From positions 3,286,001 through 3,350,000 of the forward strand of contig NZ_CP104003.1 of assembly GCF_025231485.1 (NCBI RefSeq): a stretch of 64,000 bases of DNA, in the 5' to 3' direction. A program made the translations under genes and the position numbers. This DNA comes from Salinirubellus salinus (GTDB lineage: Archaea; Halobacteriota; Halobacteria; Halobacteriales; Haloarculaceae). Shown here one piece after another: positions 1-64,000 of the stretch (position 1 is the stretch's first letter; each line of letters begins with the position of its first letter). Below the pieces are notes generated by a model. The model worked only from the letters and a program-made list of their open reading frames with translations, did not search any database and was not told the origin of the DNA.

Positions 1-92
1 GAGCGGGACACACTGGCCGTGCGTCGCCGTCTCACGGACCGTCCGGCCCACATGGACGGCCTTATGAACGTCCACACGGTAACTCGGGTAGC

Positions 93-1061
93 ATGAGCGG
101 GCCCTTCGAGAACCTCCCGACGACGCCGCGGTCCGAGGAGCTGCTGGACAAGGCGTTCTCGCGAGCGGCCCGTGCCGGCCGTGCCAAGACCGGTATCGAG
201 GCACAGGAGTCGATGCTCCAGACCGCCGGCAACATCCTGAGTGACAACCTCCAGAACGTGGTCACCTCGTGGCCGGACTTCTCCGAACTCGACCCGTTCC
301 ATTACGAACTCGCCGACGCCATCGTCGACGTGGACTCGCTCCGACAGGCGCTCTCGGAGGTCCAGTGGGCCTCCCGGCAGGTCGGGAACCTCAAGGGCGA
401 GTACCAGGGGAAGATACGGCGTGCCGACACCGACACGGCCCGGAAACACCGGAAGCAGGCGTTCGCCCGCTTCGCCAGCATCCTCGAGGAGGTCGAGGAC
501 GACCTGCTCGAGATCGGTGCGGCGCGCGACGAACTCAAGCACGTCCCCGAACTCGACCCGGACGAACCCGCCATCGTCGTCGCAGGCTACCCGAACGTCG
601 GCAAGACCTCGTTCATCAACCGCGTGACGAACGCGCGCAACGAGATCGCGAGCTACCCGTTCACGACGACGGAACTCCACGTCGGGCACGTCGAGCGTGA
701 CTACCTCCGCTACCAGCTCGTCGACACGCCCGGCCTGCTCGACCGCCCGGCCGACGAGCGCAACGACGTCGAGAGACAGGCCGTCTCGGCGCTCACCCAC
801 CTCGCCGACGCGGTGCTGTTCGTCGTGGACGCGAGCGGGAACTGTGGCTACCCGCTGGAGATACAGCTCGCCCTGCGTGACGACCTGAAGGACCGGTTCC
901 GCGACGTGCCGGTCGTCACCGTCTGCAACAAGATGGACCAGTCGACAGACGTGGCCGCGGACTTCTTCATGAGCGTCGAGACGGGCGAGGGCGTCGACGA
1001 GGTGCTCGACGCGGCCGTCGAGGCGGTCGGGTACGAGCCGGAACTGCCGTTCGACGAGTAA
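93..1061 (+). CDS. NOG1-family GTP-binding protein
   Basis: A cytosolic P-loop GTPase of the Obg/NOG1 group, which acts in large ribosomal subunit assembly. The 322-aa product has an alpha-helical N-terminal half typical of NOG1. The G domain follows: G1 GYPNVGKT at residues 165-172, the switch threonine near 191, G3 DTPG at 211-214 and G4 NKMD at 279-282. The length fits the short archaeal NOG1 form, which lacks the long eukaryotic C-terminus. The ATG is the first in frame. The gene converges on the SIMPL gene, with a strong hairpin between them. Confidence 0.93.
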   Translation: MSGPFENLPTTPRSEELLDKAFSRAARAGRAKTGIEAQESMLQTAGNILSDNLQNVVTSWPDFSELDPFHYELADAIVDVDSLRQALSEVQWASRQVGNLKGEYQGKIRRADTDTARKHRKQAFARFASILEEVEDDLLEIGAARDELKHVPELDPDEPAIVVAGYPNVGKTSFINRVTNARNEIASYPFTTTELHVGHVERDYLRYQLVDTPGLLDRPADERNDVERQAVSALTHLADAVLFVVDASGNCGYPLEIQLALRDDLKDRFRDVPVVTVCNKMDQSTDVAADFFMSVETGEGVDEVLDAAVEAVGYEPELPFDE

Positions 1062-1155
1062 CACCGGTCTACTTCCGCCCGTTCCGAGGTTCTCGATACC
1101 ACAGACGACAGCGCGATAGCTGGTACAACGTAGACCGCGACCGCGCAGCAGTAGC

Positions 1156-1184
1156 CCCGGTCAGCCCTGGCGGGCTGCCCCGGG
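1156..1184. terminator. Compound stem-loop between convergent genes
   Basis: Two nested perfect arms are visible: an outer CCCGG/CCGGG pair and an inner CAGCCC/GGGCTG pair closing on a TGGC tetraloop, with small internal bulges. It lies in the 213-bp gap between the ends of the NOG1 and SIMPL genes. A bidirectional transcription end signal is the likeliest role. There is no following T tract, so this is inferred from position and structure only. Confidence 0.45.
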
Positions 1185-1274
1185 AGCCCTGCCCTTCCCC
1201 GGCGCGCGGCCACGCGCTCCCGTTCGGTCGCGCTGGCCACGCAGGCCGTCTGGTTCGACCGGCCGAGCGGTCGC

Positions 1275-2033
1275 TTACTGTTCGGCGTCGATGCCGTAGA
1301 CCACGCTGACCGACGCGGTCACCGACACGTCGCCGGGTTCGAGGACGGTCCTGCTCTCGGCGGCGTCCCCTCGGGCGAACTCGACCGGGGAGACCGGTCC
1401 GACACTGTTCGACGTGGAGAGCGACTGGACCGGGCCGACCGAGACGCCGGCGGCGGCGGCCATCGTCTCCGCGTCGGTGCGGGCGTTCTCCACCGCGAGG
1501 GTCAGCGCCTCCTGTCGGAGTTCGGCACGCTTCTCCTCGGAAAGGGTGAACGCGACGCCGGCGACGCGGTCGGCGCCGTTGCCGACGGCCACGTCGACGA
1601 TCTCACCGGCCCGGTCGGGGCTCACCTCGATGCGGAACGAGTGGACGGCGCGGTAGCCGTCGAGGGTGCGCTCGCCGTCGTCGTACTGGTACTGCGGGAA
1701 GACGCCGAACGACTCCGTGGTGACGTTCGCGTCGGGCACACCGGCGTCGCGGAGCGCCTCGCGCATCTCCTCGACGGCCGTGGCCACGTCACCGCGGGCG
1801 CGGTCGGCCGTGTCCGCCTCACGCTCGACGGCCACGCGCACGACGGCGAGGTCCGGAGCGGCCTCGACGGTGGCCGCCCCCGAGACGCTGATGCTCGGGG
1901 TGCTGTCGGCCGTCTGCTCGGTCGTCTCGGCGGTCGACTGGGCGAGCGGGGTCGGACTGCCGGCCCCGACACAGCCGGCCAGCAGGACCAGCAGCGCCAC
2001 GAGCGCGGCTCCGATTCGGGTGTCTGGACGCAT
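1275..2033 (-). CDS. SIMPL (DUF541) domain lipoprotein
   Basis: The 252-aa product begins with a hydrophobic signal ending in a lipobox (LLAGC, Cys21). A Thr/Ser-rich spacer comes next, and then a SIMPL/DUF541 domain (roughly residues 45-250) that starts ISVSGAATVEAAPDLAVV, the usual family opening. The family is known in bacteria and archaea, mostly as periplasmic or surface proteins of uncertain function. The mature protein should be anchored outside the membrane. Upstream on the minus strand an AT-rich TTCATATT at about 2053-2060 could be the TATA element. The gene follows the DUF389 gene on the same strand with a 42-nt gap. Confidence 0.85.
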   Translation of the reverse strand: MRPDTRIGAALVALLVLLAGCVGAGSPTPLAQSTAETTEQTADSTPSISVSGAATVEAAPDLAVVRVAVEREADTADRARGDVATAVEEMREALRDAGVPDANVTTESFGVFPQYQYDDGERTLDGYRAVHSFRIEVSPDRAGEIVDVAVGNGADRVAGVAFTLSEEKRAELRQEALTLAVENARTDAETMAAAAGVSVGPVQSLSTSNSVGPVSPVEFARGDAAESRTVLEPGDVSVTASVSVVYGIDAEQ

Positions 2034-2075
2034 GTCGCTCCCGAGGATGTCGGCGAATATGAACGTCTCGTAGTC

Positions 2076-3437
2076 TCAAACGGGTGATTGAGCTATCCGC
2101 CTGAGCGAGCGGGAGTCCTCGCCCCCGGCCGTCCGGACCGACGGACTCCGCTCCACGGTCACGTACCGTACCTCGACGGGCACGTCCCGGCCGACCACGT
2201 CACGCACCTCCGAACCGAGCGCCTCGGCGAGGCTCCCTCGCTCCTCGCCGGGGGGGACACCGACGGTGACGACCACGCGGTCTATCTGTCGGAGGACCGG
2301 GAGGTCGAACTGCGGTTCGGTCTCCACCTCCATCGAGAGCAGCGAGAAGCGGGCGTACTCGCCGTCGTCCAGCAGCGACTGTATCTCGTCGCGGAGCTCG
2401 GTCTCGACCTGCGAGTTCTGGAAGGTGTCGTAGGTCACCCCGCCGAGGAACAGCGAGAAGATGGCGATGAGGACGACGAGGACGGTCACGCGCTTGAGGG
2501 TCGCCGAGCGGGCCTCCTCGTGCCGGAAGAAGTACTCCGGGCGGTAGCCGGCGTACCAGAGCACGAGCAGCGCCGCGAGGTTGACCGACAGGCCGTTCAC
2601 GAGGGCGAGGACGGCGGCCGGGAGCGCCACGGCGGGGAGGCCGAACGCGATGCCGATGCCGACGGTCGCGGCGGGCGGCACCAGCGCGACGGCGATCATC
2701 ACGCCGACGATGGCCGAGGAGACGCCCGTCGTCAGCGACACCGCGCCGGCGACGCCCGCGCCGAGTGCCACAGCCAGCGAGAGGAAGTCGGGCTCGAGGC
2801 GCTCGCGGACCTGCGCGTTGCTCGCGGGGTCCAGCCCCGGTGGGACGAGGTTGAGCATCTGGACGAGGAGTCCGAACACGGCAGCGGCGAGGACGGCCAT
2901 CCCCATGCCGACGACCTGTAGGCGGACGCCGCGGCTGAACAGCTCCTCGTCGTCGACGACGGTGCCGACGGCGGCGGCCATCGCCGGCCCGATGAGCGGC
3001 GCGATGACCATCGACCCGACCACGGTCGCGGGCGAGTCGAGCAGGAGCCCGGCCGTCGCGACGACGGCGCTCACCACCGTCAGCGTCAGGTACGTCGGGA
3101 GCGGCGAGGCCAGACCCTCGGCCGTCGCGCTGAGCTCCTCTCGCGAGATGCGGTCCTCCTGCTGTTCCTCCTCGTAGCGCTCCGAGAGCGCCTCGAACCC
3201 GGTCGTCTCGATGCTCGCCGCCTCGGTGATGACGGTGAAGGAGTCGCCGACGCCTATCTCCTTCAGCCGGTCGAGCACCGGCTCGACGGCGGCCGTCGGG
3301 AGCGCGAACGTCACGACGTGGGTGAACTCGGAGCGACCCGTCTCCTCGTTGAGCACGTAGTCGACCCCCTCGTCCTCGAGGACGCCGACGACGGCGTCTC
3401 GCTTCCCTCGCGGCACGGAGACGTGGAGCAGTCGCAC
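2076..3437 (-). CDS. DUF389 / TIGR00341-family membrane protein
   Basis: The 453-aa integral membrane protein has an N-terminal soluble region of about 115 residues opening MRLLHVSVPRGKRDAVVGVL, then a block of about eight hydrophobic helices carrying the conserved SPATVVGSMVIAPLIGP segment of DUF389. After a last helix near residue 315 comes a C-terminal extracytoplasmic-looking domain that includes a VVVTVGVPPGEERG stretch. DUF389 proteins are widespread in haloarchaea. No transport substrate is established and none is proposed here. The start is the first ATG, and the divergent beta-helix gene begins 118 bp away. Confidence 0.9.
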   Translation of the reverse strand: MRLLHVSVPRGKRDAVVGVLEDEGVDYVLNEETGRSEFTHVVTFALPTAAVEPVLDRLKEIGVGDSFTVITEAASIETTGFEALSERYEEEQQEDRISREELSATAEGLASPLPTYLTLTVVSAVVATAGLLLDSPATVVGSMVIAPLIGPAMAAAVGTVVDDEELFSRGVRLQVVGMGMAVLAAAVFGLLVQMLNLVPPGLDPASNAQVRERLEPDFLSLAVALGAGVAGAVSLTTGVSSAIVGVMIAVALVPPAATVGIGIAFGLPAVALPAAVLALVNGLSVNLAALLVLWYAGYRPEYFFRHEEARSATLKRVTVLVVLIAIFSLFLGGVTYDTFQNSQVETELRDEIQSLLDDGEYARFSLLSMEVETEPQFDLPVLRQIDRVVVTVGVPPGEERGSLAEALGSEVRDVVGRDVPVEVRYVTVERSPSVRTAGGEDSRSLRRIAQSPV

Positions 3438-3516
3438 GCTCCCGAGTCGCCGGGGCCGGGCAAGAAGGTGACGGGTAGCAGGCGACTACCCGGGCGCCCT
3501 GCCGTCTTAGCAGGCG

Positions 3517-3524
3517 TATAAGTA
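3517..3524 (+). promoter_or_regulatory. TATA box of the beta-helix gene
   Basis: TATAAGTA lies about 30 nt before the expected transcript start. That places the 5' end only a few bases before the GTG at 3555, the near-leaderless arrangement common in haloarchaea. Confidence 0.5.
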
Positions 3525-3554
3525 AGCGGTCGCGGCGGCGGCGCACAGGCAGGT

Positions 3555-5273
3555 GTGACCGACCCACCGGACCCGACGGGACCCGACGGGGTCCCGCGGC
3601 GGCGACTGCTCCAGGGCGCGACCGGCCTCGCGGCGGCGCTGGCGGGGTGTGCCGCCAGCGGAGACTACGGGGCCTCGGAGCGAGTCACGGTGGCGTCGAC
3701 GACGGACCTCCACGCCGCCTTCGAGGCGCTCTCGCCCGGGGACGTGCTCTACGTCTCGCCCGAGAACGCCCCCTACCGCACCCGAGGGTGGCTGGACGTC
3801 GACGTCTCCGACGTGGCAATCCTCGGCCCCGGACTCCCCGGGCTCCTCGTCCCCGTCGACCAGGCCGACTTCGGCGGCGTCCGTATCGGCCACCGCGACG
3901 CCTGCGAGAACGTCCTCGTCGCGGGCCTCGGGTTCGACGGGAACCGCGGCCGGACGTCGGGGGCGCCACGACGCCACGGTCTCGCCGTCCACGACGCCAC
4001 GAACGTGACGCTCGCGGGGAACCACGTCCGCCGGACCGGCCCGCTGCGACACGGCGACGGCGGCAGCGGCATCAGCGTGGCCCGTGCGGCCACCGGCGTC
4101 AGGGTCGTCGGGAACGTCGTCGAGGACTGGGGTGACCGTGGCATCCAGCTCGCGGGTACCCGGCTGCTCGTCACCGGGAACCGCCTCCGCGTCGGCCTCG
4201 ACCGCGCCATCTCCTGTGACCTGTGGTATCCACGCGGGACGAACCACACCGCCCGGCACGTGCTCGTCTCCGGGAACCTGCTGGGAGAGGTCCGGGAGGG
4301 GAGCCTCACCGGCGTCGCGCACAACGCCTCGGTCGACGAGCACCACGGGAACGTCGCGATCGTCGGCAACGTCGGCTACGGCACGCACAAGTCCTTCTGC
4401 CACGTCCGTGGCCCCGAACCGGTCCGGAACGTCACGGTCCAGAGCAACACCAGCACGCAGGCGACGGACGGGCTCGAGACCGATCGCACCACCCGGTACG
4501 CGGGCGTCGCCATCGACCCTGCCGGCGGCCGGAACCTCGCCGTCCGGAACAACGAGTTCCACGGCTACAGCGGCCACGGCGTCAACGTCGACGGCGCGGT
4601 GCGGGACGTGACCGTCCGGGGGAACACGCTCTCGCGCCCCGCGCTGGCCGGCGTCAGGGTCCGCCACGCCCGGCACGTCCAGGTGGCAGACAACCGCATC
4701 GTCGACCCCGGTGCCCACGGTGTCCGTCTCGAGGACGCCGCCGAGGTGGTCGTCGCCGACAACCACGTCCGGGGCGCCGCAGGCGTCGGCATCGATGTCG
4801 CGGGTGACGGCGACGTGGGCCACGACGTCCTCGACAACGTCGTCGCCGGCACGGGCCACGCGGGCGGCGCGCCCGTCATCCGCGTCCGTGCCCGCGGGGT
4901 CCGGGTCCGGGGCAACGCCGTCCGGCGCCGGGCCGGCCCCGCCGTCCGTGAGGGGCCGGCCGCCGGAGGGAACCTGTACGAGGCCAACCACGCCGAGGGC
5001 GAGGCGCCGTGGGTCGTCACGGCCCCCGACTCGCGCACCCGGGCCAACACCCCCCCGGTGGACGTCCACCGCGGACTGACGGCCGACGCCGACGGGCGCG
5101 TGACCGTCCGCTTCGACCGGCCGTACGCCCGCCCTCCGCGACTCACGTTCGGCCGGCGACCCGGCCCCGTCGGCGAGACCACCTACCTGACCGACGCGGA
5201 CGGGAACGCCGTCGGCGCCGAGGTGGCCGTCGACGGCGACGGCCCGGTCGACGTGTTCGTCGACGACGCCTGA
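3555..5273 (+). CDS. TAT-exported right-handed beta-helix lipoprotein
   Basis: The 572-aa product starts at a GTG chosen because a TATA box lies just upstream and the twin-arginine signal (VPRRRLLQ, residues 13-20) follows at once. A lipobox LAGC (Cys32) predicts a lipid anchor. From about residue 100 to 480 there are many parabolic beta-helix (PbH1) repeats of the type VxGNxxxxxxxxGIxV, rich in GN turns. The C-terminal approx. 90 residues look like a separate beta domain. Beta-helix surface proteins often bind or cleave polysaccharide. No catalytic residues of a known lyase or hydrolase family could be assigned, so substrate and activity are unknown. Confidence 0.85.
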   Translation: MTDPPDPTGPDGVPRRRLLQGATGLAAALAGCAASGDYGASERVTVASTTDLHAAFEALSPGDVLYVSPENAPYRTRGWLDVDVSDVAILGPGLPGLLVPVDQADFGGVRIGHRDACENVLVAGLGFDGNRGRTSGAPRRHGLAVHDATNVTLAGNHVRRTGPLRHGDGGSGISVARAATGVRVVGNVVEDWGDRGIQLAGTRLLVTGNRLRVGLDRAISCDLWYPRGTNHTARHVLVSGNLLGEVREGSLTGVAHNASVDEHHGNVAIVGNVGYGTHKSFCHVRGPEPVRNVTVQSNTSTQATDGLETDRTTRYAGVAIDPAGGRNLAVRNNEFHGYSGHGVNVDGAVRDVTVRGNTLSRPALAGVRVRHARHVQVADNRIVDPGAHGVRLEDAAEVVVADNHVRGAAGVGIDVAGDGDVGHDVLDNVVAGTGHAGGAPVIRVRARGVRVRGNAVRRRAGPAVREGPAAGGNLYEANHAEGEAPWVVTAPDSRTRANTPPVDVHRGLTADADGRVTVRFDRPYARPPRLTFGRRPGPVGETTYLTDADGNAVGAEVAVDGDGPVDVFVDDA

Positions 5274-5335
5274 CCCGGTCACGCCGACGACCGCCGTCTC
5301 GTGAGGCTTAACCGCGCTCGTGGCCCACCCTCGGT

Positions 5336-5953
5336 ATGTTCGACACCCGCCCGGACCGCGACGCGGAGGTGGTCCTCGTCGGCCGGTCCAACGTCGGCAA
5401 GTCCACGCTGATGCGGGAGATCACGGGCCACAGCGTCTCCACCGGCAGCAAGCCGGGCGTCACGAAGAAGCCGAACCACTTCGACTGGGTGAGCGAGAGC
5501 TTCGTCGTCACCGACCTCCCCGGGTTCGGCTTCATGTCCGGGGTCCCCGAGGAGCGCCGCGAGCAGATCAAGACCGACGTGGTCCGCTACGTCGAGGCCA
5601 ACGCCGAGCAGATCCTCGTGGGCGTCCTCGTCGTCGACGGCAAGAGCGTGGTCGACATCATCGACCGCCACTCCGGCCCCGACGAGATTCCCCACGACGT
5701 GGAGATGTTCCACTTCCTCCGGGAACTGGAGATCCCGACCGTCGTCGCCGTCAACAAGATGGACAAGGTCGACGACCGGGACGAGCGACTGGACGCCCTC
5801 TGTGACCGCCTCGGCCTGCTCCCGCCGTGGCAACAGTGGCAGGAGGTGATCGCCCCCATCTCCGCCAAGCGCGAGCAGACCGAGGCGTTCGACGAGGCCG
5901 TCAGGCACCACCTGCACGAGGCGAAGCGGGACGACCTGTTCAAGTTCTTCTAG
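5336..5953 (+). CDS. engB: GTP-binding protein EngB (YsxC family)
   Basis: The 205-aa TRAFAC-class GTPase has G1 GRSNVGKS (residues 16-23), G2 around the GVTKKPN loop (41-47), G3 DLPGFGF (60-66) and G4 NKMD (about 138-141). EngB acts in large-subunit ribosome assembly in bacteria, and archaeal members are presumed to be similar. The ATG at 5336 is the first start, with a TTAA element about 28 nt upstream. A T-rich tract (ccttttt) directly after the stop codon is a plausible terminator. Confidence 0.93.
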
Positions 5954-6162
5954 AGAACCTTTTTCTCGTCGGGTACGCCTGCGGCGCACCGCTCCTCGAA
6001 GAACGTTCATGAAAAAGGCGCGCCTCGCTGGCGCTCGGCGCGGGTGGGTGTGCTTGTCCGCGACAGCACCGCACAGCACCCCCGCCGCAGCGGATAGTCG
6101 GTCAGTTCGCTCGTGGCTTACTCCGCGCTGGACCGTGACGGCCAGTACGTTCTGTCCGCACT

Positions 6163-6543
6163 CTACACCGACGCTCTGTTTCTCGTTCTCGTCAGTCGGT
6201 ACGCTCCCACCGCCGACCCGAGGACGAACCCTGTCGCGAGTAGCGTGAAGACCGGCACCGAGAGCGTCCGCAGGAGCCGCGCCCGAATCACGAGGAACAC
6301 CAATCCGACGGCGAGGTAGACCGCGAGCATGGTCACCGGGTCGGTGACGGCGTCCCGCCACAGACCGGCCGCGCCCGCTCCGAGTGCGAGCAGTCCCCCG
6401 CCGACGTGGAACGCGACGACGGCGAACTGCCAGAGGACGGCCGGACCGCCTTCCGCCGCCGAGGGGACGCGCCCCACGAGAGACAAGAGGAACACGCTCC
6501 CCACGACGAGCAGTGCCAACGCAGGGAGCGACTCACGGTTCAC
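6163..6543 (-). CDS. Small four-helix membrane protein
   Basis: Reading from a GTG at 6543 gives 126 aa that open NRESLPALALLVVG and contain four hydrophobic segments, ending in a basic tail (RLTRTRNRASV). No family was recognised. A longer in-frame start at 6651 would overlap the end of the DUF3179 gene by 68 bp and add a basic, non-membrane leader, so the shorter start is preferred. An AGGAG lies only one base before this GTG, too close to act as a normal ribosome site. The start is therefore uncertain. Confidence 0.6.
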   Translation of the reverse strand: MNRESLPALALLVVGSVFLLSLVGRVPSAAEGGPAVLWQFAVVAFHVGGGLLALGAGAAGLWRDAVTDPVTMLAVYLAVGLVFLVIRARLLRTLSVPVFTLLATGFVLGSAVGAYRLTRTRNRASV

Positions 6544-6583
6544 ACTCCTGAGTGCGGCACCGACGGCAAGTGTCTTCGGGCGC

Positions 6584-7336
6584 TCAGAGCGTCCCCGAAA
6601 TCGGTGGCGGGAGGAGGACCTCGGTGTCCGGGTACTCGGCCTTCCACTCACCCCACGTCGCCACCGTCGAGGGGAGGATCTCGAAGTCGGTGCCCGTCTT
6701 CGGCCCGCAGATGGCCCGAGCGGCGAGCTGCGACCATCTCGACTCGGTGGCGACGTCGTAGAGGACGAGGTTGCCGGTGTTGCGTATGCTCGGGTCCTCG
6801 CCGAGTCCCTCGCCCGCGACGAACACGTCGCCGTCGGCCTCGCTCGCGGCCGCGTAGGCGTCCGGCGGCTTCCAGAGCAGGCCGGAGACCCCGAACGTTG
6901 TGGGCTCGCTGTCCACCTCGCGGCGGGCGACGAGTCCCGAGCGACAGAGGGGACAGTAGGTGACCAGCAGGGGTCCCCCCACCGTGTCGTTCACCACCTC
7001 GTTCCGGCGAAGGATGGCCAGCGGATAGGCCCGCGCCACGCCGCCGCGTTCGATACCGACTACCTGCCGGTCGTCGGTCAGGCCGCCGGTCCGGCGGAAC
7101 CTCTCGGGGATGCGTGGGTCAGACCAGTCCGCGGCGAACACCGGGTCGTCGATGGCCGGAATCAGGTTCGGTCTCAGCTCCTCCTCGCAGATGGTGCTCG
7201 GGAACCCCAGCTCGGCGAAGTCCTCGCCCGCGTCCGCGTCGGGGCGTGGTGTGGGGCCGGTATAGCCGAGGGTACACCCCGCGAGCGAGGCGGTGCCGAG
7301 GGTTCCGACCGCGGCGAGGAGGCGACGACGGTTCAT
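6584..7336 (-). CDS. DUF3179 family TAT lipoprotein
   Basis: The 250-aa product has a twin-arginine signal (MNRRRLLAAVG) and a lipobox LAGC near residue 20. It then carries the DUF3179 domain with the conserved TYCPLCRSGLV motif and a later RAICGPKTG motif. DUF3179 proteins are common secreted haloarchaeal and bacterial proteins of unknown activity, and the conserved CxxC/Cys pattern hints at a redox or metal role. The ATG at 7336 is preferred over upstream in-frame starts because it directly begins the TAT signal. Confidence 0.9.
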   Translation of the reverse strand: MNRRRLLAAVGTLGTASLAGCTLGYTGPTPRPDADAGEDFAELGFPSTICEEELRPNLIPAIDDPVFAADWSDPRIPERFRRTGGLTDDRQVVGIERGGVARAYPLAILRRNEVVNDTVGGPLLVTYCPLCRSGLVARREVDSEPTTFGVSGLLWKPPDAYAAASEADGDVFVAGEGLGEDPSIRNTGNLVLYDVATESRWSQLAARAICGPKTGTDFEILPSTVATWGEWKAEYPDTEVLLPPPISGTL

Positions 7337-7395
7337 CCGACGTCCCGGTTTCGGCTTGAGCGACCTAAGCCTGCGTCGGCTGTGCGGCGTGGCGT

Positions 7396-8046
7396 TCAGA
7401 GCGCGTACGGGTCGAAGTCGGGCCGGGTGTCCTCGCCCCGCGGCAGGCCGTAGCACTCGCGGTACGCGTCGGCCAGCGACTCGCCGGCCGCCGTGAACGC
7501 GAGGGCGACGCCGTAGGGGTGGGAGTAGGCGCTGGCCCCCGGCGGGTCGGGGTCGACGAACAGCACCTCCGCGGGCGGGTCGCCGACCTCCGGGACGGCC
7601 GCGAACAGGTCTTCGAGCGGCAGCAACCCGGCGAGGACGTTCGGGACGAACGCCCCGTTCGGGAGCGGGTCGCGGGGCTGGACGCCGCAGGCCCCCACCG
7701 CCCGCCCGCCGTCGTCGGTGAGCGTGGTCCACGTCGGGTGCGTCCGACCCTCGCCCCACAGGTCGCGGGCGACGGCGGGCGGGTCGGCGTCGCCCGCGAA
7801 CGCGAGGTCGACACCACCGACGCGCTCGACCGACTCGAGGTGCCACGGCTCCTCGGCGTCCGGGTCGCCCGACAGCGTCGCGTCGACGAGGTCACCGGTC
7901 CGGAGGGCGTCGACGGTCGCCTGCAGGTCGCCGTAGCCGGACTGGTAGACGGTCCGGACCGTCGGCTCCGCGACGGCCTGCAGGTTCAGGTGGTGGACCG
8001 CGGGCACGACGCGGTAGACGCGGAATCGGCCCGAACGGACTGTCAT
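7396..8046 (-). CDS. Haloarchaeal conserved hypothetical protein (DUF6663-like?)
   Basis: The 216-aa soluble acidic protein opens MTVRSGRFRVYRVVPAVHHL. It has a beta-rich N-terminal half (LRTGDLVDATLSG) and a C-terminal part ending in a segment rich in Asp, Pro and Tyr. The pattern resembles a haloarchaea-only family annotated elsewhere as DUF6663, but that assignment is from memory and tentative. An upstream in-frame ATG at 8097 adds a basic stretch not typical of the proteome, so the internal ATG at 8046 was chosen. It lies 59 bp from the DUF3179 gene on the same strand. Confidence 0.65.
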   Translation of the reverse strand: MTVRSGRFRVYRVVPAVHHLNLQAVAEPTVRTVYQSGYGDLQATVDALRTGDLVDATLSGDPDAEEPWHLESVERVGGVDLAFAGDADPPAVARDLWGEGRTHPTWTTLTDDGGRAVGACGVQPRDPLPNGAFVPNVLAGLLPLEDLFAAVPEVGDPPAEVLFVDPDPPGASAYSHPYGVALAFTAAGESLADAYRECYGLPRGEDTRPDFDPYAL

Positions 8047-8106
8047 GCCCGGCGTTCGGCCGCCAGCGGTCTGTACCCGTCGGTCCCGGCGGTCCACGGG
8101 GGTGAG

Positions 8107-9039
8107 TCAGCGACCCACCGCGTCCGCGAGGAACGACCGGACCTCCCGGGTGACCCGCTCCTGTCCCACCGGCGAGAGGAAGTGTCGCTCGCCGACGAGC
8201 GTCACCCGCTCCGTGTCGGCCGGGAGGAACCCCCGCGACCGCTCGTGGAGCCACGCGGCCGGGAAGAACGGGTCGCCCGCCGCCCCGATGAGCAGGGTCG
8301 GCTCGTCGAACGCCGCCAGCGCCTCGGGCCCGGCGGGCCCGGGGAACCCGGTCTTCACGTCGGCGGTGCGGAGAGCGAGGGCGACCGTCTCCCGGACCAC
8401 CGGGTGGACGTGGGGGACCGGGCTGGTGAACAGCGGCGACAGCGCCGCCGCCAGCAGCCTGTCGCGTGGGACGAGCCGGTACGCCAGCGAGAGTCCGACG
8501 ACACGCGCGAGCGTCGCGGACGGCGAGACGCCGAAACCGGCGGAGACGACGAGCGCCGCCGTCGATATCCGGTCCGGGTCGTGCGCGATGGCCTCCAGCA
8601 GGACGCCGCCGCCGTGCGAGACGCCGACCACGGGCGCGCTGTCGAGACCGAGCCCGTCGAGCACCGACCCGACCCACTCGCCGTAGTCGGCCGGCGACTC
8701 GGTCGCTCGTTCGGCCGGTTCGCCGGGCGTGTCCGGCGCGAGCAGGTAGTACTCGTCGACCAGCGACTGGAGCCACGAGAGGGTGACCGGGTTCGTCACG
8801 TTGGCCCCCTGCAGGAGGAGCAGCGGCGGCGCGTCGGGGTCCCCGGCCGTCAGGAGGTGGGTCGTGCCGTCGGGCGTGGCCACCTCGCGGTCGGTCACCG
8901 GCACCGTCAGGAGGTCCGCGCGAGCCTGCCGGTAGAGCGAGGCGAACGGCGACGTGTCCTCGCCCACCGCCGGTCGTGACCGCGACACGGCCACACTCGA
9001 CTCCTCGTCCGTTCGGTCCCCACCGGTCCGTCGTGTCAT
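8107..9039 (-). CDS. Alpha/beta hydrolase
   Basis: The 310-aa cytosolic hydrolase has the nucleophile elbow GVSHGG (Ser about residue 141), an oxyanion-hole segment LLLQGANVTNP, the acidic residue in the GAAGDPFFPA strand turn and a late His in GERHFLSP. Together these make a complete Ser-Asp-His set. The substrate is unknown. The start ATG at 9039 gives a sensible N-terminus. A start at 9171 would add 44 Arg/Pro-rich residues and nearly fill the divergent promoter shared with the membrane protein gene at 9177. Confidence 0.85.
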   Translation of the reverse strand: MTRRTGGDRTDEESSVAVSRSRPAVGEDTSPFASLYRQARADLLTVPVTDREVATPDGTTHLLTAGDPDAPPLLLLQGANVTNPVTLSWLQSLVDEYYLLAPDTPGEPAERATESPADYGEWVGSVLDGLGLDSAPVVGVSHGGGVLLEAIAHDPDRISTAALVVSAGFGVSPSATLARVVGLSLAYRLVPRDRLLAAALSPLFTSPVPHVHPVVRETVALALRTADVKTGFPGPAGPEALAAFDEPTLLIGAAGDPFFPAAWLHERSRGFLPADTERVTLVGERHFLSPVGQERVTREVRSFLADAVGR

Positions 9040-9176
9040 CCAGATGACTCGGTCGCGGAGCGACCTGACCGTTTCGCCGACGTCGCGGGCGACGGGTGGC
9101 GCGCTCGCGCCCGGCCGAGCGACCGTGCCCAACCTGTTGGGCCAACGCTCTCGCCACGGCGGCGACTCCACGCGAT

Positions 9177-9626
9177 ATGGACGACCAGCCCCGAGCGACG
9201 ACCGACCGTTCGAGCACGCTCACGCCGCGCGCGTACCTCCTGTTCGCCGTGGCGACACTGCTCGGACTGGCCCACCACCTCGACCACGTGATCCGCGGGA
9301 ACCACGTCGGCTGGCCCATCACCCCCGACGTGAACCCGTTCACCTACAGCCTCGCCATCTACCCGCTGGTCGTCCTCGGGTTCACGCTCTCGCTCACCGG
9401 CCGGGCTGGGGCGCGCTACTGGACCGTCGTGATGACGCTCGGGGCGGGGATGCTGGTGTTCTTCCACCTGAGTCCGTGGGCAGTCGAACCGCCGACGGAC
9501 GTGGTCCTCCCCTACGCGACCCCGGCCTTCGGCTACCTCGCGTTCGGGATACTGCTCGCACTGATCTTCGTGGTCGCCGCCGGGGCGCTCTACTCCTTCC
9601 GACTCTGGGGTCGCGAGTTGGCGTGA
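9177..9626 (+). CDS. Four-helix membrane protein
   Basis: The 149-aa protein has four clear transmembrane segments (residues about 18-38, 52-72, 80-100, 115-140) and a conserved-looking LAHHLDHVIRGNHVGWP loop after the first helix. The His/Asp cluster might bind a ligand or metal. No family was recognised. The gene is divergent from the hydrolase gene and lies 63 bp before a Bat-type regulator that has its own promoter. Confidence 0.7.
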   Translation: MDDQPRATTDRSSTLTPRAYLLFAVATLLGLAHHLDHVIRGNHVGWPITPDVNPFTYSLAIYPLVVLGFTLSLTGRAGARYWTVVMTLGAGMLVFFHLSPWAVEPPTDVVLPYATPAFGYLAFGILLALIFVVAAGALYSFRLWGRELA

Positions 9627-9654
9627 GCGACCAGCGGCCGCCGGGTGGACAAAC

Positions 9655-9662
9655 GCTATACT
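9655..9662 (+). promoter_or_regulatory. TATA box of the Bat-type regulator
   Basis: GCTATACT sits about 30 nt before the GTG at 9690. This supports a leaderless transcript and decides between the possible starts. Confidence 0.5.
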
Positions 9663-9689
9663 CGACCGCCACTCGACGGGAGGTGTGAC

Positions 9690-10370
9690 GTGCGAGTACG
9701 CGGTCGACGCGAGGGTCAGCCGGTGAGACGCGCGCGGTTCCGCCTGTGGCTCCCCGAGGGGCTCTGGGTGGCCGAGGTGTCCCGAGCGTTCCCGGACGCG
9801 AGCCTCCGACTCCTCACGGCGGTCCCGATGGGTGACCGGACACTCGAACTCGGCGAGACGCGGGCCGACGACCCGCGGGCCGTCGTCGAGGCCATCCGCG
9901 ACCACCCCGACGTGCGCTCGCTCGACCTGCTCCACTGCGACGCGGCGCGCTCGCTCTCGAAGTACGAGACGCGCGACCGGGCGCTGTTCGAGTTCCTCGG
10001 CGGCAGTTCGCTCCTCCCCGAGTTCCCGCTCGTCGTCGAGGACGGCGTGATGACGTTCGCCATCACCGCCACGCAGGCCGACTTCGAGGCGTTCGGCGAC
10101 CGACTGGACGCCAGCGGCCTGCGCTACGAACTGCTGTCGGCCGTCGGTCGAGACGGATCGGGAGGCGACCCGCTCACCGACCGTCAACTGGAGTGTCTCA
10201 CCGTCGCCGAGCGGATGGGCTACTTCGAGGTGCCACGTGAGTGCTCGCTCGCCGAGGTGGCCGACGCACTCGGCGTGGACACGTCGACGGTCAGCGAGAC
10301 CATCCGACGCGGTACCGCACACGTGCTGGAGCGATTCCTGTCCGAGCGCCGCCGCGCTCCGGACCGCTGA
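9690..10370 (+). CDS. Bacterio-opsin-activator-type HTH regulator
   Basis: From the GTG at 9690 the product has 226 aa. The N-terminal approx. 160 residues form the variable sensor-like region of this family. The C-terminal HTH_10 domain has the hallmark LTDRQLECLTVAERMGYFEVP opening and a recognition segment VDTSTVSETIRR. HTH_10 proteins are haloarchaeal transcription regulators, and the ligand of this one cannot be told. The start follows from the TATA box at 9655. A longer reading from 9645 would begin upstream of the TATA box itself. Downstream lies the left direct repeat of the AT-rich island. Confidence 0.85.
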   Translation: MRVRGRREGQPVRRARFRLWLPEGLWVAEVSRAFPDASLRLLTAVPMGDRTLELGETRADDPRAVVEAIRDHPDVRSLDLLHCDAARSLSKYETRDRALFEFLGGSSLLPEFPLVVEDGVMTFAITATQADFEAFGDRLDASGLRYELLSAVGRDGSGGDPLTDRQLECLTVAERMGYFEVPRECSLAEVADALGVDTSTVSETIRRGTAHVLERFLSERRRAPDR

Positions 10371-10388
10371 CTCTGCGGCTCGAGTATC

Positions 10389-10435
10389 GGTGGCGGCTCA
10401 GCCAGAGTTCCTCGTCAGAAGGGGCTCGGTGGGGG
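10389..10435. repeat. Left 47-bp direct repeat of the AT-rich island
   Basis: This 47-bp sequence starts GGTGGCGGCTCAG and ends CTCGGTGGGGG. It aligns without gaps to 12460-12506, with 36 of 47 identical bases: 13/13 at the left end and 19/21 at the right end, around a diverged centre. The two copies bracket the winged-helix/nucleotidyltransferase gene pair. They could be attachment-site or target duplications, or remnants of a larger duplicated element. Confidence 0.75.
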
Positions 10436-10607
10436 AATCGCGGTATCTACTAGTGAATCTACGGCCCTCTCTGACATTTATTCCCGGCGGTTCAGCGGCC
10501 GCTCCGCTCCTGAACATCTGACTCTTCTTCGCAACTAGCCCGGTCGCTGTAACTGGTAGGGTAGACTAGAACGGGACTAGCCAGATATTCTGACTAGCTT
10601 ACTAGTT
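10436..10607. other. AT-rich spacer with six ACTAG motifs
   Basis: This non-coding stretch is markedly richer in A and T than its surroundings. It contains ACTAG six times (10449, 10534, 10565, 10576, 10593, 10601). It also holds an imperfect hairpin GTTCAG...CTGAAC at 10490-10515 around a GCGGCCGC core. No open frame of note was found. CTAG is very scarce in the rest of the window, so the clustering marks this DNA as unlike the host background or as a binding-site array. Confidence 0.6.
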
Positions 10608-10655
10608 GTCTCGTAGTACGAAAACGATATATGAACCAGTTTCGTAATTCGAGAC
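10608..10655 (+). promoter_or_regulatory. Palindromic operator around the TATA box of the island operon
   Basis: The left arm GTCTCGTAGTACGAAA (10608-10623) and right arm TTTCGTAATTCGAGAC (10640-10655) are inverted repeats matching at 14 of 16 bases. The 16-nt spacer holds the TATA-like CGATATATG. The coding start lies 3 nt after the right arm, so the transcript is probably leaderless. A dimeric regulator bound here would block TBP access. Autorepression by the first gene product is inferred. Confidence 0.7.
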
Positions 10656-10658
10656 AAA

Positions 10659-11609
10659 ATGATGTCTGAAAGCCAATTAGAGCTCCTGTCATATCTCGTG
10701 GGTGAACCGGGTGAAGAGACCTCAATCAGTGACCTCGCCGAGGGGATCGGTTGGAGCGACGGATATGTGTCGCGAGTGGTTTCCGAACTGGACTCTAACG
10801 GGTACGTGCGCACGAAGCGAGATGGACGACAGAAACTCGTCGCACTGTCCGAAATTGAACCGATAGAGCGACTCGAATCGCTCATGCTCGAGTACGATCA
10901 CGTCGACTTTCCTACTCTCATCGCCGGGTCTGGACTTGCCCTGCTCTACTACCTCGACGAGCCCCGGACTGCGACCGTACTCAGCGAGATGAGTGGCGTC
11001 AGCCGTGCGACGGTATATAAACGGCTGAACACGCTCCAACGCGTCGGCATCGTCGGCAAATCCGAGTCACACTATCGACTCAACGAGCCGTTCTCCTCAC
11101 TCTCTAGAATCGCACGCGGGCTGGCCCACCACGAGCACCGACGAGAGGCGGAGCGCTACACGAGCGGCGTCAATATTCGGTGGGAGACGCACGACGAGTA
11201 CCTCTTCGCGTGTGATACCGAATTCGTCGCTGAACAGTTCCACGAGACTGGACCAGGGCTCTTCGCCGAGTTCGATATCCCTCTCCTTACGCGGCAGCGA
11301 CGGCACTACTTTCGCTCTGACCGAACCACAAACATCTCTGCTGCCGACCTCGTGTGTCACACACTCCTGATCGACGACGGAGCTCGCTATCGAACGTATT
11401 CACTACTCCTCATCCAAGCCGAGCGTGTCGGCCGCGATACCTTGAGAGACACCGCCGAACACTACAGTCCAGAAGCAGGGGTGGATTTGCGGTCGATAGT
11501 TGACGAACTGATTGAGTACCTAGAGACCGAGGGTGAAGTCCCGACCGACCAGTTGCCCTCGTGGCAAGAGTTCAAGAACACCGCTGCTGACTACGAGATA
11601 GACGTATGA
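10659..11609 (+). CDS. Winged-helix regulator, putative antitoxin partner
   Basis: The 316-aa soluble protein has an N-terminal winged helix (residues about 1-65: SISDLAEGIGWSDGYVSRVV, then a KRDGRQKL wing). A second helix-turn-helix follows near 105-150 (TVLSEMSGVSRATVYKRLN). A C-terminal domain of about 160 residues was not recognised. Codon use is more A/T-ending than in the neighbours, indicating transfer. It overlaps the next gene by ATGA (11606-11609), so the two are translated together, and a palindrome covers its promoter. In AbiE-type toxin-antitoxin pairs the first gene encodes a winged-helix antitoxin that represses its own promoter, and the layout here is the same. Sequence family membership in AbiEi was not shown. 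M1 (10659) and M2 (10662) are both possible starts. Confidence 0.8.
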   Translation: MMSESQLELLSYLVGEPGEETSISDLAEGIGWSDGYVSRVVSELDSNGYVRTKRDGRQKLVALSEIEPIERLESLMLEYDHVDFPTLIAGSGLALLYYLDEPRTATVLSEMSGVSRATVYKRLNTLQRVGIVGKSESHYRLNEPFSSLSRIARGLAHHEHRREAERYTSGVNIRWETHDEYLFACDTEFVAEQFHETGPGLFAEFDIPLLTRQRRHYFRSDRTTNISAADLVCHTLLIDDGARYRTYSLLLIQAERVGRDTLRDTAEHYSPEAGVDLRSIVDELIEYLETEGEVPTDQLPSWQEFKNTAADYEIDV

Positions 11610-12445
11610 CTGCTCGCGCCCGGTTCGACCGTGAGTACATCGAACGCGAGTTGAACCGCATCGCCGAACACCTGCAGACGGACGTCGACGCATATCTCAT
11701 CGGCGGAGGGGCGATGTCCCTCCGAAATCTCAAGGACACGACCAAGGATATCGACCTCGTGGTCGCGAACGAGACGGCGTTCACGAGGCTCATGGGGACG
11801 CTTCAGGAACTCGGGTACGAAGAAGTCACTGACCTCGGTCAAGAGTACGACGAACTGGGCGCTCGGCACTGCGTGCGAAACGCAGAGGGGTGCCAACTCG
11901 ATCTCTTCCACCGACAGATTGCCGATAAACTGTTCTTCAGCGACGGAATGCGCGAGCGAAGCGATTCGTTCCTCTCGACACGACACCTGTCGGTCGGCCT
12001 CGTCTCACTAGATGATATCTTCCTCTTCAAATCCGTCGCAGAGCGACCCGACGACATCGGTGACATGGCGACGCTCGTCCAGACTGGGCTCGACTTCGAG
12101 GCAATTGAAGCAGAAATCGCCACGCAAGTGGAGTTACTCGGAGGCGAACGGTTTGTGACGATCGTCGCCGAGTCCTTGCAGCGGCTCGACGAACAGGAAG
12201 GCATCCAGACCCCGCTCGACGACATGGTCCACGACTACTACGAACGGTACATGGATGGCTACGAACTCCGGGTACAGCTTGACGAGGACGAGCCCAAGTC
12301 GATAACGGAGGTAGCTGAAGAACTAGGGGTTACGGAAGCGGAAATCGAGCAGCGCGTGGAGTACTTGGCGGAATACGGGTTCGCTGAACGAACGGAGGTC
12401 GGGGTTCGCGATACTGGGAAGCGGGACCGGTTCAAGCGTTCGTGA
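11606..12445 (+). CDS. Nucleotidyltransferase-fold protein, putative toxin
   Basis: The 279-aa protein carries the minimal nucleotidyltransferase signature: LIGGGAMSLR (residues 31-40), then TKDIDLVV with the metal-binding pair Asp48/Asp50, and a third acid in CQLDLF (Asp99). The active site therefore looks intact. This is the pattern of DUF6036/AbiEii/MenT-like enzymes, several of which modify tRNA or proteins as toxins. An all-alpha middle region follows. At the C-terminus (about 232-265) there is an extra helix-turn-helix (SITEVAEELGVTEAEIEQRV) and a basic tail ending KRDRFKRS. The reaction and target are unknown. Its start overlaps the regulator gene by 4 nt. An alternative is a non-toxic regulator or antitoxin of the MNT type. 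Confidence 0.8.
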   Translation: MTARARFDREYIERELNRIAEHLQTDVDAYLIGGGAMSLRNLKDTTKDIDLVVANETAFTRLMGTLQELGYEEVTDLGQEYDELGARHCVRNAEGCQLDLFHRQIADKLFFSDGMRERSDSFLSTRHLSVGLVSLDDIFLFKSVAERPDDIGDMATLVQTGLDFEAIEAEIATQVELLGGERFVTIVAESLQRLDEQEGIQTPLDDMVHDYYERYMDGYELRVQLDEDEPKSITEVAEELGVTEAEIEQRVEYLAEYGFAERTEVGVRDTGKRDRFKRS

Positions 12446-12459
12446 GCCCGGAATGAATG

Positions 12460-12506
12460 GGTGGCGGCTCAGTTTAGGCTGATCATCAGAAAGGGCTCAG
12501 TGGGGG
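12460..12506. repeat. Right 47-bp direct repeat of the AT-rich island
   Basis: This is the second copy of the 10389-10435 repeat. It begins 15 bp after the nucleotidyltransferase stop codon, and its left 13 bp are identical to the left copy. Together the repeats enclose about 2.07 kb, consistent with a small mobile cassette without its own recombinase. Confidence 0.75.
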
Positions 12507-12662
12507 TAACCGTCATCATCGCCGCCGACTGGCGTTCGGAGGCAGGGACACAAAAACTCGTCCGTCCGTGGCGCTCGCGACATGGGCCACGGCGGCCATC
12601 GCGGCGACCGGCGACAGTGAAACACTCCGGAACGGCTCACGACGACCACTCACGCGCCCGTG

Positions 12663-14219
12663 TCAGCTCGGTGGTCCCCGACCAGGGCCTCCCTCGCCGT
12701 CGCCCTCCGGACCTCGCCCACGTCCTCTGTCGTTGTCGTCTCTGTCGTCGTTGTCGTCTCTGTCGTCGTCGTCATCCTCGTCATCTTCGTCGTCTCTGTC
12801 GTCGTTGTCGTCTCTGTCGTCGTCGTCATCCTCGTCATCTTCGTCGTCTCTGTCGTCGTTGTCGTCTCTGTCGTCGTCGTCATCCTCGTCATCTTCGTCG
12901 TCTCTGTCGTCGTCGTCATCCTCGTCATCTTCGTCGTCTCTGTCGTCGTCGTCATCCTCGTCATCTTCGTCGTCTCTGTCGTCGTCGTCATCCTCGTCAT
13001 CTTCGTCGTCTCTGTCGTCGTTGTCGTCTCTGTCGTCGTCGTCATCCTCGTCATCTTCGTCGTCTCTGTCGTCGTTGTCGTCTCTGTCGTCGTCGTCATC
13101 CTCGTCATCTTCGTCGTCTCTGTCGTCGTTGTCGTCTCTGTCGTCCTCGTCCTGCGTGCACCGGTGGTCGTTCTCGAACCAGCCGTCCGGGGTCTCGACG
13201 GCGAGGACCTTCTCGTCGCCGGTGACCCGCCACTTGAACAGGGGGCTGTCGCCGAACTGGCCGGGGACCCGCTGGAGGTGGCCCCCCGAGATCTCGACCT
13301 CGTACTGGCCGGCCGTCGTCTTCACGGTCACCCCGACGGACCCGTCGAACGACCTCTCGAAGACGACCCACGCCTCGCTACACCGTTTGAACTCGACGGT
13401 CTCGACCGGGGCGACCGACCGCTCGTCGTCGTCCACCTCGTGTCCGTCCCCGCCGTCGCAGGTGCCCGTCTCGAGGGTGACGGCGGTCGTCTGGTCCAGC
13501 GACACCCGTTTCACCCCGTCACCGTCTGGACTGAGGAGTTCCCACGACTCGACGGTCCCCTCGTAGTGCTGCCCGAACAGCGCCGCGTCCTCGTCGAAGC
13601 CCGGCGTGATGGTGACCGAGAACTCGTCACCGAGGCCACGGAAGGCGCCCCCGTCCGTCCGTCCGTCGGCCCACGTCCAGTCGACGACGTGGACCGGGTC
13701 GTCGACCCGCCAGACGTCGTAGTTGCTCTCGGCGATCGCACCGGTCTCCGGGTCGACGTAGTAGTCGTCCCTGACGGCCCATGACCCGTCGGCCGGGAGT
13801 CCCTCGAGTTCGAGCGTGACCGAACCCCCGCCGGTCGGGCCGGCCTCGAGACTGCCGTGGACGACGACCAGACTCAGTCCCTCCGGCCCGTCGTAGAGCA
13901 GCAGGAGACTCGTCCCGTCGCGCTGGAGGGCGGCGGTCCCCTCGGACGAGTACGGGGTCCCATCGCCCTGGGGGAACGCGCCGTTCGTCTCGCTCACGTA
14001 CTGTCCGGGCAGGCGATAGTCGTAGAACGCCTCGACCGACTGGTCGCCGCTGAACGCCGGCACGGGGACACAGGTGTCGCCCTGTCGTAGCACGACCGAG
14101 GGCTCACCGCCACTGGCGGACGAACTCCCCGCGAGCGCTAGCCCGCCGACCGTCGCGCCGATGCTTCCGAGGACCGCTCGTCTGGTCGCGCCGGGGAACT
14201 GGGGCAGTCTGTCGGACAT
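12663..14219 (-). CDS. TAT-secreted protein with Asp-rich repeat tail
   Basis: The 518-aa product has a TAT signal (ATRRAVLGSIGATVGG) and a predicted cleavage region near ASGG. About 330 residues of beta-rich domains follow, with three pairs of Cys (DTCVPV, TGTC, KRCSEA, RCTQ), the last part resembling a small domain reading VEFKRCSEAWVVFERSF. The tail is about 140 residues built from D/E/N/R repeats, and it ends RGRGRGPEGDGEGGPGRG. The first ATG-initiated reading is at 14219; a GTG at 14228 would add three residues. An AT-rich TATA-like element lies about 40 nt upstream. The acidic tail could bind cations or hold water at the cell surface. No family was recognised, and function is unknown. 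Confidence 0.8.
   Translation of the reverse strand: MSDRLPQFPGATRRAVLGSIGATVGGLALAGSSSASGGEPSVVLRQGDTCVPVPAFSGDQSVEAFYDYRLPGQYVSETNGAFPQGDGTPYSSEGTAALQRDGTSLLLLYDGPEGLSLVVVHGSLEAGPTGGGSVTLELEGLPADGSWAVRDDYYVDPETGAIAESNYDVWRVDDPVHVVDWTWADGRTDGGAFRGLGDEFSVTITPGFDEDAALFGQHYEGTVESWELLSPDGDGVKRVSLDQTTAVTLETGTCDGGDGHEVDDDERSVAPVETVEFKRCSEAWVVFERSFDGSVGVTVKTTAGQYEVEISGGHLQRVPGQFGDSPLFKWRVTGDEKVLAVETPDGWFENDHRCTQDEDDRDDNDDRDDEDDEDDDDDRDDNDDRDDEDDEDDDDDRDDNDDRDDEDDEDDDDDRDDEDDEDDDDDRDDEDDEDDDDDRDDEDDEDDDDDRDDNDDRDDEDDEDDDDDRDDNDDRDDEDDEDDDDDRDDNDDRDDNDRGRGRGPEGDGEGGPGRGPPS
12740..13144 (-). repeat. 54-bp and 36-bp coding tandem repeats
   Basis: The 3' end of the secreted-protein gene is made of two related units. 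The longer (54 bp) encodes DDRDDNDDRDDEDDEDDD. The shorter (36 bp) encodes DDRDDEDDEDDD. Reading from the N-terminal side the order is three long, three short, two long, then a partial long unit. The short unit equals the long unit lacking its first 18 bp, so unequal crossover or slippage built the array. Boundaries are approximate. Confidence 0.85.
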
Positions 14220-14351
14220 GTAACTCACACACCACTAGCGGCGGACAGGATCGCCACCTATTGTATTCCTGTCCATACTCGGTGAGTATCCTCTCGGTAC
14301 TGGACGGTCACGGCCGGCAGAGTGACACCGGACGCCGACGCGTCCAGCGAC

Positions 14352-14978
14352 TCAGACTACCCTGAACACACGGATCGTGTCCCGGTCGGTCGGTTCGACC
14401 AGCAGCTGTGCCAGCCCCAGCCCCGAGAACACCTCCTTCCAGTTCCGGTGGAACAGGGGGAACTCGCCGGCGCCGTCGTCGACGACGCTGACCCGTTCCT
14501 CGCCCCGGCCGCGCCGTGGGCTGTTGCCCTCGTTCTCCGCCGTCACGAGCAGGTCGCTCGTGACCCGCGTCAGCGCCTCGAACACCCAGGTCTCGTCGGG
14601 GTGGACGTGCTGGAGCGTCTCGACCGAGTAGACCACGTCGAAGGCGTCGTCCTCGAACTCGGGAAGGAGGTCCTCGATGGCGCCGTGGTGGAAGGTCCCC
14701 GTCTCGGCCAGCCGGGGGTAGTACTCGGCCATCACGTCGAACGACGACTCGTTGATGTCGAGGCCGGTGAGGTTCTCGTAGCCCGCGTCGAGGAGGTGGG
14801 CGAGGTGCCGGCCGGAGCTACACCCCACCTCGAGGACGGCGGCGTCCTCGTCGACGTAGTGGTCGAACACGGCTGCGAGCGTCTCGCTCACCTCGTTCGG
14901 CCCGATGTCGGCGTAGTAGGCGGGCGAGTAGTCCTGTGAACGTTCGGCCCACCCCCTGCGGTTCTCGTCCGGGTCCAT
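14352..14978 (-). CDS. Class I SAM-dependent methyltransferase
   Basis: The 208-aa protein has the SAM-binding motif I VLEVGCSSGRHL, the motif II acid in GLDINESSF, the post-I region GAIEDLLPEFEDDAFDVVYS and motif III-like VTSDLLVTAENEGN. The fold is a Rossmann methyltransferase and the substrate is unknown. The ATG at 14978 has a TATA-like TCTTTAG about 25-30 nt upstream, suggesting a leaderless transcript. Readings that begin further upstream are Arg/Pro-rich and unlikely. Confidence 0.88.
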   Translation of the reverse strand: MDPDENRRGWAERSQDYSPAYYADIGPNEVSETLAAVFDHYVDEDAAVLEVGCSSGRHLAHLLDAGYENLTGLDINESSFDVMAEYYPRLAETGTFHHGAIEDLLPEFEDDAFDVVYSVETLQHVHPDETWVFEALTRVTSDLLVTAENEGNSPRRGRGEERVSVVDDGAGEFPLFHRNWKEVFSGLGLAQLLVEPTDRDTIRVFRVV

Positions 14979-15162
14979 ACCCGGTGCAGGGACCGCGGGA
15001 CTAAAGACTCGGCTCTCCGGTCGCCTCCCGCTCGGCCCCCGAGTCAGACGCGGGCACCTCCGGGGTGGATTCGTACGTCGAGGGGGAGTCGACGGCCCGC
15101 CCGAGTCGAGCGAGCGGCGGGGGCAGGCGGTCCGCGACCCCCAGCGCGCGGGTGTACTCGCG

Positions 15163-15324
15163 GTGCCCGCCACCGTCGCCCTGCTGGTGGTCCCGCTGGT
15201 CGCCGGGGCACTCGACACCGGGCTGGCGACGCCGCTCGCGCGCTGGATGTTCTGGGTCCCGTGCCTCGGGGCGAGCTACCTGCTCTCGGTCGCCGTCGGC
15301 GCCGTGTACCGGACGGTCAGGTGA
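15163..15324 (+). CDS. Small two-helix membrane protein
   Basis: An open frame from GTG 15163 to TGA 15324 encodes 53 aa. One hydrophobic helix (ATVALLVVPLVAGAL) is followed by a second (WMFWVPCLGASYLLSVAVGAVY) and a basic end RTVR, a natural membrane-protein profile. The frame stays open further upstream (…RDPQRAGVLAVPAT…) without any ATG or GTG back to the methyltransferase promoter. Either the GTG is used, or the true start was lost by a frameshift in the upstream segment. The gene ends 19 bp before the convergent Nudix-fusion gene. No family assigned. Confidence 0.5.
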   Translation: MPATVALLVVPLVAGALDTGLATPLARWMFWVPCLGASYLLSVAVGAVYRTVR

Positions 15325-15343
15325 CGGGGACGACCCGACGGGG

Positions 15344-16609
15344 CTACCGCTCGTCCCAGGCGGCCAGCGACGCGTGCTCGGCGGCGACCTCGGCCACACT
15401 CGCGGTGTCGAGCGCGCCGTGGTCGGTGAGCACGCCGGTCACGAGGTCGGCCGGCGTCACGTCGAACGTCGGGTTCAGCACGTCGAGTGGCGCGTCCCCG
15501 TCGTACACCGCCCCGGGCGACCCGGATTCGAGGTGCGGTTCCTCGCGTGCGGTCACCTTGTCGGCCGCACAGACGACGTAGACGGGCACCCCCTCACGTG
15601 CGGCCGCGAGCGCCACGAGGCGGGTGCCGGTCTTGTTCACCACCGAGCCGTCGGCGAGGACGGCGTCGGCACCCACGACCACTGCGTCCACCATCTCGGT
15701 GGCGAGGACGTGGCCGACGGCGGCGTCGGTGTGGAGCGTCACCTCGCGCTCGGGAGCGAGTGACTCGGCGACACCCACTCCCTCGCGGGCGGGGCGCGAC
15801 TCCGCGACGAACACCTGGGACGGGTCGGCCGACTCGATGGCGCCGCAGACCGTGCCCGACCGCGAGAGCGTGAGTACCGTGTCGGGCGCGTCCGGCGAGT
15901 CCGGCCACGCGGCGGCCCGTTCGTCCGCGTCGAACGCCTCGGCCAGCCCCTCGCTCGCGGCTCGTTCGACCGCCGCGGGGTCGTCGGCGTCCCCCGCGCG
16001 GGCCATCGCCCGGTTCACCCGGTTCTCGACGACGGCCATCGCGGGCCGGGCGCCGCGGAGCGCTCGCGCGACCGAACGGACGGGACGCTCGACCTGCCCG
16101 TCGACCCGGAGAGCGGCCTCGTCTCGCAGGCACTCCAGCGCCCGGTAGGAGAGGTAGGCGGAGCCGTGGTCGGTGTCGGCGGCGACCGTCTCGACGGTCG
16201 GTCGGACCCGGTCGTAGGAGGTCCACAGCCGGGGGACGGTGTCGCGCCGCAGGAGTTCGGTCGGGGCACACCACTCGTACTCGCTGGTCTCCTCGTTCGG
16301 CTCGACCGCGCGCGTCTCGCAGTCGAACAGGAACGGGTGGACGCGCCAGCGGCGCTCGCCGTCGTCCACGTCGAACGGGTCGCCCATGCGGGCGAGCGAC
16401 ACGACGCCCTCGTCGAGGCCGGTCTCCTCGCGTATCTCCGCACGGGCGGCCGTCTCCGGGGGCTGTGTCACGCCCTCGTCGGTGGCGACGTGCCCCGCGA
16501 CGGTCCCCCACTGGTCGACGTAGGTGCCGACGGCGTCGCTCCGGCGGAACAGGAGGACCTCGCCGCGGTGCCGCAGGAAGACGGTGACGACCGGCGTTCG
16601 TTCGGCCAT
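15344..16609 (-). CDS. Nudix hydrolase fused to an eIF2B-like domain
   Basis: The 421-aa two-domain protein has an N-terminal Nudix domain (residues about 5-140) that keeps the catalytic helix end AEIREETGL. The usual Gly-x5-Glu first half of the Nudix box is disturbed (GHVATDEGVTQPPETAAR), and the Arg of REx is Ala. The C-terminal domain (about 160-421) belongs to the eIF2B-alpha/ribose-1,5-bisphosphate isomerase-like family, shown by LTLSRSGTV, VFVAESRPAREG and the GADAVLADGSVVNKTGT motif. eIF2B-like archaeal proteins include sugar-phosphate isomerases of nucleoside salvage. A joint role on a nucleotide-sugar substrate is inferred. The gene converges on a small membrane gene and is divergent from the phosphodiesterase. 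Confidence 0.88.
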   Translation of the reverse strand: MAERTPVVTVFLRHRGEVLLFRRSDAVGTYVDQWGTVAGHVATDEGVTQPPETAARAEIREETGLDEGVVSLARMGDPFDVDDGERRWRVHPFLFDCETRAVEPNEETSEYEWCAPTELLRRDTVPRLWTSYDRVRPTVETVAADTDHGSAYLSYRALECLRDEAALRVDGQVERPVRSVARALRGARPAMAVVENRVNRAMARAGDADDPAAVERAASEGLAEAFDADERAAAWPDSPDAPDTVLTLSRSGTVCGAIESADPSQVFVAESRPAREGVGVAESLAPEREVTLHTDAAVGHVLATEMVDAVVVGADAVLADGSVVNKTGTRLVALAAAREGVPVYVVCAADKVTAREEPHLESGSPGAVYDGDAPLDVLNPTFDVTPADLVTGVLTDHGALDTASVAEVAAEHASLAAWDER

Positions 16610-16665
16610 GACGGTCCTCGTACGGCCGGGGGTACATTGACGGTGGCGCCCGTCTTCCCGCCGGT

Positions 16666-17163
16666 ATGGTCGAGGTACTCCTCGTCAGCGACTCGCACGT
16701 CCCCTCGCGCGAACCGGCCATCCCGGAGTGGGTGCTCGAACGCATCGAGGCCGCGCCGTACACCGTCCACGCGGGCGACTTCGACAGCCCCGAGGCGCTC
16801 GCGACGGTCCGCGAGGCCGCGAACGACCTCACCGCGGTCCGGGGGAACATCGACCCCGCGGACATCGGGTTGCCGGACGTGGCGACGCTCGACGTCGAGG
16901 GCGTCCGATTCGTCGTCACGCACGGTACGGGACCGATAGAGAACTACCGCGAACGCGTGGCCGGCATCGTCGCCGACCACGCGGCCGACGGCCCGACCGT
17001 CGGCGTCTCGGGCCACACCCACCAGCCGATGGACGAGACCGTCGACGGCTACCGCCTGCTCAACCCCGGGTCGTGCACGGGCGCGGACCCGGCGCCGGGG
17101 ACGAGCGTGATGCGCGCGAGCGTCGAGGCGGGGGAACTGACGGTCGAACGCCAGGAGGGGTGA
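16666..17163 (+). CDS. Metallophosphoesterase, YfcE/MJ0936 type
   Basis: The 165-aa calcineurin-like phosphodiesterase has the metal ligands in order: SDSH (residues 8-11), HAGDFD, a GNID motif, then HGTG and GHTHQP near residues 121-126. Length and motif spacing match the small YfcE/MJ0936 group, Mn/Ni-dependent phosphodiesterases with unknown natural substrates. The gene lies 56 bp from the divergent Nudix fusion and 112 bp before aconitase, which has its own promoter. Confidence 0.9.
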   Translation: MVEVLLVSDSHVPSREPAIPEWVLERIEAAPYTVHAGDFDSPEALATVREAANDLTAVRGNIDPADIGLPDVATLDVEGVRFVVTHGTGPIENYRERVAGIVADHAADGPTVGVSGHTHQPMDETVDGYRLLNPGSCTGADPAPGTSVMRASVEAGELTVERQEG

Positions 17164-17241
17164 CGCGAGGGCGCCGGCGCGGAGCAATACTTGCCACGGC
17201 TAGCGGTTCTGTGCGGCCTCGGGGAGCCCTGACACGCCGGA

Positions 17242-17247
17242 TTTATA
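17242..17247 (+). promoter_or_regulatory. TATA box of aconitase
   Basis: TTTATA (in GGATTTATATCG) lies 33 nt before the ATG at 17275, giving a very short or absent leader. Confidence 0.6.
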
Positions 17248-17274
17248 TCGCAGGACCAACCACGTTCGGACGAT

Positions 17275-19248
17275 ATGGGACAGACGCTTACGGAGAAAAT
17301 CCTCTCTGACCACCTCGTCGACGGGGAACTCGAGACGGGGGAGGAGATCGGTATCGAGATCGACCAGGTGCTCACGCAGGACACCACCGGCACGCTCGTC
17401 TGGCTCCAGTTCGAGGCGCTCGAACTCGACGAGGTCCAGACGGAGATCGCGGCGCAGTACTGCGACCACCAGACCTACCAGTTCGACTTCAAGAACACGG
17501 ACGACCACCGCTTCCTCCGCTCGGCCGCGGGGACGTTCGGTGCCCACTTCTCGCGCCCCGGCAACGGCATCTGTCACAACGTCCACAAGGAGAACTTCGC
17601 CGCGCCCGGCAAGACGCTCCTCGGTTCGGACAGCCACACGCCGACGCCCGGTGGGCTCGGCCAGCTCGCCATCGGTGCCGGCGGCCTCGACGTCGCCGTC
17701 GCGATGGGTGGCGGTGCGTACTACATCGAGATGCCCGAGGTCGTCAACGTCCACCTCGAGGGCGAACTCCCCGAGTGGGCCTCCGCGAAGGACGTCGCGC
17801 TCGAGATGCTCCGTCGCCTCTCCGTGAAGGGTGGCGTCGGCAAGATCTTCGAGTACACCGGCCCCGGTGTCGAGAACCTGACCGTCCCGGAACGGACGAC
17901 CATCACCAACCTCGGCACGGAGCTGGGTGCGACCACCTCCATCTTCCCGACCGACGAGAAGACCGAGGACTACCTCGCCCGGCAGGGCCGCGAGGACGTC
18001 TACCAGGAGCTCACCCCGGACGAGGACGCCGAGTACGACGACCAGCTCACCATCGACCTCTCGGATCTCGAGCCGCTCATCGCGAAGCCGTCGATGCCCG
18101 ACAACGTCGTGCCCGTCCGCGAGGTCGCCGGCACGTCCGTCGAGCAGGTCATGATCGGCTCCTGTACCAACGGTGGGTACGAGGACATCCTGCCCTCCGC
18201 GAAGATGCTCGAGGGCCGCGAGGTCGACAAGAAGACGGAGATGATCATCGCGCCCGGTTCGAAGCAGGCCTCCGAGATCCTCGCCCGTCAGGGCTGGACC
18301 GCGGAGCTGATGGCTGCCGGCGTGAACTTCTCCGAGGCGACGTGTGGTGCCTGTATCGGTATCGGCCACGTTCCCGCCTCCGACTCGGTCTCGCTGCGCA
18401 CTTTCAACCGCAACTTCGAGGGCCGCTCCGGCATCGAGGACGACAACGTCTACCTCTGCTCGCCGGAGGTCGCCACCGCGGCCGCCATCGCGGGCGAGAT
18501 TGTCGACCCGCGTGACCTCGCCGACGAACTCGGCGACATGGAGGCGCCGGGCGTCGAACTCCCGGACAAGTACGACGGCGCCAAGACCGACCTCATCGCG
18601 CCGGACGAGGCCGTCGACGACGACCTCGTCAAGGGTCCGAACATCGGCGACGTCCCGCTGAAGGACGAACTCGAGGCCACGCTGGAGGGACCGGCCCTCC
18701 TCAAGATGGAGGACAACATCACGACCGACCACATCATCCCGGCGACGCAGGACATCCTGATGTACCGGTCGAACATCCCGAAGCTCTCGGAGTTCACGCT
18801 CTCGCGCGTCGACGACACGTTCGCGCAGCGCTCGCTCGACTCCGACGGTGGCTTCCTCGTCGCCGGCGAGAACTACGGCCAGGGCTCCTCGCGTGAGCAC
18901 GCCGCCCTGTGTCCGATGTTCCTCGGCATCCAGGGCGTCTTCGCCCAGTCGTTCGCCCGCATCCACAAGGCGAACCTGTTCAACTTCGGGCTCATCCCGC
19001 TCACCATCGACGAGGAGACCTACGAGCAGTTCGAGCAGGGCGACGACATCGAGATCGTCGACGACGTCGCCGAGGCCGTCCGCTCCGGTCAGGAGGAGTT
19101 CACGGTCCGTGTGAACGACGACTGGGAGTTCACGGCCCACCTCGACGCCTCCGAGCGCGAGCGCGAGATCCTCGCCGACGGTGGCAAGCTCCCCCACACG
19201 AAGAAGAAGGCAGAGGGCGGTAGCGGCGCGGCCCCCGCCGACGACTGA
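17275..19248 (+). CDS. Aconitate hydratase
   Basis: This cytosolic 4Fe-4S enzyme converts citrate to isocitrate in the citric acid cycle. The 657-aa protein shows the aconitase order: an N-terminal substrate segment (DHQTYQFDFKNTDDHRFL), a GSDSHTPTPGGLG motif, cluster Cys ligands in GSCTNGGYED and in ATCGACIGIG, a linker, and the C-terminal swivel domain with GENYGQGSSREHAALCP. Length fits the monomeric archaeal form. The acidic composition is typical of haloarchaea. The ATG follows the TATA box closely. The TGA is followed by GC-rich inverted repeats at about 19260-19286. Confidence 0.96.
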   Translation: MGQTLTEKILSDHLVDGELETGEEIGIEIDQVLTQDTTGTLVWLQFEALELDEVQTEIAAQYCDHQTYQFDFKNTDDHRFLRSAAGTFGAHFSRPGNGICHNVHKENFAAPGKTLLGSDSHTPTPGGLGQLAIGAGGLDVAVAMGGGAYYIEMPEVVNVHLEGELPEWASAKDVALEMLRRLSVKGGVGKIFEYTGPGVENLTVPERTTITNLGTELGATTSIFPTDEKTEDYLARQGREDVYQELTPDEDAEYDDQLTIDLSDLEPLIAKPSMPDNVVPVREVAGTSVEQVMIGSCTNGGYEDILPSAKMLEGREVDKKTEMIIAPGSKQASEILARQGWTAELMAAGVNFSEATCGACIGIGHVPASDSVSLRTFNRNFEGRSGIEDDNVYLCSPEVATAAAIAGEIVDPRDLADELGDMEAPGVELPDKYDGAKTDLIAPDEAVDDDLVKGPNIGDVPLKDELEATLEGPALLKMEDNITTDHIIPATQDILMYRSNIPKLSEFTLSRVDDTFAQRSLDSDGGFLVAGENYGQGSSREHAALCPMFLGIQGVFAQSFARIHKANLFNFGLIPLTIDEETYEQFEQGDDIEIVDDVAEAVRSGQEEFTVRVNDDWEFTAHLDASEREREILADGGKLPHTKKKAEGGSGAAPADD

Positions 19249-19603
19249 AGCCACGAAAGCGCCGCTCGCTGACGCTCGCGGCGGGTGAGCGGTCCCTCGG
19301 ACCACGACACCCGTCGGGGCTCGTTCCGCTGGCGGTGAGTGCGCTCGTCCGAACCACACACTTCTCACTTCTCTTGCGGCCGACAGCCCCAGCGCCGCGT
19401 GGCCGCGTGCCTCGGCTCGGTGGCAACATCTCCGGCGCGGGGCAGTACGTGTGGATGAACGGTCCGAAATCGAGCGCGAGCGCGGCCGCTCTGCGGTCGG
19501 TGTCTCCCAAAAGCGGGGTGGGGGGTGGGGATGCACCCGAATTGGGTGCGACTGAACGTAGCGGACCCGACAATATGAACCTTGTGGCCCGCTCACCCCA
19601 CGT
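19249..19603. other. Intergenic region with no convincing gene
   Basis: Between aconitase and the RimI promoter area there is a GC-rich inverted repeat just after the aconitase stop codon, then G-rich DNA. An open frame at 19335-19607 was examined. It has unusual composition for this genome, with no family match or hydrophobic pattern, and is not called. Confidence 0.6.
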
Positions 19604-19651
19604 TTAATCGGTGGTTGAAACGCTGAAATCAGGTCTTTAACGGCCGATTAA
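19604..19651. promoter_or_regulatory. Inverted repeat upstream of rimI
   Basis: TTAATCGG (19604-19611) and CCGATTAA (19644-19651) are perfect inverted arms around a 32-nt AT-rich core that contains TTTAA. The element ends 33 bp before the ATG. It could be an operator over the promoter or a stem in a leader RNA. The role is inferred from position only. Confidence 0.4.
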
Positions 19652-19683
19652 GCCCGTCGAGCGGACCTGTGGGCGGTACACAT

Positions 19684-20175
19684 ATGTCCACCCAGTGGCA
19701 AGGGGCGGGCGTGACAGTCACCCCACCACGGGCCTCGCCACAGGTGCGCCCGGCCAGTCGCGCCGACCTGCTCGAGGTGTTCCGCATCGAGCAGGCCGCG
19801 TTCCCCCAGCCCTGGCCCTACGGCGCGTTCGAGGGGTTCCTCGGGCAGGAGGGGTTCCTCGTCGCCGCGGACGACACCGGCGTGGTGGGCTACGTCGTCG
19901 CCGACACCGTCCCGAACCACGGCCGCCCGCTCGGGCACGTGAAGGACATCGCGGTCCACCCGGACCGACGTGGGGAGGGGCTCGGTGCGACGCTCCTCGA
20001 GCGCGCACTCGAGGTGCTCCGGGCGGCCGACGCCTCGCGCGTGAAACTGGAGGTGCGCGCGAGCAACGAGGCGGCCATCCACCTCTACCGCCAGTTCGGC
20101 TTCAGGCACCACCACACCGTCCCGCGCTACTACGACGACGGCGAGGACGCACTCGTGATGGTGCGGTCGTTCTGA
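19684..20175 (+). CDS. rimI: Ribosomal-protein-alanine-type N-acetyltransferase (RimI-like)
   Basis: The 163-aa GNAT-fold acetyltransferase has the acetyl-CoA-binding motif A (VKDIAVHPDRRGEGLGATLL), motif B with ASNEAAIHLYRQFGF, and an AAFPQPWPYGAF N-terminal segment typical of RimI. It uses acetyl-CoA to acetylate protein N-termini, and archaeal RimI-like enzymes act broadly as NAT (ArdA-like) enzymes. The ATG at 19684 was chosen. A GTG at 19711 (TVTPPRASPQVRP) is also possible and would remove nine residues. Confidence 0.88.
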   Translation: MSTQWQGAGVTVTPPRASPQVRPASRADLLEVFRIEQAAFPQPWPYGAFEGFLGQEGFLVAADDTGVVGYVVADTVPNHGRPLGHVKDIAVHPDRRGEGLGATLLERALEVLRAADASRVKLEVRASNEAAIHLYRQFGFRHHHTVPRYYDDGEDALVMVRSF

Positions 20176-20252
20176 GCGAGGTGCGACCGTGTGCCGTGTG
20201 GACACTCCTAAACGGCCGCATCGTCCGCCCTCGGCCCCGCTCGGGGTGAATC

Positions 20253-20258
20253 TTTATA
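20253..20258 (+). promoter_or_regulatory. TATA box of the small winged-helix gene
   Basis: TTTATA (within AATCTTTATACAG) lies 34 nt before the ATG at 20287. Confidence 0.55.
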
Positions 20259-20286
20259 CAGTCGGCACCCGTCTTATGAGGTACCG

Positions 20287-20568
20287 ATGGCTGAATCCAC
20301 CGCGGAGGACATCTCGGACCTTCCGCCGAGCGCGAAACTGGTTTTCAAAGTGCTCGAATACAACGGACCCATGACCCAGAAGGGGATCGTACAGGAGTCG
20401 ATGCTGTCGGCTCGGACGGTTCGCTACGCGCTCGAGCGACTCGAGAACATCGACGTGGTCGTCGAGGACGTCTACTTCGCCGACGCGAGGCAGAACCTCT
20501 ACGAGATCACGACGGAGTCGCCGGTCGAGGCGGACGGAGCCGACAGTCCGGCGGCCGCCGACGACTAA
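20287..20568 (+). CDS. Small MarR-type winged-helix protein
   Basis: The 93-aa protein consists almost wholly of one winged helix: LPPSAKLVFKVLEYNGPMTQ, then the recognition part ESMLSARTVRYALERLEN, a DVYFADARQNLYEI wing and an acidic Ala/Asp tail. Closely similar single-domain proteins are common in haloarchaea as presumed transcription factors. No target is known. A strong hairpin after the stop codon probably ends the transcript. Confidence 0.85.
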   Translation: MAESTAEDISDLPPSAKLVFKVLEYNGPMTQKGIVQESMLSARTVRYALERLENIDVVVEDVYFADARQNLYEITTESPVEADGADSPAAADD

Positions 20569-20601
20569 CGACCACCTTTCACCCACCACTCTTTGCACCT
20601 C

Positions 20602-20624
20602 GCGCGGCAGCTCTGCTGCCGCGC
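20602..20624 (+). terminator. Perfect 9-bp hairpin after the winged-helix gene
   Basis: GCGCGGCAG and CTGCCGCGC pair perfectly around a CTCTG loop, 34 nt past the stop codon, with an A-rich stretch (caaaaac) after it on the plus strand. Termination is inferred. It also faces the end of the convergent tRNA gene. Confidence 0.45.
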
Positions 20625-20771
20625 TCGGGCAAAAACGTGGGGGAAAACGCTCCTCGCTCCAGTGGCTTCGCTGCGCTCGGCCGTCGTCGCTCGGCGTATA
20701 CTCGGAGCGAGGCTCGGTGGTGTCGGTCCAGCATCCGTGAGCGAGCGCCTCGGGAGGTGAAAACGTGGTAT

Positions 20772-20844
20772 GGGGCCGCCCGGAGTCGAACCGGGGACCT
20801 CGTCCTTGTAAGGGACGCGTCATAACCAACTAGACCACGGCCCC
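20772..20844 (-). tRNA. tRNA-Val (anticodon UAC)
   Basis: The minus strand folds as a complete cloverleaf. The acceptor GGGGCCG pairs with CGGCCCC, and the discriminator base is A. The D-arm contains TAGTTGGTTA. The anticodon stem CGTCC/GGACG closes the loop CTTACAA with anticodon TAC, and the T-arm is CCCGG-TTCGACT-CCGGG. CCA is not encoded, and no intron is seen. Confidence 0.95.
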
Positions 20845-20878
20845 GCGTCCGGAACGAACGGGCCGACCGGGATACCCC

Positions 20879-22102
20879 TTACGTTCCACGACGTGGGTCG
20901 ACCAGTTCCTCGACGGTGTCGCCGAAGAGACTGATGCAGACGACGGTGAGCGCCAGCGCCAGCGCCGGGACGGCCGAGACCCACCAGATGCCGAGGAGTC
21001 GCGCCAGTGTCTGCCCGGAGATGCCGTCGGCGACGAGCGTCCCCCACGAGGTGACCTGCGGCGCGCCCAGCCCGAGATAGGAGAGTGCGGCCTCCGTGAG
21101 GACGAGCGTGGCGACGCGGTTGGCCGTCGTCGCGACGATGGTGGCCCCGACGTTCGGGAGGACGTGTCGGCGGGCGATCCAGCGGCGGGACCCGCCCGCC
21201 GCCTCGCTGGCGGCGACGTAGAGCGACTCGCGGCGCTGGAGGACCGCCGACCGGACCGCGCGGGCCACACCCGCCCACCCGAGCAGTCCGAACATCGCGA
21301 CGAGCAGGAGCATGTCACCGCCCTCACCGAGGACGAACCGGACGACGACGTACGCGACGAACGGGGGGATGGTCCCGACGGCGTCCGTGAGGCCCATCAG
21401 CAGTTCGTCGGCGAGGCCGCCGAGGTAGGCCGCGGTCGTCCCGACCGTGACGGCGACAGGGACGATGATGGCGGTGGTCACCACCGCGAGTTCGAACGCG
21501 ACGCGCGTGCCGACGAGGACGTAGTTCAGCACGTCGTGGCCCTCGAACGTGGTCCCGAGCGGGTGCTGGAGGCTCCCCAGACAGCGCCCCTCGACGACCG
21601 GCCCCACGCAGGAGTAGACCCTGGCGGCGTCGACGCCGAACCCGACCGGTGGCTGGTAGCTGGCCGCGGGGCGGACGACCGGGTCACCGACGACGAGCGG
21701 GGCCACCGCGCCGACCAGCAGGAACGTCCCGACGCCGACGACAGAGAGGAGCCCGACCGGCCGGCACCGGAGCCGCGTCGCGTACTCACCCAGCCGGCGT
21801 CCGTCGACGAGCGTCACGCCGAGATAGCACGCCACGATCCCGGCGAACGTCATCGCCCAGTCGATTCGCGAGAACGGGCGCAAGAGACCGTCGAGCGTCT
21901 CCAGTCCCCCTACCGCGTCGTCGAACGGGAACCCCGCCCAGGTCCACGCGAACGCCAGCGTGAGCAGAACTGTCACGCCGACGAAGGCGAGCGTGCCGAC
22001 GCCCGGGCGTGCCGGGCCGGCGTCGAGCGACTCCCAGTCGACGTCGTGGAAACTGCCGCTCGTCAGGGTGGCGTCCACGTCCCCGGACCCGTCGGCAGAC
22101 AC
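20879..22102 (-). CDS. ABC transporter permease, DppC type
   Basis: The 407-aa inner-membrane permease belongs to the peptide/nickel (Dpp/Opp) class. It has two N-terminal helices, a large extracytoplasmic loop that includes VYSCVGPVVEGRC, then the permease core with the ATPase-contacting EAA loop (SEAAGGSRRWIARRHVLPN) near residue 305. It starts 181 bp from a divergent DppB-type gene, and the two should form one heterodimeric pore. No ATPase or substrate-binding gene is adjacent, so the partner subunits must be elsewhere or the pair is orphan. Confidence 0.88.
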   Translation of the reverse strand: MSADGSGDVDATLTSGSFHDVDWESLDAGPARPGVGTLAFVGVTVLLTLAFAWTWAGFPFDDAVGGLETLDGLLRPFSRIDWAMTFAGIVACYLGVTLVDGRRLGEYATRLRCRPVGLLSVVGVGTFLLVGAVAPLVVGDPVVRPAASYQPPVGFGVDAARVYSCVGPVVEGRCLGSLQHPLGTTFEGHDVLNYVLVGTRVAFELAVVTTAIIVPVAVTVGTTAAYLGGLADELLMGLTDAVGTIPPFVAYVVVRFVLGEGGDMLLLVAMFGLLGWAGVARAVRSAVLQRRESLYVAASEAAGGSRRWIARRHVLPNVGATIVATTANRVATLVLTEAALSYLGLGAPQVTSWGTLVADGISGQTLARLLGIWWVSAVPALALALTVVCISLFGDTVEELVDPRRGT

Positions 22103-22283
22103 GCTGGGTGGTTGCGGACGGCACGGAGATAAGGCCGAGGGAGGCTAAAATCTGGACTTCGGCAAAACGATTTGTCCACGCGAGCCGACCACCTCGCCCG
22201 ACGGTGCACGGGATCAGACGCACGACCCGGACCGGGGTTCGGACGCGGGATTCGAGACGGTCACCGCGGGCCGGTGGGCGGCG

Positions 22284-23240
22284 GTGGTGAGTCGTGGCTA
22301 CGCGCTCCGGCGTGTCGGCTGGGGCGTGGCGACCATCTACCTCGTCCTCTCGCTGACGTTCGCGCTCGTCGCGTTCACGCCGGACCCGAACGCCGCGCTG
22401 GTCGGGTTCGCGGCCGCCGTGGAGGGCGGGTCGGCCGAGGAGGCGATGAGCGCCTACCGCGCGGCCCGTGACCTGAACACGCCCGTCGTCCAGCGGTACG
22501 TCGGGTTCCTCGTCGACCTGAGCACGCTCCGCCTCGGCGTGTCGCTGGACTCGGGACGGCCGGTCGCGACGATGGTGGGAGCGTCGGGGCTGGTCTCGCT
22601 GGCGTACGTCCTCCCGGCCGTCGTCGTCTCCACCGTCGTGGGGAGCGCGGTCGGTGTCTACACGACGGTCCGTGACTCGCCGGTGCTGGACCGACTGGTC
22701 GCCGTGGCGAGTTACGGGGCGCTCGGGGTCCCGAACTTCTACCTCGCGGCGCTGGCGCTGGCCGTCGGGACGGCGCTGGGTCTCGACCTGCGGGCCTCGC
22801 CGACCGCGCCGACCACGGCGGTACCGCTTCGGACGCTCGTGCTCGCGGCGGCCGTGCTGACGACGACCCTGCTGGCCGCCCAGTTGCGCTACGTCCGCGG
22901 CGAGACGGCCAGCCGAGCCAGCATGACGTTCGTCCGGACGGTGCGGGCGACGGGAGCCGGCCGGCTCCGGGTGGCCCGCCACCTGCTCCGGGTCGCGGCG
23001 CTCCCCCTGCTCTCGCTGTTCGCGGCGGAACTGCTCGGGGTCCTGTTCGTCGGGACGTTCGTCGTCGAGGCGGTGCTCGGGGTGCCGGGGCTGGGGACGC
23101 TCCTGCTCGACGCGCTGGACACGCGCGACGTGCCGGTGGTCGTGGGCGCGTCGCTCGCGTTCGTCGTCGTCGCCATCGTCGTCACCGTGGCACAGGACCT
23201 CCTGCGAGAGTCACTGGACCCACGGACGGGCGAGGAGTGA
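22284..23240 (+). CDS. ABC transporter permease, DppB type
   Basis: The 318-aa permease with six predicted helices has an N-terminal first helix (VGWGVATIYLVLSLTFALV), a long external loop, the GVPNFYLAALAL segment typical of DppB, and an EAA-like loop (VRATGAGRLRVARHLLRV) near residue 228. Two GTGs (22284, 22287) are possible starts and no ATG is suitable. It is transcribed away from the DppC-type gene, an uncommon arrangement because Dpp permeases normally lie in one operon. Confidence 0.86.
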   Translation: MVSRGYALRRVGWGVATIYLVLSLTFALVAFTPDPNAALVGFAAAVEGGSAEEAMSAYRAARDLNTPVVQRYVGFLVDLSTLRLGVSLDSGRPVATMVGASGLVSLAYVLPAVVVSTVVGSAVGVYTTVRDSPVLDRLVAVASYGALGVPNFYLAALALAVGTALGLDLRASPTAPTTAVPLRTLVLAAAVLTTTLLAAQLRYVRGETASRASMTFVRTVRATGAGRLRVARHLLRVAALPLLSLFAAELLGVLFVGTFVVEAVLGVPGLGTLLLDALDTRDVPVVVGASLAFVVVAIVVTVAQDLLRESLDPRTGEE

Positions 23241-23296
23241 CGGGAGCGACCGCCGTCGCCCGGAACCCTTAGGCCCGCCCGGTCCCGATTCGAACC

Positions 23297-23923
23297 GTGA
23301 ACCGGACGGGAATCGCGTTCGTCGCGGTCGTCGTCGTCGGCACCCTCGGCCTCCTCTGGGTGAGCGGCGCGTTCGTCCCGTACACCGCCGGGCCGGGCTA
23401 CCAGCCCGACGTGTCGCCGTCGCCGTCGCCGTCGCCCGCCGCCGCGGGCGGGGGGACGCCCACGGGCGACACCGGCACCGACGCAGGTGCGGCCTCCCCC
23501 ACCGCGAGTCCGACGCCCTCGCGCTACGAGCACGTGACCGTGACCGTCTACGACGCGAACGGGACCGTCCTCGGCGAGGTGCGTGCGGCCGTCGCGGACA
23601 CCCCCGAGAAGCGCTACACCGGTCTCTCGGACACCGAGTTCCTCCCCGAGGACGGTGGGATGCTGTTCACCTACGGCAGCGAGGGGAACCACACCTACGT
23701 GATGCGCGAGATGGACTTCGGGCTCGACATCGTCTACGTCGGGAGCGACGGGACCATCCGGACCATCCACCACGCGCCCGAACCGCCCGAGGGCGAGGAC
23801 GGCAACGACTACCGCTACCCCGGCCGGGGGCAGTACGTGCTCGAGGTGAACCTGAACTGGACGACACGCAACGGCGTCGAGGAGGGTGACCGCGTCGAGA
23901 TAGCCGGACTCGACGACACCTGA
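23297..23923 (+). CDS. DUF192 domain protein, membrane anchored
   Basis: The 208-aa protein has an N-terminal anchor helix (GIAFVAVVVVGTLGLLWVSG), a Ser/Pro/Gly/Thr-rich linker with SPSPSPSP (residues 38-75), and a DUF192 domain that includes VADTPEKRYTGLSDTEFL and MREMDFGLDIVYVGSDG. DUF192 proteins are secreted or surface beta-barrel-like proteins with no proven role. The GTG start lies 56 bp after the DppB-type gene and could be in the same transcript. Confidence 0.88.
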   Translation: MNRTGIAFVAVVVVGTLGLLWVSGAFVPYTAGPGYQPDVSPSPSPSPAAAGGGTPTGDTGTDAGAASPTASPTPSRYEHVTVTVYDANGTVLGEVRAAVADTPEKRYTGLSDTEFLPEDGGMLFTYGSEGNHTYVMREMDFGLDIVYVGSDGTIRTIHHAPEPPEGEDGNDYRYPGRGQYVLEVNLNWTTRNGVEEGDRVEIAGLDDT

Positions 23924-23967
23924 ACCGGGCGCGCGGACGCCCGGGCTGGTCGTGTCACTGTGATAAC

Positions 23968-23973
23968 TTATAT
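23968..23973 (+). promoter_or_regulatory. TATA box of the ABC exporter
   Basis: TTATAT (in ATAACTTATATCG) lies 52 nt before the ATG at 24020. The transcript should start near 24000, with a leader of about 20 nt. This argues against the earlier in-frame ATG at 23960. Confidence 0.5.
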
Positions 23974-24019
23974 CGAGTTTAGGGAACCCTTTTGCGGACG
24001 ACCACCGAACGTTTGGGCG

Positions 24020-25960
24020 ATGGGAATAGCGACAGCTGACGAAGACGACCCGTTCGAGGAACAACGCGAACGGGCCGAGAACCCGATGCGACGGCTCTTC
24101 ACCGAGTACGGGGGCGAGAACAAACTCGCGTTCGTGGTCGGCCTGCTCTCCAGTATCGTCGCACGTGTCCTCGACCTGATGCCGCCCGTCCTCCTCGCGC
24201 TCGCCGTCGACACCATCTTCTACGACGAGCGGGCGTTCAGCATCTGGCTCGTCCCCGACGCGTGGCTCCCGACGACGACCACCGGCCAGCTCTACCTCTC
24301 GGCGGCGCTCATCGGCGTGGCGTTCTTCGGCGGGGCCGCCTTCCACTGGACCCGCAACTGGGGGTGGAACTCCTTCGCCCAGCACATCCAGCACCGGGTG
24401 CGTACCGACACATACGACAAGATGCAGCGGCTGAACATGGAGTTCTTCGCCGACAAGCAGACCGGCGAGATGATGTCCATCCTCTCGAACGACGTGAACC
24501 GTCTGGAGCGGTTCCTCAACGACGGGATGAACTCGGCGTTCCGACTGGGCGTGATGGTGATCGGTATCGCCGCCATCCTCCTCTACTGGAACTGGCAACT
24601 GGCGGTGATCACGCTCGGTGTCGTCCCCGTCATCGGCTACGTGACCCACAAGTTCATCCAGACCATCCAGCCGAAGTACGCCGACGTGCGCTCCTCCGTG
24701 GGGGCGGTCAACTCCCGGCTGGAGAACAACCTCGGCGGCATCCAGGTCATCAAGACCTCCAACACCGAGGACTACGAGTCCGACCGGGTGGACGACGTCT
24801 CGCAGGACTACTTCGACGCGAACTGGGACGCCATCGGCACCCGCATCAAGTTCTTCCCCGCCCTGCGGGTGCTCGCGGGCGTCGGCTTCGTCGTCACGTT
24901 CGTCCTCGGTGGGGTCTGGGTCATCACCTACCAGACCACCGGGACCGCCCCGTTCTTCTTCAGCGGCGAGCTCACGCCCGGCCAGTTCGTCGGGTTCATC
25001 CTGTTCACCCAGCGGTTCATCTGGCCGATGGCGCAGTTCGGCCAGATAATCAACATGTACCAGCGGGCGTACGCCTCCTCCGCCCGCATCTTCGGCCTGA
25101 TGGACGAACCCTCGCGTATCGCGGAGGACCCGGACGCCGACGACCTCGCTGTCGACGACGGCGACGTGGTCTACGACGACGTCACCTTCGGCTACGACGA
25201 CAGCGAGACCATCGTCGAGGACATCTCCTTCGAGGTCGACGGCGGCGAGACGCTCGCGCTCGTCGGCCCGACCGGGGCCGGCAAGTCCACCGTCCTCAAG
25301 CTCCTCCTCCGGATGTACGACGTGGACGAGGGGGGCATCAGTATCGACGGCCAGGACCTCCGAGACGTGACCATCCCGAGCCTCCGCGAGCACGTCGGCT
25401 ACGTGAGCCAGGACACGTTCCTGTTCTACGGGACGGTCGAGGAGAACCTCACCTACGGGACGTTCGGCTCCACCCGCGAGGAGGTCGTCGAGGCCGCGAA
25501 GGCCGCCGAGGCCCACGAGTTCATCCAGAACCTCCCGGACGGCTACGACACGGAGGTGGGCGAGCGCGGCGTGAAACTCTCGGGCGGCCAGCGCCAGCGC
25601 ATCAGCATCGCCCGGGCCATCCTGAAGGACCCCGAGATTCTCGTCCTCGACGAGGCGACGAGCGACGTGGACACGGAGACGGAGATGCTCATCCAGCGCT
25701 CGCTGGACGAGTTGACCGAGGACCGCACCACGTTCGCCATCGCGCACCGGCTCTCGACCATCAAGGACGCCGACCAGATCGTCGTGCTGGAGGGCGGCCG
25801 CATCGTCGAGCGCGGGAGCCACGAGGAGCTCATCGGTGAGGACGGACTGTACGCGCACCTCTGGGGCGTGCAGGCCGGCGAGATCGACGAACTGCCCGAG
25901 GAGTTCGTCGAGCGCGCGAGCAAGCGACAGGCCAGAGTGGAAGCGACCGACGACGACTAG
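24020..25960 (+). CDS. ABC exporter, fused permease and ATPase
   Basis: The 646-aa half-transporter of the MsbA/multidrug type has six predicted helices in residues about 35-340 (ABC_membrane domain). The nucleotide-binding domain follows: Walker A GPTGAGKST, Q-loop VSQDTFLFYG, signature LSGGQRQR, Walker B ILVLDEAT with D-loop, and H-loop AHRLST. It must work as a homodimer unless a partner is encoded elsewhere. The substrate is unknown. The start was chosen from the promoter spacing and the normal acidic N-terminus. It stands alone as a single gene. Confidence 0.93.
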   Translation: MGIATADEDDPFEEQRERAENPMRRLFTEYGGENKLAFVVGLLSSIVARVLDLMPPVLLALAVDTIFYDERAFSIWLVPDAWLPTTTTGQLYLSAALIGVAFFGGAAFHWTRNWGWNSFAQHIQHRVRTDTYDKMQRLNMEFFADKQTGEMMSILSNDVNRLERFLNDGMNSAFRLGVMVIGIAAILLYWNWQLAVITLGVVPVIGYVTHKFIQTIQPKYADVRSSVGAVNSRLENNLGGIQVIKTSNTEDYESDRVDDVSQDYFDANWDAIGTRIKFFPALRVLAGVGFVVTFVLGGVWVITYQTTGTAPFFFSGELTPGQFVGFILFTQRFIWPMAQFGQIINMYQRAYASSARIFGLMDEPSRIAEDPDADDLAVDDGDVVYDDVTFGYDDSETIVEDISFEVDGGETLALVGPTGAGKSTVLKLLLRMYDVDEGGISIDGQDLRDVTIPSLREHVGYVSQDTFLFYGTVEENLTYGTFGSTREEVVEAAKAAEAHEFIQNLPDGYDTEVGERGVKLSGGQRQRISIARAILKDPEILVLDEATSDVDTETEMLIQRSLDELTEDRTTFAIAHRLSTIKDADQIVVLEGGRIVERGSHEELIGEDGLYAHLWGVQAGEIDELPEEFVERASKRQARVEATDDD

Positions 25961-26080
25961 AACCCTCTTCTTACTCGTCGGGTCCCCTCGCGCTCGCTTC
26001 GCTCGCTCGCTCGGATGCTGGGGGCTCTCGGTGCGGCGAGCGTGACGAGACACTTACCAGCGGGACGGGACCCCGATTGT

Positions 26081-26573
26081 ATGTCCTCCCGCCGTGCCGT
26101 CCTCAGCTCGATAACTGGACTCTCGGCCGCGTTCGCGGGCTGTGGTACGCTCGGCGGCACCGCCACCGAGGCACCCGCCGACCACGTTCCCGGCGAGTGG
26201 TACGGCGACCGCGACCCGGTGCGGGCGACCGGCGAGCGACTGGAGACGACCTGCGAGACCGGCCCGGAGGCGGACTGTCACGGCCACGCGGAACTGGCGA
26301 CGATGGACGCGCTGGCGACGAGGCTCGACTCCACGAAAACAGTTGGAGGCGTCCGACTTGTCGAAGATGGTGGACGGCGACGACCGCGTGCTCGTCTCGC
26401 GGTACGTCCTCCTCGACCGCTCGGGCGACGTGGTCCGAGCGCCCGAGGTGCCGTTCGAGGCGCTCCGGGCGGCCGCCCCGCGGACCGTCGTGTCTACCAC
26501 ACGGTACGACGACCACACCTACACGGCACGACTGCCGGTGTTCGTCCGCGATGCGATCGTACAGGCGACCTGA
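26081..26573 (+). pseudogene. TAT lipoprotein gene broken by a one-base frameshift
   Basis: The reading from ATG 26081 starts with a TAT/lipobox signal (SSRRAVLSSITG…AFAGCG) and runs well to about residue 87 (ALATRLDSTK). It then shifts into Arg-rich shadow sequence. The +1 frame from there gives a clean continuation, QLEASDLSKMVDGDDRVLVS, to a TGA at 26571-26573. Removing one A from the AAAA run at 26336-26339 joins both parts into one protein of about 163 aa. Either the gene is decayed or the base is a sequencing error. Family not recognised. Confidence 0.75.
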
Positions 26574-26822
26574 GCGACACGCCGACCGGGCCGGGGTGGC
26601 CGGCCGGTGGGGGCCTCGCGGCCTCGCCGCGAGTGCCCGAACCGGGGGAGGGACGGCCCGCCGTGGTCGCCGCCCCGCGCGGCGACCCGGCACACCTGCG
26701 GTGCGGTCCCCGTTGTACCGTGACTCGCACGCCGCTCGTCGCCACCGACTCTGCTCCGAGTCCTCCACCACGGCACCGTTCGGTCACTACATTACAAGCC
26801 ACAGGGAGACACACCCCCTGAC

Positions 26823-27539
26823 ATGCACCTCGCAGCGAACTCGTGGACCGACGCCCGTGACGCCGACACCGACCTCGCCATCCTCCCGGTCGGCAGCACC
26901 GAACAGCACGGGCCGCACGCCCCGCTCGGGGTGGACTTCATGACCGCGGAGGCCATCGCCGCGCAGGCCGCCCAGTCCTACGACGACGAGGTGGTCGTCG
27001 CGCCGTCCGTCCCCGTCGGCATCGCCGAGGAACACCGGGCGTTCGACGGGACGCTCTGGGTCACCGAGGACTCCTTCCGCGACTACGTGGGCGACGTCCT
27101 CCGGTCGCTCGCGCACTCCGGCTTCGACCGCGTGGTGGTCGTCAACGGCCACGGGGGGAACACCGACGCGCTCGCCGAGATCTGCATGCGAGTGAGCCGG
27201 GACGGGGACTGCTACGCGGTGCCGTTCACGTGGTTCGACGTGGTCGACTCGGAGTTACCGCTCGGGCACGGCGGCCCCGTTGAGACGAGCGTGATGCTCG
27301 CCATCGCACCGCAGTTGATCCAGCAGGACCGCTACCCGGAGGCCGCCGAGGGTGCGGGTGACTCGTTCGGCGAGTTCGTCGCGGGCGCGAACCTCGCGTA
27401 CGACTTCGACGAGTTCAGCGGGAGCGGCAACCTGCAGGACCCCACGCCCGCCAGCGTGTCGGAGGGCGAGCGGTTGCTGGAGGCGGCCGCCGAGTCCTGC
27501 GTGGAACTGCTGGAGGCGGTGGCCGAGCGCGAGCGGTAG
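26823..27539 (+). CDS. Creatininase-family amidohydrolase
   Basis: The 238-aa cytosolic metal-dependent amidohydrolase has the family motifs GSTEQHGPHAPLGVDF (metal-binding Glu, His and Asp, residues about 25-40) and VVVNGHGGNTDAL near 110, plus a late acidic metal ligand in HGGPVETS. Archaeal members include ArfB, the formamide hydrolase of F420/riboflavin synthesis. That assignment is possible because this organism makes F420, but nothing in the neighbourhood proves it. The gene converges on an HTH regulator with a gap of 4 bp. Confidence 0.88.
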   Translation: MHLAANSWTDARDADTDLAILPVGSTEQHGPHAPLGVDFMTAEAIAAQAAQSYDDEVVVAPSVPVGIAEEHRAFDGTLWVTEDSFRDYVGDVLRSLAHSGFDRVVVVNGHGGNTDALAEICMRVSRDGDCYAVPFTWFDVVDSELPLGHGGPVETSVMLAIAPQLIQQDRYPEAAEGAGDSFGEFVAGANLAYDFDEFSGSGNLQDPTPASVSEGERLLEAAAESCVELLEAVAERER

Positions 27540-27543
27540 CCAC

Positions 27544-28437
27544 TCACTCCTCGGCGTCGAGTTCCAGCGGCTCGGAGTCGGCCCGCACGGACCGGTAGAC
27601 CCGCTCGGCCCACTCGCGGGCGATGGGCGAGTCCGTGTCGACGAACACCTCCATCGCGCCCGTGCGGTCGTCGTAGCCACCGATACCGACCCGGTCGTCG
27701 AAGATGGCGAGGCCGTAGGGGAGCGCCTCGCGGGTCCGCAGGCGCAGGTGGCCCCGCTCGACGGCATCGCGGGCACGCTCGGGAGACGACTCGAACAGGC
27801 GGTCGACCACGTCGGGGTGGTAGACGACCTCCGTGTCGGTGTCCGCGAACACCGCCGTCTCGGTCCCACCGAGGACGGGCGGGGCCATGTGGGTCGTGTT
27901 GAACCCGCGGAACGTCTCGCTCCCCGCCACCAGCGCGCAGAAGCGCTCGACCGGGCGGTAGGGGTCGGCCGTGTCCGCGACCGTGACGGTGGCGTCGACG
28001 AACGGTTCGACGACGAACTCCCGGTGGTCCTCGCAGACGGCCGCCAGCAGCGGTGCCAGTCGGTCGGCGGTCCGCACGTTCGCCTCGAACCGGAGCACCT
28101 CCTCGGCGACCACCTCGCCTCGCCCGGTCAGGTGGTACCGGCCGTCGCGTTTCGCCGCGAGGTCGTGGTCTGCGAGCCACCGGGTGAAGCGGTGGCTCGT
28201 CGCCCGCGAGACGTCCAGCCGCTCCTCGATGGCCGGCCGGTCGAGCGGTTCCTCCAGCAGCGCCTCCAGCACCGGCCCGTGCCGGACGATGTCGCCCAAG
28301 AGGTCCGTGTCGACGCGGTCACCCGACGCGGCCAGTCGCCGGCCCAGCGTCCGCCGCGTCCGCTCGTTCTCGAGGAGTGCCTCCAGCACCGGCGACCCTG
28401 GTGCTGGCCCGTCCTCCCCGTGCTCCGGGTCGATCAT
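27544..28437 (-). CDS. FilR1/MTR-type HTH regulator
   Basis: The 297-aa protein has a winged helix split over residues about 25-105 (VLEALLEEPLDRPAIEERLD, then SRATSHRFTRWLADHDL and the wing KRDGRYHLTGRGE). A C-terminal effector domain of about 170 residues follows, with FNTTHMAPPVLGG and YGLAIFDDRVGIGGYD. The layout matches the haloarchaeal/methanogen regulator group that carries a FilR1 (DUF1724) middle domain. The ATG at 28437 is preferred, since the upstream extension is Arg/His-rich. It is divergent from the FAD oxidase by 138 bp and might regulate it. Confidence 0.85.
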   Translation of the reverse strand: MIDPEHGEDGPAPGSPVLEALLENERTRRTLGRRLAASGDRVDTDLLGDIVRHGPVLEALLEEPLDRPAIEERLDVSRATSHRFTRWLADHDLAAKRDGRYHLTGRGEVVAEEVLRFEANVRTADRLAPLLAAVCEDHREFVVEPFVDATVTVADTADPYRPVERFCALVAGSETFRGFNTTHMAPPVLGGTETAVFADTDTEVVYHPDVVDRLFESSPERARDAVERGHLRLRTREALPYGLAIFDDRVGIGGYDDRTGAMEVFVDTDSPIAREWAERVYRSVRADSEPLELDAEE

Positions 28438-28575
28438 GACACAGTGCGGTTCGGTAGCGTACCACGTAACTCTATGCCGTGGCGTCGAACCCGTCTCACG
28501 CCCCGAGCGGTGGTTCACGGCGTGAGACGCCCGGCCGTCGGTGAGGCCAACGCTCTCGGCCCCCTCGGGTCGGTC

Positions 28576-30000
28576 ATGGCACGAGCGACACTCGACACCG
28601 ACGGCATCGACCAGTTCGCCGAGCGTCTCCACGGCGAGGTGCTGACGCCCGACTCACCCGGCTACGACGAGGTACGCGCCGTCTGGAACGGGACGGTGGA
28701 CCGCCACCCCGCGCTCGTCGTCCGCCCCACCGGCGTCGCGGACGTGCAGGCCGCACTCGCGTTCGCCCGTGAGACCGACCTCCCGGTCTCGACCCGCGGC
28801 GGCGGCCACAACGTCTCCGGGAGCGCCGTCTGCGACGACGGCCTCGTGATAGACTGCTCGGCGATGGACGCGGTCCGGGTCGACCCCGCGGCCCGGACGG
28901 CGTGGGTCCAGTCGGGCACGACGTGGGCCGACGTGGACCACGAGACGCAGGCGTTCGGCCTCGCCACGCCCGGCGGCGTCGTCTCGAAGACTGGCGTCGC
29001 CGGCCTCACCCTCGGTGGCGGCATCGGCCACCTCCGGTGTGCGTACGGCCTCTCCTGCGACAACCTCCGCACGGTCGAACTCGTCACGCCCGACGGCGAG
29101 TACCGCGTCGCCAGCCGCGAATCGAATCCCGACCTCTTCTGGGGACTCCGCGGCGGCGGTGGGAACTTCGGCGTCGTCACCGCCTTCGAGTTCGATTGCC
29201 ACCCGGTCGGTCCGGAGGTGGCGACGCTCCTCGTGTTCTACCCGGCCGACGACCTCCGGGCGGTCCTGCGTGGCTACCGCGAGTTCGTCGCCCACTCGCC
29301 CGACGAGGTGAGTACGCTCACGTTCGCGGGGACGCTCCCCGACGAGGAACTGTTCTCGGGCGAGACGCTGGACCGGGAGAAGATCACCGTGATGGGCGCC
29401 CACGCCGGTGACGTCGACGCGGGGCGCGAGGCACTCGCGCCCCTCCGCGAACTGGCGGACCCGCTCGCCGACCTGAGCGGGTCGATGCCCTACGTCGAGT
29501 TCCAGCGACTCCTCGACGCGGACTACCCGGACGGGATGCGCTACTACTGGACCTCGCTGTACCTGGACGGACTGCCCGACGCGGCCATCGACCGGGTCGA
29601 ACACTGGGCGCGGGTGGCTCCCTCGCCGCTCTCGACGGTCGACGTCTGGGAACTCGGGGGTGCCATCGCCGACGTGGAGCCGGAGGGGAGCGCGTTCCCG
29701 GCCCGCGAGGCCCCGTTCTTGCTCGGTATCGAGGCCAACTGGGAGGCCCCGGACGCCGACGAGGCGAACGTGCAGTGGGCCCGCGACTGCATGGCCGACC
29801 TGCGCGAGTTCTCCGACGGGTCGGTCTACCTCAACTTCCCGGGGTTCTTCGAGGACCACGACGAGACGATGGCGTGCACGTTCGGCGACGCCTACGAGCG
29901 ACTGGCGGCGTTACGCGACGAGTACGACCCGACGGGGCTCCTGCACGCGAACGGGGCCGTCCCGTCGCCCGAGGCGGCACGGACCGACGGCGGGGCGTGA
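28576..30000 (+). CDS. FAD-linked oxidase, BBE type
   Basis: The 474-aa flavoprotein has an N-terminal FAD_binding_4 domain with the STRGGGHNVSGSAV loop and a GLTLGGGIGHLRCAYGLSCDN segment. The His in GGGHN and the Cys in LRCAYG sit where bicovalent FAD attachment occurs in the berberine-bridge family. The C-terminal BBE domain ends with the VYLNFPGFF and DPTGLLHANGAV motifs. Such enzymes oxidise sugars or alcohols with O2; the substrate here is unknown. The ATG at 28576 starts the conserved domain, and no signal peptide is present. Confidence 0.9.
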   Translation: MARATLDTDGIDQFAERLHGEVLTPDSPGYDEVRAVWNGTVDRHPALVVRPTGVADVQAALAFARETDLPVSTRGGGHNVSGSAVCDDGLVIDCSAMDAVRVDPAARTAWVQSGTTWADVDHETQAFGLATPGGVVSKTGVAGLTLGGGIGHLRCAYGLSCDNLRTVELVTPDGEYRVASRESNPDLFWGLRGGGGNFGVVTAFEFDCHPVGPEVATLLVFYPADDLRAVLRGYREFVAHSPDEVSTLTFAGTLPDEELFSGETLDREKITVMGAHAGDVDAGREALAPLRELADPLADLSGSMPYVEFQRLLDADYPDGMRYYWTSLYLDGLPDAAIDRVEHWARVAPSPLSTVDVWELGGAIADVEPEGSAFPAREAPFLLGIEANWEAPDADEANVQWARDCMADLREFSDGSVYLNFPGFFEDHDETMACTFGDAYERLAALRDEYDPTGLLHANGAVPSPEAARTDGGA

Positions 30001-30129
30001 GTCACCGATACTCGTCGAGCGTCTCGATGGGGACGGTGTTCGGACGCGCCCGCTGGATAGCGGGGGTGAGTCGGTCACGCACCCGTCGGCGTCTCGCGAG
30101 GTCCCGGAGGTGAGAGACCGTCGTCCGGG

Positions 30130-31422
30130 TTAGATATCGCCGGTGACGATGTCTGCGACGCGCTGACGGTCGAACAGCTGTTCGGACTCCGGCGTCTCGC
30201 CCAGCCCTCGCCAGGGCCCGAACTCGTCGGGGTAGAGCTGCTTGGCGAGCATCTCGGTCTGGAAGAGGTTGATTATGGGTCCCTGAGAGCCCGTCCCACC
30301 GGGGTAGAGCCGGTCGTTCTGAACCGCCGTGAGTCGTTTGCCGACCTCGTCGGTCTGGAGCACGTCGAGCGTCTGCTGGTAGGCGTCGGCGTTCCCGTAG
30401 ACGTTCTGCCCGCCGAGCGCGTTGACCGCCTCACTGAACACGAGGACGTCGGGGTCGATATCGAGCAGCCCCTCGAAGTCGGTCTTCAGGTCGTAATGCC
30501 CACTATCGTCCGGGTAGTGCCCTTCGAAGGCGTCGACAACGCCCAGAGCCCCGTACTGTCTGAGCTCGTGGGTCACGTCCAGTGCGGGAATCGGTTTGTT
30601 CACCCCGAAGAAACCCCTGTTCTCCGGGTTCGTGAACGCGCTCAGGAGCCCTACCGTCGGTCGCTCCGACTTCGCGGGCACCCGTGAGGTGATGTCCTCG
30701 ATCGTCGTCTCGTAGAGGTCGATCATCGCCTCGGCACGAGCCTCCTCGCGGAAGACCCTGCCGTACCGAGCGAGGAACTCGGGGATCCCGTAGTACGAGT
30801 ACGGCTCCCCGTCGGGCCAGTTGGGCCAGCCCGGTGACCGCTTCGAGCGGCTCTCGTTCCCGAAGAACGGAGCGATGTCCTCGCGGATCCGCTCCACCGT
30901 CGCCGGTTCGAGCCGGTACCACGCGATGAACCGGTTGGGGTCGGTCGCGAGCAGGTCCGGATCGAGTTCGTACAGCAACTCCTCTTCGACGGTGTAACTC
31001 TTCGAGACGGTGGCTGGAATCTCGCCCGTCTTCCGCATCGATACGCCCGGGAGGAGATCGTAGAACCCCTGGTACCAGAACCCGGGTCGAGCCATCCCGA
31101 CGATCGAGTCGGCCCGACCGAGGGCCATCAGCACGTCACCGACGAACCCCCACCCGCAAACGACGGTCTCGGGGGGCTCCTCGAACGTGACCTCCCCGGC
31201 TGGCTCGATCGTCGCGCTGTGCGGTCCTGGGGTATCCGTTTGTGTCGGTTCGGGCGTCTCGGTCGCAGTGGGCGACGGAGTCGGCGTCGGTGACGCCTCA
31301 CCTGGGGCCCCTCCGGACCTGCTCCCACCGATACAGCCCGCCAGTGCCAGACTGGTGACGAGCCCGCCGCCGTATTTCACGCACTCACGCCGTGTCGAAC
31401 GCTTTTGCTGATCTCGGGACAC
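30130..31422 (-). CDS. ABC substrate-binding lipoprotein, iron/cobalamin type
   Basis: The product is a 430-aa cell-surface binding protein. The GTG at 31422 begins an N-terminus with the twin-arginine-like STRRECVKYGGG and lipobox LAGC. A Ser/Thr/Pro linker follows, then the class III (TroA/BtuF-like) periplasmic binding fold. The fold shows VVCGWGFVGDVLMALGRAD, a connecting helix region and NDRLYPGGTGSQGP near the end. Relatives bind ferric siderophore or heme/cobalamin. An in-frame GTG at 31437 lies inside the upstream palindrome and is less likely. No permease or ATPase gene is next to it. Two DtxR-like boxes upstream suggest iron control. Confidence 0.86.
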   Translation of the reverse strand: MSRDQQKRSTRRECVKYGGGLVTSLALAGCIGGSRSGGAPGEASPTPTPSPTATETPEPTQTDTPGPHSATIEPAGEVTFEEPPETVVCGWGFVGDVLMALGRADSIVGMARPGFWYQGFYDLLPGVSMRKTGEIPATVSKSYTVEEELLYELDPDLLATDPNRFIAWYRLEPATVERIREDIAPFFGNESRSKRSPGWPNWPDGEPYSYYGIPEFLARYGRVFREEARAEAMIDLYETTIEDITSRVPAKSERPTVGLLSAFTNPENRGFFGVNKPIPALDVTHELRQYGALGVVDAFEGHYPDDSGHYDLKTDFEGLLDIDPDVLVFSEAVNALGGQNVYGNADAYQQTLDVLQTDEVGKRLTAVQNDRLYPGGTGSQGPIINLFQTEMLAKQLYPDEFGPWRGLGETPESEQLFDRQRVADIVTGDI

Positions 31423-31426
31423 GTGT

Positions 31427-31442
31427 TTTAGGCCCACCTAAA
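31427..31442 (-). promoter_or_regulatory. DtxR-like palindrome, site 1
   Basis: TTTAGGCCCACCTAAA has perfect TTTAGG/CCTAAA arms around a 4-nt centre and lies 5 bp before the preferred GTG start. TTAGGnnnnCCTAA-like palindromes are the recognised type of site for haloarchaeal DtxR-family metal regulators. Repression by metal-loaded DtxR/SirR/Idr is inferred. Confidence 0.6.
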
Positions 31443-31462
31443 GATACGAAAGCGTTTCGAAT

Positions 31463-31478
31463 TTTAGGCCGGCCGAAA
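31463..31478 (-). promoter_or_regulatory. DtxR-like palindrome, site 2
   Basis: TTTAGGCCGGCCGAAA is a near palindrome with one mismatch in the outer arms. It sits 36 bp (centre to centre) from site 1 and overlaps the likely TATA region (CCTAAAATT on the minus strand). Between the sites there is a further small palindrome, CGAAAGCGTTTCG. Confidence 0.5.
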
Positions 31479-31822
31479 AATGGTGCAGTGTCTCGATTCG
31501 GGTCTCGGTCGGCGCCGAACCCTGTACTGGCCGGTCGGGTACGTTCAGGGACAGCGGACGACCGCTGGTGAGATGGTCTCTGTCCACCGACCAGCCGTTT
31601 CGAGCCGTCGTCGCTCGTCGATGCCTCTCCTGTCGCCGACTACCCCCTCCGTAGCTCGCACGGCACTCCCGACTGCCCCCGGTAGTCCGTCGGGTCGGTA
31701 CTGCGAACCGGGTGCCCATCGCCCACCCGTGTCCGCACCTCCCCGACACTCGCTCTCTCGGTCCGGTCGCGCGGTGTCGTCCGCACCGTCCCGCTGTCAC
31801 TCGCCGCGAGCCACGGTCGGCG
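31479..31822. other. Intergenic region, no gene seen
   Basis: This is the approximately 340-bp stretch between the iron-box promoter and the 3' end of the small membrane gene. Open frames on the plus strand have Ser/Arg/Pro-rich compositions typical of shadow reading, and no conserved pattern was found. Confidence 0.6.
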
Positions 31823-32212
31823 TCACCCGGCGTGCGAGGCCGTCGGGGAGTCAGTCGTGGCCGTCCGCGTCTGCCAGTAGAGATACGCGAGTACCACGAC
31901 GAGGACGACCTGGACGGCCTTGTCGACGTACCCGATCGTCGTGAACTCGCCGGCCTTGACGACGTACCAGAGGGGAATCTGGATGGCCGTGTAGACGACC
32001 CCGACGAGGTAGAGCAGGGGGCGGCGATAGTCCGCCAGATACAGCCCGATCGCGGCGAGGAACCCGACGCCCGCGAGCGCCACCGGGATCCGCCCCTCGA
32101 CGACCCCTGCGTAGACGTGGATGACACCCGTCACGGCGACGAGGGCCACCGCGAGCCAACCGAGCCGACTGACGGACTGCCCCTCGAGCACGCTCGATTT
32201 TGAACTGGACAT
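31823..32212 (-). CDS. Four-helix membrane protein (DUF7475-like?)
   Basis: The 129-aa membrane protein has helices at residues about 14-34, 42-60, 66-84 and 98-116. Its short loops include HVYAGVVEGRIPVALAG and DYRRPLLY, and it has a polar Thr-rich tail. The architecture resembles a haloarchaeal family I remember as DUF7475, a tentative match. The ATG at 32212 has an AT-rich CTTATTGT about 25-30 nt upstream, so the transcript is probably leaderless. Confidence 0.75.
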   Translation of the reverse strand: MSSSKSSVLEGQSVSRLGWLAVALVAVTGVIHVYAGVVEGRIPVALAGVGFLAAIGLYLADYRRPLLYLVGVVYTAIQIPLWYVVKAGEFTTIGYVDKAVQVVLVVVLAYLYWQTRTATTDSPTASHAG

Positions 32213-32347
32213 ACAATACTGTGGACGCTCGCTCGACAATAAGTGGGCGCACGAGTCTCGCCGACCGGGATTCAGTGTGGTGAGGAGTGCACTTTAGACA
32301 CGGATCTGCCTCCGTGGCGCCGAGCAGTTCCGGTCCGAAAGAGTCGG

Positions 32348-32770
32348 TTACTCCTCTTCCTCCGCTTCCTCGTCGGCGTCCTCGGCGGCCTCCTTGAGCG
32401 CCGACCGGAGCTCCGGGACGGTCTTCGCGAGGTCCGAGACCTTCTCGTGGGCCTCGGTGATGGTCGCCATCAGTTCCTCGACCGCCTCGATGGCCTCGGC
32501 GAGGTCGTCGGCGTCCTCGAACGCGTCGGCTCGCTCGCCCATCACGTACGTCTTCTTGGCAGCCCGGAGGTGGTCCTCGGCGTCGCCGAGGTCGAGCGCC
32601 GAGCGCAGCCCGTTCAGGACCCCGAGCGTGTTGTCCGCCTCGGCGTCCCACACGTCGTCGGCGTCGGGGAGCGCGGCCCGGGCCTCGGCGAGCGACTCCT
32701 CGACCTCCGCACGCATCTCGCTGGCCGCCTCGCCGAACAGTTCGTCGTCGTCGAACGTGGACTGACTCAT
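32348..32770 (-). CDS. DUF5790 family protein
   Basis: The 140-aa acidic, mostly alpha-helical protein has the family opening MSQSTFDDDELFGEAASEMR. Long helices with heptad-like spacing follow (AEARAALPDADDVWDAE, LAEAIEAVEELMATITEAH), and the tail is a Glu-rich low-complexity stretch. DUF5790 is restricted to haloarchaea and has no known function. A TATA box sits 25 nt upstream. Confidence 0.9.
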   Translation of the reverse strand: MSQSTFDDDELFGEAASEMRAEVEESLAEARAALPDADDVWDAEADNTLGVLNGLRSALDLGDAEDHLRAAKKTYVMGERADAFEDADDLAEAIEAVEELMATITEAHEKVSDLAKTVPELRSALKEAAEDADEEAEEEE

Positions 32771-32794
32771 AGCGTGCGATTCAGCCGCACCGTG

Positions 32795-32802
32795 TATAAA
32801 AG
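32795..32802 (-). promoter_or_regulatory. TATA box of the DUF5790 gene
   Basis: On the minus strand CTTTTATA lies about 25 nt before the ATG at 32770, giving a leaderless transcript. Confidence 0.6.
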
Positions 32803-32844
32803 CGTGCCCGAAACTGGAAGTGAAATACGTCGGTTCGGGCCCGT

Positions 32845-33909
32845 TCAGGCCGACTCAGCGCCGGATGCGTCGTCGGGCGTCTCCGGTCCCTCGTCGCTCC
32901 CCACCGCCCGGATGCGGCTCCGGCGCTCCGGGATGGGGTCGAGTTCGGTCTCCGTGTCGCCCAGCACCAGCATCGCGTAGTACCGGAAGTAGGTGACGAC
33001 GGGCACCCGGACGATGGCCGCGACGAACAGCACCGCGAGGCCCGCGACGAGGCCGATACCGACGACGACGGCCAGCAACACCGGCGATCCGGTGACAGCG
33101 CTGGCGATGCCGGCGACGACGACCGGGCCGACGAGCAGTAGGCCGACGATGCCGACGACGAACCCGACGGCCGTCGCGGCCACCAGCGTCAACACCGCCG
33201 TCAGCACGACGAACACGAGGTACTCCTTCCAGTCGCCCTTCAGGACGCCCCAGAACCGTCCCCACGCCGAGAGGACGCCGCGGTCCTCGACGAGCATCAC
33301 GGGGACGACGAAGAACGTCGTGAACCCGTCTATCAGACTGAACACCGTCCCGAACACGACGGCCAGGGGGACCGCCACGAGGACGAGGCCGACCACCCGA
33401 CCGGGACCGAACGTCTCCGGCCCACCGCCGGCGAACAGGAGTGCCAGTATCGGCCCGGCGATGAGCAGGAGCGCCAGCAGGCCCATCGCGAACCGGAAGC
33501 CGAACAGCCGCAGGCCGGCCCCGAGGTGCTCGCGGAAGTACCGTCGGACGTGGACCTCCTCCTCGCGGAGCGAGGTTATCAGGACGAACTCCATCACGCT
33601 CCCGACGACGCCGAACAGGAGCGCCAGCAGGATGCCCACCGCGACGGCAACGGCGACCAGCGCGAACACGTCACCGGCGTCGGCGAGCGTTATCGGGCCG
33701 AGGTCGATGGGGAACGTCGCCCCGTCGGTCGGGAACTGGCCCGCGTCGGTCGAGACGTTGGTCCCGGACGTCGGGAAACTCCCGCCGACGCCACCGACGA
33801 ACAGTACCACCACCGCGAGCTTCAGCCAGCGGCTGGCGTCGAACGGCCAGAGGAACGCCTTCGTGGCCTCGAACGCCTCTCCGAGGTCGTCGACCGCGTG
33901 TAGCGCCAT
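32845..33909 (-). CDS. Polytopic membrane protein (DUF7544-like)
   Basis: The 354-aa protein begins MALHAVDDLGEAFEATKAFL and has six or more membrane helices. A long external loop of about 50 residues follows the first helix (VSTDAGQFPTDGATFPIDLG), and a SLREEEVHVRRYFREHLG loop lies between helices, suggesting a cytoplasmic amphipathic segment. The C-terminus is a charged tail. It matches a haloarchaeal family annotated as DUF7544, with unknown function. The ATG at 33909 is preferred, since the in-frame extension to 33966 is polar and atypical. Confidence 0.8.
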   Translation of the reverse strand: MALHAVDDLGEAFEATKAFLWPFDASRWLKLAVVVLFVGGVGGSFPTSGTNVSTDAGQFPTDGATFPIDLGPITLADAGDVFALVAVAVAVGILLALLFGVVGSVMEFVLITSLREEEVHVRRYFREHLGAGLRLFGFRFAMGLLALLLIAGPILALLFAGGGPETFGPGRVVGLVLVAVPLAVVFGTVFSLIDGFTTFFVVPVMLVEDRGVLSAWGRFWGVLKGDWKEYLVFVVLTAVLTLVAATAVGFVVGIVGLLLVGPVVVAGIASAVTGSPVLLAVVVGIGLVAGLAVLFVAAIVRVPVVTYFRYYAMLVLGDTETELDPIPERRSRIRAVGSDEGPETPDDASGAESA

Positions 33910-34000
33910 ACCGACCCGGTGACCGTCCGTCGGCTTAACCTCACGGTCGGCGTGTGCCCGAGTCACGCACCATCCCCGACTCTCGCGACGCCCGACCCAC

Positions 34001-34429
34001 TCAGCGCTCGGGCCGGCGGACTCGTTCGACCGACATCAGCGGGTAGTCACCCGCCATCGCCATCCGGGTCGAGACCTCACAGCCCTCGTACTCGACCTCC
34101 ATCTCCACCTCGGCGAACTTCCCGGTCCACTCCGTGTAGTCGGCCGACTGCTCGGCCAGCGCCGCCTCGATGGCGTCGACCCGGGGCCTGACCGTCACCG
34201 ACTCGCAGTGGGGCTGGTTCTCGATGGCCGCCTCCATCGCGCGGGCCAGCGAGTCGGCGCTCGCCGGCGAGAGCGGCGTCCCCGCGAACTGGTGATAGAG
34301 GGTGCCGAACTTCACGCCCGCTTCGAAACAGGCCACCTCGGCGTCGGTCGGCGACTCGTCGCCGTCGCCCGTCGGTCCCCGGTCGGTCGCTCGGTCCGCA
34401 CCGCTCGCCTCGTCGCTCGACTCGCTCAT
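34001..34429 (-). CDS. mptD: Archaeal dihydroneopterin aldolase family protein
   Basis: The 142-aa protein has an acidic N-terminal extension of about 35 residues before the MptD core (VACFEAGVKFGTLYHQFAGTP, then IENQPHCESVTV and GDYPLMSVERV at the end). In methanogens MptD cleaves 7,8-dihydroneopterin to the hydroxymethyl pterin used for tetrahydromethanopterin. In haloarchaea the pathway leads toward tetrahydrofolate. The assignment rests on the conserved FEAG and YHQF motifs. It lies in a stretch of single genes and has no pterin neighbour. Confidence 0.82.
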   Translation of the reverse strand: MSESSDEASGADRATDRGPTGDGDESPTDAEVACFEAGVKFGTLYHQFAGTPLSPASADSLARAMEAAIENQPHCESVTVRPRVDAIEAALAEQSADYTEWTGKFAEVEMEVEYEGCEVSTRMAMAGDYPLMSVERVRRPER

Positions 34430-34693
34430 GGCCCCGCTTCGTCCGCCCACGGGTAAACCGTGCCGGCCACGTCCGTCGGTCTCGCCACACGCGCTCGCCC
34501 GCGGCTGGCGCTGTCACACAACGGGGTCGGCCACTCGCGGTAACCGCACTCCCCCGGCGTCGTCGGGGCGACCGGGACGACGCGGACGACGACCGCCGGA
34601 CCGACCGAGCCCCCGCGAACGGCGCGTAGGCCCGTTCTCACGTGTCAATCCACGTCACGACACCCCTTTACGGTTCCACTTCTTTCGGACGGT

Positions 34694-35299
34694 ATGGATT
34701 ACGAAGCGAGTCTCACCCGCGCGATGGACGCGCTCCCCGAGCGCTCCACGAGCGGCGAGCGACTCAGCGTGCCCGACGCCACCGCACAGCCCGACGGCGC
34801 GTTCACCCGACTCACCAACCTCGACAGCATCGCCGACACCATCTCCCGCGAACCGGACCACGTCCACTCGTTCATCCAGCGAGCCCTCGGTACCGCCGGG
34901 AAGCTCGAGGAGGGCGTCGGCCGCTACAACGGCCGCTTCTCGGGGTCGGACTTCGACGCCGTCCTCGAGGACTACATGGAGGAGTACGTCCTCTGTTCGG
35001 AGTGTGGCCTGCCGGACACCCGCCTCGTCCGCGAGAACCGCACCCCGATGCTCCGCTGTGACGCCTGTGGTGCGTTCCGTCCGGTGGCCAAGCGCAAGCG
35101 CTCGACCACCACCCAGCGCGACCAGGTGAAGAAGGGTTCGACCTACACCGTCGAGATCACCGGCACCGGCCGCAAGGGCGACGGCGTCGCCGAGCGCGGC
35201 AAGTACACCATCTTCGTCCCCGGCGCGCAGGAGGGCGAGGTCGTGGACGTCTACATCGAGAACGTCTCCGGGGAGCTGGCGTTCGCCCGGAAGGCGTAA
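34694..35299 (+). CDS. Translation initiation factor aIF2, beta subunit, with TRAM domain
   Basis: The 201-aa subunit of the factor that delivers initiator tRNA to the ribosome has an N-terminal helix that binds the gamma subunit. The alpha/beta core follows, then a zinc finger with CSEC (about residue 99) and CDAC (about 121). It ends in a C-terminal TRAM RNA-binding domain (VKKGSTYTVEITGTGRKGDG). The TRAM fusion is normal in haloarchaea. The ATG is preceded by an AT-rich tract (CCCCTTTACGG) about 26 nt upstream. Confidence 0.95.
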   Translation: MDYEASLTRAMDALPERSTSGERLSVPDATAQPDGAFTRLTNLDSIADTISREPDHVHSFIQRALGTAGKLEEGVGRYNGRFSGSDFDAVLEDYMEEYVLCSECGLPDTRLVRENRTPMLRCDACGAFRPVAKRKRSTTTQRDQVKKGSTYTVEITGTGRKGDGVAERGKYTIFVPGAQEGEVVDVYIENVSGELAFARKA

Positions 35300-35533
35300 G
35301 CGGTCCGTCCGCGGCTCGTCTGGTCCGAAGCACGTCTTCCCGTCGTCTCTCACCGACCGCACTGGCGAGCGCCAGCGCCGCCGCTCTCGGGTGGTAGAGA
35401 GACGGGGTAGGCCGCCGGCGTTGACTACGCGTGCAGAGTACGCGCGTCGAAAGGTAGCCACCGACCGTGCCGTCTACCGAACCGTCGTCGGGCACGCTAC
35501 AAGAGGGCTCCGCTTGGCCGGCGCGGTCCCGGC

Positions 35534-35986
35534 TCAGTCGGCCGTCGACGCCGGGCGCTCCGGACCGGTCTTCGCGGCCAGCCAGTCACCGACTCTCCCC
35601 CCCAGCGCACCCACGAGCCCCAGGAGACAGACCACGATCGCGAGGACGACGACGACGCCGACAGCCTGCACGACGGCGAACCACGCCGGCTGTGACAACC
35701 CGGCGATGTACGCGAAGATGTCGTGGGAGGAGAAGGCCGGAATCGCCGCGACGCCGGCGACGAGTCCGGTCCGCAGTCCGACTCGGGTGCTCGCGCCGGT
35801 GCCGTGGAACAGGGCGCCACCGAGGAGTCCGGCGAGGAACACGGCGGTGGCGTCGACTGGCTCCGAGGGGGTGGACGACTGCCAGTACCGGGCCGCGATG
35901 GACGCGCCGGCGACGAGGCCGGCGAGCAGCGGGTAGCGCCACTCGCGGCTGGTCGGCACTTCACGGAGGGCGTGGAGGGACGGCAT
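35534..35986 (-). CDS. DUF5518-type membrane protein
   Basis: The 150-aa four-helix membrane protein starts MPSLHALREVPTSREWRYPLLAG. Its glycine- and alanine-rich helices resemble the haloarchaeal DUF5518 family (LLAGLVAGASIAARYW, then a GLLGGALFHG segment). The function is unknown. The ATG at 35986 begins the conserved part. The next gene in the same direction ends 74 bp upstream. Confidence 0.75.
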   Translation of the reverse strand: MPSLHALREVPTSREWRYPLLAGLVAGASIAARYWQSSTPSEPVDATAVFLAGLLGGALFHGTGASTRVGLRTGLVAGVAAIPAFSSHDIFAYIAGLSQPAWFAVVQAVGVVVVLAIVVCLLGLVGALGGRVGDWLAAKTGPERPASTAD

Positions 35987-36060
35987 ACGCGGGACGTGTC
36001 GGGTCGGCCACCTAAGCCTGTCGCGCGCCGTCCCGGCACCCTCGCTTCGGGTCGAACGGC

Positions 36061-37398
36061 CTACGCCGGTGTCCGCACGTCGCGCAGGTCCGCCCGCGTC
36101 GGGGCGTTCACCACCGTCACCGTCCGGCCCTCCAGTTCGACCCGGAAGGCGTCGGCGTAGCTCCCCTCGTCTATCACGTAGACGCCGTCGCGCACCTCGC
36201 GAGCGTCCCTCGACTCGAGCACCTGCCGGTAGGCCGTGTGGAACTCGCGGGCGTCGGCGGTGGTGTCCCACTCGACGCGCCAGACGTAGCCGTACTGCTC
36301 CCCGTCGTCCGTCGCCTTCCGGTAGGGGACCAGCGTGTCGCCGCCCCACCCGTCGCTCGCCTCGAAGTCGTAGCGGTACGGCGAGCGGTTCTCGTCGGGG
36401 ACGACGCCGTTGGCCCAGAGCATCGCGTAGATGGACGCCTCGCCGACCGTGTCGGCGTCCTGTTCGAGGTCGAACCGCGCCCAGCCGTTCCGGGTCCGGT
36501 CCTCGACGCGCACCTCGACCGGCTCCTCGTCCGGGTACGCCTCGGGGTGGATGACCTGCTCGGTCGAGGCGGGGAACGCCTCGTAGGCGTCGTTCACGGC
36601 CGACCAGTCGCCGCCGGCGCGCTCGCGGAGGTCGTCGACCAGCCCCGGCCCGGCCGCGTAGGGGGTGAAGATGGTGAGGAACACGCCGTCGAGCGTCCCG
36701 CCACCACCGCCGCTCGGGGGGCGCTCCAGACACTCCCACTCGCCACGACAGCGCGCGCCGTACTCGCGTTCGACGTAGTTCGCGTCGCCCTCGACGATGC
36801 CGTCGACGGCGAGCTGGGTGTCCTGCGTGTCGGGGCTGCCGCCCAGCGAGAGGTGCTGGTCCTGCAGCGCGTGGACGAGCTCGTGGGCGAGCGTCGCCCG
36901 GTCGATCGTCGGCGTCTCGGAGTCGCTGACGATGACGATCTCGTCGCGCCCCGGCGAGTAGAACCCGACCACCGACTCGGAGAAGACGGCGTCGAACCGG
37001 TCGGCGATGGACTCGTCCTCGCCGTTCAGGAACAGCGCCTCCCACACCTGCTCGTTCCACCGGTCGTACATCGACGGCTCCCCCGGCGTGTCGGTCCCGT
37101 CGCTCTGTCGGCGCTCGCGGTACTCCTCTCGGCTGATGACCTCGACGGGGACCGTCTGCTCGAACTCCAGCCCGCGTATCTCCTCGACGCGGGCCATCGT
37201 CCGGGCGACGACGGCCTCGCGCTCGGTCTCGTTCAGGCCGTCCTCGGTCGTCACCGAGAGCGGGTCGTCGTACCAGTAGCCGTCCTCCCAGCCCAGCTGG
37301 TCGTCGCCGGGGTCCTCGCGGAACCCCGGCAACAGCCCGGTACAGCCGCTCGTGACGAGGAGCAGCGCCAGCACCACCGCGGCTGCCACGCGTCTCAC
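36061..37398 (-). CDS. Hvo_1808-family surface lipoprotein, copy 3
   Basis: The 445-aa secreted protein has a hydrophobic signal ending in a lipobox (VTSGC) and an entry segment DQLGWEDGYWYDDPLSV. A zinc-protease-like helix TLAHELVHALQDQHLSL follows, in which HExxH is intact. Further matching blocks (CRGEWECLERP, STEQVIHPEAYPDEEP and a VTVVNAPT end) are shared with the two upstream copies. The start is a GTG that overlaps the stop codon of the previous gene as GTGA, so it is translationally coupled. Proteolytic activity is inferred from the motif only. Confidence 0.85.
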   Translation of the reverse strand: MRRVAAAVVLALLLVTSGCTGLLPGFREDPGDDQLGWEDGYWYDDPLSVTTEDGLNETEREAVVARTMARVEEIRGLEFEQTVPVEVISREEYRERRQSDGTDTPGEPSMYDRWNEQVWEALFLNGEDESIADRFDAVFSESVVGFYSPGRDEIVIVSDSETPTIDRATLAHELVHALQDQHLSLGGSPDTQDTQLAVDGIVEGDANYVEREYGARCRGEWECLERPPSGGGGGTLDGVFLTIFTPYAAGPGLVDDLRERAGGDWSAVNDAYEAFPASTEQVIHPEAYPDEEPVEVRVEDRTRNGWARFDLEQDADTVGEASIYAMLWANGVVPDENRSPYRYDFEASDGWGGDTLVPYRKATDDGEQYGYVWRVEWDTTADAREFHTAYRQVLESRDAREVRDGVYVIDEGSYADAFRVELEGRTVTVVNAPTRADLRDVRTPA

Positions 37399-38768
37399 TC
37401 GCCGCCCACCTCCGAGAGCGCCGCCACGTCGGGGGCGTTCACCACGGTCACGGTGTCCCCGTCGAGCGTCACCCGGAAGGCGTCGGCGAACGGGCCGTCG
37501 GGCACGACGTAGGTCCGCCCGCCACGACGCTCGGCGTCGAGGCGCAGCCGGAGCATCCGGGTGTACCCCTCGTGGAACTCCGCGGCCTCCGCGGGGGAGT
37601 CCCAGACCAGCCGCCAGACGTACGCCGACTCGTTCGTCTCGGCGTGCCGGTAGGCGACGAGACGGTCGTTCCCCCACCCGGCAGAGAGGCGGTGGTCGTA
37701 GTTGGTCCGGATGGCGTCGTCCGGCCGTGGGACGAACCGCTGCTTCCAGAACATCACGTGTACCTGCGCCTCGCCGAGCGTGTCGTTCCCGACGGCCTGC
37801 CAGTCGGCCGTCGAGCGGTCCTCGACGCGCAGGTTCGTCGGGTCGTCCTCTGGGTACGCATCGGGGTGGATGACCTGCTCGGTGGAGGTCGGGACGTCCC
37901 CGAACGCCTCGTTCACGGCGTCCCAGCCGCCGTCGGAGCGGTCGCGGAGCGTCGCGACGAACTGCGGCCCCTCGATGTACGGTTGAATCAGCGTGAGGTA
38001 GACGCCGGGGTTCCGGGCGATGGCGCCGGCGGGCGGGGCGCCGCCGCTCGGCCGGTCGATACAGTTCCAGTCCACGCCACAGCGGGCCTGGTACTCGCGC
38101 TCGACGGTGACGGCGTCGCCCTCGACGAGTCCTTGCCCGGCCAGTCGCGCGTCGCTGGTCGGCGCCCGGTACGAGAGGGTCAACTGCTGGTCCTGCAGGG
38201 CGTGGACGAGTTCGTGGGCCAGCGTCCCGCGGCTCACCTGTGGGGTGGGCGAGTCGCTCACGAGGACGATCCCCTCGCCGGGCGAGTAGTAGCCGACGAC
38301 GCCCGACCCGGTGAGTTCCGAGAGCACCTCGTCCGTGGTCCGGTCCTCGCCGACGAGGAACAGCGCCTCGTAGGCCTGCTCGGCGACCGGGTCGGTCCCG
38401 TCGCTCTCGAAGACACCGCGCTCGCGGTACGCCTCGCGGCTGACGACCTCGACGGGGACCGGCTCCTCGAACTCCAGCCCGCGTATCAGTTCGACGCGAG
38501 CCATCGCGCGGGCGACGACGGCCTCACGTTCGCTCTCGTTCAGGCCGTCCGTCGCGTTCACCGCGAGCGTGGCGTTCGCGTCGTAGCCAGCCTCCCAGCC
38601 GAGGCGGTCGGGGTCGGGCGTCGGGGACGGGGTCCCGGCATCGTCTGTCGGCGTGGTGCCGGGTGTCACCGGTCCGGTCGTGTCCGTCCCGACCCCCTGG
38701 TACCCGACGCTACAGCCGGCGAGGAGGAGCAATCCGACGAGCGCCAACGTGGCCGGCCACCGGCGCAC
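37395..38768 (-). CDS. Hvo_1808-family surface lipoprotein, copy 2
   Basis: The 457-aa lipoprotein has signal LALVGLLLLAGC and a Thr/Pro/Asp linker of about 35 residues. The family core starts at DRLGWEAGYDANATLAVN, with TLAHELVHALQDQQLTL in the middle (HExxH intact), a CGVDWNCIDRP pair of Cys and the STEQVIHPDAYPEDDP block. It ends in NAPDVAALSEVGGE. It lies 3 bp after copy 1 and overlaps copy 3, so the three genes form one transcription unit. Most likely the product of a local tandem duplication. Confidence 0.86.
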   Translation of the reverse strand: MRRWPATLALVGLLLLAGCSVGYQGVGTDTTGPVTPGTTPTDDAGTPSPTPDPDRLGWEAGYDANATLAVNATDGLNESEREAVVARAMARVELIRGLEFEEPVPVEVVSREAYRERGVFESDGTDPVAEQAYEALFLVGEDRTTDEVLSELTGSGVVGYYSPGEGIVLVSDSPTPQVSRGTLAHELVHALQDQQLTLSYRAPTSDARLAGQGLVEGDAVTVEREYQARCGVDWNCIDRPSGGAPPAGAIARNPGVYLTLIQPYIEGPQFVATLRDRSDGGWDAVNEAFGDVPTSTEQVIHPDAYPEDDPTNLRVEDRSTADWQAVGNDTLGEAQVHVMFWKQRFVPRPDDAIRTNYDHRLSAGWGNDRLVAYRHAETNESAYVWRLVWDSPAEAAEFHEGYTRMLRLRLDAERRGGRTYVVPDGPFADAFRVTLDGDTVTVVNAPDVAALSEVGGE

Positions 38769-38771
38769 GGC

Positions 38772-40358
38772 TCAGTTCCCCGCGCTCGGTGGCTCGTAGT
38801 CGGCGTACACGTCGCCGAGGTCCGACTCACTCGGCGCGTTCACGATGGTGACGGTGTCGCCCTCGACCTCGATGTAGAAGGCGTCCTGGAACGGGCCACG
38901 GGTCACCTCCCAGTGGTTCGGCGAGCCGACGCGCTCGCCGCCCCAGTGGCTCAGCAGGTCGCGGTAGCCGGCGGCGAACTCCTCGGCCTCTGCGGGGGAG
39001 TCCCAGACGCTCCGCCAGACGTACGCCGTCTCGTTGTCGTCGCCTGGCGTGTCGTAGATGTGTAGCCGGTCACCGTCCCAGCCGTCCGCGTAGTCGATGG
39101 CGTAGTTCAGGGGGTCCGTGCTGTTCACCTGGCCGCCCTCGAGGTTGAGGAACTCGTCCGGCTCGACCACGCGCGAGCGGTTCGCCGAGTCGTAGAGCGT
39201 GTAGGCGAACATCGCCACCATCCCCGACTGGCCGAACGAGGCGTAGGCCGGCCGCGTCTGCGAGGGTCGCGGGGCGTCGGGCCGCACGCGCTCCCAGTCG
39301 CCGCTGTTCGAGTCGGTCAGCGAGACGTTCGTCGGGGCGTCCTCGCCGTACTTCTCGGGGTGGATGACCTGCTCGGCGGAGGCCGGCGGCGCGTCGTACA
39401 TCGCGTTCACGGCGTCCCAGCCGCCGCGGTTCTCGTGGTAGCCGACGAAGCCGGGCCCGTCGGCGTACGGGAAGTAGTTGAGGATGTAGACGCCGAAGTG
39501 GAGGTCACCGCCGCCGCCGCTCCCCTCGCTCGGGACGGAGAGGCAGTCCCACTCGACCCCGCAGCGCTCCTGGTAGCGAAGTTCGACGTTCCGGGCGTCG
39601 CCCTCGATGAGACCGTTGTACGCGTTGTACACCTCGCGGGTGGGCCGGTCGTAGCGCGAGATGTCGAACTGCTGGTCCTGCAGGGCGTGGACGAGTTCGT
39701 GGCCGAGGGTCAACTCGTCGTTGAGCACGGGCTGGTCCGACTCCGAGACGACGACGATGGTGTCGTTCGCGGGTGAGTAGAAGCCGAGCACGTTCGAGCC
39801 GCGGTTCGTGTTCTGGACCGCCAGCGAGTCCTGTCGCTCGCCGATGAGGAACAGGGTCTCGAACTTCACGTTGTCGAAGGTGCGGAACGACTCGGTGTAG
39901 TTCGCGCCGCCGTCGACGTACTGCTCGCGGTACGTCGAGCGGTTGATGACGGTGACCGGCACCGTCTCCTCGAACTCGAGTTGTCGGATGTGCTCGACGC
40001 GAGCCATCGCGCGGCCGACGACGGCCGACAGCTCGGACTCGTTCAGCCCGTCGGTCCCGTTCACGGACAGGGTCTCGTTGTACCAGTAGCCGTCCTCCCA
40101 GCCCAGCCGGTCGGTCGGCGGGTCCGCGAGGTCGGACTGCATCGTCGCGTTCGGTGCGGCCGTCGGCGTCGACGCGGGCGTCGCGGTCGTCGTCCCGCCG
40201 CCGGTCGTCGTGGCGGTCGGCGTGTCCGTGGCGGGCGTCGCTGTCTGTCCCGGGGTGGAGGCGGGTGGGGGCGTGGGCGTGTCGCCCTGCTGGAGCCCGA
40301 CGCTACACCCGGCGAGGACGAGCATCAGGGCGAGGGCGACGGCCGCGAGGGGTCGCAT
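38772..40358 (-). CDS. Hvo_1808-family surface lipoprotein, copy 1
   Basis: The longest of the three (528 aa) has a signal with lipobox LVLAGC and a Pro/Thr-rich linker (PTPPPASTPGQTAT…), so the domain stands away from the membrane. The family core has LTLGHELVHALQDQQFD (HExxH present), CGVEWDCLSVP and ASAEQVIHPEKYGEDAP. It starts with the ATG at 40358; a longer reading adds an Arg-rich stretch. The promoter is in the 102 bp before the divergent DUF5810 gene. Copies 2 and 3 share its motif order but have diverged in the linkers. Confidence 0.86.
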   Translation of the reverse strand: MRPLAAVALALMLVLAGCSVGLQQGDTPTPPPASTPGQTATPATDTPTATTTGGGTTTATPASTPTAAPNATMQSDLADPPTDRLGWEDGYWYNETLSVNGTDGLNESELSAVVGRAMARVEHIRQLEFEETVPVTVINRSTYREQYVDGGANYTESFRTFDNVKFETLFLIGERQDSLAVQNTNRGSNVLGFYSPANDTIVVVSESDQPVLNDELTLGHELVHALQDQQFDISRYDRPTREVYNAYNGLIEGDARNVELRYQERCGVEWDCLSVPSEGSGGGGDLHFGVYILNYFPYADGPGFVGYHENRGGWDAVNAMYDAPPASAEQVIHPEKYGEDAPTNVSLTDSNSGDWERVRPDAPRPSQTRPAYASFGQSGMVAMFAYTLYDSANRSRVVEPDEFLNLEGGQVNSTDPLNYAIDYADGWDGDRLHIYDTPGDDNETAYVWRSVWDSPAEAEEFAAGYRDLLSHWGGERVGSPNHWEVTRGPFQDAFYIEVEGDTVTIVNAPSESDLGDVYADYEPPSAGN

Positions 40359-40460
40359 GCCCGGACCGAGGGGCGGACGGACCAAAAGCCCCGCGGCGGT
40401 GGGGCCGTCCGCCGCCTCCGATGCCGGACGAGTTTTCCCGCGTCGGCTCCTCCCTCCGCC

Positions 40461-40988
40461 ATGGGCTACGAGTGTCCCGTCTGTTCCACCCCACAGGCCG
40501 ACGCCCGCCACCTCGCCAACCACATGGCCATCGTGGCCATGATGGGGCGCGAGGAACACGCCGCGTGGCTCGACGAACACGCCCCCGGCTGGGCGGACGC
40601 CGGCGAGGCCGAGCTCGCCCCGCGGGTCGCCGAACACGCCACGGAGAAGGAGTTCCCACAGGTGTTCGAGGACACCGTGGGCGGACTGGAGGAGGGCGAG
40701 GACCCGGACGACCCGCTCTCAGAGCGCGGCGGCGCGCTGTTCGACGACGTCCCGCACGACCACGACCACGCGGGGGCCCACGGCCACCAGCACACGCCCC
40801 CCGAAGCACACCTCGCGGGGGCGGGCGTGGACAGCGAGAACCTCGACGACGAGACTCGAGCGGCGCTGGAGGAGGCCCGCGAGATGACACGGACGATGTT
40901 AGGTGACGAGGCGGACGAGGATGGCGACGCCGACGACGAGGCCACCGACGAGGAACCGGCCGCGAGCGACGGCGATAACAACGCCTAA
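40461..40988 (+). CDS. DUF5810 family protein
   Basis: The 175-aa protein has an N-terminal zinc-binding motif (CPVCSTPQADARHLANHM: Cys, Cys, His, His). A helical middle and a His/Asp-rich stretch follow (DHDHAGAHGHQH), and the tail is very acidic, rich in Asp and Glu. The family is confined to haloarchaea, and its function is unknown. The zinc-finger-like start suggests nucleic-acid or protein binding. It heads a run of four close or overlapping genes up to 42456. Confidence 0.88.
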   Translation: MGYECPVCSTPQADARHLANHMAIVAMMGREEHAAWLDEHAPGWADAGEAELAPRVAEHATEKEFPQVFEDTVGGLEEGEDPDDPLSERGGALFDDVPHDHDHAGAHGHQHTPPEAHLAGAGVDSENLDDETRAALEEAREMTRTMLGDEADEDGDADDEATDEEPAASDGDNNA

Positions 40989-41012
40989 CGGCCGTCGCCG
41001 GCTACTCGAGGT

Positions 41013-41456
41013 ATGGACAGCGACGGGAGGTTCGCCCCGGCCTCGGTCGCGGCGGCCCGCGAGCGCTACGCCGACCTCGCCGGGACGGCCAGACAGGTGG
41101 TCCGCGAGACGGCCCGTGCGATGGATCTCGACCGCGAGGAGTACCGCGACCGGGTGGACGCCGACGTGGTCGCCACCGCGCGAGACGCCCTCTTCGCCGC
41201 CGAACTCGAGGTGCGCGTCGGGACCCGCGAGGAGTTCGACGACTGGTGCGACTCGTTCGACGGCGAGGTCCACGTCGTCGGGAGCGAGCACGTCGACAAC
41301 GTGGCGTGGCACGCCTTCGACGGCGCGGCCGTCGCCGCGACGTTCCAGAACGAACCCGACGCGGCCGTCTCGACGCTCCGCCGGCAGGCGTTCGGGCGGC
41401 TCTACCGCGAGCACCTCTACGAGGAGCGCGAGCCGCCGGAGGTGACCGAGGAGTGA
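41013..41456 (+). CDS. DUF5809 family protein
   Basis: The 147-aa soluble alpha/beta protein has the family pattern FAPASVAAARERYADLAGTA at the start and EVHVVGSEHVDNVAWHAF in the middle. DUF5809 and DUF5810 genes often stand together in haloarchaea, as here (24-bp gap). Function unknown. Its stop codon overlaps the next start as GTGA, so translation is coupled. Confidence 0.86.
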   Translation: MDSDGRFAPASVAAARERYADLAGTARQVVRETARAMDLDREEYRDRVDADVVATARDALFAAELEVRVGTREEFDDWCDSFDGEVHVVGSEHVDNVAWHAFDGAAVAATFQNEPDAAVSTLRRQAFGRLYREHLYEEREPPEVTEE

Positions 41457-41845
41457 GGCCGGTCACGCGCAACACCATCCTCGCCATCCTCGTCGTGGTG
41501 GTGCTGTTGCTCGCACTCGGGGCGTTCCCCTCGCTCCTCCGGAGCGGCGACCCGTACTACGTCACGGCCGAGGCGACGAACGAGACTGGCCCGAGCGTGA
41601 ACGCCACGGAGCTCCCGCCGCGCCAGTACCGGTACATCGACGCCGCCCTCGCCGACGGCCGCTCGAACGCCTACTACGAGGGGCCGTTCGGCTTCAAGGA
41701 GGGGTTCAGCCACTCACCGTTCGACGAGTTCGACGCCATCGGCCAGCGGTACGTGGACGCCACCGCCGAGGACGGGTCGGTGGTGTACGTCAGCGAGAAC
41801 GGCACTCGCTACCGACTGGAGATAATCAGGGAGGCGAGCGGATGA
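41453..41845 (+). CDS. Single-pass membrane protein of the DUF5810 operon
   Basis: The 130-aa protein starts at the GTG overlapping the previous stop codon. It has one N-terminal helix (TILAILVVVVLLLALGAF), then an extracytoplasmic domain of about 95 residues rich in Tyr and Asp (LPPRQYRYIDAALADG, YYEGPFGFKEGFSH). The ATGA overlap with the Nudix gene continues the coupling. It is found in the same operon in related genomes by memory only, and no function is known. Confidence 0.75.
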   Translation: MRPVTRNTILAILVVVVLLLALGAFPSLLRSGDPYYVTAEATNETGPSVNATELPPRQYRYIDAALADGRSNAYYEGPFGFKEGFSHSPFDEFDAIGQRYVDATAEDGSVVYVSENGTRYRLEIIREASG

Positions 41846-42456
41846 CGGGCGAGGGGTCACCCGACCGTCGCCCGGACGGGACCGACCACGACTGGAACGT
41901 CGTCGAGTCCCGGACGGAGTACGAGACCGGCTGGTACACCGGCGGCTACGACCTCGTGGAACTCCCGGACGGTCGGACGAAGAAGTACTACTGGGCGGAG
42001 TTGCCGCCCGCGGCCGTCATCGTGGCCGTCGTCGACAGCGCGGAACTCCGTTCTGCGGGCCGTCGGACGCAGTCCGACGACGACCAGGTCCTGATGGTCG
42101 AGCAGTTCCGCCCCACCATCCGCGAACTCTGCTACGAACTGCCCGCCGGCATCGTCGAGGACGGCGAGTCGTTCACCACCGCCGGCGCGCGCGAACTCCG
42201 CGAGGAGACGGGCTTCGAGCCCAACTCGACCGCGCTACTCGAGGAGTTCTGGTGTTCGACGGGCGTGCTCCGGCACAAGCGGGGCATCGTCTGGGCCGAG
42301 GGGCTCGAACCGGCGAAGCGGAAACTCGACGGCAACGAGTTCCTCGCCGTGCGGACGGTGCCCGTGGCGGAGGCGCTCGAACTGGCCCGTCGACCGCCCG
42401 CGAACGACGCGACCATCGAGGGGCTGTTGCTGGCCGAGGAGGCCGGCCTTATCTGA
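41842..42456 (+). CDS. Nudix hydrolase, ADP-ribose pyrophosphatase type
   Basis: The 204-aa protein has an N-terminal beta region and a perfect Nudix box: GIVEDGESFTTAGA followed by RELREETGF, residues about 100-122. The YWAELPPAAVIVAVV entry and EFWCSTGVLRHKRGIVWAEGL late segments resemble ADP-sugar diphosphatases, which split ADP-ribose to AMP and ribose 5-phosphate. Substrate not proven. It is the last gene of the overlapping operon. Confidence 0.9.
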   Translation: MTGEGSPDRRPDGTDHDWNVVESRTEYETGWYTGGYDLVELPDGRTKKYYWAELPPAAVIVAVVDSAELRSAGRRTQSDDDQVLMVEQFRPTIRELCYELPAGIVEDGESFTTAGARELREETGFEPNSTALLEEFWCSTGVLRHKRGIVWAEGLEPAKRKLDGNEFLAVRTVPVAEALELARRPPANDATIEGLLLAEEAGLI

Positions 42457-42619
42457 CCCGGCGGCGAGGAGCCGGTCACGGGAAGACTGTCGTCTCTCGC
42501 CCCACGACAGCTCGATGGTTCGGGTCTCGCTCCCCGGCCCCGCCGTCGTCCGTCTCCTCGGCTACCTGCTCGTGCTCTGCCCGAGGGGGCCACTACGGCT
42601 GTACGGTATCCACCAGCGT

Positions 42620-42666
42620 GCTCACCCGCCGTGAGCGGCCGAAGGCCGCGAACGGCGCAGGTTTTT
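42620..42666 (+). terminator. Twin hairpin followed by a T tract
   Basis: GCTCAC-ccgcc-GTGAGC (42620-42636) is followed at once, sharing 2 bases, by GCGGCC-gaa-GGCCGC (42635-42649). A run of five T (42662-42666) comes 12 nt later. This fits a strong terminator for the DUF5810-Nudix operon. Confidence 0.55.
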
Positions 42667-42692
42667 CTCCGTGTTCTCTGCAAGGAGTGGTT

Positions 42693-42707
42693 CGCGCCGT
42701 AGGCGCG
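42693..42707 (+). other. Hairpin upstream of cofE
   Basis: CGCGCC-gta-GGCGCG is a perfect 6-bp stem with a 3-nt loop, 85 nt before the cofE ATG. It may belong to a cofE leader RNA or be a second terminator. Nothing more can be said from sequence. Confidence 0.4.
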
Positions 42708-42791
42708 GACCCGACGCAGTACAAAAGAGGTGGTGCCGTCTCGCTCTCCGGTACCGCGCGCCTTTTTCAGGTCCACCCCCCAAGCCCGGGT

Positions 42792-43568
42792 ATGGAGGTG
42801 TTCGCCGTCCCCGGACTGCCCGAGATACGCGAGGGTGACGACCTCGCGGCGCTCGTCGCCGAGCGCGTCGATCTGCGCCCGGACGACGTGGTCTGCGTGG
42901 CGAGCACCGTCGTCTCGAAGGCCGAGGGCCGGGGGGCGGCACTCGACGACTTCCCGGCCTCCGAACGCGCCCACGAGGTCGCCCGGCGACTCTCGGAGCT
43001 CGCGGGCGAGGAGAAGGACCCCCGGTTCGCACAGGCCATCCTCGAAGAGAGCGAGGAGGTGATCCTCGACGCGCCGTTCGTCCTCGCAGTGACCCGGTTC
43101 GGCCACATCACGGTCAACGCCGGCATCGATCAGTCGAACGTGCCGGACCACGACCTGCTGCTGTTGCCCGAGGACCCGACCGCGAGCGCCGAGGCGCTCT
43201 CCGGGTCGCTGGGCTGTCCCGTCGTCGTCACGGACACGTCGGGCCGGCCGTTCCGCCACGGCCAGCGTGGCGTCGCGCTCGGGTGGGCCGGGATGCCCGC
43301 CGCCCGCGACTGGCGCGGCGAGTCCGACCGCGACGGGCGCGAACTCGGCGTCACCGTGCAGGCCGTCGTCGACGAGCTCGCGGGTGCCGCCAACCTCGTC
43401 ACCGGCGAGGGCGACGGCGGCACCCCGGTCGCCGTCGTCCGTGGCTTCGCGTTCGGCGACCACGAGGGAAGCGACCTGCTGTTCCGGAGCACGGACCGCG
43501 ACGTGGTCCGGTCCGCGCTCCGCGAGTGGACCTGGACCCCGGACCACACGACACACCACGAAGGATGA
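42792..43568 (+). CDS. cofE: Coenzyme F420:L-glutamate ligase
   Basis: This enzyme adds gamma-linked glutamate residues to F420-0 using GTP. The 258-aa protein has the CofE core: VPGLPEIREGDDLAALV at the start, VCVASTVVSKAEGR, HITVNAGIDQSNVP and VTDTSGRPFRHGQRGVALG, the metal/GTP-binding segment. The ATG at 42792 lies 36 bases after a TTTTT tract and is near-leaderless. It overlaps the Mer-like gene by ATGA, so cofactor synthesis and an F420-using enzyme are coupled. Confidence 0.93.
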   Translation: MEVFAVPGLPEIREGDDLAALVAERVDLRPDDVVCVASTVVSKAEGRGAALDDFPASERAHEVARRLSELAGEEKDPRFAQAILEESEEVILDAPFVLAVTRFGHITVNAGIDQSNVPDHDLLLLPEDPTASAEALSGSLGCPVVVTDTSGRPFRHGQRGVALGWAGMPAARDWRGESDRDGRELGVTVQAVVDELAGAANLVTGEGDGGTPVAVVRGFAFGDHEGSDLLFRSTDRDVVRSALREWTWTPDHTTHHEG

Positions 43569-44548
43569 TGCTCGGCATCGAACTCACCCCCGAACACCCC
43601 GTCTCCCGTATCGCCGACCTCGGCGCCCGTGCCGAGGAGAGCGGCTTCGACACCGCGTTCGTCTCCTGTCACCACTTCAACCGAGACCCGTGGGTCGCAC
43701 TGGACCGCATCGCCCAGCGGACCGACGCGATGCGGGTCGGCCCGGGCACGGTCAACCCGCTCGAGACCCACCCCGTCACCCTCGCCGCCCGGACGGCCTC
43801 GCTACAGGAGGCCAGCGGCGGCCGCGCGGTCTACGGCATCGGGCCGGGCGACCCATCCTCGCTCGGGACGCTCGGCCTCGCCGAGGACCGTGGCCTCCGG
43901 CCGGTGCTGGAGGCGTTCGAGACCGCTCGGCGGCTCTGGGCGGGCGAGACGGTCAGCCACGAGGGCACCTTCGAGGCCGACCGCGCCGAGTTGAAGTTCG
44001 ACGTCGAGGGCAACATCCCGGTCCACGTGGGCGGCGAGGGCCCGCACATGTGTCGGATGGCGGGCAAGCACGCCGACGGCCTGCTGTTCAACGGCTCGCA
44101 CCCGGACGACCTCGCGTGGGCTCGCGACCGCGTCGAGGAGGGGAAGGCCGACCGCCCCGACTCGCGTGGGACGTTCACGCTCTCGGCGTACGCCGCCGTC
44201 TCGGTGGCGGAGGACGGCGACGCGGCCCGCGAGGCTGCCCGTGCACCCGTCGCGTTCATCGTCAGCGGGGCCGCCCCGCCCGTCCTCGACCGTCACGGCA
44301 TCGACTCGGCGGCGGTCGAATCGGTCAGGGAGGCGCTCGCGGACAGTCGGTTCGGCGACGCCTACGCCGCGGTGACGCCCGCGATGGTCGAGGCGTTCTG
44401 CATCGCGGGGACGCCCGACGCCGTCACCGAGCGGATGGCGGCGCTACGCGAGTACGTCGACGGGCTCGTCGTCGGGTCGCCGCTGGGGCCGTCGCTCGAC
44501 GAGGCGGTGGAACTGGCCGGCGAGGCGGCGCGAGAAGCGGGGTTCTGA
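43565..44548 (+). CDS. F420-dependent methylenetetrahydromethanopterin reductase (Mer-like)
   Basis: The 327-aa bacterial-luciferase-like TIM barrel contains YGIGPGDPSSLGTLG, the GNIPVHVGGEGPHMCRMAGKHADG segment typical of Mer and related enzymes, and a C-terminal EYVDGLVVGSPLGPS. Mer moves a hydride from F420H2 to a methylene-pterin. Haloarchaea lack methanogenesis, so the natural substrate may be a folate or another compound. Two start codons (43565, 43568) exist. The overlap with cofE supports F420 use. Confidence 0.9.
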   Translation: MMLGIELTPEHPVSRIADLGARAEESGFDTAFVSCHHFNRDPWVALDRIAQRTDAMRVGPGTVNPLETHPVTLAARTASLQEASGGRAVYGIGPGDPSSLGTLGLAEDRGLRPVLEAFETARRLWAGETVSHEGTFEADRAELKFDVEGNIPVHVGGEGPHMCRMAGKHADGLLFNGSHPDDLAWARDRVEEGKADRPDSRGTFTLSAYAAVSVAEDGDAAREAARAPVAFIVSGAAPPVLDRHGIDSAAVESVREALADSRFGDAYAAVTPAMVEAFCIAGTPDAVTERMAALREYVDGLVVGSPLGPSLDEAVELAGEAAREAGF

Positions 44549-44560
44549 GTCGAAGCCTGG

Positions 44561-44785
44561 CTACCGCCGGTCGCTCGGCGGCTGTCGGCTGGACGGGACG
44601 AGCGAGACGAGCGCGTCGACGACGGCGCCCAGCGTGAGGTAGCCGAACACCGCGACCGAGACGGTGACGAATATCGCGCCGGAGGTGAGCATCGCGGCGA
44701 CGACGGGGTCGACCATCGCCACCTCGCTGAACCGCTGGACCATCATCTGCAGGCTCTCCAGTATCCCGGCGGGCGTGACTGCCAT
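44561..44785 (-). CDS. Small single-pass membrane protein
   Basis: The 74-aa protein has a polar N-terminal helix (MAVTPAGILESLQMMVQRFSEV) and one strong membrane helix at about residues 30-60 (AAMLTSGAIFVTVSVAVFGYL), then a short basic tail. It resembles small haloarchaeal membrane proteins without a family name that I can confirm. The ATG at 44785 was chosen, since the longer reading to 44809 adds a charged stretch. Convergent with the Mer-like gene, 12 bp apart. Confidence 0.6.
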   Translation of the reverse strand: MAVTPAGILESLQMMVQRFSEVAMVDPVVAAMLTSGAIFVTVSVAVFGYLTLGAVVDALVSLVPSSRQPPSDRR

Positions 44786-44870
44786 ACCCTCACGTTCGGG
44801 CCGTGCCACTTGTGTCTACCCTTCTCCCGTGGGGCGTCACGGCTAAGGGAGCGGCGCCCGGAGACCGGGT

Positions 44871-45218
44871 ATGCCGAACCGCTCGCTCGACGACTTCGTC
44901 GGGGGGACCGAGACGGACGAGGACCCGACGAGCGATGCGGACGAGGTGGCCGAGTCCGAGGCCGAGTCCGAACTGGACGCGACCGAGACGGAGGTCGACG
45001 AGGGCGACGCCGACGCTGCGGTCGAATCCGACACCGATGCCGAGACGGACACGGGGGACTCGACCGACGACGAACCCACGCTCACCGTCGAGGAAGCCAC
45101 GCCGACCTACGACTTCTCGCCCGAGGGGGCGACCTGCGAGTCGTGTGGCGAGACGGTCGAGACGCGGTGGCACGACCCCGAGGTGGGGATGGTGTGCGCC
45201 GAGTGCAAGGGGTGGTAG
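44871..45218 (+). CDS. Acidic zinc-ribbon protein (DUF7573-like)
   Basis: The 115-aa protein opens MPNRSLDDFVGG, followed by about 60 residues of nearly pure Asp/Glu/Thr/Ser low complexity. The C-terminal zinc ribbon is CESCGETV…MVCAECKGW (two CxxC pairs, with a final Trp). Such proteins are found across haloarchaea and are sometimes annotated DUF7573, which fits but is tentative. The ribbon suggests nucleic-acid or protein binding. The ATG is 85 bp from the divergent small membrane gene. Confidence 0.82.
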   Translation: MPNRSLDDFVGGTETDEDPTSDADEVAESEAESELDATETEVDEGDADAAVESDTDAETDTGDSTDDEPTLTVEEATPTYDFSPEGATCESCGETVETRWHDPEVGMVCAECKGW

Positions 45219-45302
45219 CTCCACGCTCGGTCCACGACGCGTCCGGCCAGCGGGAGGACCGCCCCCCCAACGTTATGACAGCCGGGCGCGACACCGCGTG
45301 TC

Positions 45303-45920
45303 ATGGGTGTCGATAGCGCGACACGACGTCGGTCGCTGGGGGAGTGGTCACCGCGGTTGTTCCTCGCTGGCGGTCTCCTGCTGGTGGGCCACGCGGCGAT
45401 GCTGGCCGTCGAGACGTTCGGGGCGGTGGCGGTGCCGCCGGACGTGTTCGCCCCCACCGGCCACCTGCTCGCCGTCCTCGGACTCGTCGGCCTCGCGGGG
45501 ACCGTCGGCCGCCGCTGGCGTCGCGGACTCCGTGCCCTCGGGTTCGCGTCACTCGCTGGGTGGACCTTCCTCACCGGTACCCAGGCCAGCAAGCTCCTCG
45601 GTATCGCACCGGAGACGGGGCCGCTCCCCGATGCCGCGGCGATGGCGCTGCTCGCCCTGACGACGCTCACCTACGGACTCGTCGCGTTCGCGGGGTACCG
45701 GGCCGGCACGTACGGGCCGGTGGTGGCCAGCCTGGTCGCCGCACCGGCGGGCATGCTGGTCGCACTGGTGGTCAACGGGGCGGTGTTCGGTGCGCCGCCG
45801 GTGGGGACGCTGCTGGTCGCCACCGGGTTGGCGGTGGCGCAACTGGGGCTGGGGACCGCACTTCGACACCGGGAGCCGACGGGCCGTAGGGCCACTGCCC
45901 CCGGTGCCGTCCGGGGGTGA
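45303..45920 (+). CDS. Six-helix membrane protein, WSPRLFL family, copy A
   Basis: The 205-aa membrane protein has a charged start, then EWSPRLFLAGGLLLVGHAAML and five further hydrophobic helices with a basic tail. It resembles the protein at 47152-47757: both start with a short polar segment, then WSPRLFL, and have the same helix number and spacing. Function unknown. The next gene (HTH) begins 6 bp after the stop codon, so the two are in one unit. Confidence 0.75.
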   Translation: MGVDSATRRRSLGEWSPRLFLAGGLLLVGHAAMLAVETFGAVAVPPDVFAPTGHLLAVLGLVGLAGTVGRRWRRGLRALGFASLAGWTFLTGTQASKLLGIAPETGPLPDAAAMALLALTTLTYGLVAFAGYRAGTYGPVVASLVAAPAGMLVALVVNGAVFGAPPVGTLLVATGLAVAQLGLGTALRHREPTGRRATAPGAVRG

Positions 45921-45926
45921 CTGCTC

Positions 45927-46925
45927 GTGAGCGACACCGGGTCGGGAGCCCAGCCCCACGCCGCGGCGACCCGCCCCCACGACAGCGCCGTCACCGACGC
46001 CTTCGGGCTGCTCGGTGACGGGACGCGACTGGCCGTCCTCCTCGCCATCTGGGAGGCACACGACCCGGCCGACGAGGACAACAGCCTCTCGTTCTCGGAG
46101 ATATTCGAACGGGTCGACTACGACGACCCCGGCAACCTCCGCTACCACCTCGGGAAACTGGAGGGGCAGTTCATCGAACGGGCGCCTGAGCACGACGGCT
46201 ACGCACTCCGCGTTCCCGCCCAGAAGCTCGTGCGGGACATCGTCGCGGGCGTCGGCGACCACGACGAACGACTCGAACCGACCCCCATCGACCAGCGGTG
46301 TCCGTTCTGTGGTGCGGGGACGAAGGTGAGCTACCGCGAGGGAATCCTGTTCTGGGCCTGTCACGAGTGCGACGGGATGACCCCCGGCCGCGACTTCGCC
46401 TCCTTCGACCCGCCCGGACCGCTGGCTGCGGTCTCGTTCGACCCGGCCGGCCTCGACGAGTGGACCGCCGAGGAGCTCCGGGCCGCGCTGGCGGTCCGTG
46501 GACGGCGGCGCACCCGAGAACAGTTCGAGGGGCTGTGTCCCACCTGCTCCGGCCAGGTCGACGCCCGCTTCGACTGGTGTGACGACCACGACCCCGACGG
46601 TTGTCACGCGTGTGGGCTCCGCTGGCGGGTCGGCGCACGGTTCCGGTGTCGCACCTGCGAGAACTACGGCGGGGCCTCCCCCCGGCGACTCGCCCTGTTT
46701 CACCCCGCCGTCGTCTCGTTCTACGACGACCACGGGGTCTCGACCCGGTTCCGGGCCGACGAGTACGAGCGAGCGAAGGCCGTCTACGACCTCGTGCTCG
46801 ACCACGAGGTCGAACTCGTCGCCGAGGACCCCGTCCGGGTCGCGGTCACCGCCAGACACGACGGCGACGCCATCCGGGTGACGTTCGACGAGGACGTCCA
46901 GTTCGTGGACGCGACACGCGGGTGA
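45927..46925 (+). CDS. ArsR-like HTH regulator with zinc ribbons
   Basis: The 332-aa protein has an N-terminal winged helix (VTDAFGLLGDGTRLAVLLAI…SFSEIFERVDYDDPGNLRYHL, residues about 20-85) of the type used by haloarchaeal ArsR-like proteins. The middle has CPFCG and CHEC pairs, and later CPTC, a DWCDDHDPDGCHACG cluster and CRTC, which make at least two zinc ribbons. The ligand or metal sensed is unknown. It starts with a GTG 6 bp after the membrane gene and probably controls that unit or itself. Confidence 0.83.
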   Translation: MSDTGSGAQPHAAATRPHDSAVTDAFGLLGDGTRLAVLLAIWEAHDPADEDNSLSFSEIFERVDYDDPGNLRYHLGKLEGQFIERAPEHDGYALRVPAQKLVRDIVAGVGDHDERLEPTPIDQRCPFCGAGTKVSYREGILFWACHECDGMTPGRDFASFDPPGPLAAVSFDPAGLDEWTAEELRAALAVRGRRRTREQFEGLCPTCSGQVDARFDWCDDHDPDGCHACGLRWRVGARFRCRTCENYGGASPRRLALFHPAVVSFYDDHGVSTRFRADEYERAKAVYDLVLDHEVELVAEDPVRVAVTARHDGDAIRVTFDEDVQFVDATRG

Positions 46926-47074
46926 GCGCGCCGACCAGTCGACTGGCCACCGACTGTCGCCGCCCAGAACGTGTCAACTCGATTGTTGTATTGTCGTACA
47001 AATTACACTTATCCCCGGGCCTCTCCACGCTCCCGGTGTCCCGCGCCGGACTGACGCGGGGGACGGTTCGACCC

Positions 47075-47155
47075 ATGACACGCACGACGACACCGACCGA
47101 CGTATCGACGGACGACCGGCCGACGAGCGGCGCCACCGGGGGTGGTCGCCCGTGA
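47075..47155 (+). CDS. 26-codon leader ORF
   Basis: The ATG at 47075 opens a frame of 26 aa (MTRTTTPTDVSTDD…GGGRP). Its TGA overlaps the GTG of the next gene as GTGA. Upstream is an AT-rich promoter-like segment (TATTGTCGTACAAATTACAC, 46988-47007). Many Thr/Asp/Arg codons and no hydrophobic helix suggest a translated leader that brings ribosomes to the GTG start. This is inferred and needs expression data. Confidence 0.45.
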   Translation: MTRTTTPTDVSTDDRPTSGATGGGRP

Positions 47156-47757
47156 CCGCCGGGAGCGCGTTCGCGCGACTCCGACCGTGGAGCCCACGAC
47201 TGTTCTTGCTGGCGGGTGTCGGCGCGTTCGCCTTCGCGATCGACAACGCCCTCACGGCCTTCACCGGCACGTCGTACCCGCTCGTCGGCATACTCGTCGC
47301 GCCCGCCGCGTTCCTGCTCGCTGTGGTCGGCCTGCTCGGGCTCTCGGCCGACCTCGTGGGGCCCGGCGGGACGCTCGCTCGTGTCGCGCGAGGGATTGCG
47401 CTGCTCCCCGTCGTGACCTGGACACTCATCATCGTCGGGGGAACCGCCGAGTACGCCGGGCTCCTCTCCGGTGCGGGCGGCCTCCCGCCCCTCCTCTCGC
47501 TCGTCACTATCGTGCTGATGATACTCACCTACCTGCTGTTCGGCGCGACGACGCTCCGGACCGACGTACTCCCCACGGCCGTGGGCGTGCTGATGCTGCT
47601 GGAGGTCGCCGCCTTCCTGCTCGTCGCCACCCGACTCGTCCCCCCGTACGCCATCGACCTCCTGCACACGGGCATCAATCTCGGCATCGGGGGCCTCCTC
47701 GTCTCGCTGGGAACCGACCGGGCGGGAACCGACGTGCCCGCCGACTCCACGGCATGA
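47152..47757 (+). CDS. Six-helix membrane protein, WSPRLFL family, copy B
   Basis: The 201-aa membrane protein is related to the one at 45303. The WSPRLFL motif is followed by VGAFAFAIDNALTAFTG, then five or so helices and a short Asp/Thr tail. The GTG start overlaps the leader ORF. The halocyanin gene overlaps its stop codon (ATGA at 47754-47757), so a membrane protein and a copper protein are made together, which may place this family next to respiratory or redox chains. That role is inferred. Confidence 0.76.
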   Translation: MTAGSAFARLRPWSPRLFLLAGVGAFAFAIDNALTAFTGTSYPLVGILVAPAAFLLAVVGLLGLSADLVGPGGTLARVARGIALLPVVTWTLIIVGGTAEYAGLLSGAGGLPPLLSLVTIVLMILTYLLFGATTLRTDVLPTAVGVLMLLEVAAFLLVATRLVPPYAIDLLHTGINLGIGGLLVSLGTDRAGTDVPADSTA

Positions 47758-48194
47758 CTCGCCGGCGGACCGAGGAGGGGTGGACAGCGGTCTCCCGGCG
47801 TTCCGCACTCGCCACTGCAGTCGGCGTCGTCGGCAGTCTCGCCGGCTGTCTCGGCCAGCCGTCGGTTCCCGACGCCGACGTCGTCGCTGGTCCGGACCGA
47901 CGGCTCAGGTTCGAGCCGGCTGACCTCACCGCCTCGGTCGGTGACACGGTCCGCTGGGGATTCGAGAGCGCCGGACACAACGTCTGCGGTCGGCCGAGCG
48001 ACGCCAGTACGGCCTCGGTCCCCGAGGACGGGGCCCCGTTCGCCAGCTACGCTCCCGACGAGTCCCCCGCCCGGCAGCTCGTCCCCCGCGGTGAGACCTA
48101 CGAACACACGTTCGAGACGCCCGGCGAGTTCGTCTACGTCTGCTACCCGCACCGCCAGTCGGGGATGGAGGGTACGGTTCGGGTGACGGAGTGA
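47754..48194 (+). CDS. Halocyanin/plastocyanin-type copper protein
   Basis: The 146-aa TAT-exported lipoprotein has signal SRRSALATAVGVVGSLAGC. It is a blue-copper (cupredoxin) domain with ligand His in SAGHNVC and the loop CYPHRQSGM (Cys, His, Met). Type 1 copper proteins carry electrons at the cell surface in haloarchaeal respiration. The ATG overlaps the membrane gene. The extra Cys in GHNVC next to His, close to the copper site, is unusual and may be a structural cysteine. Confidence 0.92.
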   Translation: MTRRRTEEGWTAVSRRSALATAVGVVGSLAGCLGQPSVPDADVVAGPDRRLRFEPADLTASVGDTVRWGFESAGHNVCGRPSDASTASVPEDGAPFASYAPDESPARQLVPRGETYEHTFETPGEFVYVCYPHRQSGMEGTVRVTE

Positions 48195-48456
48195 GCAGGC
48201 GGTCCCACTGCCGCGTGTTCGGAGTCGGTCGGCGTGCCGTGCCGGCCAGTCCACCGTCTCGTGGCCCCTGCCCAACGTACCCGAACGTCCCACTCGATAC
48301 CGTTCCTGCCCCGCTCACGCTCCCACCCAGCAAACTTACACTCCCCGCGCCCGTACCGAGACGCGTGTCAATCGCTTTCACGCCTCTCCGGGCGCCGGAA
48401 AGCACTTGTCCGGGCCGCCGCTCGCTCCGCGTAGCCGCCGCCCTCCCCCACGCCAC

Positions 48457-49443
48457 ATGACCGACGCCAACTCTACCTCGGAAGCCGCAGCGTCGCCCGA
48501 CGACGAGACCGACCTCGACGCCCTCAGCGTCGACGAGGCGGGACGTATCGCCCGCCGCGTCGTCGAGAACACGGAGGAGGTCATCGTCGGGCACCACGAC
48601 GCTATCGAGCACCTGATCTGTGCCCTGCTCGGCCGTGGCCACGTCCTGCTGGAGGACGTCCCCGGCGTCGGGAAGACGATGCTCGCCCGCTCCATCGCCC
48701 AGTCGCTCGAGTGTCAGTTCAAACGCGTCCAGTTCACCCCCGACCTCCTACCGGCGGACATCACCGGGACGAACGTCTACAACCAGGAGACCCGCGAGTT
48801 CGAGTTCCGCCCCGGCCCGGTGTTCGGGAACGTCGTCCTCGGCGACGAGATCAACCGCGCCCCGCCGAAGACGCAGGCCGCCCTGCTGGAGGCGATGGAG
48901 GAGGAGACGGTGACCGTCGACGGGACCACCCACCGGGTGCCGGACCCGTTCTTCGTCGTGGCGACGCAGAACTCCGTCGAGCGCGACCGGACGTACGAAC
49001 TCCCGGCCGCCGAACTCGACCGCTTCCAGATGAAACTCGAACTCGGCTACCCGAACGCCGAGGAGGAGTCCCGCGTCCTCGCGAACGTCGTCGGGGACCA
49101 CCCCATCGACACGCTCGAACCCGTCGCCACCGTCGCGGACCTCCGGGCCGCCCGCCGGACAACCGCGAGCGTCACCGTCGAGGAACCCGTCCGCGACTAC
49201 GTCACCGCGCTGGCGAACTACACCCGCGAGCGGGCCCAACTGGGCGTCTCGCCCCGTGGCTCCATCTCCCTGCTGCGGGCCGCGCAGGCCCGTGCGGTCC
49301 TCGACGGCCGTGACTTCGTCCTCCCCGACGACGTGCAGGCCGAGGCGCTCACCGTCCTCCCCCACCGCGTCCGGACCGCCGCGGGCGCCCAGAGCGCACG
49401 GGAACTGGTCGACGCGGCGCTCACCAGCGTCGACGTCCCCTGA
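48457..49443 (+). CDS. MoxR-type AAA+ ATPase
   Basis: The 328-aa chaperone-like ATPase has Walker A GVGKT (residues 70-74 in VPGVGKTMLARS), Walker B VVLGDEINRAPPKTQ, sensor 1 VATQNSVERDRTYELPAAELDRF, and the C-terminal lid with SPRGSISLLRAAQARA. MoxR proteins help assemble protein complexes with von Willebrand or DUF58 partners, which follow here. The ATG at 48457 was chosen over an upstream frame because the acidic N-terminus begins there. It is the first of three genes in one operon. Confidence 0.92.
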   Translation: MTDANSTSEAAASPDDETDLDALSVDEAGRIARRVVENTEEVIVGHHDAIEHLICALLGRGHVLLEDVPGVGKTMLARSIAQSLECQFKRVQFTPDLLPADITGTNVYNQETREFEFRPGPVFGNVVLGDEINRAPPKTQAALLEAMEEETVTVDGTTHRVPDPFFVVATQNSVERDRTYELPAAELDRFQMKLELGYPNAEEESRVLANVVGDHPIDTLEPVATVADLRAARRTTASVTVEEPVRDYVTALANYTRERAQLGVSPRGSISLLRAAQARAVLDGRDFVLPDDVQAEALTVLPHRVRTAAGAQSARELVDAALTSVDVP

Positions 49444-49444
49444 G

Positions 49445-50446
49445 ATGCGCCCGACCCGACGCGGCTACGGTCTCGCGCTCGTCACGCTCGTCGCCATCGC
49501 GATGGGCGCGCAGTTCGGCGCCCGGTCGCTCGACGCGCTCGTCGTCCCCGCCATCGCGGCGCTCGCGGTCGGGGCCGCACAGGTCTACCGCCGGACCGAG
49601 CCCTCCGTGGTCCGGAGCCACCCGCTCCCCGGTTTCCCCGGCGAGACGCGGACGGTGACGCTGACGGTGAAGTCGAACCTCTCGTGCGACGTCCACGAGC
49701 GAGTCGGCCCCGGCCTGCGCGCGCCCGACGCCGACGCCCAGCTCCCCGAGGGCACCGAGTACGAGTACGACGTGGAGCTACTCGACCGCGGCGAGCGCAC
49801 CCTCGGACCGGCGACGGTCAGCCAGCGCGACACGCTGGGGCTGGTGTCCCACGCCACCGACTCGGCCCGCACCACGCCCGTGCTGGTCTACCCCGCAGTC
49901 AGGCCCATCACCGACCGGGCGGCGTTCTCGGGACTGGTCGAGCGGGCCGGCAGCCGCGACCGGGACGCGTTCGACCGCCTGCGCGAGTACAGTTCGAGCG
50001 ACTCGCTGCGCGACATCAACTGGAAAGCCTCGGCCCGCCGCGCCGACGCGGAGTTCGTCGTCACCGAGTTCGCCGCCGAGGACGAGGGCGGTATCAGCGT
50101 CGTCTGCGAGGCCGAGCCGGGCCACGGCGACGCGATGGCGAGCGCCGCCGCGAGCGTCGCCGTCTACCTGCTGAACGCCGACCTCGTCGTGGACGTGGCC
50201 GCGCCCGACGGCGTCGTCGACGAGGGCCGCGGCGACGAGCAGCGCGACGCGGTGCTCGGGTTGCTCGCCCGGACAGACGCCGGCGAGGTGAGCGACGCCC
50301 AGCGTGACCGGGCGGACGTCCACGTCGTCGCCGGCCCCGACGGGACGAGGGTCGCCGTCGACGGCGTCGAGCACCCGTTCGAGGGCCTGGTCGACGCCGA
50401 GCGAGCGCCGTACACGACCCCGTCGCGCACGGAGGTGGTCGCGTGA
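49445..50446 (+). CDS. DUF58 domain membrane protein
   Basis: The 333-aa protein has two N-terminal helices (residues about 10-45), then a beta domain. A DUF58 block follows with the conserved DAFDRLREYSSSDSLRDINWKASAR. The rest may be a von Willebrand-like fold. DUF58 proteins usually work with MoxR ATPases and a transglutaminase. The ATG is 1 base after the MoxR stop codon, and the gene overlaps the next one by GTGA. Confidence 0.9.
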   Translation: MRPTRRGYGLALVTLVAIAMGAQFGARSLDALVVPAIAALAVGAAQVYRRTEPSVVRSHPLPGFPGETRTVTLTVKSNLSCDVHERVGPGLRAPDADAQLPEGTEYEYDVELLDRGERTLGPATVSQRDTLGLVSHATDSARTTPVLVYPAVRPITDRAAFSGLVERAGSRDRDAFDRLREYSSSDSLRDINWKASARRADAEFVVTEFAAEDEGGISVVCEAEPGHGDAMASAAASVAVYLLNADLVVDVAAPDGVVDEGRGDEQRDAVLGLLARTDAGEVSDAQRDRADVHVVAGPDGTRVAVDGVEHPFEGLVDAERAPYTTPSRTEVVA

Positions 50447-52677
50447 GCACCCTCTCGGGTCGGCTCGGTGGCGGGGAGAGCCGACTCGCGTCGCTCGCCG
50501 ACCGACTCGGCGTCGACCCGGTCCGGGTGCTGGCGGTGACCGGCGTCGCCGTCGTCCTGCTGGCGCCGCTGTCGGTGCTCTGGTTCGTCTCGAACGTCGC
50601 CGGCGACCCGACCGTGTTCGCGGCCATCGTCGTCGCCTCGGTGCTCGGGGCGGTCGTCGTCGCCCGGTTCCTCTCGGTCGTCCCGGCGTTCCTGCTCGCG
50701 GCCGGTCTGCTGGTCGGCGGCGGGGTGCTGTACGTCCTGACGCTGCCGGGCGGGTTCGACGTCGTTGCACAGGGCGAGACCGTCGTCGAGGACAGCATCT
50801 CGCTGCTGACCGGCCTGTCGGTCATCCGTATCGTCAACGCGGGCGTCTGGGCGCAGGCCGCCGCCCCCGCCCCGACGTTCCTCACGGTCTACCTCGCGCT
50901 CCGGCGGCGCTACGTCTTGGCCGTCGCCGTGGCCGGTGCCACGCTGTCGGTGTTCGTCCTCACCGGGGACGCGACCGTCCCGACGGTGCTGTTCGGCGTC
51001 CTCGGCGGGGCGGCCGCGGTGGGGCTCGGCGACGCCGAGCACCGCGGCGGTGGTCTGCGGGCCGCCGAGGCCGTCGCCATCGTCCTCGCGGTCGTGGTGG
51101 TCGTCTCGCTCACGCTCTCGGTCGTGCCCGTCGTCGCCGGTACGGTCACGGGCGGCGGCGGTGGCAGCAGTCCGCTCCTGGGTGGCGAGGGCGGCGACGG
51201 CACCGTCGAGGCGAGCCTCATCAGCGCCGGGTCCAACATCGGCATCCTCGGCTCCATCGAACTCTCGCCGGAGGTGCGGTTCACCGTCACGAGCGAGCGC
51301 GAGTCCTACTGGCGCGTCGGGTCCTACGACCGGTTCACCGGGGCGGGGTGGGTACGGACCGGCCCCTCGCGGCCGTACGACGGCACCCTCCAGACCCCGC
51401 CGGGGTCCTCGCGCACCGTCGTCCAGACGGTGCGGGCCGAGGGCCCACTCGACGTGATGCCGGCGGCGTGGAAGCCACGGCGGGTCCGCGCCTCGGACGT
51501 GCCGGTGAGCGTCACGTCGGCGGGTGGGCTGGAGCCCGCACAGTCGCTCTCGGCCGGTGATACGTTCACCGTCGAGTCGCGCGTCGTCGTCGCCTCGCCG
51601 GGCGAACTCCGCACGGCGGGGACGGACTATCCCGGTGGGCTGCAGGAGCGCTACACGCAGTTGCCGGCGAACCAGCCCGATCGGGTGGCCGAACGGACTG
51701 CCCGCATCACGGCGAACGCGCAGAATCCCTACGACACCGCCCGCGTCGTCGAGCAGTGGCTGGAGAACAACCGCGAGTACTCGCTCTCCGTGGAACGGCC
51801 GTCCGGGAACATCGCCGACGCGTTCCTCTTCGACATGGAGGCGGGCTACTGTACCTACTACGCGACGACGATGGTGTCGATGCTCCGCACGCAGGACATC
51901 CCCGCCCGACTGGTCGTGGGGTACACGCCCGGCCAGCAGGTGGCCGAGGACCGCTGGGTCGCTCGCGGACTCGACTCGCACGCGTGGGTCGAGGTGTACT
52001 TCCCGGACGTCGGCTGGGTCCGGTTCGACCCGACGCCCGCTGGCCCGCGCGAGGCGGCCGAGCAGTCACGCATCGACACGGCCCGCGACGGGGGCGAGCA
52101 GTCGGTCGACATCCCGGACACACAGAACGAGTCGCTCACGCCGACGCCGACGCCGCCGTCGTTCGAGTCGGCCGACGACGTCCAGAACGGCAACGTCACG
52201 GTTCAGACGGCGACGCCGGACATCCGTCAGCGGCAGTTGCAGTCGGCCGCCGTCAACGGGACGGCGGCGCCCGCCGGGGGCGACGACGGCGGGTTCAGCC
52301 TCCCCGACCTCAGCCGCGAGCAGATGGGGTTCGGCGCCATCGTGCTGTTCGGCGCGGCCGTCGCCGCCCGGCGCTCCGGGCTGACCGGCCGGGCCTACCG
52401 CGAGGTGTGGCTCCGCTACCAGCCACGGACCGACCCGACCCGCGACGTGGAACGGGCGTACGAGCGGCTGGTCTACCTGCTCGAACGCGAGGGGCCGTCC
52501 AGACAGCCCGGCCAGACCCCCCGAGAGTTCCTCGGGGGCGTGACCGACGAGCGGGCGCGCCGGGTGCTCGAACTCTACGAGCGGAGCCACTACGCCGGCG
52601 AGGCGAGCGAGGCGACGGCCGACGAGGCGGTCGACCTCGTCGACGACATCGTGGCCGAGCGCCCGGCGCTCCGGTAG
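50443..52677 (+). CDS. TgpA-like membrane transglutaminase
   Basis: The 744-aa protein begins with about seven membrane helices (residues about 25-235). The external part includes a transglutaminase-like core with Cys in EAGYCTYYATTMVSML, His in LDSHAWVEVYFPDVGW and Asp in VRFDPTP, a full Cys-His-Asp triad. A Ser/Thr/Pro linker, another membrane helix (MGFGAIVLFGAAVAAR) and a cytoplasmic DUF4129-like C-terminal tail with YERLVYLLEREG and FLGGVTDERARRVLELYERS follow. The order MoxR-DUF58-TgpA is the classic operon, and the substrate is unknown. Confidence 0.9.
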   Translation: MSTLSGRLGGGESRLASLADRLGVDPVRVLAVTGVAVVLLAPLSVLWFVSNVAGDPTVFAAIVVASVLGAVVVARFLSVVPAFLLAAGLLVGGGVLYVLTLPGGFDVVAQGETVVEDSISLLTGLSVIRIVNAGVWAQAAAPAPTFLTVYLALRRRYVLAVAVAGATLSVFVLTGDATVPTVLFGVLGGAAAVGLGDAEHRGGGLRAAEAVAIVLAVVVVVSLTLSVVPVVAGTVTGGGGGSSPLLGGEGGDGTVEASLISAGSNIGILGSIELSPEVRFTVTSERESYWRVGSYDRFTGAGWVRTGPSRPYDGTLQTPPGSSRTVVQTVRAEGPLDVMPAAWKPRRVRASDVPVSVTSAGGLEPAQSLSAGDTFTVESRVVVASPGELRTAGTDYPGGLQERYTQLPANQPDRVAERTARITANAQNPYDTARVVEQWLENNREYSLSVERPSGNIADAFLFDMEAGYCTYYATTMVSMLRTQDIPARLVVGYTPGQQVAEDRWVARGLDSHAWVEVYFPDVGWVRFDPTPAGPREAAEQSRIDTARDGGEQSVDIPDTQNESLTPTPTPPSFESADDVQNGNVTVQTATPDIRQRQLQSAAVNGTAAPAGGDDGGFSLPDLSREQMGFGAIVLFGAAVAARRSGLTGRAYREVWLRYQPRTDPTRDVERAYERLVYLLEREGPSRQPGQTPREFLGGVTDERARRVLELYERSHYAGEASEATADEAVDLVDDIVAERPALR

Positions 52678-53097
<420 letters not shown>

Positions 53098-53131
53098 CCG
53101 TCGCGTCGAGCAGTCGCATCCTCACCGTTTC

Positions 53132-53836
53132 TCACCCGTCGAGCGACCGCTCCGGACCCACGTGGCGGCCTTCGAGGGCCTCGGCCACCAGTCGCGCCTC
53201 CGCCCGCCGGAGGAGTCTCGACGCCGTCCCCTCGCCGCAGTCGAGCGCAGCCGCGACGGCCACCAGCCCCGCCTCGCGCGGCACCTCGTAGTAGCCCAGT
53301 TCGTGGGCGGCGGCGACGGCCTCGCGCTGGCGGTCGGTGAGCGACCGCCCCGGCTCGCCCGCGTACTCGCCGACGTAGTCGATACGGACGGCGAGTTCGT
53401 CGGGGAGCGCCCCGAGCGACGCCTGCAACTGGTCGCCGTGGCCGATGACCGTCAGCCGCATCGTCTGGTCGGGGAGGAACGCGACGGGCGGGACGACCAC
53501 CACGGTCTCGCGCTGGAACGCCTCGAATATCGCCCGGTCGGTGTCGGCGCTCGCCTCCCGGACGTAGAGGAAGAAGCCGTCGCCGTCGGCCGGTGTGATG
53601 TCGTACTCGGCCAGCGCCGGCACCCCGTCCAGCACCGCCTCGTACGCCTCGCAGTCCCCCTCGACGTAGAAGAGGAACGTCTCCGGGTCGTCCGTCGTGT
53701 TCCCCTGGAGCAGCAGCTCGCGCTCGACGGCGTCGGACTCGCAGACGAACCGGTGGACCGGGTGGATGGTCTCGGCCGTGTGTTCGACGGTCAGCCGGAG
53801 CGACTTCACGGCCGGGCACAGCACACGGCGACTCAT
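53132..53836 (-). CDS. Bat-type HTH_10 regulator next to P450
   Basis: The 234-aa protein has an N-terminal sensor region rich in acidic residues (TLE/VEHTAETIHPVHRFV entry, then FLFYVEGDCEAYEAVL). The C-terminal HTH_10 domain shows SLTDRQREAVAAAHELGYYEVPREAG and VAAALDCGEGTASRLLRRAE. A GTG at 53809 would start at KSLRLTVE and might be the true start, since many relatives begin near there. It is divergent from the cytochrome P450 gene (57 bp apart) and a likely regulator of it. Confidence 0.87.
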   Translation of the reverse strand: MSRRVLCPAVKSLRLTVEHTAETIHPVHRFVCESDAVERELLLQGNTTDDPETFLFYVEGDCEAYEAVLDGVPALAEYDITPADGDGFFLYVREASADTDRAIFEAFQRETVVVVPPVAFLPDQTMRLTVIGHGDQLQASLGALPDELAVRIDYVGEYAGEPGRSLTDRQREAVAAAHELGYYEVPREAGLVAVAAALDCGEGTASRLLRRAEARLVAEALEGRHVGPERSLDG

Positions 53837-53893
53837 AAGTCCCCTAGCCAGTTGGCGACAACCGGCTTCGACGGCCGCGGCGTGGTCCCGTCC

Positions 53894-55249
53894 ATGAGCG
53901 ACACCGACGACACCGACGCGACGGGCGACGGGCCGACGGGTGCGGTCCCACCGGCCGTGGACGGGTGGCCCGTCGTCGGCAACACCGTCCAGTTCATGCG
54001 CGACCCGTTCGGCTTCTACGACCGGGCCGGGACGTACGGCGACGTGGTCCGGATGGAGGCGTTCGGTCGCGAGGTCGTCCAGATACGGCACCCGGAGGCG
54101 ATACGGCGGATACTCGTCGAGGACCAGGACCGCTACCGGAAGTCCGCGCTGCTCCGGGACGCGACGGGCGAGATCGCCCCGGAGGGGCTGTTCGCCGTCG
54201 AGGGCGAGCAGTGGCGCCGCATCCGCGAGGTGGTCCAGCCGGCGTTCACCGCGCGGGCCGTCCAGTCGTACGCCGACGTGGTCGTCGAGGAGGCGGCCAC
54301 GCTCGCCGACGGCCTCGAGGACGGCCAGCGCATCGACGTGGCGGCGGCCACGAGGTCCCTGACGCTGGACGTGCTCGGCCGGGCGATGTTCGGCCGGGAC
54401 TTCCGCGACGTGGCCAGCGAGGTGGCCGAGGCGACAGAGGCCATCGACGACCGCCTGGACGTCGGGTCGGTCTCGCGGCTGTTCCCCCCGTGGGTTCCGA
54501 CGCCGACGAACCGCCGGTTCCGGCGGACGATGGACGCCCTCGACGACGTCATCGCGGACCTCGTGAGGGAGCGCCGCGACCGCGACGCGCCGGGTGAGGA
54601 CCTGTTCGGCCGCCTCGTCGCGGCCCGCGAGCAGGGGGCGCTGGACGACGCGGAACTCCGCGATCAGGTGTTCACCTTCCTGTTCGCCGGCCACGAGACC
54701 ACGTCGATGGCGCTCGCGTACACGCTCTGCTCGCTGGCGGGGTCGCCGTCGGCGTACGGCCGACTGCTCGCGGAGGCCGACGCCCTCGACGGTGACCCGA
54801 CCGTCGCCGACCTCCCCTCGCTCGACCACACCGAGCGCGTCGTCGACGAGGGGATGCGCCTCTACCCACCCGTGTTCGCCCTGTTCCGCGAACCGACCGA
54901 GGACGTGCGGATTCGCGGGTACCACCTGCCGGCGGGGACCGAACTCTCGCTCCCGTCGTACTCCGTCCACCGCGACGAGCGGTGGTGGGACGACCCGTCG
55001 ACGTTCGACCCGGACCGGTGGCGCGACGACGGCGACCGCCCGGAGTACGCCTACTTCCCGTTCGGCGGCGGCCCACGGGCCTGCATCGGGTCCCGGTTCG
55101 CCACGCTGGAACTCCGGCTGGCGCTGGCGACGCTCGCCCGCCGGGTCCGGTTCGACCTGCCGGCCGACCAGTCGGCCCACCCGGACCTGCGGATGAGCGT
55201 CACGCTCCAGCCCGCCGAGCCCATCGAACTCGTGGCCCGGGATCGCTGA
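53894..55249 (+). CDS. Cytochrome P450
   Basis: The 451-aa soluble mono-oxygenase has the I-helix oxygen site FAGHETTSMA (residues near 255), the K-helix ExxR as EGMR, the PERF-like FDPDRWRDD and the heme loop FGGGPRACIGSRFA, with Cys as the axial ligand. The substrate is unknown. The acidic N-terminus of about 25 residues has no membrane anchor, so the protein should be soluble and need a ferredoxin or flavodoxin partner, not found nearby. The ATG at 53894 begins the acidic leader. Confidence 0.93.
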   Translation: MSDTDDTDATGDGPTGAVPPAVDGWPVVGNTVQFMRDPFGFYDRAGTYGDVVRMEAFGREVVQIRHPEAIRRILVEDQDRYRKSALLRDATGEIAPEGLFAVEGEQWRRIREVVQPAFTARAVQSYADVVVEEAATLADGLEDGQRIDVAAATRSLTLDVLGRAMFGRDFRDVASEVAEATEAIDDRLDVGSVSRLFPPWVPTPTNRRFRRTMDALDDVIADLVRERRDRDAPGEDLFGRLVAAREQGALDDAELRDQVFTFLFAGHETTSMALAYTLCSLAGSPSAYGRLLAEADALDGDPTVADLPSLDHTERVVDEGMRLYPPVFALFREPTEDVRIRGYHLPAGTELSLPSYSVHRDERWWDDPSTFDPDRWRDDGDRPEYAYFPFGGGPRACIGSRFATLELRLALATLARRVRFDLPADQSAHPDLRMSVTLQPAEPIELVARDR

Positions 55250-55387
55250 CCCGACCGGCCGTCGCGTGGTCGCCACGCTCGGACCGCCCACGGGCCGCCG
55301 CAGTCCCCGGATGTCACGGCCACAAGCCGTATCCACACACCCTCTGAGCCTCGGGCATGCCCATCCAACTCGGCCCGGACGGACGAG

Positions 55388-55642
55388 ATGTACCACCCCG
55401 TCCGCCGGGCTATCGAGGACGCGGTCTGGAACGTACTGCACACCGTCGCGCACGCCGTGCTGCTCTCGCTGCTGGCCCTCGCGGGTCTCGCGGCCGTCGT
55501 CGTCGCCCTCCTCGTCGGTCCCACGCTCCTCGGCCTCTCGGTGGGCGCGGTCGGCACGCTGGTCCTGCTGGTCGCGGTGCGTGAACTCGCGCACTCGTTC
55601 GACCTGCGCGGGGTGCTGGTGGGGCCGCGCCGTCGGCAGTGA
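55388..55642 (+). CDS. Small two-helix membrane protein
   Basis: The 84-aa protein starts MYHPVRRAIEDAVWNVLHTV and has two hydrophobic segments (about 21-45 and 48-65), then a basic tail RGVLVGPRRRQ. No family recognised. It converges on the rhodanese gene with an 18-bp gap. Confidence 0.6.
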   Translation: MYHPVRRAIEDAVWNVLHTVAHAVLLSLLALAGLAAVVVALLVGPTLLGLSVGAVGTLVLLVAVRELAHSFDLRGVLVGPRRRQ

Positions 55643-55660
55643 CGCCCGGTCGGTGCCGAC

Positions 55661-56047
55661 TCAGAAGGGGGGTTCCGGTCCCTCGTCGGGCTCGCCCTCA
55701 CTCCCGCCGTCGGGGGCCGTCGTCTCCGTCCCGACCGCCAGTTCGTACGTCTGCGACCAGCCCTGCAGCCCCGGTTTCAGCGAGACGACCCGCCCGTCGA
55801 ACCCCTCGTAGGAGCCGATGAGGCGGGCGGCCTGCTGGCTCGCCTGCCCGTGCGGACAGACGGTGACGACGTACTCCGCGCCGTCGAACGACTCGATGCG
55901 GCTCGTCAACTCCCCGAACGGCACGTTCTCGCTGCCGGGGATGTGGCCGTGTTCGAACGCGGCGGGCGACCGGATGTCGACGACCCGGACCGGGTCGCCC
56001 GAGTCGAGGAGTTCGCGTAACTCCTCGGCGGATATCTCCTCGTCCAT
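55661..56047 (-). CDS. Rhodanese domain protein
   Basis: The 128-aa single-domain sulfur-transfer-type protein has VVDIRSPAAFEHGHIPGSENVPFGEL (Cdc25 homology entry) and the active loop VCPHGQAS with its Cys at the expected site. Rhodanese domains form a persulfide on this Cys and act in sulfur transfer. The C-terminal approx. 20 residues are Gly/Glu/Pro-rich. The ATG at 56047 was chosen, since upstream codons have no conserved sense. Confidence 0.88.
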   Translation of the reverse strand: MDEEISAEELRELLDSGDPVRVVDIRSPAAFEHGHIPGSENVPFGELTSRIESFDGAEYVVTVCPHGQASQQAARLIGSYEGFDGRVVSLKPGLQGWSQTYELAVGTETTAPDGGSEGEPDEGPEPPF

Positions 56048-56153
56048 ATCCGGTTCTGGGGTCTCTCCGGCATAAGGGGTCGGGGTGTGGGCGAGCGCCA
56101 CACGGCCCCGGGTTGACGGACAGCTATTTCACGGGTCCACCCCCCTCCACGGT

Positions 56154-56678
56154 ATGTTCCGCAGTGGGTCGTTCGTCGCCGAGCACGTCACGCCAGTCAC
56201 GGACGAGCAGGTCCAGCCGAACGGCGTCGACCTGACGCTGGAGGCGGTGTACGACCAGCGCGACCCCGGCCGCATCGGCATCGACGGCAAGGAGATTGGC
56301 GACCGCCAGCACCGGATGGGGAACCCGGTCGTCGAGGACGAACACGACGTCGAGGCCATCGAGGACCTCGAGAAACCGGGTGGCGGGAACGACGTCTACT
56401 ACCTCCCGCCCGACGCGTACGTCGTCCAGTACGCCGAGATCGTGACCATCCCGGAGGACCACGTCGGGTTCCTCTACCCGCGCTCGTCGCTGTTGCGCAA
56501 CTCCTGTATGCTGAACACGGCCGTCTGGGACGCCGGCTACTCCGGCAAGGGCGAGGGGCTGTTGCAGGTCGGCCACGACATCGAGATCGAGGCGGGTGCC
56601 CGCATCGCCCAGCTGGTGCTCGCGCGCGCCGAGCACGAGGGGACATACGACGGCGACTACCAGAACGAACGGCTCTGA
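56154..56678 (+). CDS. dUTPase/dCTP deaminase family protein
   Basis: The 174-aa trimeric-type fold contains VQPNGVDLTLEAVY near the start, GFLYPRSSLLRNSCMLNTAVWDAGYSGKGEG in the middle and GARIAQLVLARAEHEG at the end. The PRSSL and DAGYxG motifs are shared by dUTPase and dCTP deaminase. The archaeal deoxyuridine triphosphatase is the likelier assignment. It removes dUTP and makes dUMP. An ATG 69 bp upstream was rejected as non-conserved. Confidence 0.86.
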   Translation: MFRSGSFVAEHVTPVTDEQVQPNGVDLTLEAVYDQRDPGRIGIDGKEIGDRQHRMGNPVVEDEHDVEAIEDLEKPGGGNDVYYLPPDAYVVQYAEIVTIPEDHVGFLYPRSSLLRNSCMLNTAVWDAGYSGKGEGLLQVGHDIEIEAGARIAQLVLARAEHEGTYDGDYQNERL

Positions 56679-56798
56679 GCGCACCCGCCGGCGGGCCGTG
56701 GTGAGCCGTGCGCTCCGTTCGACGAACCGACCGCGAACAAAAACCCCCGCGTTGTGCCTGCAGTACGCCGATTAGGTCGTGGTCCACACGACCGGCCG

Positions 56799-58130
56799 AT
56801 GGACGACCACAGCAGGCGGACGTTCGTACGGACCACTGGACTCGCGGGCGCGGCGCTGGCGCTCGGGACCGGGTCGGCAGCCGGCTACGAGGGCGGCGCC
56901 ATCGACTCGGCGCTCGAGACCACGGGCGACCTCGCCCAGGAGGCCATCCTCGTCGTCGACCCCGACGCGGCCGTCGGGTCGGCGCTCTCCGCGCTGGGCC
57001 TCGAGTTCTACACCTACGAGGTCCTGCCGCTCGTCTACCTGTCGCTGCCGGCCTCGCTCGTCGAGGACGTGGCTCGCGTCGACGGCGTCGAGTACGTCGC
57101 CGCGAACCGCGACCTGGAGTACTTCAACGCGGACGTGCGTGACGTGACCGGCGTCGACTCGGTCCGCGCGGACACGGGCTACGACGGGAGCGGCGTGCAC
57201 GTCGCCGTCGTCGACAGCGGCATCGCGGCGACGCACCCGGACATCGACACCGTCGAGCACAACTACCAGTGGGTCGGCAACCCGGTCGGCTCGCCCACCC
57301 TCTGGGTCCCGGCGGACGACCTCGACACGGACGAGGTCGGCCACGGCACGCACTGCTCCGGCACCATCGCCGGGCAGGGCGAGACCGACGGCGGGATGGC
57401 CCCCGGCGCGACGCTGACGGGCTACTCGACCGGGGCCGCCGTCTCCGTCCTCAAGTCCACGGCCGCCTACGACCACCTGCTCGCCAACCACGTCGACGAC
57501 GTGGACGTCGTGAGCAACTCCTACGGTGCGGCGAGCGCCGACGACTTCGACCCGAGTCTCCCGCAGAACGTCGCCACCGAGACGGCCTACGAGCAGGGGC
57601 TGCTCTCCGTGTTCGCGATGGGCAACAGCGGTCCCGGCCCGGACACGATGAACGACTACGCGAAGGCGCCGTGGGTCCTCGGCGTCGCCGCGACGGACGA
57701 CGCGACGGCCATCACGGGCTTCTCCTCGCGGGGCCGCCCCGGCGGTGCTCACGACCGGCAGACGGCGCTGGCGAACCGCACCGGCCTCTACCGCCCTGGC
57801 GTCGCCGCCCCCGGGAACCAGGTCCGCTCGACGATGTCGCCGGGCGACGTCCTGCAGGCCACCGCACTCGACACCGACCTGTTCTACGCCTCCATCTCGG
57901 GGACGTCGATGTCGACGCCGGCCGTCTCCGGCATCGCGGCGCTGCTGTACGAGGCCGCTGGCGGGGACGCCGACCCCCTCGACGTCCTGCTGACCATCGA
58001 GGCGACGGCACGGAACGACGGCGACTACGACGCGTTCAACGCGGGTGCGGGCTTCGTCGACGCGGTCGACGCCGTCTCTCGTGCCGAGGCCGGCGACTGG
58101 GCCGACTTCGGCGAGGTCTCGCTGAACTAG
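56799..58130 (+). CDS. TAT-exported S8 subtilisin-like protease A
   Basis: The 443-aa protein has signal SRRTFVRTTGLAG (residues 5-17), a short pro-region (30-110) and the S8 catalytic core: Asp139 in VAVVDSGIAATHPD, His182 in GHGTHCSG, Asn276 in AMGNSGPGP and Ser370 in GTSMSTPAVSG. Mature enzyme should start near residue 115. Halolysin-like proteases fold in the cytoplasm and leave through the TAT route. The Asn-Ser distance (94 residues) is normal. It precedes a longer paralogue with the same order. Confidence 0.92.
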   Translation: MDDHSRRTFVRTTGLAGAALALGTGSAAGYEGGAIDSALETTGDLAQEAILVVDPDAAVGSALSALGLEFYTYEVLPLVYLSLPASLVEDVARVDGVEYVAANRDLEYFNADVRDVTGVDSVRADTGYDGSGVHVAVVDSGIAATHPDIDTVEHNYQWVGNPVGSPTLWVPADDLDTDEVGHGTHCSGTIAGQGETDGGMAPGATLTGYSTGAAVSVLKSTAAYDHLLANHVDDVDVVSNSYGAASADDFDPSLPQNVATETAYEQGLLSVFAMGNSGPGPDTMNDYAKAPWVLGVAATDDATAITGFSSRGRPGGAHDRQTALANRTGLYRPGVAAPGNQVRSTMSPGDVLQATALDTDLFYASISGTSMSTPAVSGIAALLYEAAGGDADPLDVLLTIEATARNDGDYDAFNAGAGFVDAVDAVSRAEAGDWADFGEVSLN

Positions 58131-58252
58131 CCCACCCGTCGTCCGCGCCTCCCGTCCCCTCGTCCGCAGGCCCGTGCGACCCGTCCCCGTGTGACCGACG
58201 TTTTGACGAGTTTGCCAGAATCCCATTACGTGCAGGGACGGCAGGCTCTCGC

Positions 58253-60709
58253 ATGGACCTGGACCGCCGAACGATGCTGAAGACGACCGGTGCGGCCGCC
58301 GGTGCCTCCCTGCTGCCCACGAGTAGCGCCGGTGCGGCCGCCGCCGGCCCGCTGAGTTACCTCGACGACGCGTTCGACCTCGACGGGGGACCACAGGAGG
58401 CGCTCGTCGTGTTCCGCCGGGGGGCGGACATGGCCGGACTGCTCGAGGGGTTCGACCTCGACGCGACGTTCGAGCTGTCGAGCGTCCGCACCACCTACAC
58501 CGTCGCGCCCCCGGCCGTCCTGAAGCAGCTCGCCTCGCTCGACGCCGTCCAGTTCGTCGAGAAGAACGAGCGACTCGCGTGGGACAACGGCGACGCGGCG
58601 ACGGCCGCCCGGGTCGAGAACCGGAACGACGCCGACCGGTTCGGCGACGGCGTCCAGGACGACCTCGGGATGGGGTACACCGGCGACGGCGTCCACGTCG
58701 CGGTCATCGACAGCGGCATCGACGAGTACCACCCCGACCTGCAGGACCGGGTCGTCCACAACTACCGCTTCGTCGACCCGCTCGATGAGGGGACGATGTG
58801 GGTCGACCTCCACCGGGCCGGTGGGGTGGCCGACACCGACGACATCGGCCACGGGACTCACTGTGCCGGCTCGGTCGCCGGCGAGGGGAACCGGAACCCG
58901 CAGCACGCGGGGATGGCGCCCGACGCTCGGCTGACCGCCTACTCCACCGGCGCGGCCATCTCCATCCTCCAGGCGGTCGGCGCGTACAACCACCTCCTGG
59001 AGAACCACACGCGCGAGACCGCCGTCGACGACGACGAGGTCGTCCACATCACCTCCAACTCCTACGGCGGGGCCGGTGGGAACGACTTCAACCCGGCCGG
59101 CGCACAGGAGACGGCGACGTTCGAGGCCTACGACGCGGGCATCCTCGTCGTCTCCTCGGCGGGCAACAGTGGGCCCGGCACGAACACGCTCGGCGGGGCG
59201 AAGACGGCCCCACACATCCTCTGCGTGGCCGCGAGCCACGACAGTTTCGGGTCCGAGGGGGCGCCGGTCGAGTCGCCGCTCGAGAGCCGTGCCGAGACGC
59301 TGCGGCCGACGAGTTTCTCCTCGCGCGGCCGGACAGCCGTCTACACCGACGGCGAGGGCGCGCGGTGGAATGAGTTCCCCGACGGGAACGGTGGGTTCAC
59401 TGCCGAGGACCGCGAGAGCGCGCTCCGGAACGTCGAAGCGTTCCACGACCCGGACGACGGGGCCGACTCGTTCGAGCAGGTCGCCGACCCCGAACCCATC
59501 TCGTTCACCGCGGGGCCGGGCGTCGACGCGGGCATCGCCGCGGAGGGGCTCTCGGCGGGTGAGCCGACGTACGTCCCCTTCCAGACGCACGCCGACGCGG
59601 CGTTCCTCGAGGCGACCATCTCGTGGACGCCGCAGGGGCAGGACCTCGACGTGAACCTCCTGAGAGGCGGCGACGACGGGACGGTGGTCGCCAGCGCCGC
59701 GTCGCTGTCGAACCCCGAGGAACTCTCCACGTCGGTCGAGCCGGGGACCGAGTACACGTTCGAGATCGTCCCGTTCGCCGCGGCGCAGGCGACGGGGACC
59801 ATCGACGTGACGGAGTTCTCCGTCCCCGAGGACGGCCCGTCCGGCCCCTACGGCGTCTACCGGCCGTCGGTCGTCGCGCCGGGGAACGCGGTCGTCTCGA
59901 CGCAGGGCGCCTCCGCGCTGAAGGCGCTCGAGGCCACCTACGGCCCGACGCCGGCCGAGACCGGCGCGCTCTACGCGGCCGTCTCGGGCACCTCGATGTC
60001 CTGTCCGGTCACCTCCGGGAGCTGTGCGGTGGTGATGGAGGCGTTCCTCCAGACGTACGAGCGGTACCCCGAACCAGAGGAGATGATCCGGCTGATGGAG
60101 GGTGGCGCGACCCGTAACGCGGAGCCGGCGTACACGCCGTACAACGCCGGTGCCGGGTTCGTGAACGCCCGGCGCTCCGTCGAGTACGTCCAGATGGGCT
60201 ACGTCCCGCCGTACGACGAGATCGGCCTCGCGACGCTCGGTGACGAACCCGAACTGCTGGACGTGCTCGGGACCCGGACCGACGACGGGCAGGTGTTCAC
60301 CGCCGGCCAGACCAACGAGGTCACCATCACTATCACCGACCTCTCACACGACGTGACGGCGCTCTACGACGTGATACCGGAGACGTGGGCAGTCGTCGGT
60401 GGCGACGGCTCCGTCGCCACCGACGAGGGCGAGGACGGCATCACGGCGGTCTACTACGACGCGAACGGGGACGGCGTGGCCGACCCCATCACCACGGAAC
60501 AGGTGGCCGGCGAGGGGTCCGTCTCGTTCACCTACTTCGTGGAGGCGCCGGCTGGCAACGGCTCGCACGAGTTCGGCCCCGCCCGGGTCCTCACCGCCGA
60601 GACCAACGACGGCGGCACGGACGTCGGCGTGGAGGCGATGGTCCAGGTCGGCGGCACCGCGAGCACCGAGTACGTCGTCGGCGCGAGTCAGTCGGACCTG
60701 CCGCTCTGA
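58253..60709 (+). CDS. TAT-exported S8 protease B with an inserted domain
   Basis: The 818-aa protein has a TAT signal (DRRTMLKTTGAAAG) and pro-region, then Asp153 (VAVIDSGIDEYHPD), His200 (GHGTHCAG), Asn305 (SAGNSGPGT) and Ser581 (GTSMSCPVTSG). Between Asn and Ser there are 276 residues, about 180 more than in protease A. The insert, about 365-535, looks like a beta-sandwich (PPC-like: FLEATISWTPQGQDLDVNLL and EYTFEIVPFAA). After the core there is a further beta domain with LAEVG/ITDLSHDVTAL and an acidic calcium-like DANGDGVADP loop (residues about 740-750). The shared motif STGAA.S.L marks both as paralogues. It has its own ATG 122 bp after protease A. Confidence 0.9.
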   Translation: MDLDRRTMLKTTGAAAGASLLPTSSAGAAAAGPLSYLDDAFDLDGGPQEALVVFRRGADMAGLLEGFDLDATFELSSVRTTYTVAPPAVLKQLASLDAVQFVEKNERLAWDNGDAATAARVENRNDADRFGDGVQDDLGMGYTGDGVHVAVIDSGIDEYHPDLQDRVVHNYRFVDPLDEGTMWVDLHRAGGVADTDDIGHGTHCAGSVAGEGNRNPQHAGMAPDARLTAYSTGAAISILQAVGAYNHLLENHTRETAVDDDEVVHITSNSYGGAGGNDFNPAGAQETATFEAYDAGILVVSSAGNSGPGTNTLGGAKTAPHILCVAASHDSFGSEGAPVESPLESRAETLRPTSFSSRGRTAVYTDGEGARWNEFPDGNGGFTAEDRESALRNVEAFHDPDDGADSFEQVADPEPISFTAGPGVDAGIAAEGLSAGEPTYVPFQTHADAAFLEATISWTPQGQDLDVNLLRGGDDGTVVASAASLSNPEELSTSVEPGTEYTFEIVPFAAAQATGTIDVTEFSVPEDGPSGPYGVYRPSVVAPGNAVVSTQGASALKALEATYGPTPAETGALYAAVSGTSMSCPVTSGSCAVVMEAFLQTYERYPEPEEMIRLMEGGATRNAEPAYTPYNAGAGFVNARRSVEYVQMGYVPPYDEIGLATLGDEPELLDVLGTRTDDGQVFTAGQTNEVTITITDLSHDVTALYDVIPETWAVVGGDGSVATDEGEDGITAVYYDANGDGVADPITTEQVAGEGSVSFTYFVEAPAGNGSHEFGPARVLTAETNDGGTDVGVEAMVQVGGTASTEYVVGASQSDLPL

Positions 60710-60832
60710 GTCCGGGCGCGAACACCGGACTCGCTCGGCTGCCCAGTTCCGGGATAAACTGCCGGGCATCGACTGGACAACCGCTTTGGCCGGTCGAACG
60801 AAACACGAGTCGACTTCACGGTTCCACTTCGA

Positions 60833-62425
60833 ATGTCAGGACGAACGACGCGTCTCCGGACGGTAGTGCTGGCCACGCTCTGTGTCCTCAGCCTGCTCGC
60901 CGCCCCGACGACAGCCGTGGCGACGCCGGAGAACCCGTTCGACGGCGACAGCACCGACGGGACGAGTTCCGAGGGCGGCCTCGGTGACGCGCTGGACGGT
61001 TCCGACGACACCTCCTCGAGCGACGGCGGCGGCGCGGGCGACGCCACGTCGGCCGACGGCGACGATGCTACGTCGGACACCGACTCGGACGACGGGACGA
61101 GTTCCGACGACGGCGCGGACGGGGACGATGACTCCGCGACGCTCCCCGGAGCCGAGGACGACTCGCTGCTCCGCTCGACGCTGGCGACGAGCGTGAACAC
61201 GACGGTCGGGACGGCGACCGACACCGTCGCGGCGACGACGGATGCGGGCGACAGGCCGGACTGGTCGTCGCTCGACGACCGGGCCGACGGCTCCGGGACC
61301 GACGGGACGACGGCCACCGACCCCACCGGGGCGTCGGCGCTGTCCGACACGGGAGCGTCCCCGGCGCTCGGCACCGACTGGTCCGAGGTCTCGCTCTCCG
61401 AGTCGACCGAGCGTAGGACGGACGGGACGCAGACCCTCTCTGGTGCTCTCTCCGGGGCCGTATCCGGCGCTACGGACGGCGTGGTGACCGGGCTGACGGC
61501 CGTCGTCGACGCCGAGTCCGTCGCGGTGACCACGACCGGTTCGGTGCCGGCCGGCACCGACGGGGCCGCGCCACCGGTCGACGTCGACGCGCCGTCCGCC
61601 GGCCCGGCCGAGGCGCCGGCAGAGACGCCTGTGCGATCCGCACTCGTCCCCGCCGACGGGCTCGTCGACACCGGTGCAGGACTGGGTGCGGCCGGTTCCG
61701 GGACGCCGCTTCCGGCCGACTCGAGTCCGGTGACCGGGTTCGCGGTCGGGCTCGGGGGTGTCGCGGCGCTCGCCGCCGTCAGGCAGGGGCTGTTCGCGAC
61801 GGCCGGCACCGGTGCCGTCACGACGGTCTCGACGGTGGCGGCGAGCGTCGCGCCGGCGCTGCCGGGTCGCTCCACCGCGCTGGAGCGACTGGTCCGGATG
61901 CTCACTGCGTTCCGCTACTCGCGCTACGACGACTCCGACCCGCTGGAACACGAGGCTCGCGCCGACGTGTTCGACGTCGTCCAGGAGACGCCCGGCACGT
62001 ACCTCTCGGAGGTGGCCGAGCGCGCCGACCTCCCGCTGTCGACGGTCCGCCACCACGTCCGCGTGCTGGAGCGCGAGGAACTGCTGATGGGCGCGAAGGT
62101 GCGCGGCAAGCGCCGGTTCTACCCAGCCTACTCCAGCGACATCGAACTAGCGGCGGCACTCAACGACGACGCCACGGCCGTCGTCCTCGACGCGCTCTCG
62201 CGGCTGGGTGGCGCCTCGGTGTCGGAACTCGCCGACGAGCTGGAGCGGCACCCCTCGACCGTGACCCACCACCTCCAGCGGCTGGAGGAGGACGGCCTCG
62301 TCGTCCGCGAGCGCGAGGGACGTGCGGTCGTCAACCGCCTCTCGGCGCAGACACGGGCCGCGCTCGACCCGGAGACGGAGGCCACCGCCACCGCCGAGGC
62401 GTCCGGCGTCGTCGCGAGCGACTGA
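60833..62425 (+). CDS. Membrane-anchored protein with two winged-helix domains
   Basis: The 530-aa protein has a signal or anchor helix (residues 8-28), then about 260 residues of Asp/Ser/Thr/Gly/Ala low complexity that would lie outside the cell. A membrane segment follows (about 298-320, VTGFAVGLGGVAALAAV), then two cytoplasmic winged helices: YLSEVAERADLPLSTVRHHVRVLE (about 385-425) and SVSELADELERHPSTVTHHLQRLE (about 465-500), each with a basic wing. A surface sensor coupled to DNA binding without a kinase is suggested. It is the downstream neighbour of two exported proteases, which might process its outer part. Inferred only. Confidence 0.82.
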   Translation: MSGRTTRLRTVVLATLCVLSLLAAPTTAVATPENPFDGDSTDGTSSEGGLGDALDGSDDTSSSDGGGAGDATSADGDDATSDTDSDDGTSSDDGADGDDDSATLPGAEDDSLLRSTLATSVNTTVGTATDTVAATTDAGDRPDWSSLDDRADGSGTDGTTATDPTGASALSDTGASPALGTDWSEVSLSESTERRTDGTQTLSGALSGAVSGATDGVVTGLTAVVDAESVAVTTTGSVPAGTDGAAPPVDVDAPSAGPAEAPAETPVRSALVPADGLVDTGAGLGAAGSGTPLPADSSPVTGFAVGLGGVAALAAVRQGLFATAGTGAVTTVSTVAASVAPALPGRSTALERLVRMLTAFRYSRYDDSDPLEHEARADVFDVVQETPGTYLSEVAERADLPLSTVRHHVRVLEREELLMGAKVRGKRRFYPAYSSDIELAAALNDDATAVVLDALSRLGGASVSELADELERHPSTVTHHLQRLEEDGLVVREREGRAVVNRLSAQTRAALDPETEATATAEASGVVASD

Positions 62426-62476
62426 CCCGTTCACCGCAAACGCCCCGTTTTTGCGCGGTCGGCCACTACGCTCGGT

Positions 62477-63394
62477 ATGAGTCAGTGGACCGTCGCGGAC
62501 GCCCCCGACCAGTCCGGCCGGGTCGCCGTCGTCACCGGCGCGAACAGCGGCCTCGGGTACGAGGTGACGAAGGGACTGGCCGACCTCGGCGCCGAGGTGG
62601 TCATGGCCTGTCGGAGCATCGACCGCGGTGAGTCGGCGCGACGCGACCTCGAACGCGAGGTGCCGGGCGCCTCGCTCTCCGTGCTCGAACTCGACCTCGC
62701 CGACCTCGACTCCGTCGCGGCGTTCGCCGACGCGTTCCGCGAGGCGCACGACGACCTCCACCTGCTGGTGAACAACGCGGGCGTGATGGCGCTCCCGCGG
62801 CGTGAGACGGCCGACGGCTTCGAGATGCAGTTCGGCACGAACCACCTCGGCCACTTCGCGCTGACCGGTCACCTCCTGCCGGCCATCGAGGGGGCCGACG
62901 AGCCGCGGGTGGCGACGATGTCCTCGGGCATCCACGAACGGGGCCACATCGACTTCGACGACCTGCAGCGCGAACGCGACTACGACAAGTGGGCGGCCTA
63001 CGGCCAGTCGAAACTGGCGAACCTGCTGTTCGCGTACGAACTCGACCGGCGCGCCGACGCCGTGCTGAGCGTCGGTGCGCACCCCGGGTACGCGGCGACG
63101 AACCTCCAGACCGCTGGCCCGGAGATGGCCGGGAGCACCGTCCGGAAGGTGGCGATGGAGGCGGCCAACGCCGTCTTCGCACAGGACGCCGACGACGGGG
63201 CACTCCCGATGCTCTACGCGCTGACGATGCCGGACGTCCGCGGCGGCGAGTACTACGGTCCCGGCGGGTTCATGGGGATGCGCGGCGGCCCGGAGCGCCA
63301 GCGCTCCAGCGAGCGCTCGTACGACCGCGAGACCGCCCGCAGACTGTGGGCCGTGAGCGAGGACCTGACCGGCGTCTCCTACCTCTCGAGGTAA
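62477..63394 (+). CDS. Short-chain dehydrogenase/reductase
   Basis: The 305-aa Rossmann protein has cofactor motif TGANSGLGYE, the NNAG motif (LLVNNAGVM), the active-site Ser in ATMSSGIHERG and the YGQSK catalytic Tyr-Lys pair. The C-terminal extension of about 60 residues includes GGEYYGPGGFMGMRGGPE, typical of retinol-dehydrogenase-like SDRs. The substrate is unknown. It uses NAD(P)H to reduce a carbonyl or oxidise an alcohol. The ATG lies 51 bp after the HTH gene. Confidence 0.92.
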   Translation: MSQWTVADAPDQSGRVAVVTGANSGLGYEVTKGLADLGAEVVMACRSIDRGESARRDLEREVPGASLSVLELDLADLDSVAAFADAFREAHDDLHLLVNNAGVMALPRRETADGFEMQFGTNHLGHFALTGHLLPAIEGADEPRVATMSSGIHERGHIDFDDLQRERDYDKWAAYGQSKLANLLFAYELDRRADAVLSVGAHPGYAATNLQTAGPEMAGSTVRKVAMEAANAVFAQDADDGALPMLYALTMPDVRGGEYYGPGGFMGMRGGPERQRSSERSYDRETARRLWAVSEDLTGVSYLSR

Positions 63395-63454
63395 CGTCCA
63401 CCGCCGATTTCCGGTGGCAGAGGGCCTTTGCACCGCGCGCCGGAACCTCGGGCC

Positions 63455-64000
63455 ATGTCGACCCTGCAGACCGACGCGGACGTCGACGTCCTCGAGGAAC
63501 TGGCCAGCCTTCCGTCGTTCTTCCACCAGACCGTCTCGCCCGATGGCTCGAAGGTGGCGTACTACTACGACGGCACCGGCCGGAACGAACTCTACGTCCA
63601 GGACCTGACGACCGGCGAGCGCGAGCGGTGGAGCGACGGCGACGTCCCCCGGGACGCCACCTGGCACCTGAAGTGGGGCGGGAACGACGAGGTGTTCGTC
63701 CACGTGGACGACGACGGCAACGAGCAGAACGACGTCCACGTCCTCACGGCCGACGGCGAGGTCGAACCGGTCGTCGAGATGGACGGACAGGTCGCGCTGG
63801 CCGACGTGACCGCCGACGGCGAGCGACTGCTGCTGGCGTCCTCGCGCGACGGCCAGATGAACCTCTACGTCCACGACCGGAACGGGGGCGATGGGGGCGA
63901 GACGGAGAAGGTGACCGAGTACGAGCGGGCGGTCGGGGCGGCCTGCTTCTCCCCCGACGGCGAGCGCATCGCCTACGCCACGAACGAGACGGACGTCTAC
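63455..64000 (+). CDS. S9-type peptidase, N-terminal beta-propeller (partial)
   Basis: The frame from ATG 63455 stays open to the end of the window (182 codons). It encodes repeated TolB-like WD-propeller blades (FHQTVSPDGSKVAYYYDGTG, DVTADGERLLLASSRDGQMN, CFSPDGERIAYATNE). This is the usual N-terminal half of prolyl oligopeptidase/acylaminoacyl-peptidase (S9) proteins. The catalytic alpha/beta hydrolase part would lie beyond the edge, so activity is not shown here. Confidence 0.8.
   Translation, partial: MSTLQTDADVDVLEELASLPSFFHQTVSPDGSKVAYYYDGTGRNELYVQDLTTGERERWSDGDVPRDATWHLKWGGNDEVFVHVDDDGNEQNDVHVLTADGEVEPVVEMDGQVALADVTADGERLLLASSRDGQMNLYVHDRNGGDGGETEKVTEYERAVGAACFSPDGERIAYATNETDVY

Follow-up and report, generated by a model that had tools for sequence, protein, structure and literature searches.

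Three consecutive minus-strand genes within the window, i.e., the 64,000-nucleotide stretch of Salinirubellus salinus contig NZ_CP104003.1 that was analyzed, probably encode metallohydrolases, most likely peptidases, that sit outside the cytoplasm on a lipid anchor and have an N-terminal gluzincin-type catalytic domain. Family membership, residues invariant across an even sample of the family, confident structural models, the list of fold matches, and dN/dS values below 1 argue for this assignment, as do the recurrence of HELxHALQDQ and EGDA in a Chloroflexota lipoprotein and the processing and cell association of Hvo_1808 described in the available text of PMC2945643. Z scores in the common range, Foldseek E values above 0.001, a DUF6782 match below its cut-off, and the replacement of the first His in some relatives argue against it. 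The family is known and uncharacterized; its near-universal spread in the genomes sampled, domain anatomy, paralogue lines, His-to-Gln switch, and salvage-gene neighborhood are new. It is found in nearly every sampled haloarchaeon and is probably surface-exposed. A predicted fold, a candidate site for the metal, the two paralogue lines, and the natural His-to-Gln switch with its partner residues make it a testable enzyme system, from which it may be learned how such a site comes to take a different metal.

Gene Organization and Family Membership

The first gene of the tandem, P0003 (38772–40358, minus strand), has an ATG start and encodes a 528-residue Hvo_1808-family lipoprotein of the upstream type with an intact His at the first ligand position (H form). 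It is followed by two downstream-type paralogues, both with GTG starts: P0002 (37395–38768, minus strand; 457 residues) and P0001 (36061–37398, minus strand; 445 residues). The 5′ end of P0003 at 40358 is valid if translation starts at the ATG directly before the lipobox signal sequence; the mechanical open reading frame extends further upstream. P0003 and P0002 are joined by TGA-GCC-GTG, i.e., a 3-bp gap, and the end of P0002 shares GTGA with the start of P0001, a spacing that suggests a single transcription unit. In a three-way alignment, P0001 shares 53% identity with P0002 and 45% with P0003, and the N-terminal linkers of the three proteins differ in length.

All three proteins match nearly the whole of NCBIfam model NF038145 (Hvo_1808_fam; 432 positions), with scores of 518, 470.5, and 565.8 bits, i.e., two to three times the curated threshold (200 bits). 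None of the features compared sets them apart from this family; the model's name gives no function. Judged by eye, a lipobox Cys follows the signal sequence in P0003 (VLAGC, Cys at 40305–40307, minus strand), P0002 (LLAGC, 38712–38714, minus strand), and P0001 (VTSGC, 37342–37344, minus strand). By analogy with Hvo_1808, the three proteins may be lipid-anchored. According to the available text of PMC2945643, Hvo_1808 is made as a Sec-type precursor, undergoes processing, and is found mainly with the cells. The same text reports that its C19S variant, which lacks the lipobox Cys, is less abundant but still processed and cell-associated (PMC2945643). This counts against the lipid anchor as a proven trait of the family. 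Our literature search found this report on Hvo_1808 itself and nothing on the Hvo_1808 family or DUF6782; the available portions of PMC8305020 and PMC4378016 likewise hold nothing on the family.

The motif HELVH is present in P0003 (residues 220–224; 39687–39701, minus strand), P0002 (residues 185–189; 38202–38216, minus strand), and P0001 (residues 172–176; 36871–36885, minus strand). Since HExxH arose in only 56 of 6000 shuffled copies, its occurrence in register in three proteins is not due to chance. In each protein, an EGD motif lies 26–27 residues past the second His of HELVHALQDQ, and from sequence and family conservation its Glu is a candidate for the third ligand of the metal: Glu252 of P0003 (EGDA; 39603–39605, minus strand), Glu216 of P0002 (38121–38123, minus strand), and Glu203 of P0001 (36790–36792, minus strand). 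A Cys pair is located further downstream (217/223 in P0001, 230/236 in P0002, and 266/272 in P0003). Thus, the sequence-only reading, which had described three Hvo_1808-family members in tandem with a 3-bp gap and then a GTGA overlap, an intact HExxH in each, a common motif order including HELVHALQDQ and the Cys pair, and divergent linkers, is borne out on all of these points. The HExxH region also aligns with Pfam PF20573 (DUF6782, a putative metallopeptidase family), but all three scores (16.6, 23.2, and 13.2 bits) fall short of the gathering cut-off (27 bits), and no Pfam M1, M4, or M9 model was listed for any of the three proteins.

Predicted Structure and Candidate Metal Site

The AlphaFold2 models are confident both for P0001 (residues 28–445; pLDDT 95.4, pTM 0.93) and for the N-terminal part of P0003 (pLDDT 92.5, pTM 0.91). 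The defining trait of gluzincins is HExxH on a helix, with a further Glu ligand downstream on a helix that follows. Indeed, the motif is found in all three proteins, and in both models HELVH is contained in one confident helix and the Glu of EG in the next. The HExxH residues are therefore not apart in the models; their separation was an outcome that the sequence-only reading had named as fatal to its proposal.

Structure comparison by VIA-align of the N-terminal part of P0001 gave as its top match 3cmn, a putative hydrolase of Chloroflexus aurantiacus with a novel fold (Z 9.4, rmsd 4.9, 204 aligned residues), together with aminopeptidase N (2dqm; Z 7.7, rmsd 3.7, 152 aligned), collagenase H (4ar1; Z 6.8, rmsd 4.5, 158 aligned), and thermolysin (1kei; Z 5.7, rmsd 5.7, 187 aligned); ACE gave a Z of 5.8. 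For the P0003 domain alone, the best match was 4ar1 (Z 7.7, rmsd 4.8, 158 aligned), and nearly all of the matches listed belong to metallopeptidases of the M1, M9, M2, M3, M4, or M32 type. Gluzincins fill these lists, but their Z scores are mostly 5–8; values under 8 are in the range that the structure tool calls common, and 3cmn alone exceeds it. With Foldseek, no match of either model reached an E value of 0.001. With scores this modest, we assign a gluzincin-like fold tentatively, from how consistently such peptidases recur in the lists and from the motif. Sequence searches for a solved relative with single proteins gave nothing significant, nor did profile searches, whose best match was IrrE (E 0.09). 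The 3cmn stretch aligned by profile contains SLIEG; 3cmn shows 16% identity, and its profile match is not significant (E 0.41).

The tandem proteins resemble gluzincins (M1, M4, M9, and others) in the fold matches and in HExxH with a downstream Glu, but differ from them in lacking a match to the M1, M4, and M9 Pfam models and in an extra C-terminal domain. In P0001, this domain (model residues 265–418; 36064–36525, minus strand) is similar in structure comparison to the mycobacterial ectodomains of PknH (Z 7.1) and TiME (6.8), and to TM1622 (6.5) and RseB (5.7). In the catalytic domain, His172, His176, and Glu203 of P0001 would be the ligands of a single metal ion, probably zinc, with water activation falling to Glu173. 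The PknH/TiME-like domain probably binds a substrate or a partner. The lipoboxes, HExxH, the candidate third Glu ligand, and the gluzincin-like fold taken together make surface-anchored peptidases, as first suggested from the sequence, the best-supported reading. The variable first His described below weakens that suggestion.

Distribution of the Family

A family match was found in 390 of 391 genomes sampled from the class Halobacteria, in every case above the cut-off. One genome, G129, had none. Detailed counts were made on an even sample of 54 genomes, listed in full, with 83 members scoring above 200 bits, the three window proteins included; four weak relatives at or under 200 bits were left out of this number, and five short fragments were removed from one row set before counting. 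Counted by eye, tandems are present in 24 of the 54 genomes, and three genes in a row in two, the window genome and G047. Many of the 54 genomes also list weak relatives similar to a distant 455-residue lipoprotein paralogue (G000:C1:830632-831351; L004:1162-2529, minus strand), which carries HEYVH and VVEGAATYV and scores 86 bits against NF038145, below the cut-off.

Outside the Halobacteria, a lipoprotein encoded on a Chloroflexota plasmid (WP_341472089, L104) contains HELTHALQDQ, LIEGDA, and the later motifs at low overall identity. It is one of four matches among plasmid records, the other three being haloarchaeal. Weaker relatives are carried by two bacterial bins. In bacterial sister pairs (L048:3128-6104 and L049:600-3552), one copy has GEIAK replacing HExxH, and in L048 the neighbor of this copy has HELIH. 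The search of phage records gave no match, and by that search none of the viral contigs encodes a relative. The genomes of L048, L049, L006, and L042 gave no DUF6782 match, and our search found no relative with a measured activity.

Two Paralogue Lines

The paralogue lines were read from two trees, a first one of 139 rows with the motif columns omitted and an even-sample tree of 85 rows with bacterial outgroups. In both, P0001 and P0002 fall into one clade (69 and 38 rows, respectively; SH-aLRT 99), and P0003 is placed among the remaining rows, outside this clade. HExxH is retained in every row of the downstream-type clade (38/38 in the even-sample tree). In the tandems that were read, the leading gene is of P0003's type. 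This upstream type does not form a single clade once the tree is rooted, and the root depends on long outgroup branches. The tandem unit would go back to two paralogues, one of each type, with the downstream type represented by two genes in the window genome.

His-to-Gln Switch at the First Ligand

Of the 83 even-sample members, 69 have His at the first ligand position and 14 have Gln; none of the Gln forms falls within the downstream-type clade. HExxH had been cited as a metalloprotease hallmark; it is present in the three window proteins, but the 14 Gln forms show that it is no constant hallmark of the family. In contrast to the first ligand, Glu173, His176, Gln179, Glu203, Gly204, and Tyr247 are invariant in all 83 members, Gln forms included. 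A DNA pattern for the Q motif matched 23 of 145 genomes and 13 of 59 genera. The His/Gln label requires 3 changes on the even-sample tree and 8 on each of two larger trees, one of them the 139-row tree. Gln appears to be derived, since both bacterial outgroups have His, and returns to His are possible.

Among 195 non-redundant rows (219 aligned rows less those that were repeated, short, or without His or Gln at the site), those with Gln have Phe or Tyr at position 175 in 42 of 44 cases and Gly at position 206 in 38 of 44, whereas those with His have Ala at 206 in 143 of 151. Both positions were picked after viewing the alignment, so these coupling figures are post hoc. In independent pairs on starred branches, position 175 changed in the same direction in 5–6 of 6 pairs and never in the opposite one (p 0.03–0.06); position 206 changed in the same direction in 3–5 of 6, which is not significant. 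The dN/dS values are 0.14–0.36 in six Q pairs and 0.18–0.50 in seven H pairs, the window genes included, and therefore below 1 in all 13 pairs tested. Upstream-type copies have switched to QExxH repeatedly with no sign of decay. Simple decay of the first ligand was rejected as an explanation, because the archaeal members examined have only His or Gln and selection is kept.

The absence of relaxed selection in the Q pairs, despite Gln at the first ligand, also bears on whether these are enzymes at all. They might be non-catalytic surface binding proteins that keep the gluzincin fold as a scaffold, for metal or ligand binding or for surface-layer assembly, so that catalysis is not the selected function. 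The bacterial sister pair with GEIAK in one copy is consistent with such a role, but Glu173 and His176 are retained in all 83 even-sample members, even in the Q forms, and the downstream-type clade keeps HExxH without exception; we regard this explanation as rather unlikely and retain metallopeptidases as the preferred one.

A natural QEXXH metalloproteinase with a preference for copper, Volvox VMP3, is cited in the available text of PMC7717551. As in the Q-form relatives, and unlike in the window genes, Gln replaces the first His of VMP3; its motif, QEXXHXXGXXH, is however of the metzincin type, and the protein is algal. VMP3 thus offers, by analogy, a functional precedent for QEXXH and no evidence for copper in the haloarchaeal family, and a zinc/copper paralogue pair is an unproven reading of the H and Q forms. 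A broader version of the metallopeptidase reading, which we consider distinctly unlikely in its entirety, holds that the metal site can differ between the two lines of these near-universal haloarchaeal surface enzymes: HExxH would be of the zinc type, and QExxH, found in several lineages, would be re-tuned by coupled changes for another metal (e.g., copper), with the site switching both ways. The window would then hold three H-form copies, and the old place of the family among salvage genes would stem from a part played in acquiring nutrients.

Genomic Neighborhood

Neighbors were counted by direct tblastn. Of the 56 even-sample loci (L187–L242), 44 have a divergent upstream gene for an isochorismatase-type cysteine hydrolase and 45 a downstream nicotinate phosphoribosyltransferase gene (named by its NCBIfam match); both flank the family gene in 41, and a thioesterase gene lies further upstream in 11. 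The 42 named loci gave a similar picture: hydrolase 33, phosphoribosyltransferase 33, both 30, and thioesterase 17. The nearest solved structures of the hydrolase are, in order, an N-carbamoylsarcosine amidase-related protein, a cysteine hydrolase, and a nicotinamidase entry of the Pyrococcus type. With amidases of several types among the hydrolase's near matches, "nicotinamidase-like" is only a guess.

This arrangement would fit non-peptide metallohydrolases tied to pyridine-nucleotide salvage, which would supply the flanking hydrolase and phosphoribosyltransferase with a nicotinamide or nicotinate precursor set free outside the cell. Such a role is quite improbable: a shared neighborhood is no proof of shared function, and the hydrolase is not akin to nicotinamidase alone. 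Moreover, the flanking by salvage genes has been lost in the window genome, where the tandem is about 50 kb from the best match to the hydrolase and far from the phosphoribosyltransferase, and both neighbors are also missing from its near relatives L006–L008 (two Haloglomus and one metagenome bin), yet the family genes persist. The genes next to the window tandem are not common to the other loci compared, except for one partial match in L046. At two further haloarchaeal loci (L014:9113-10357 and L013:9011-10138), another lipoprotein lies downstream, with a weak archaemetzincin-like match of 19 bits, far below the cut-off.
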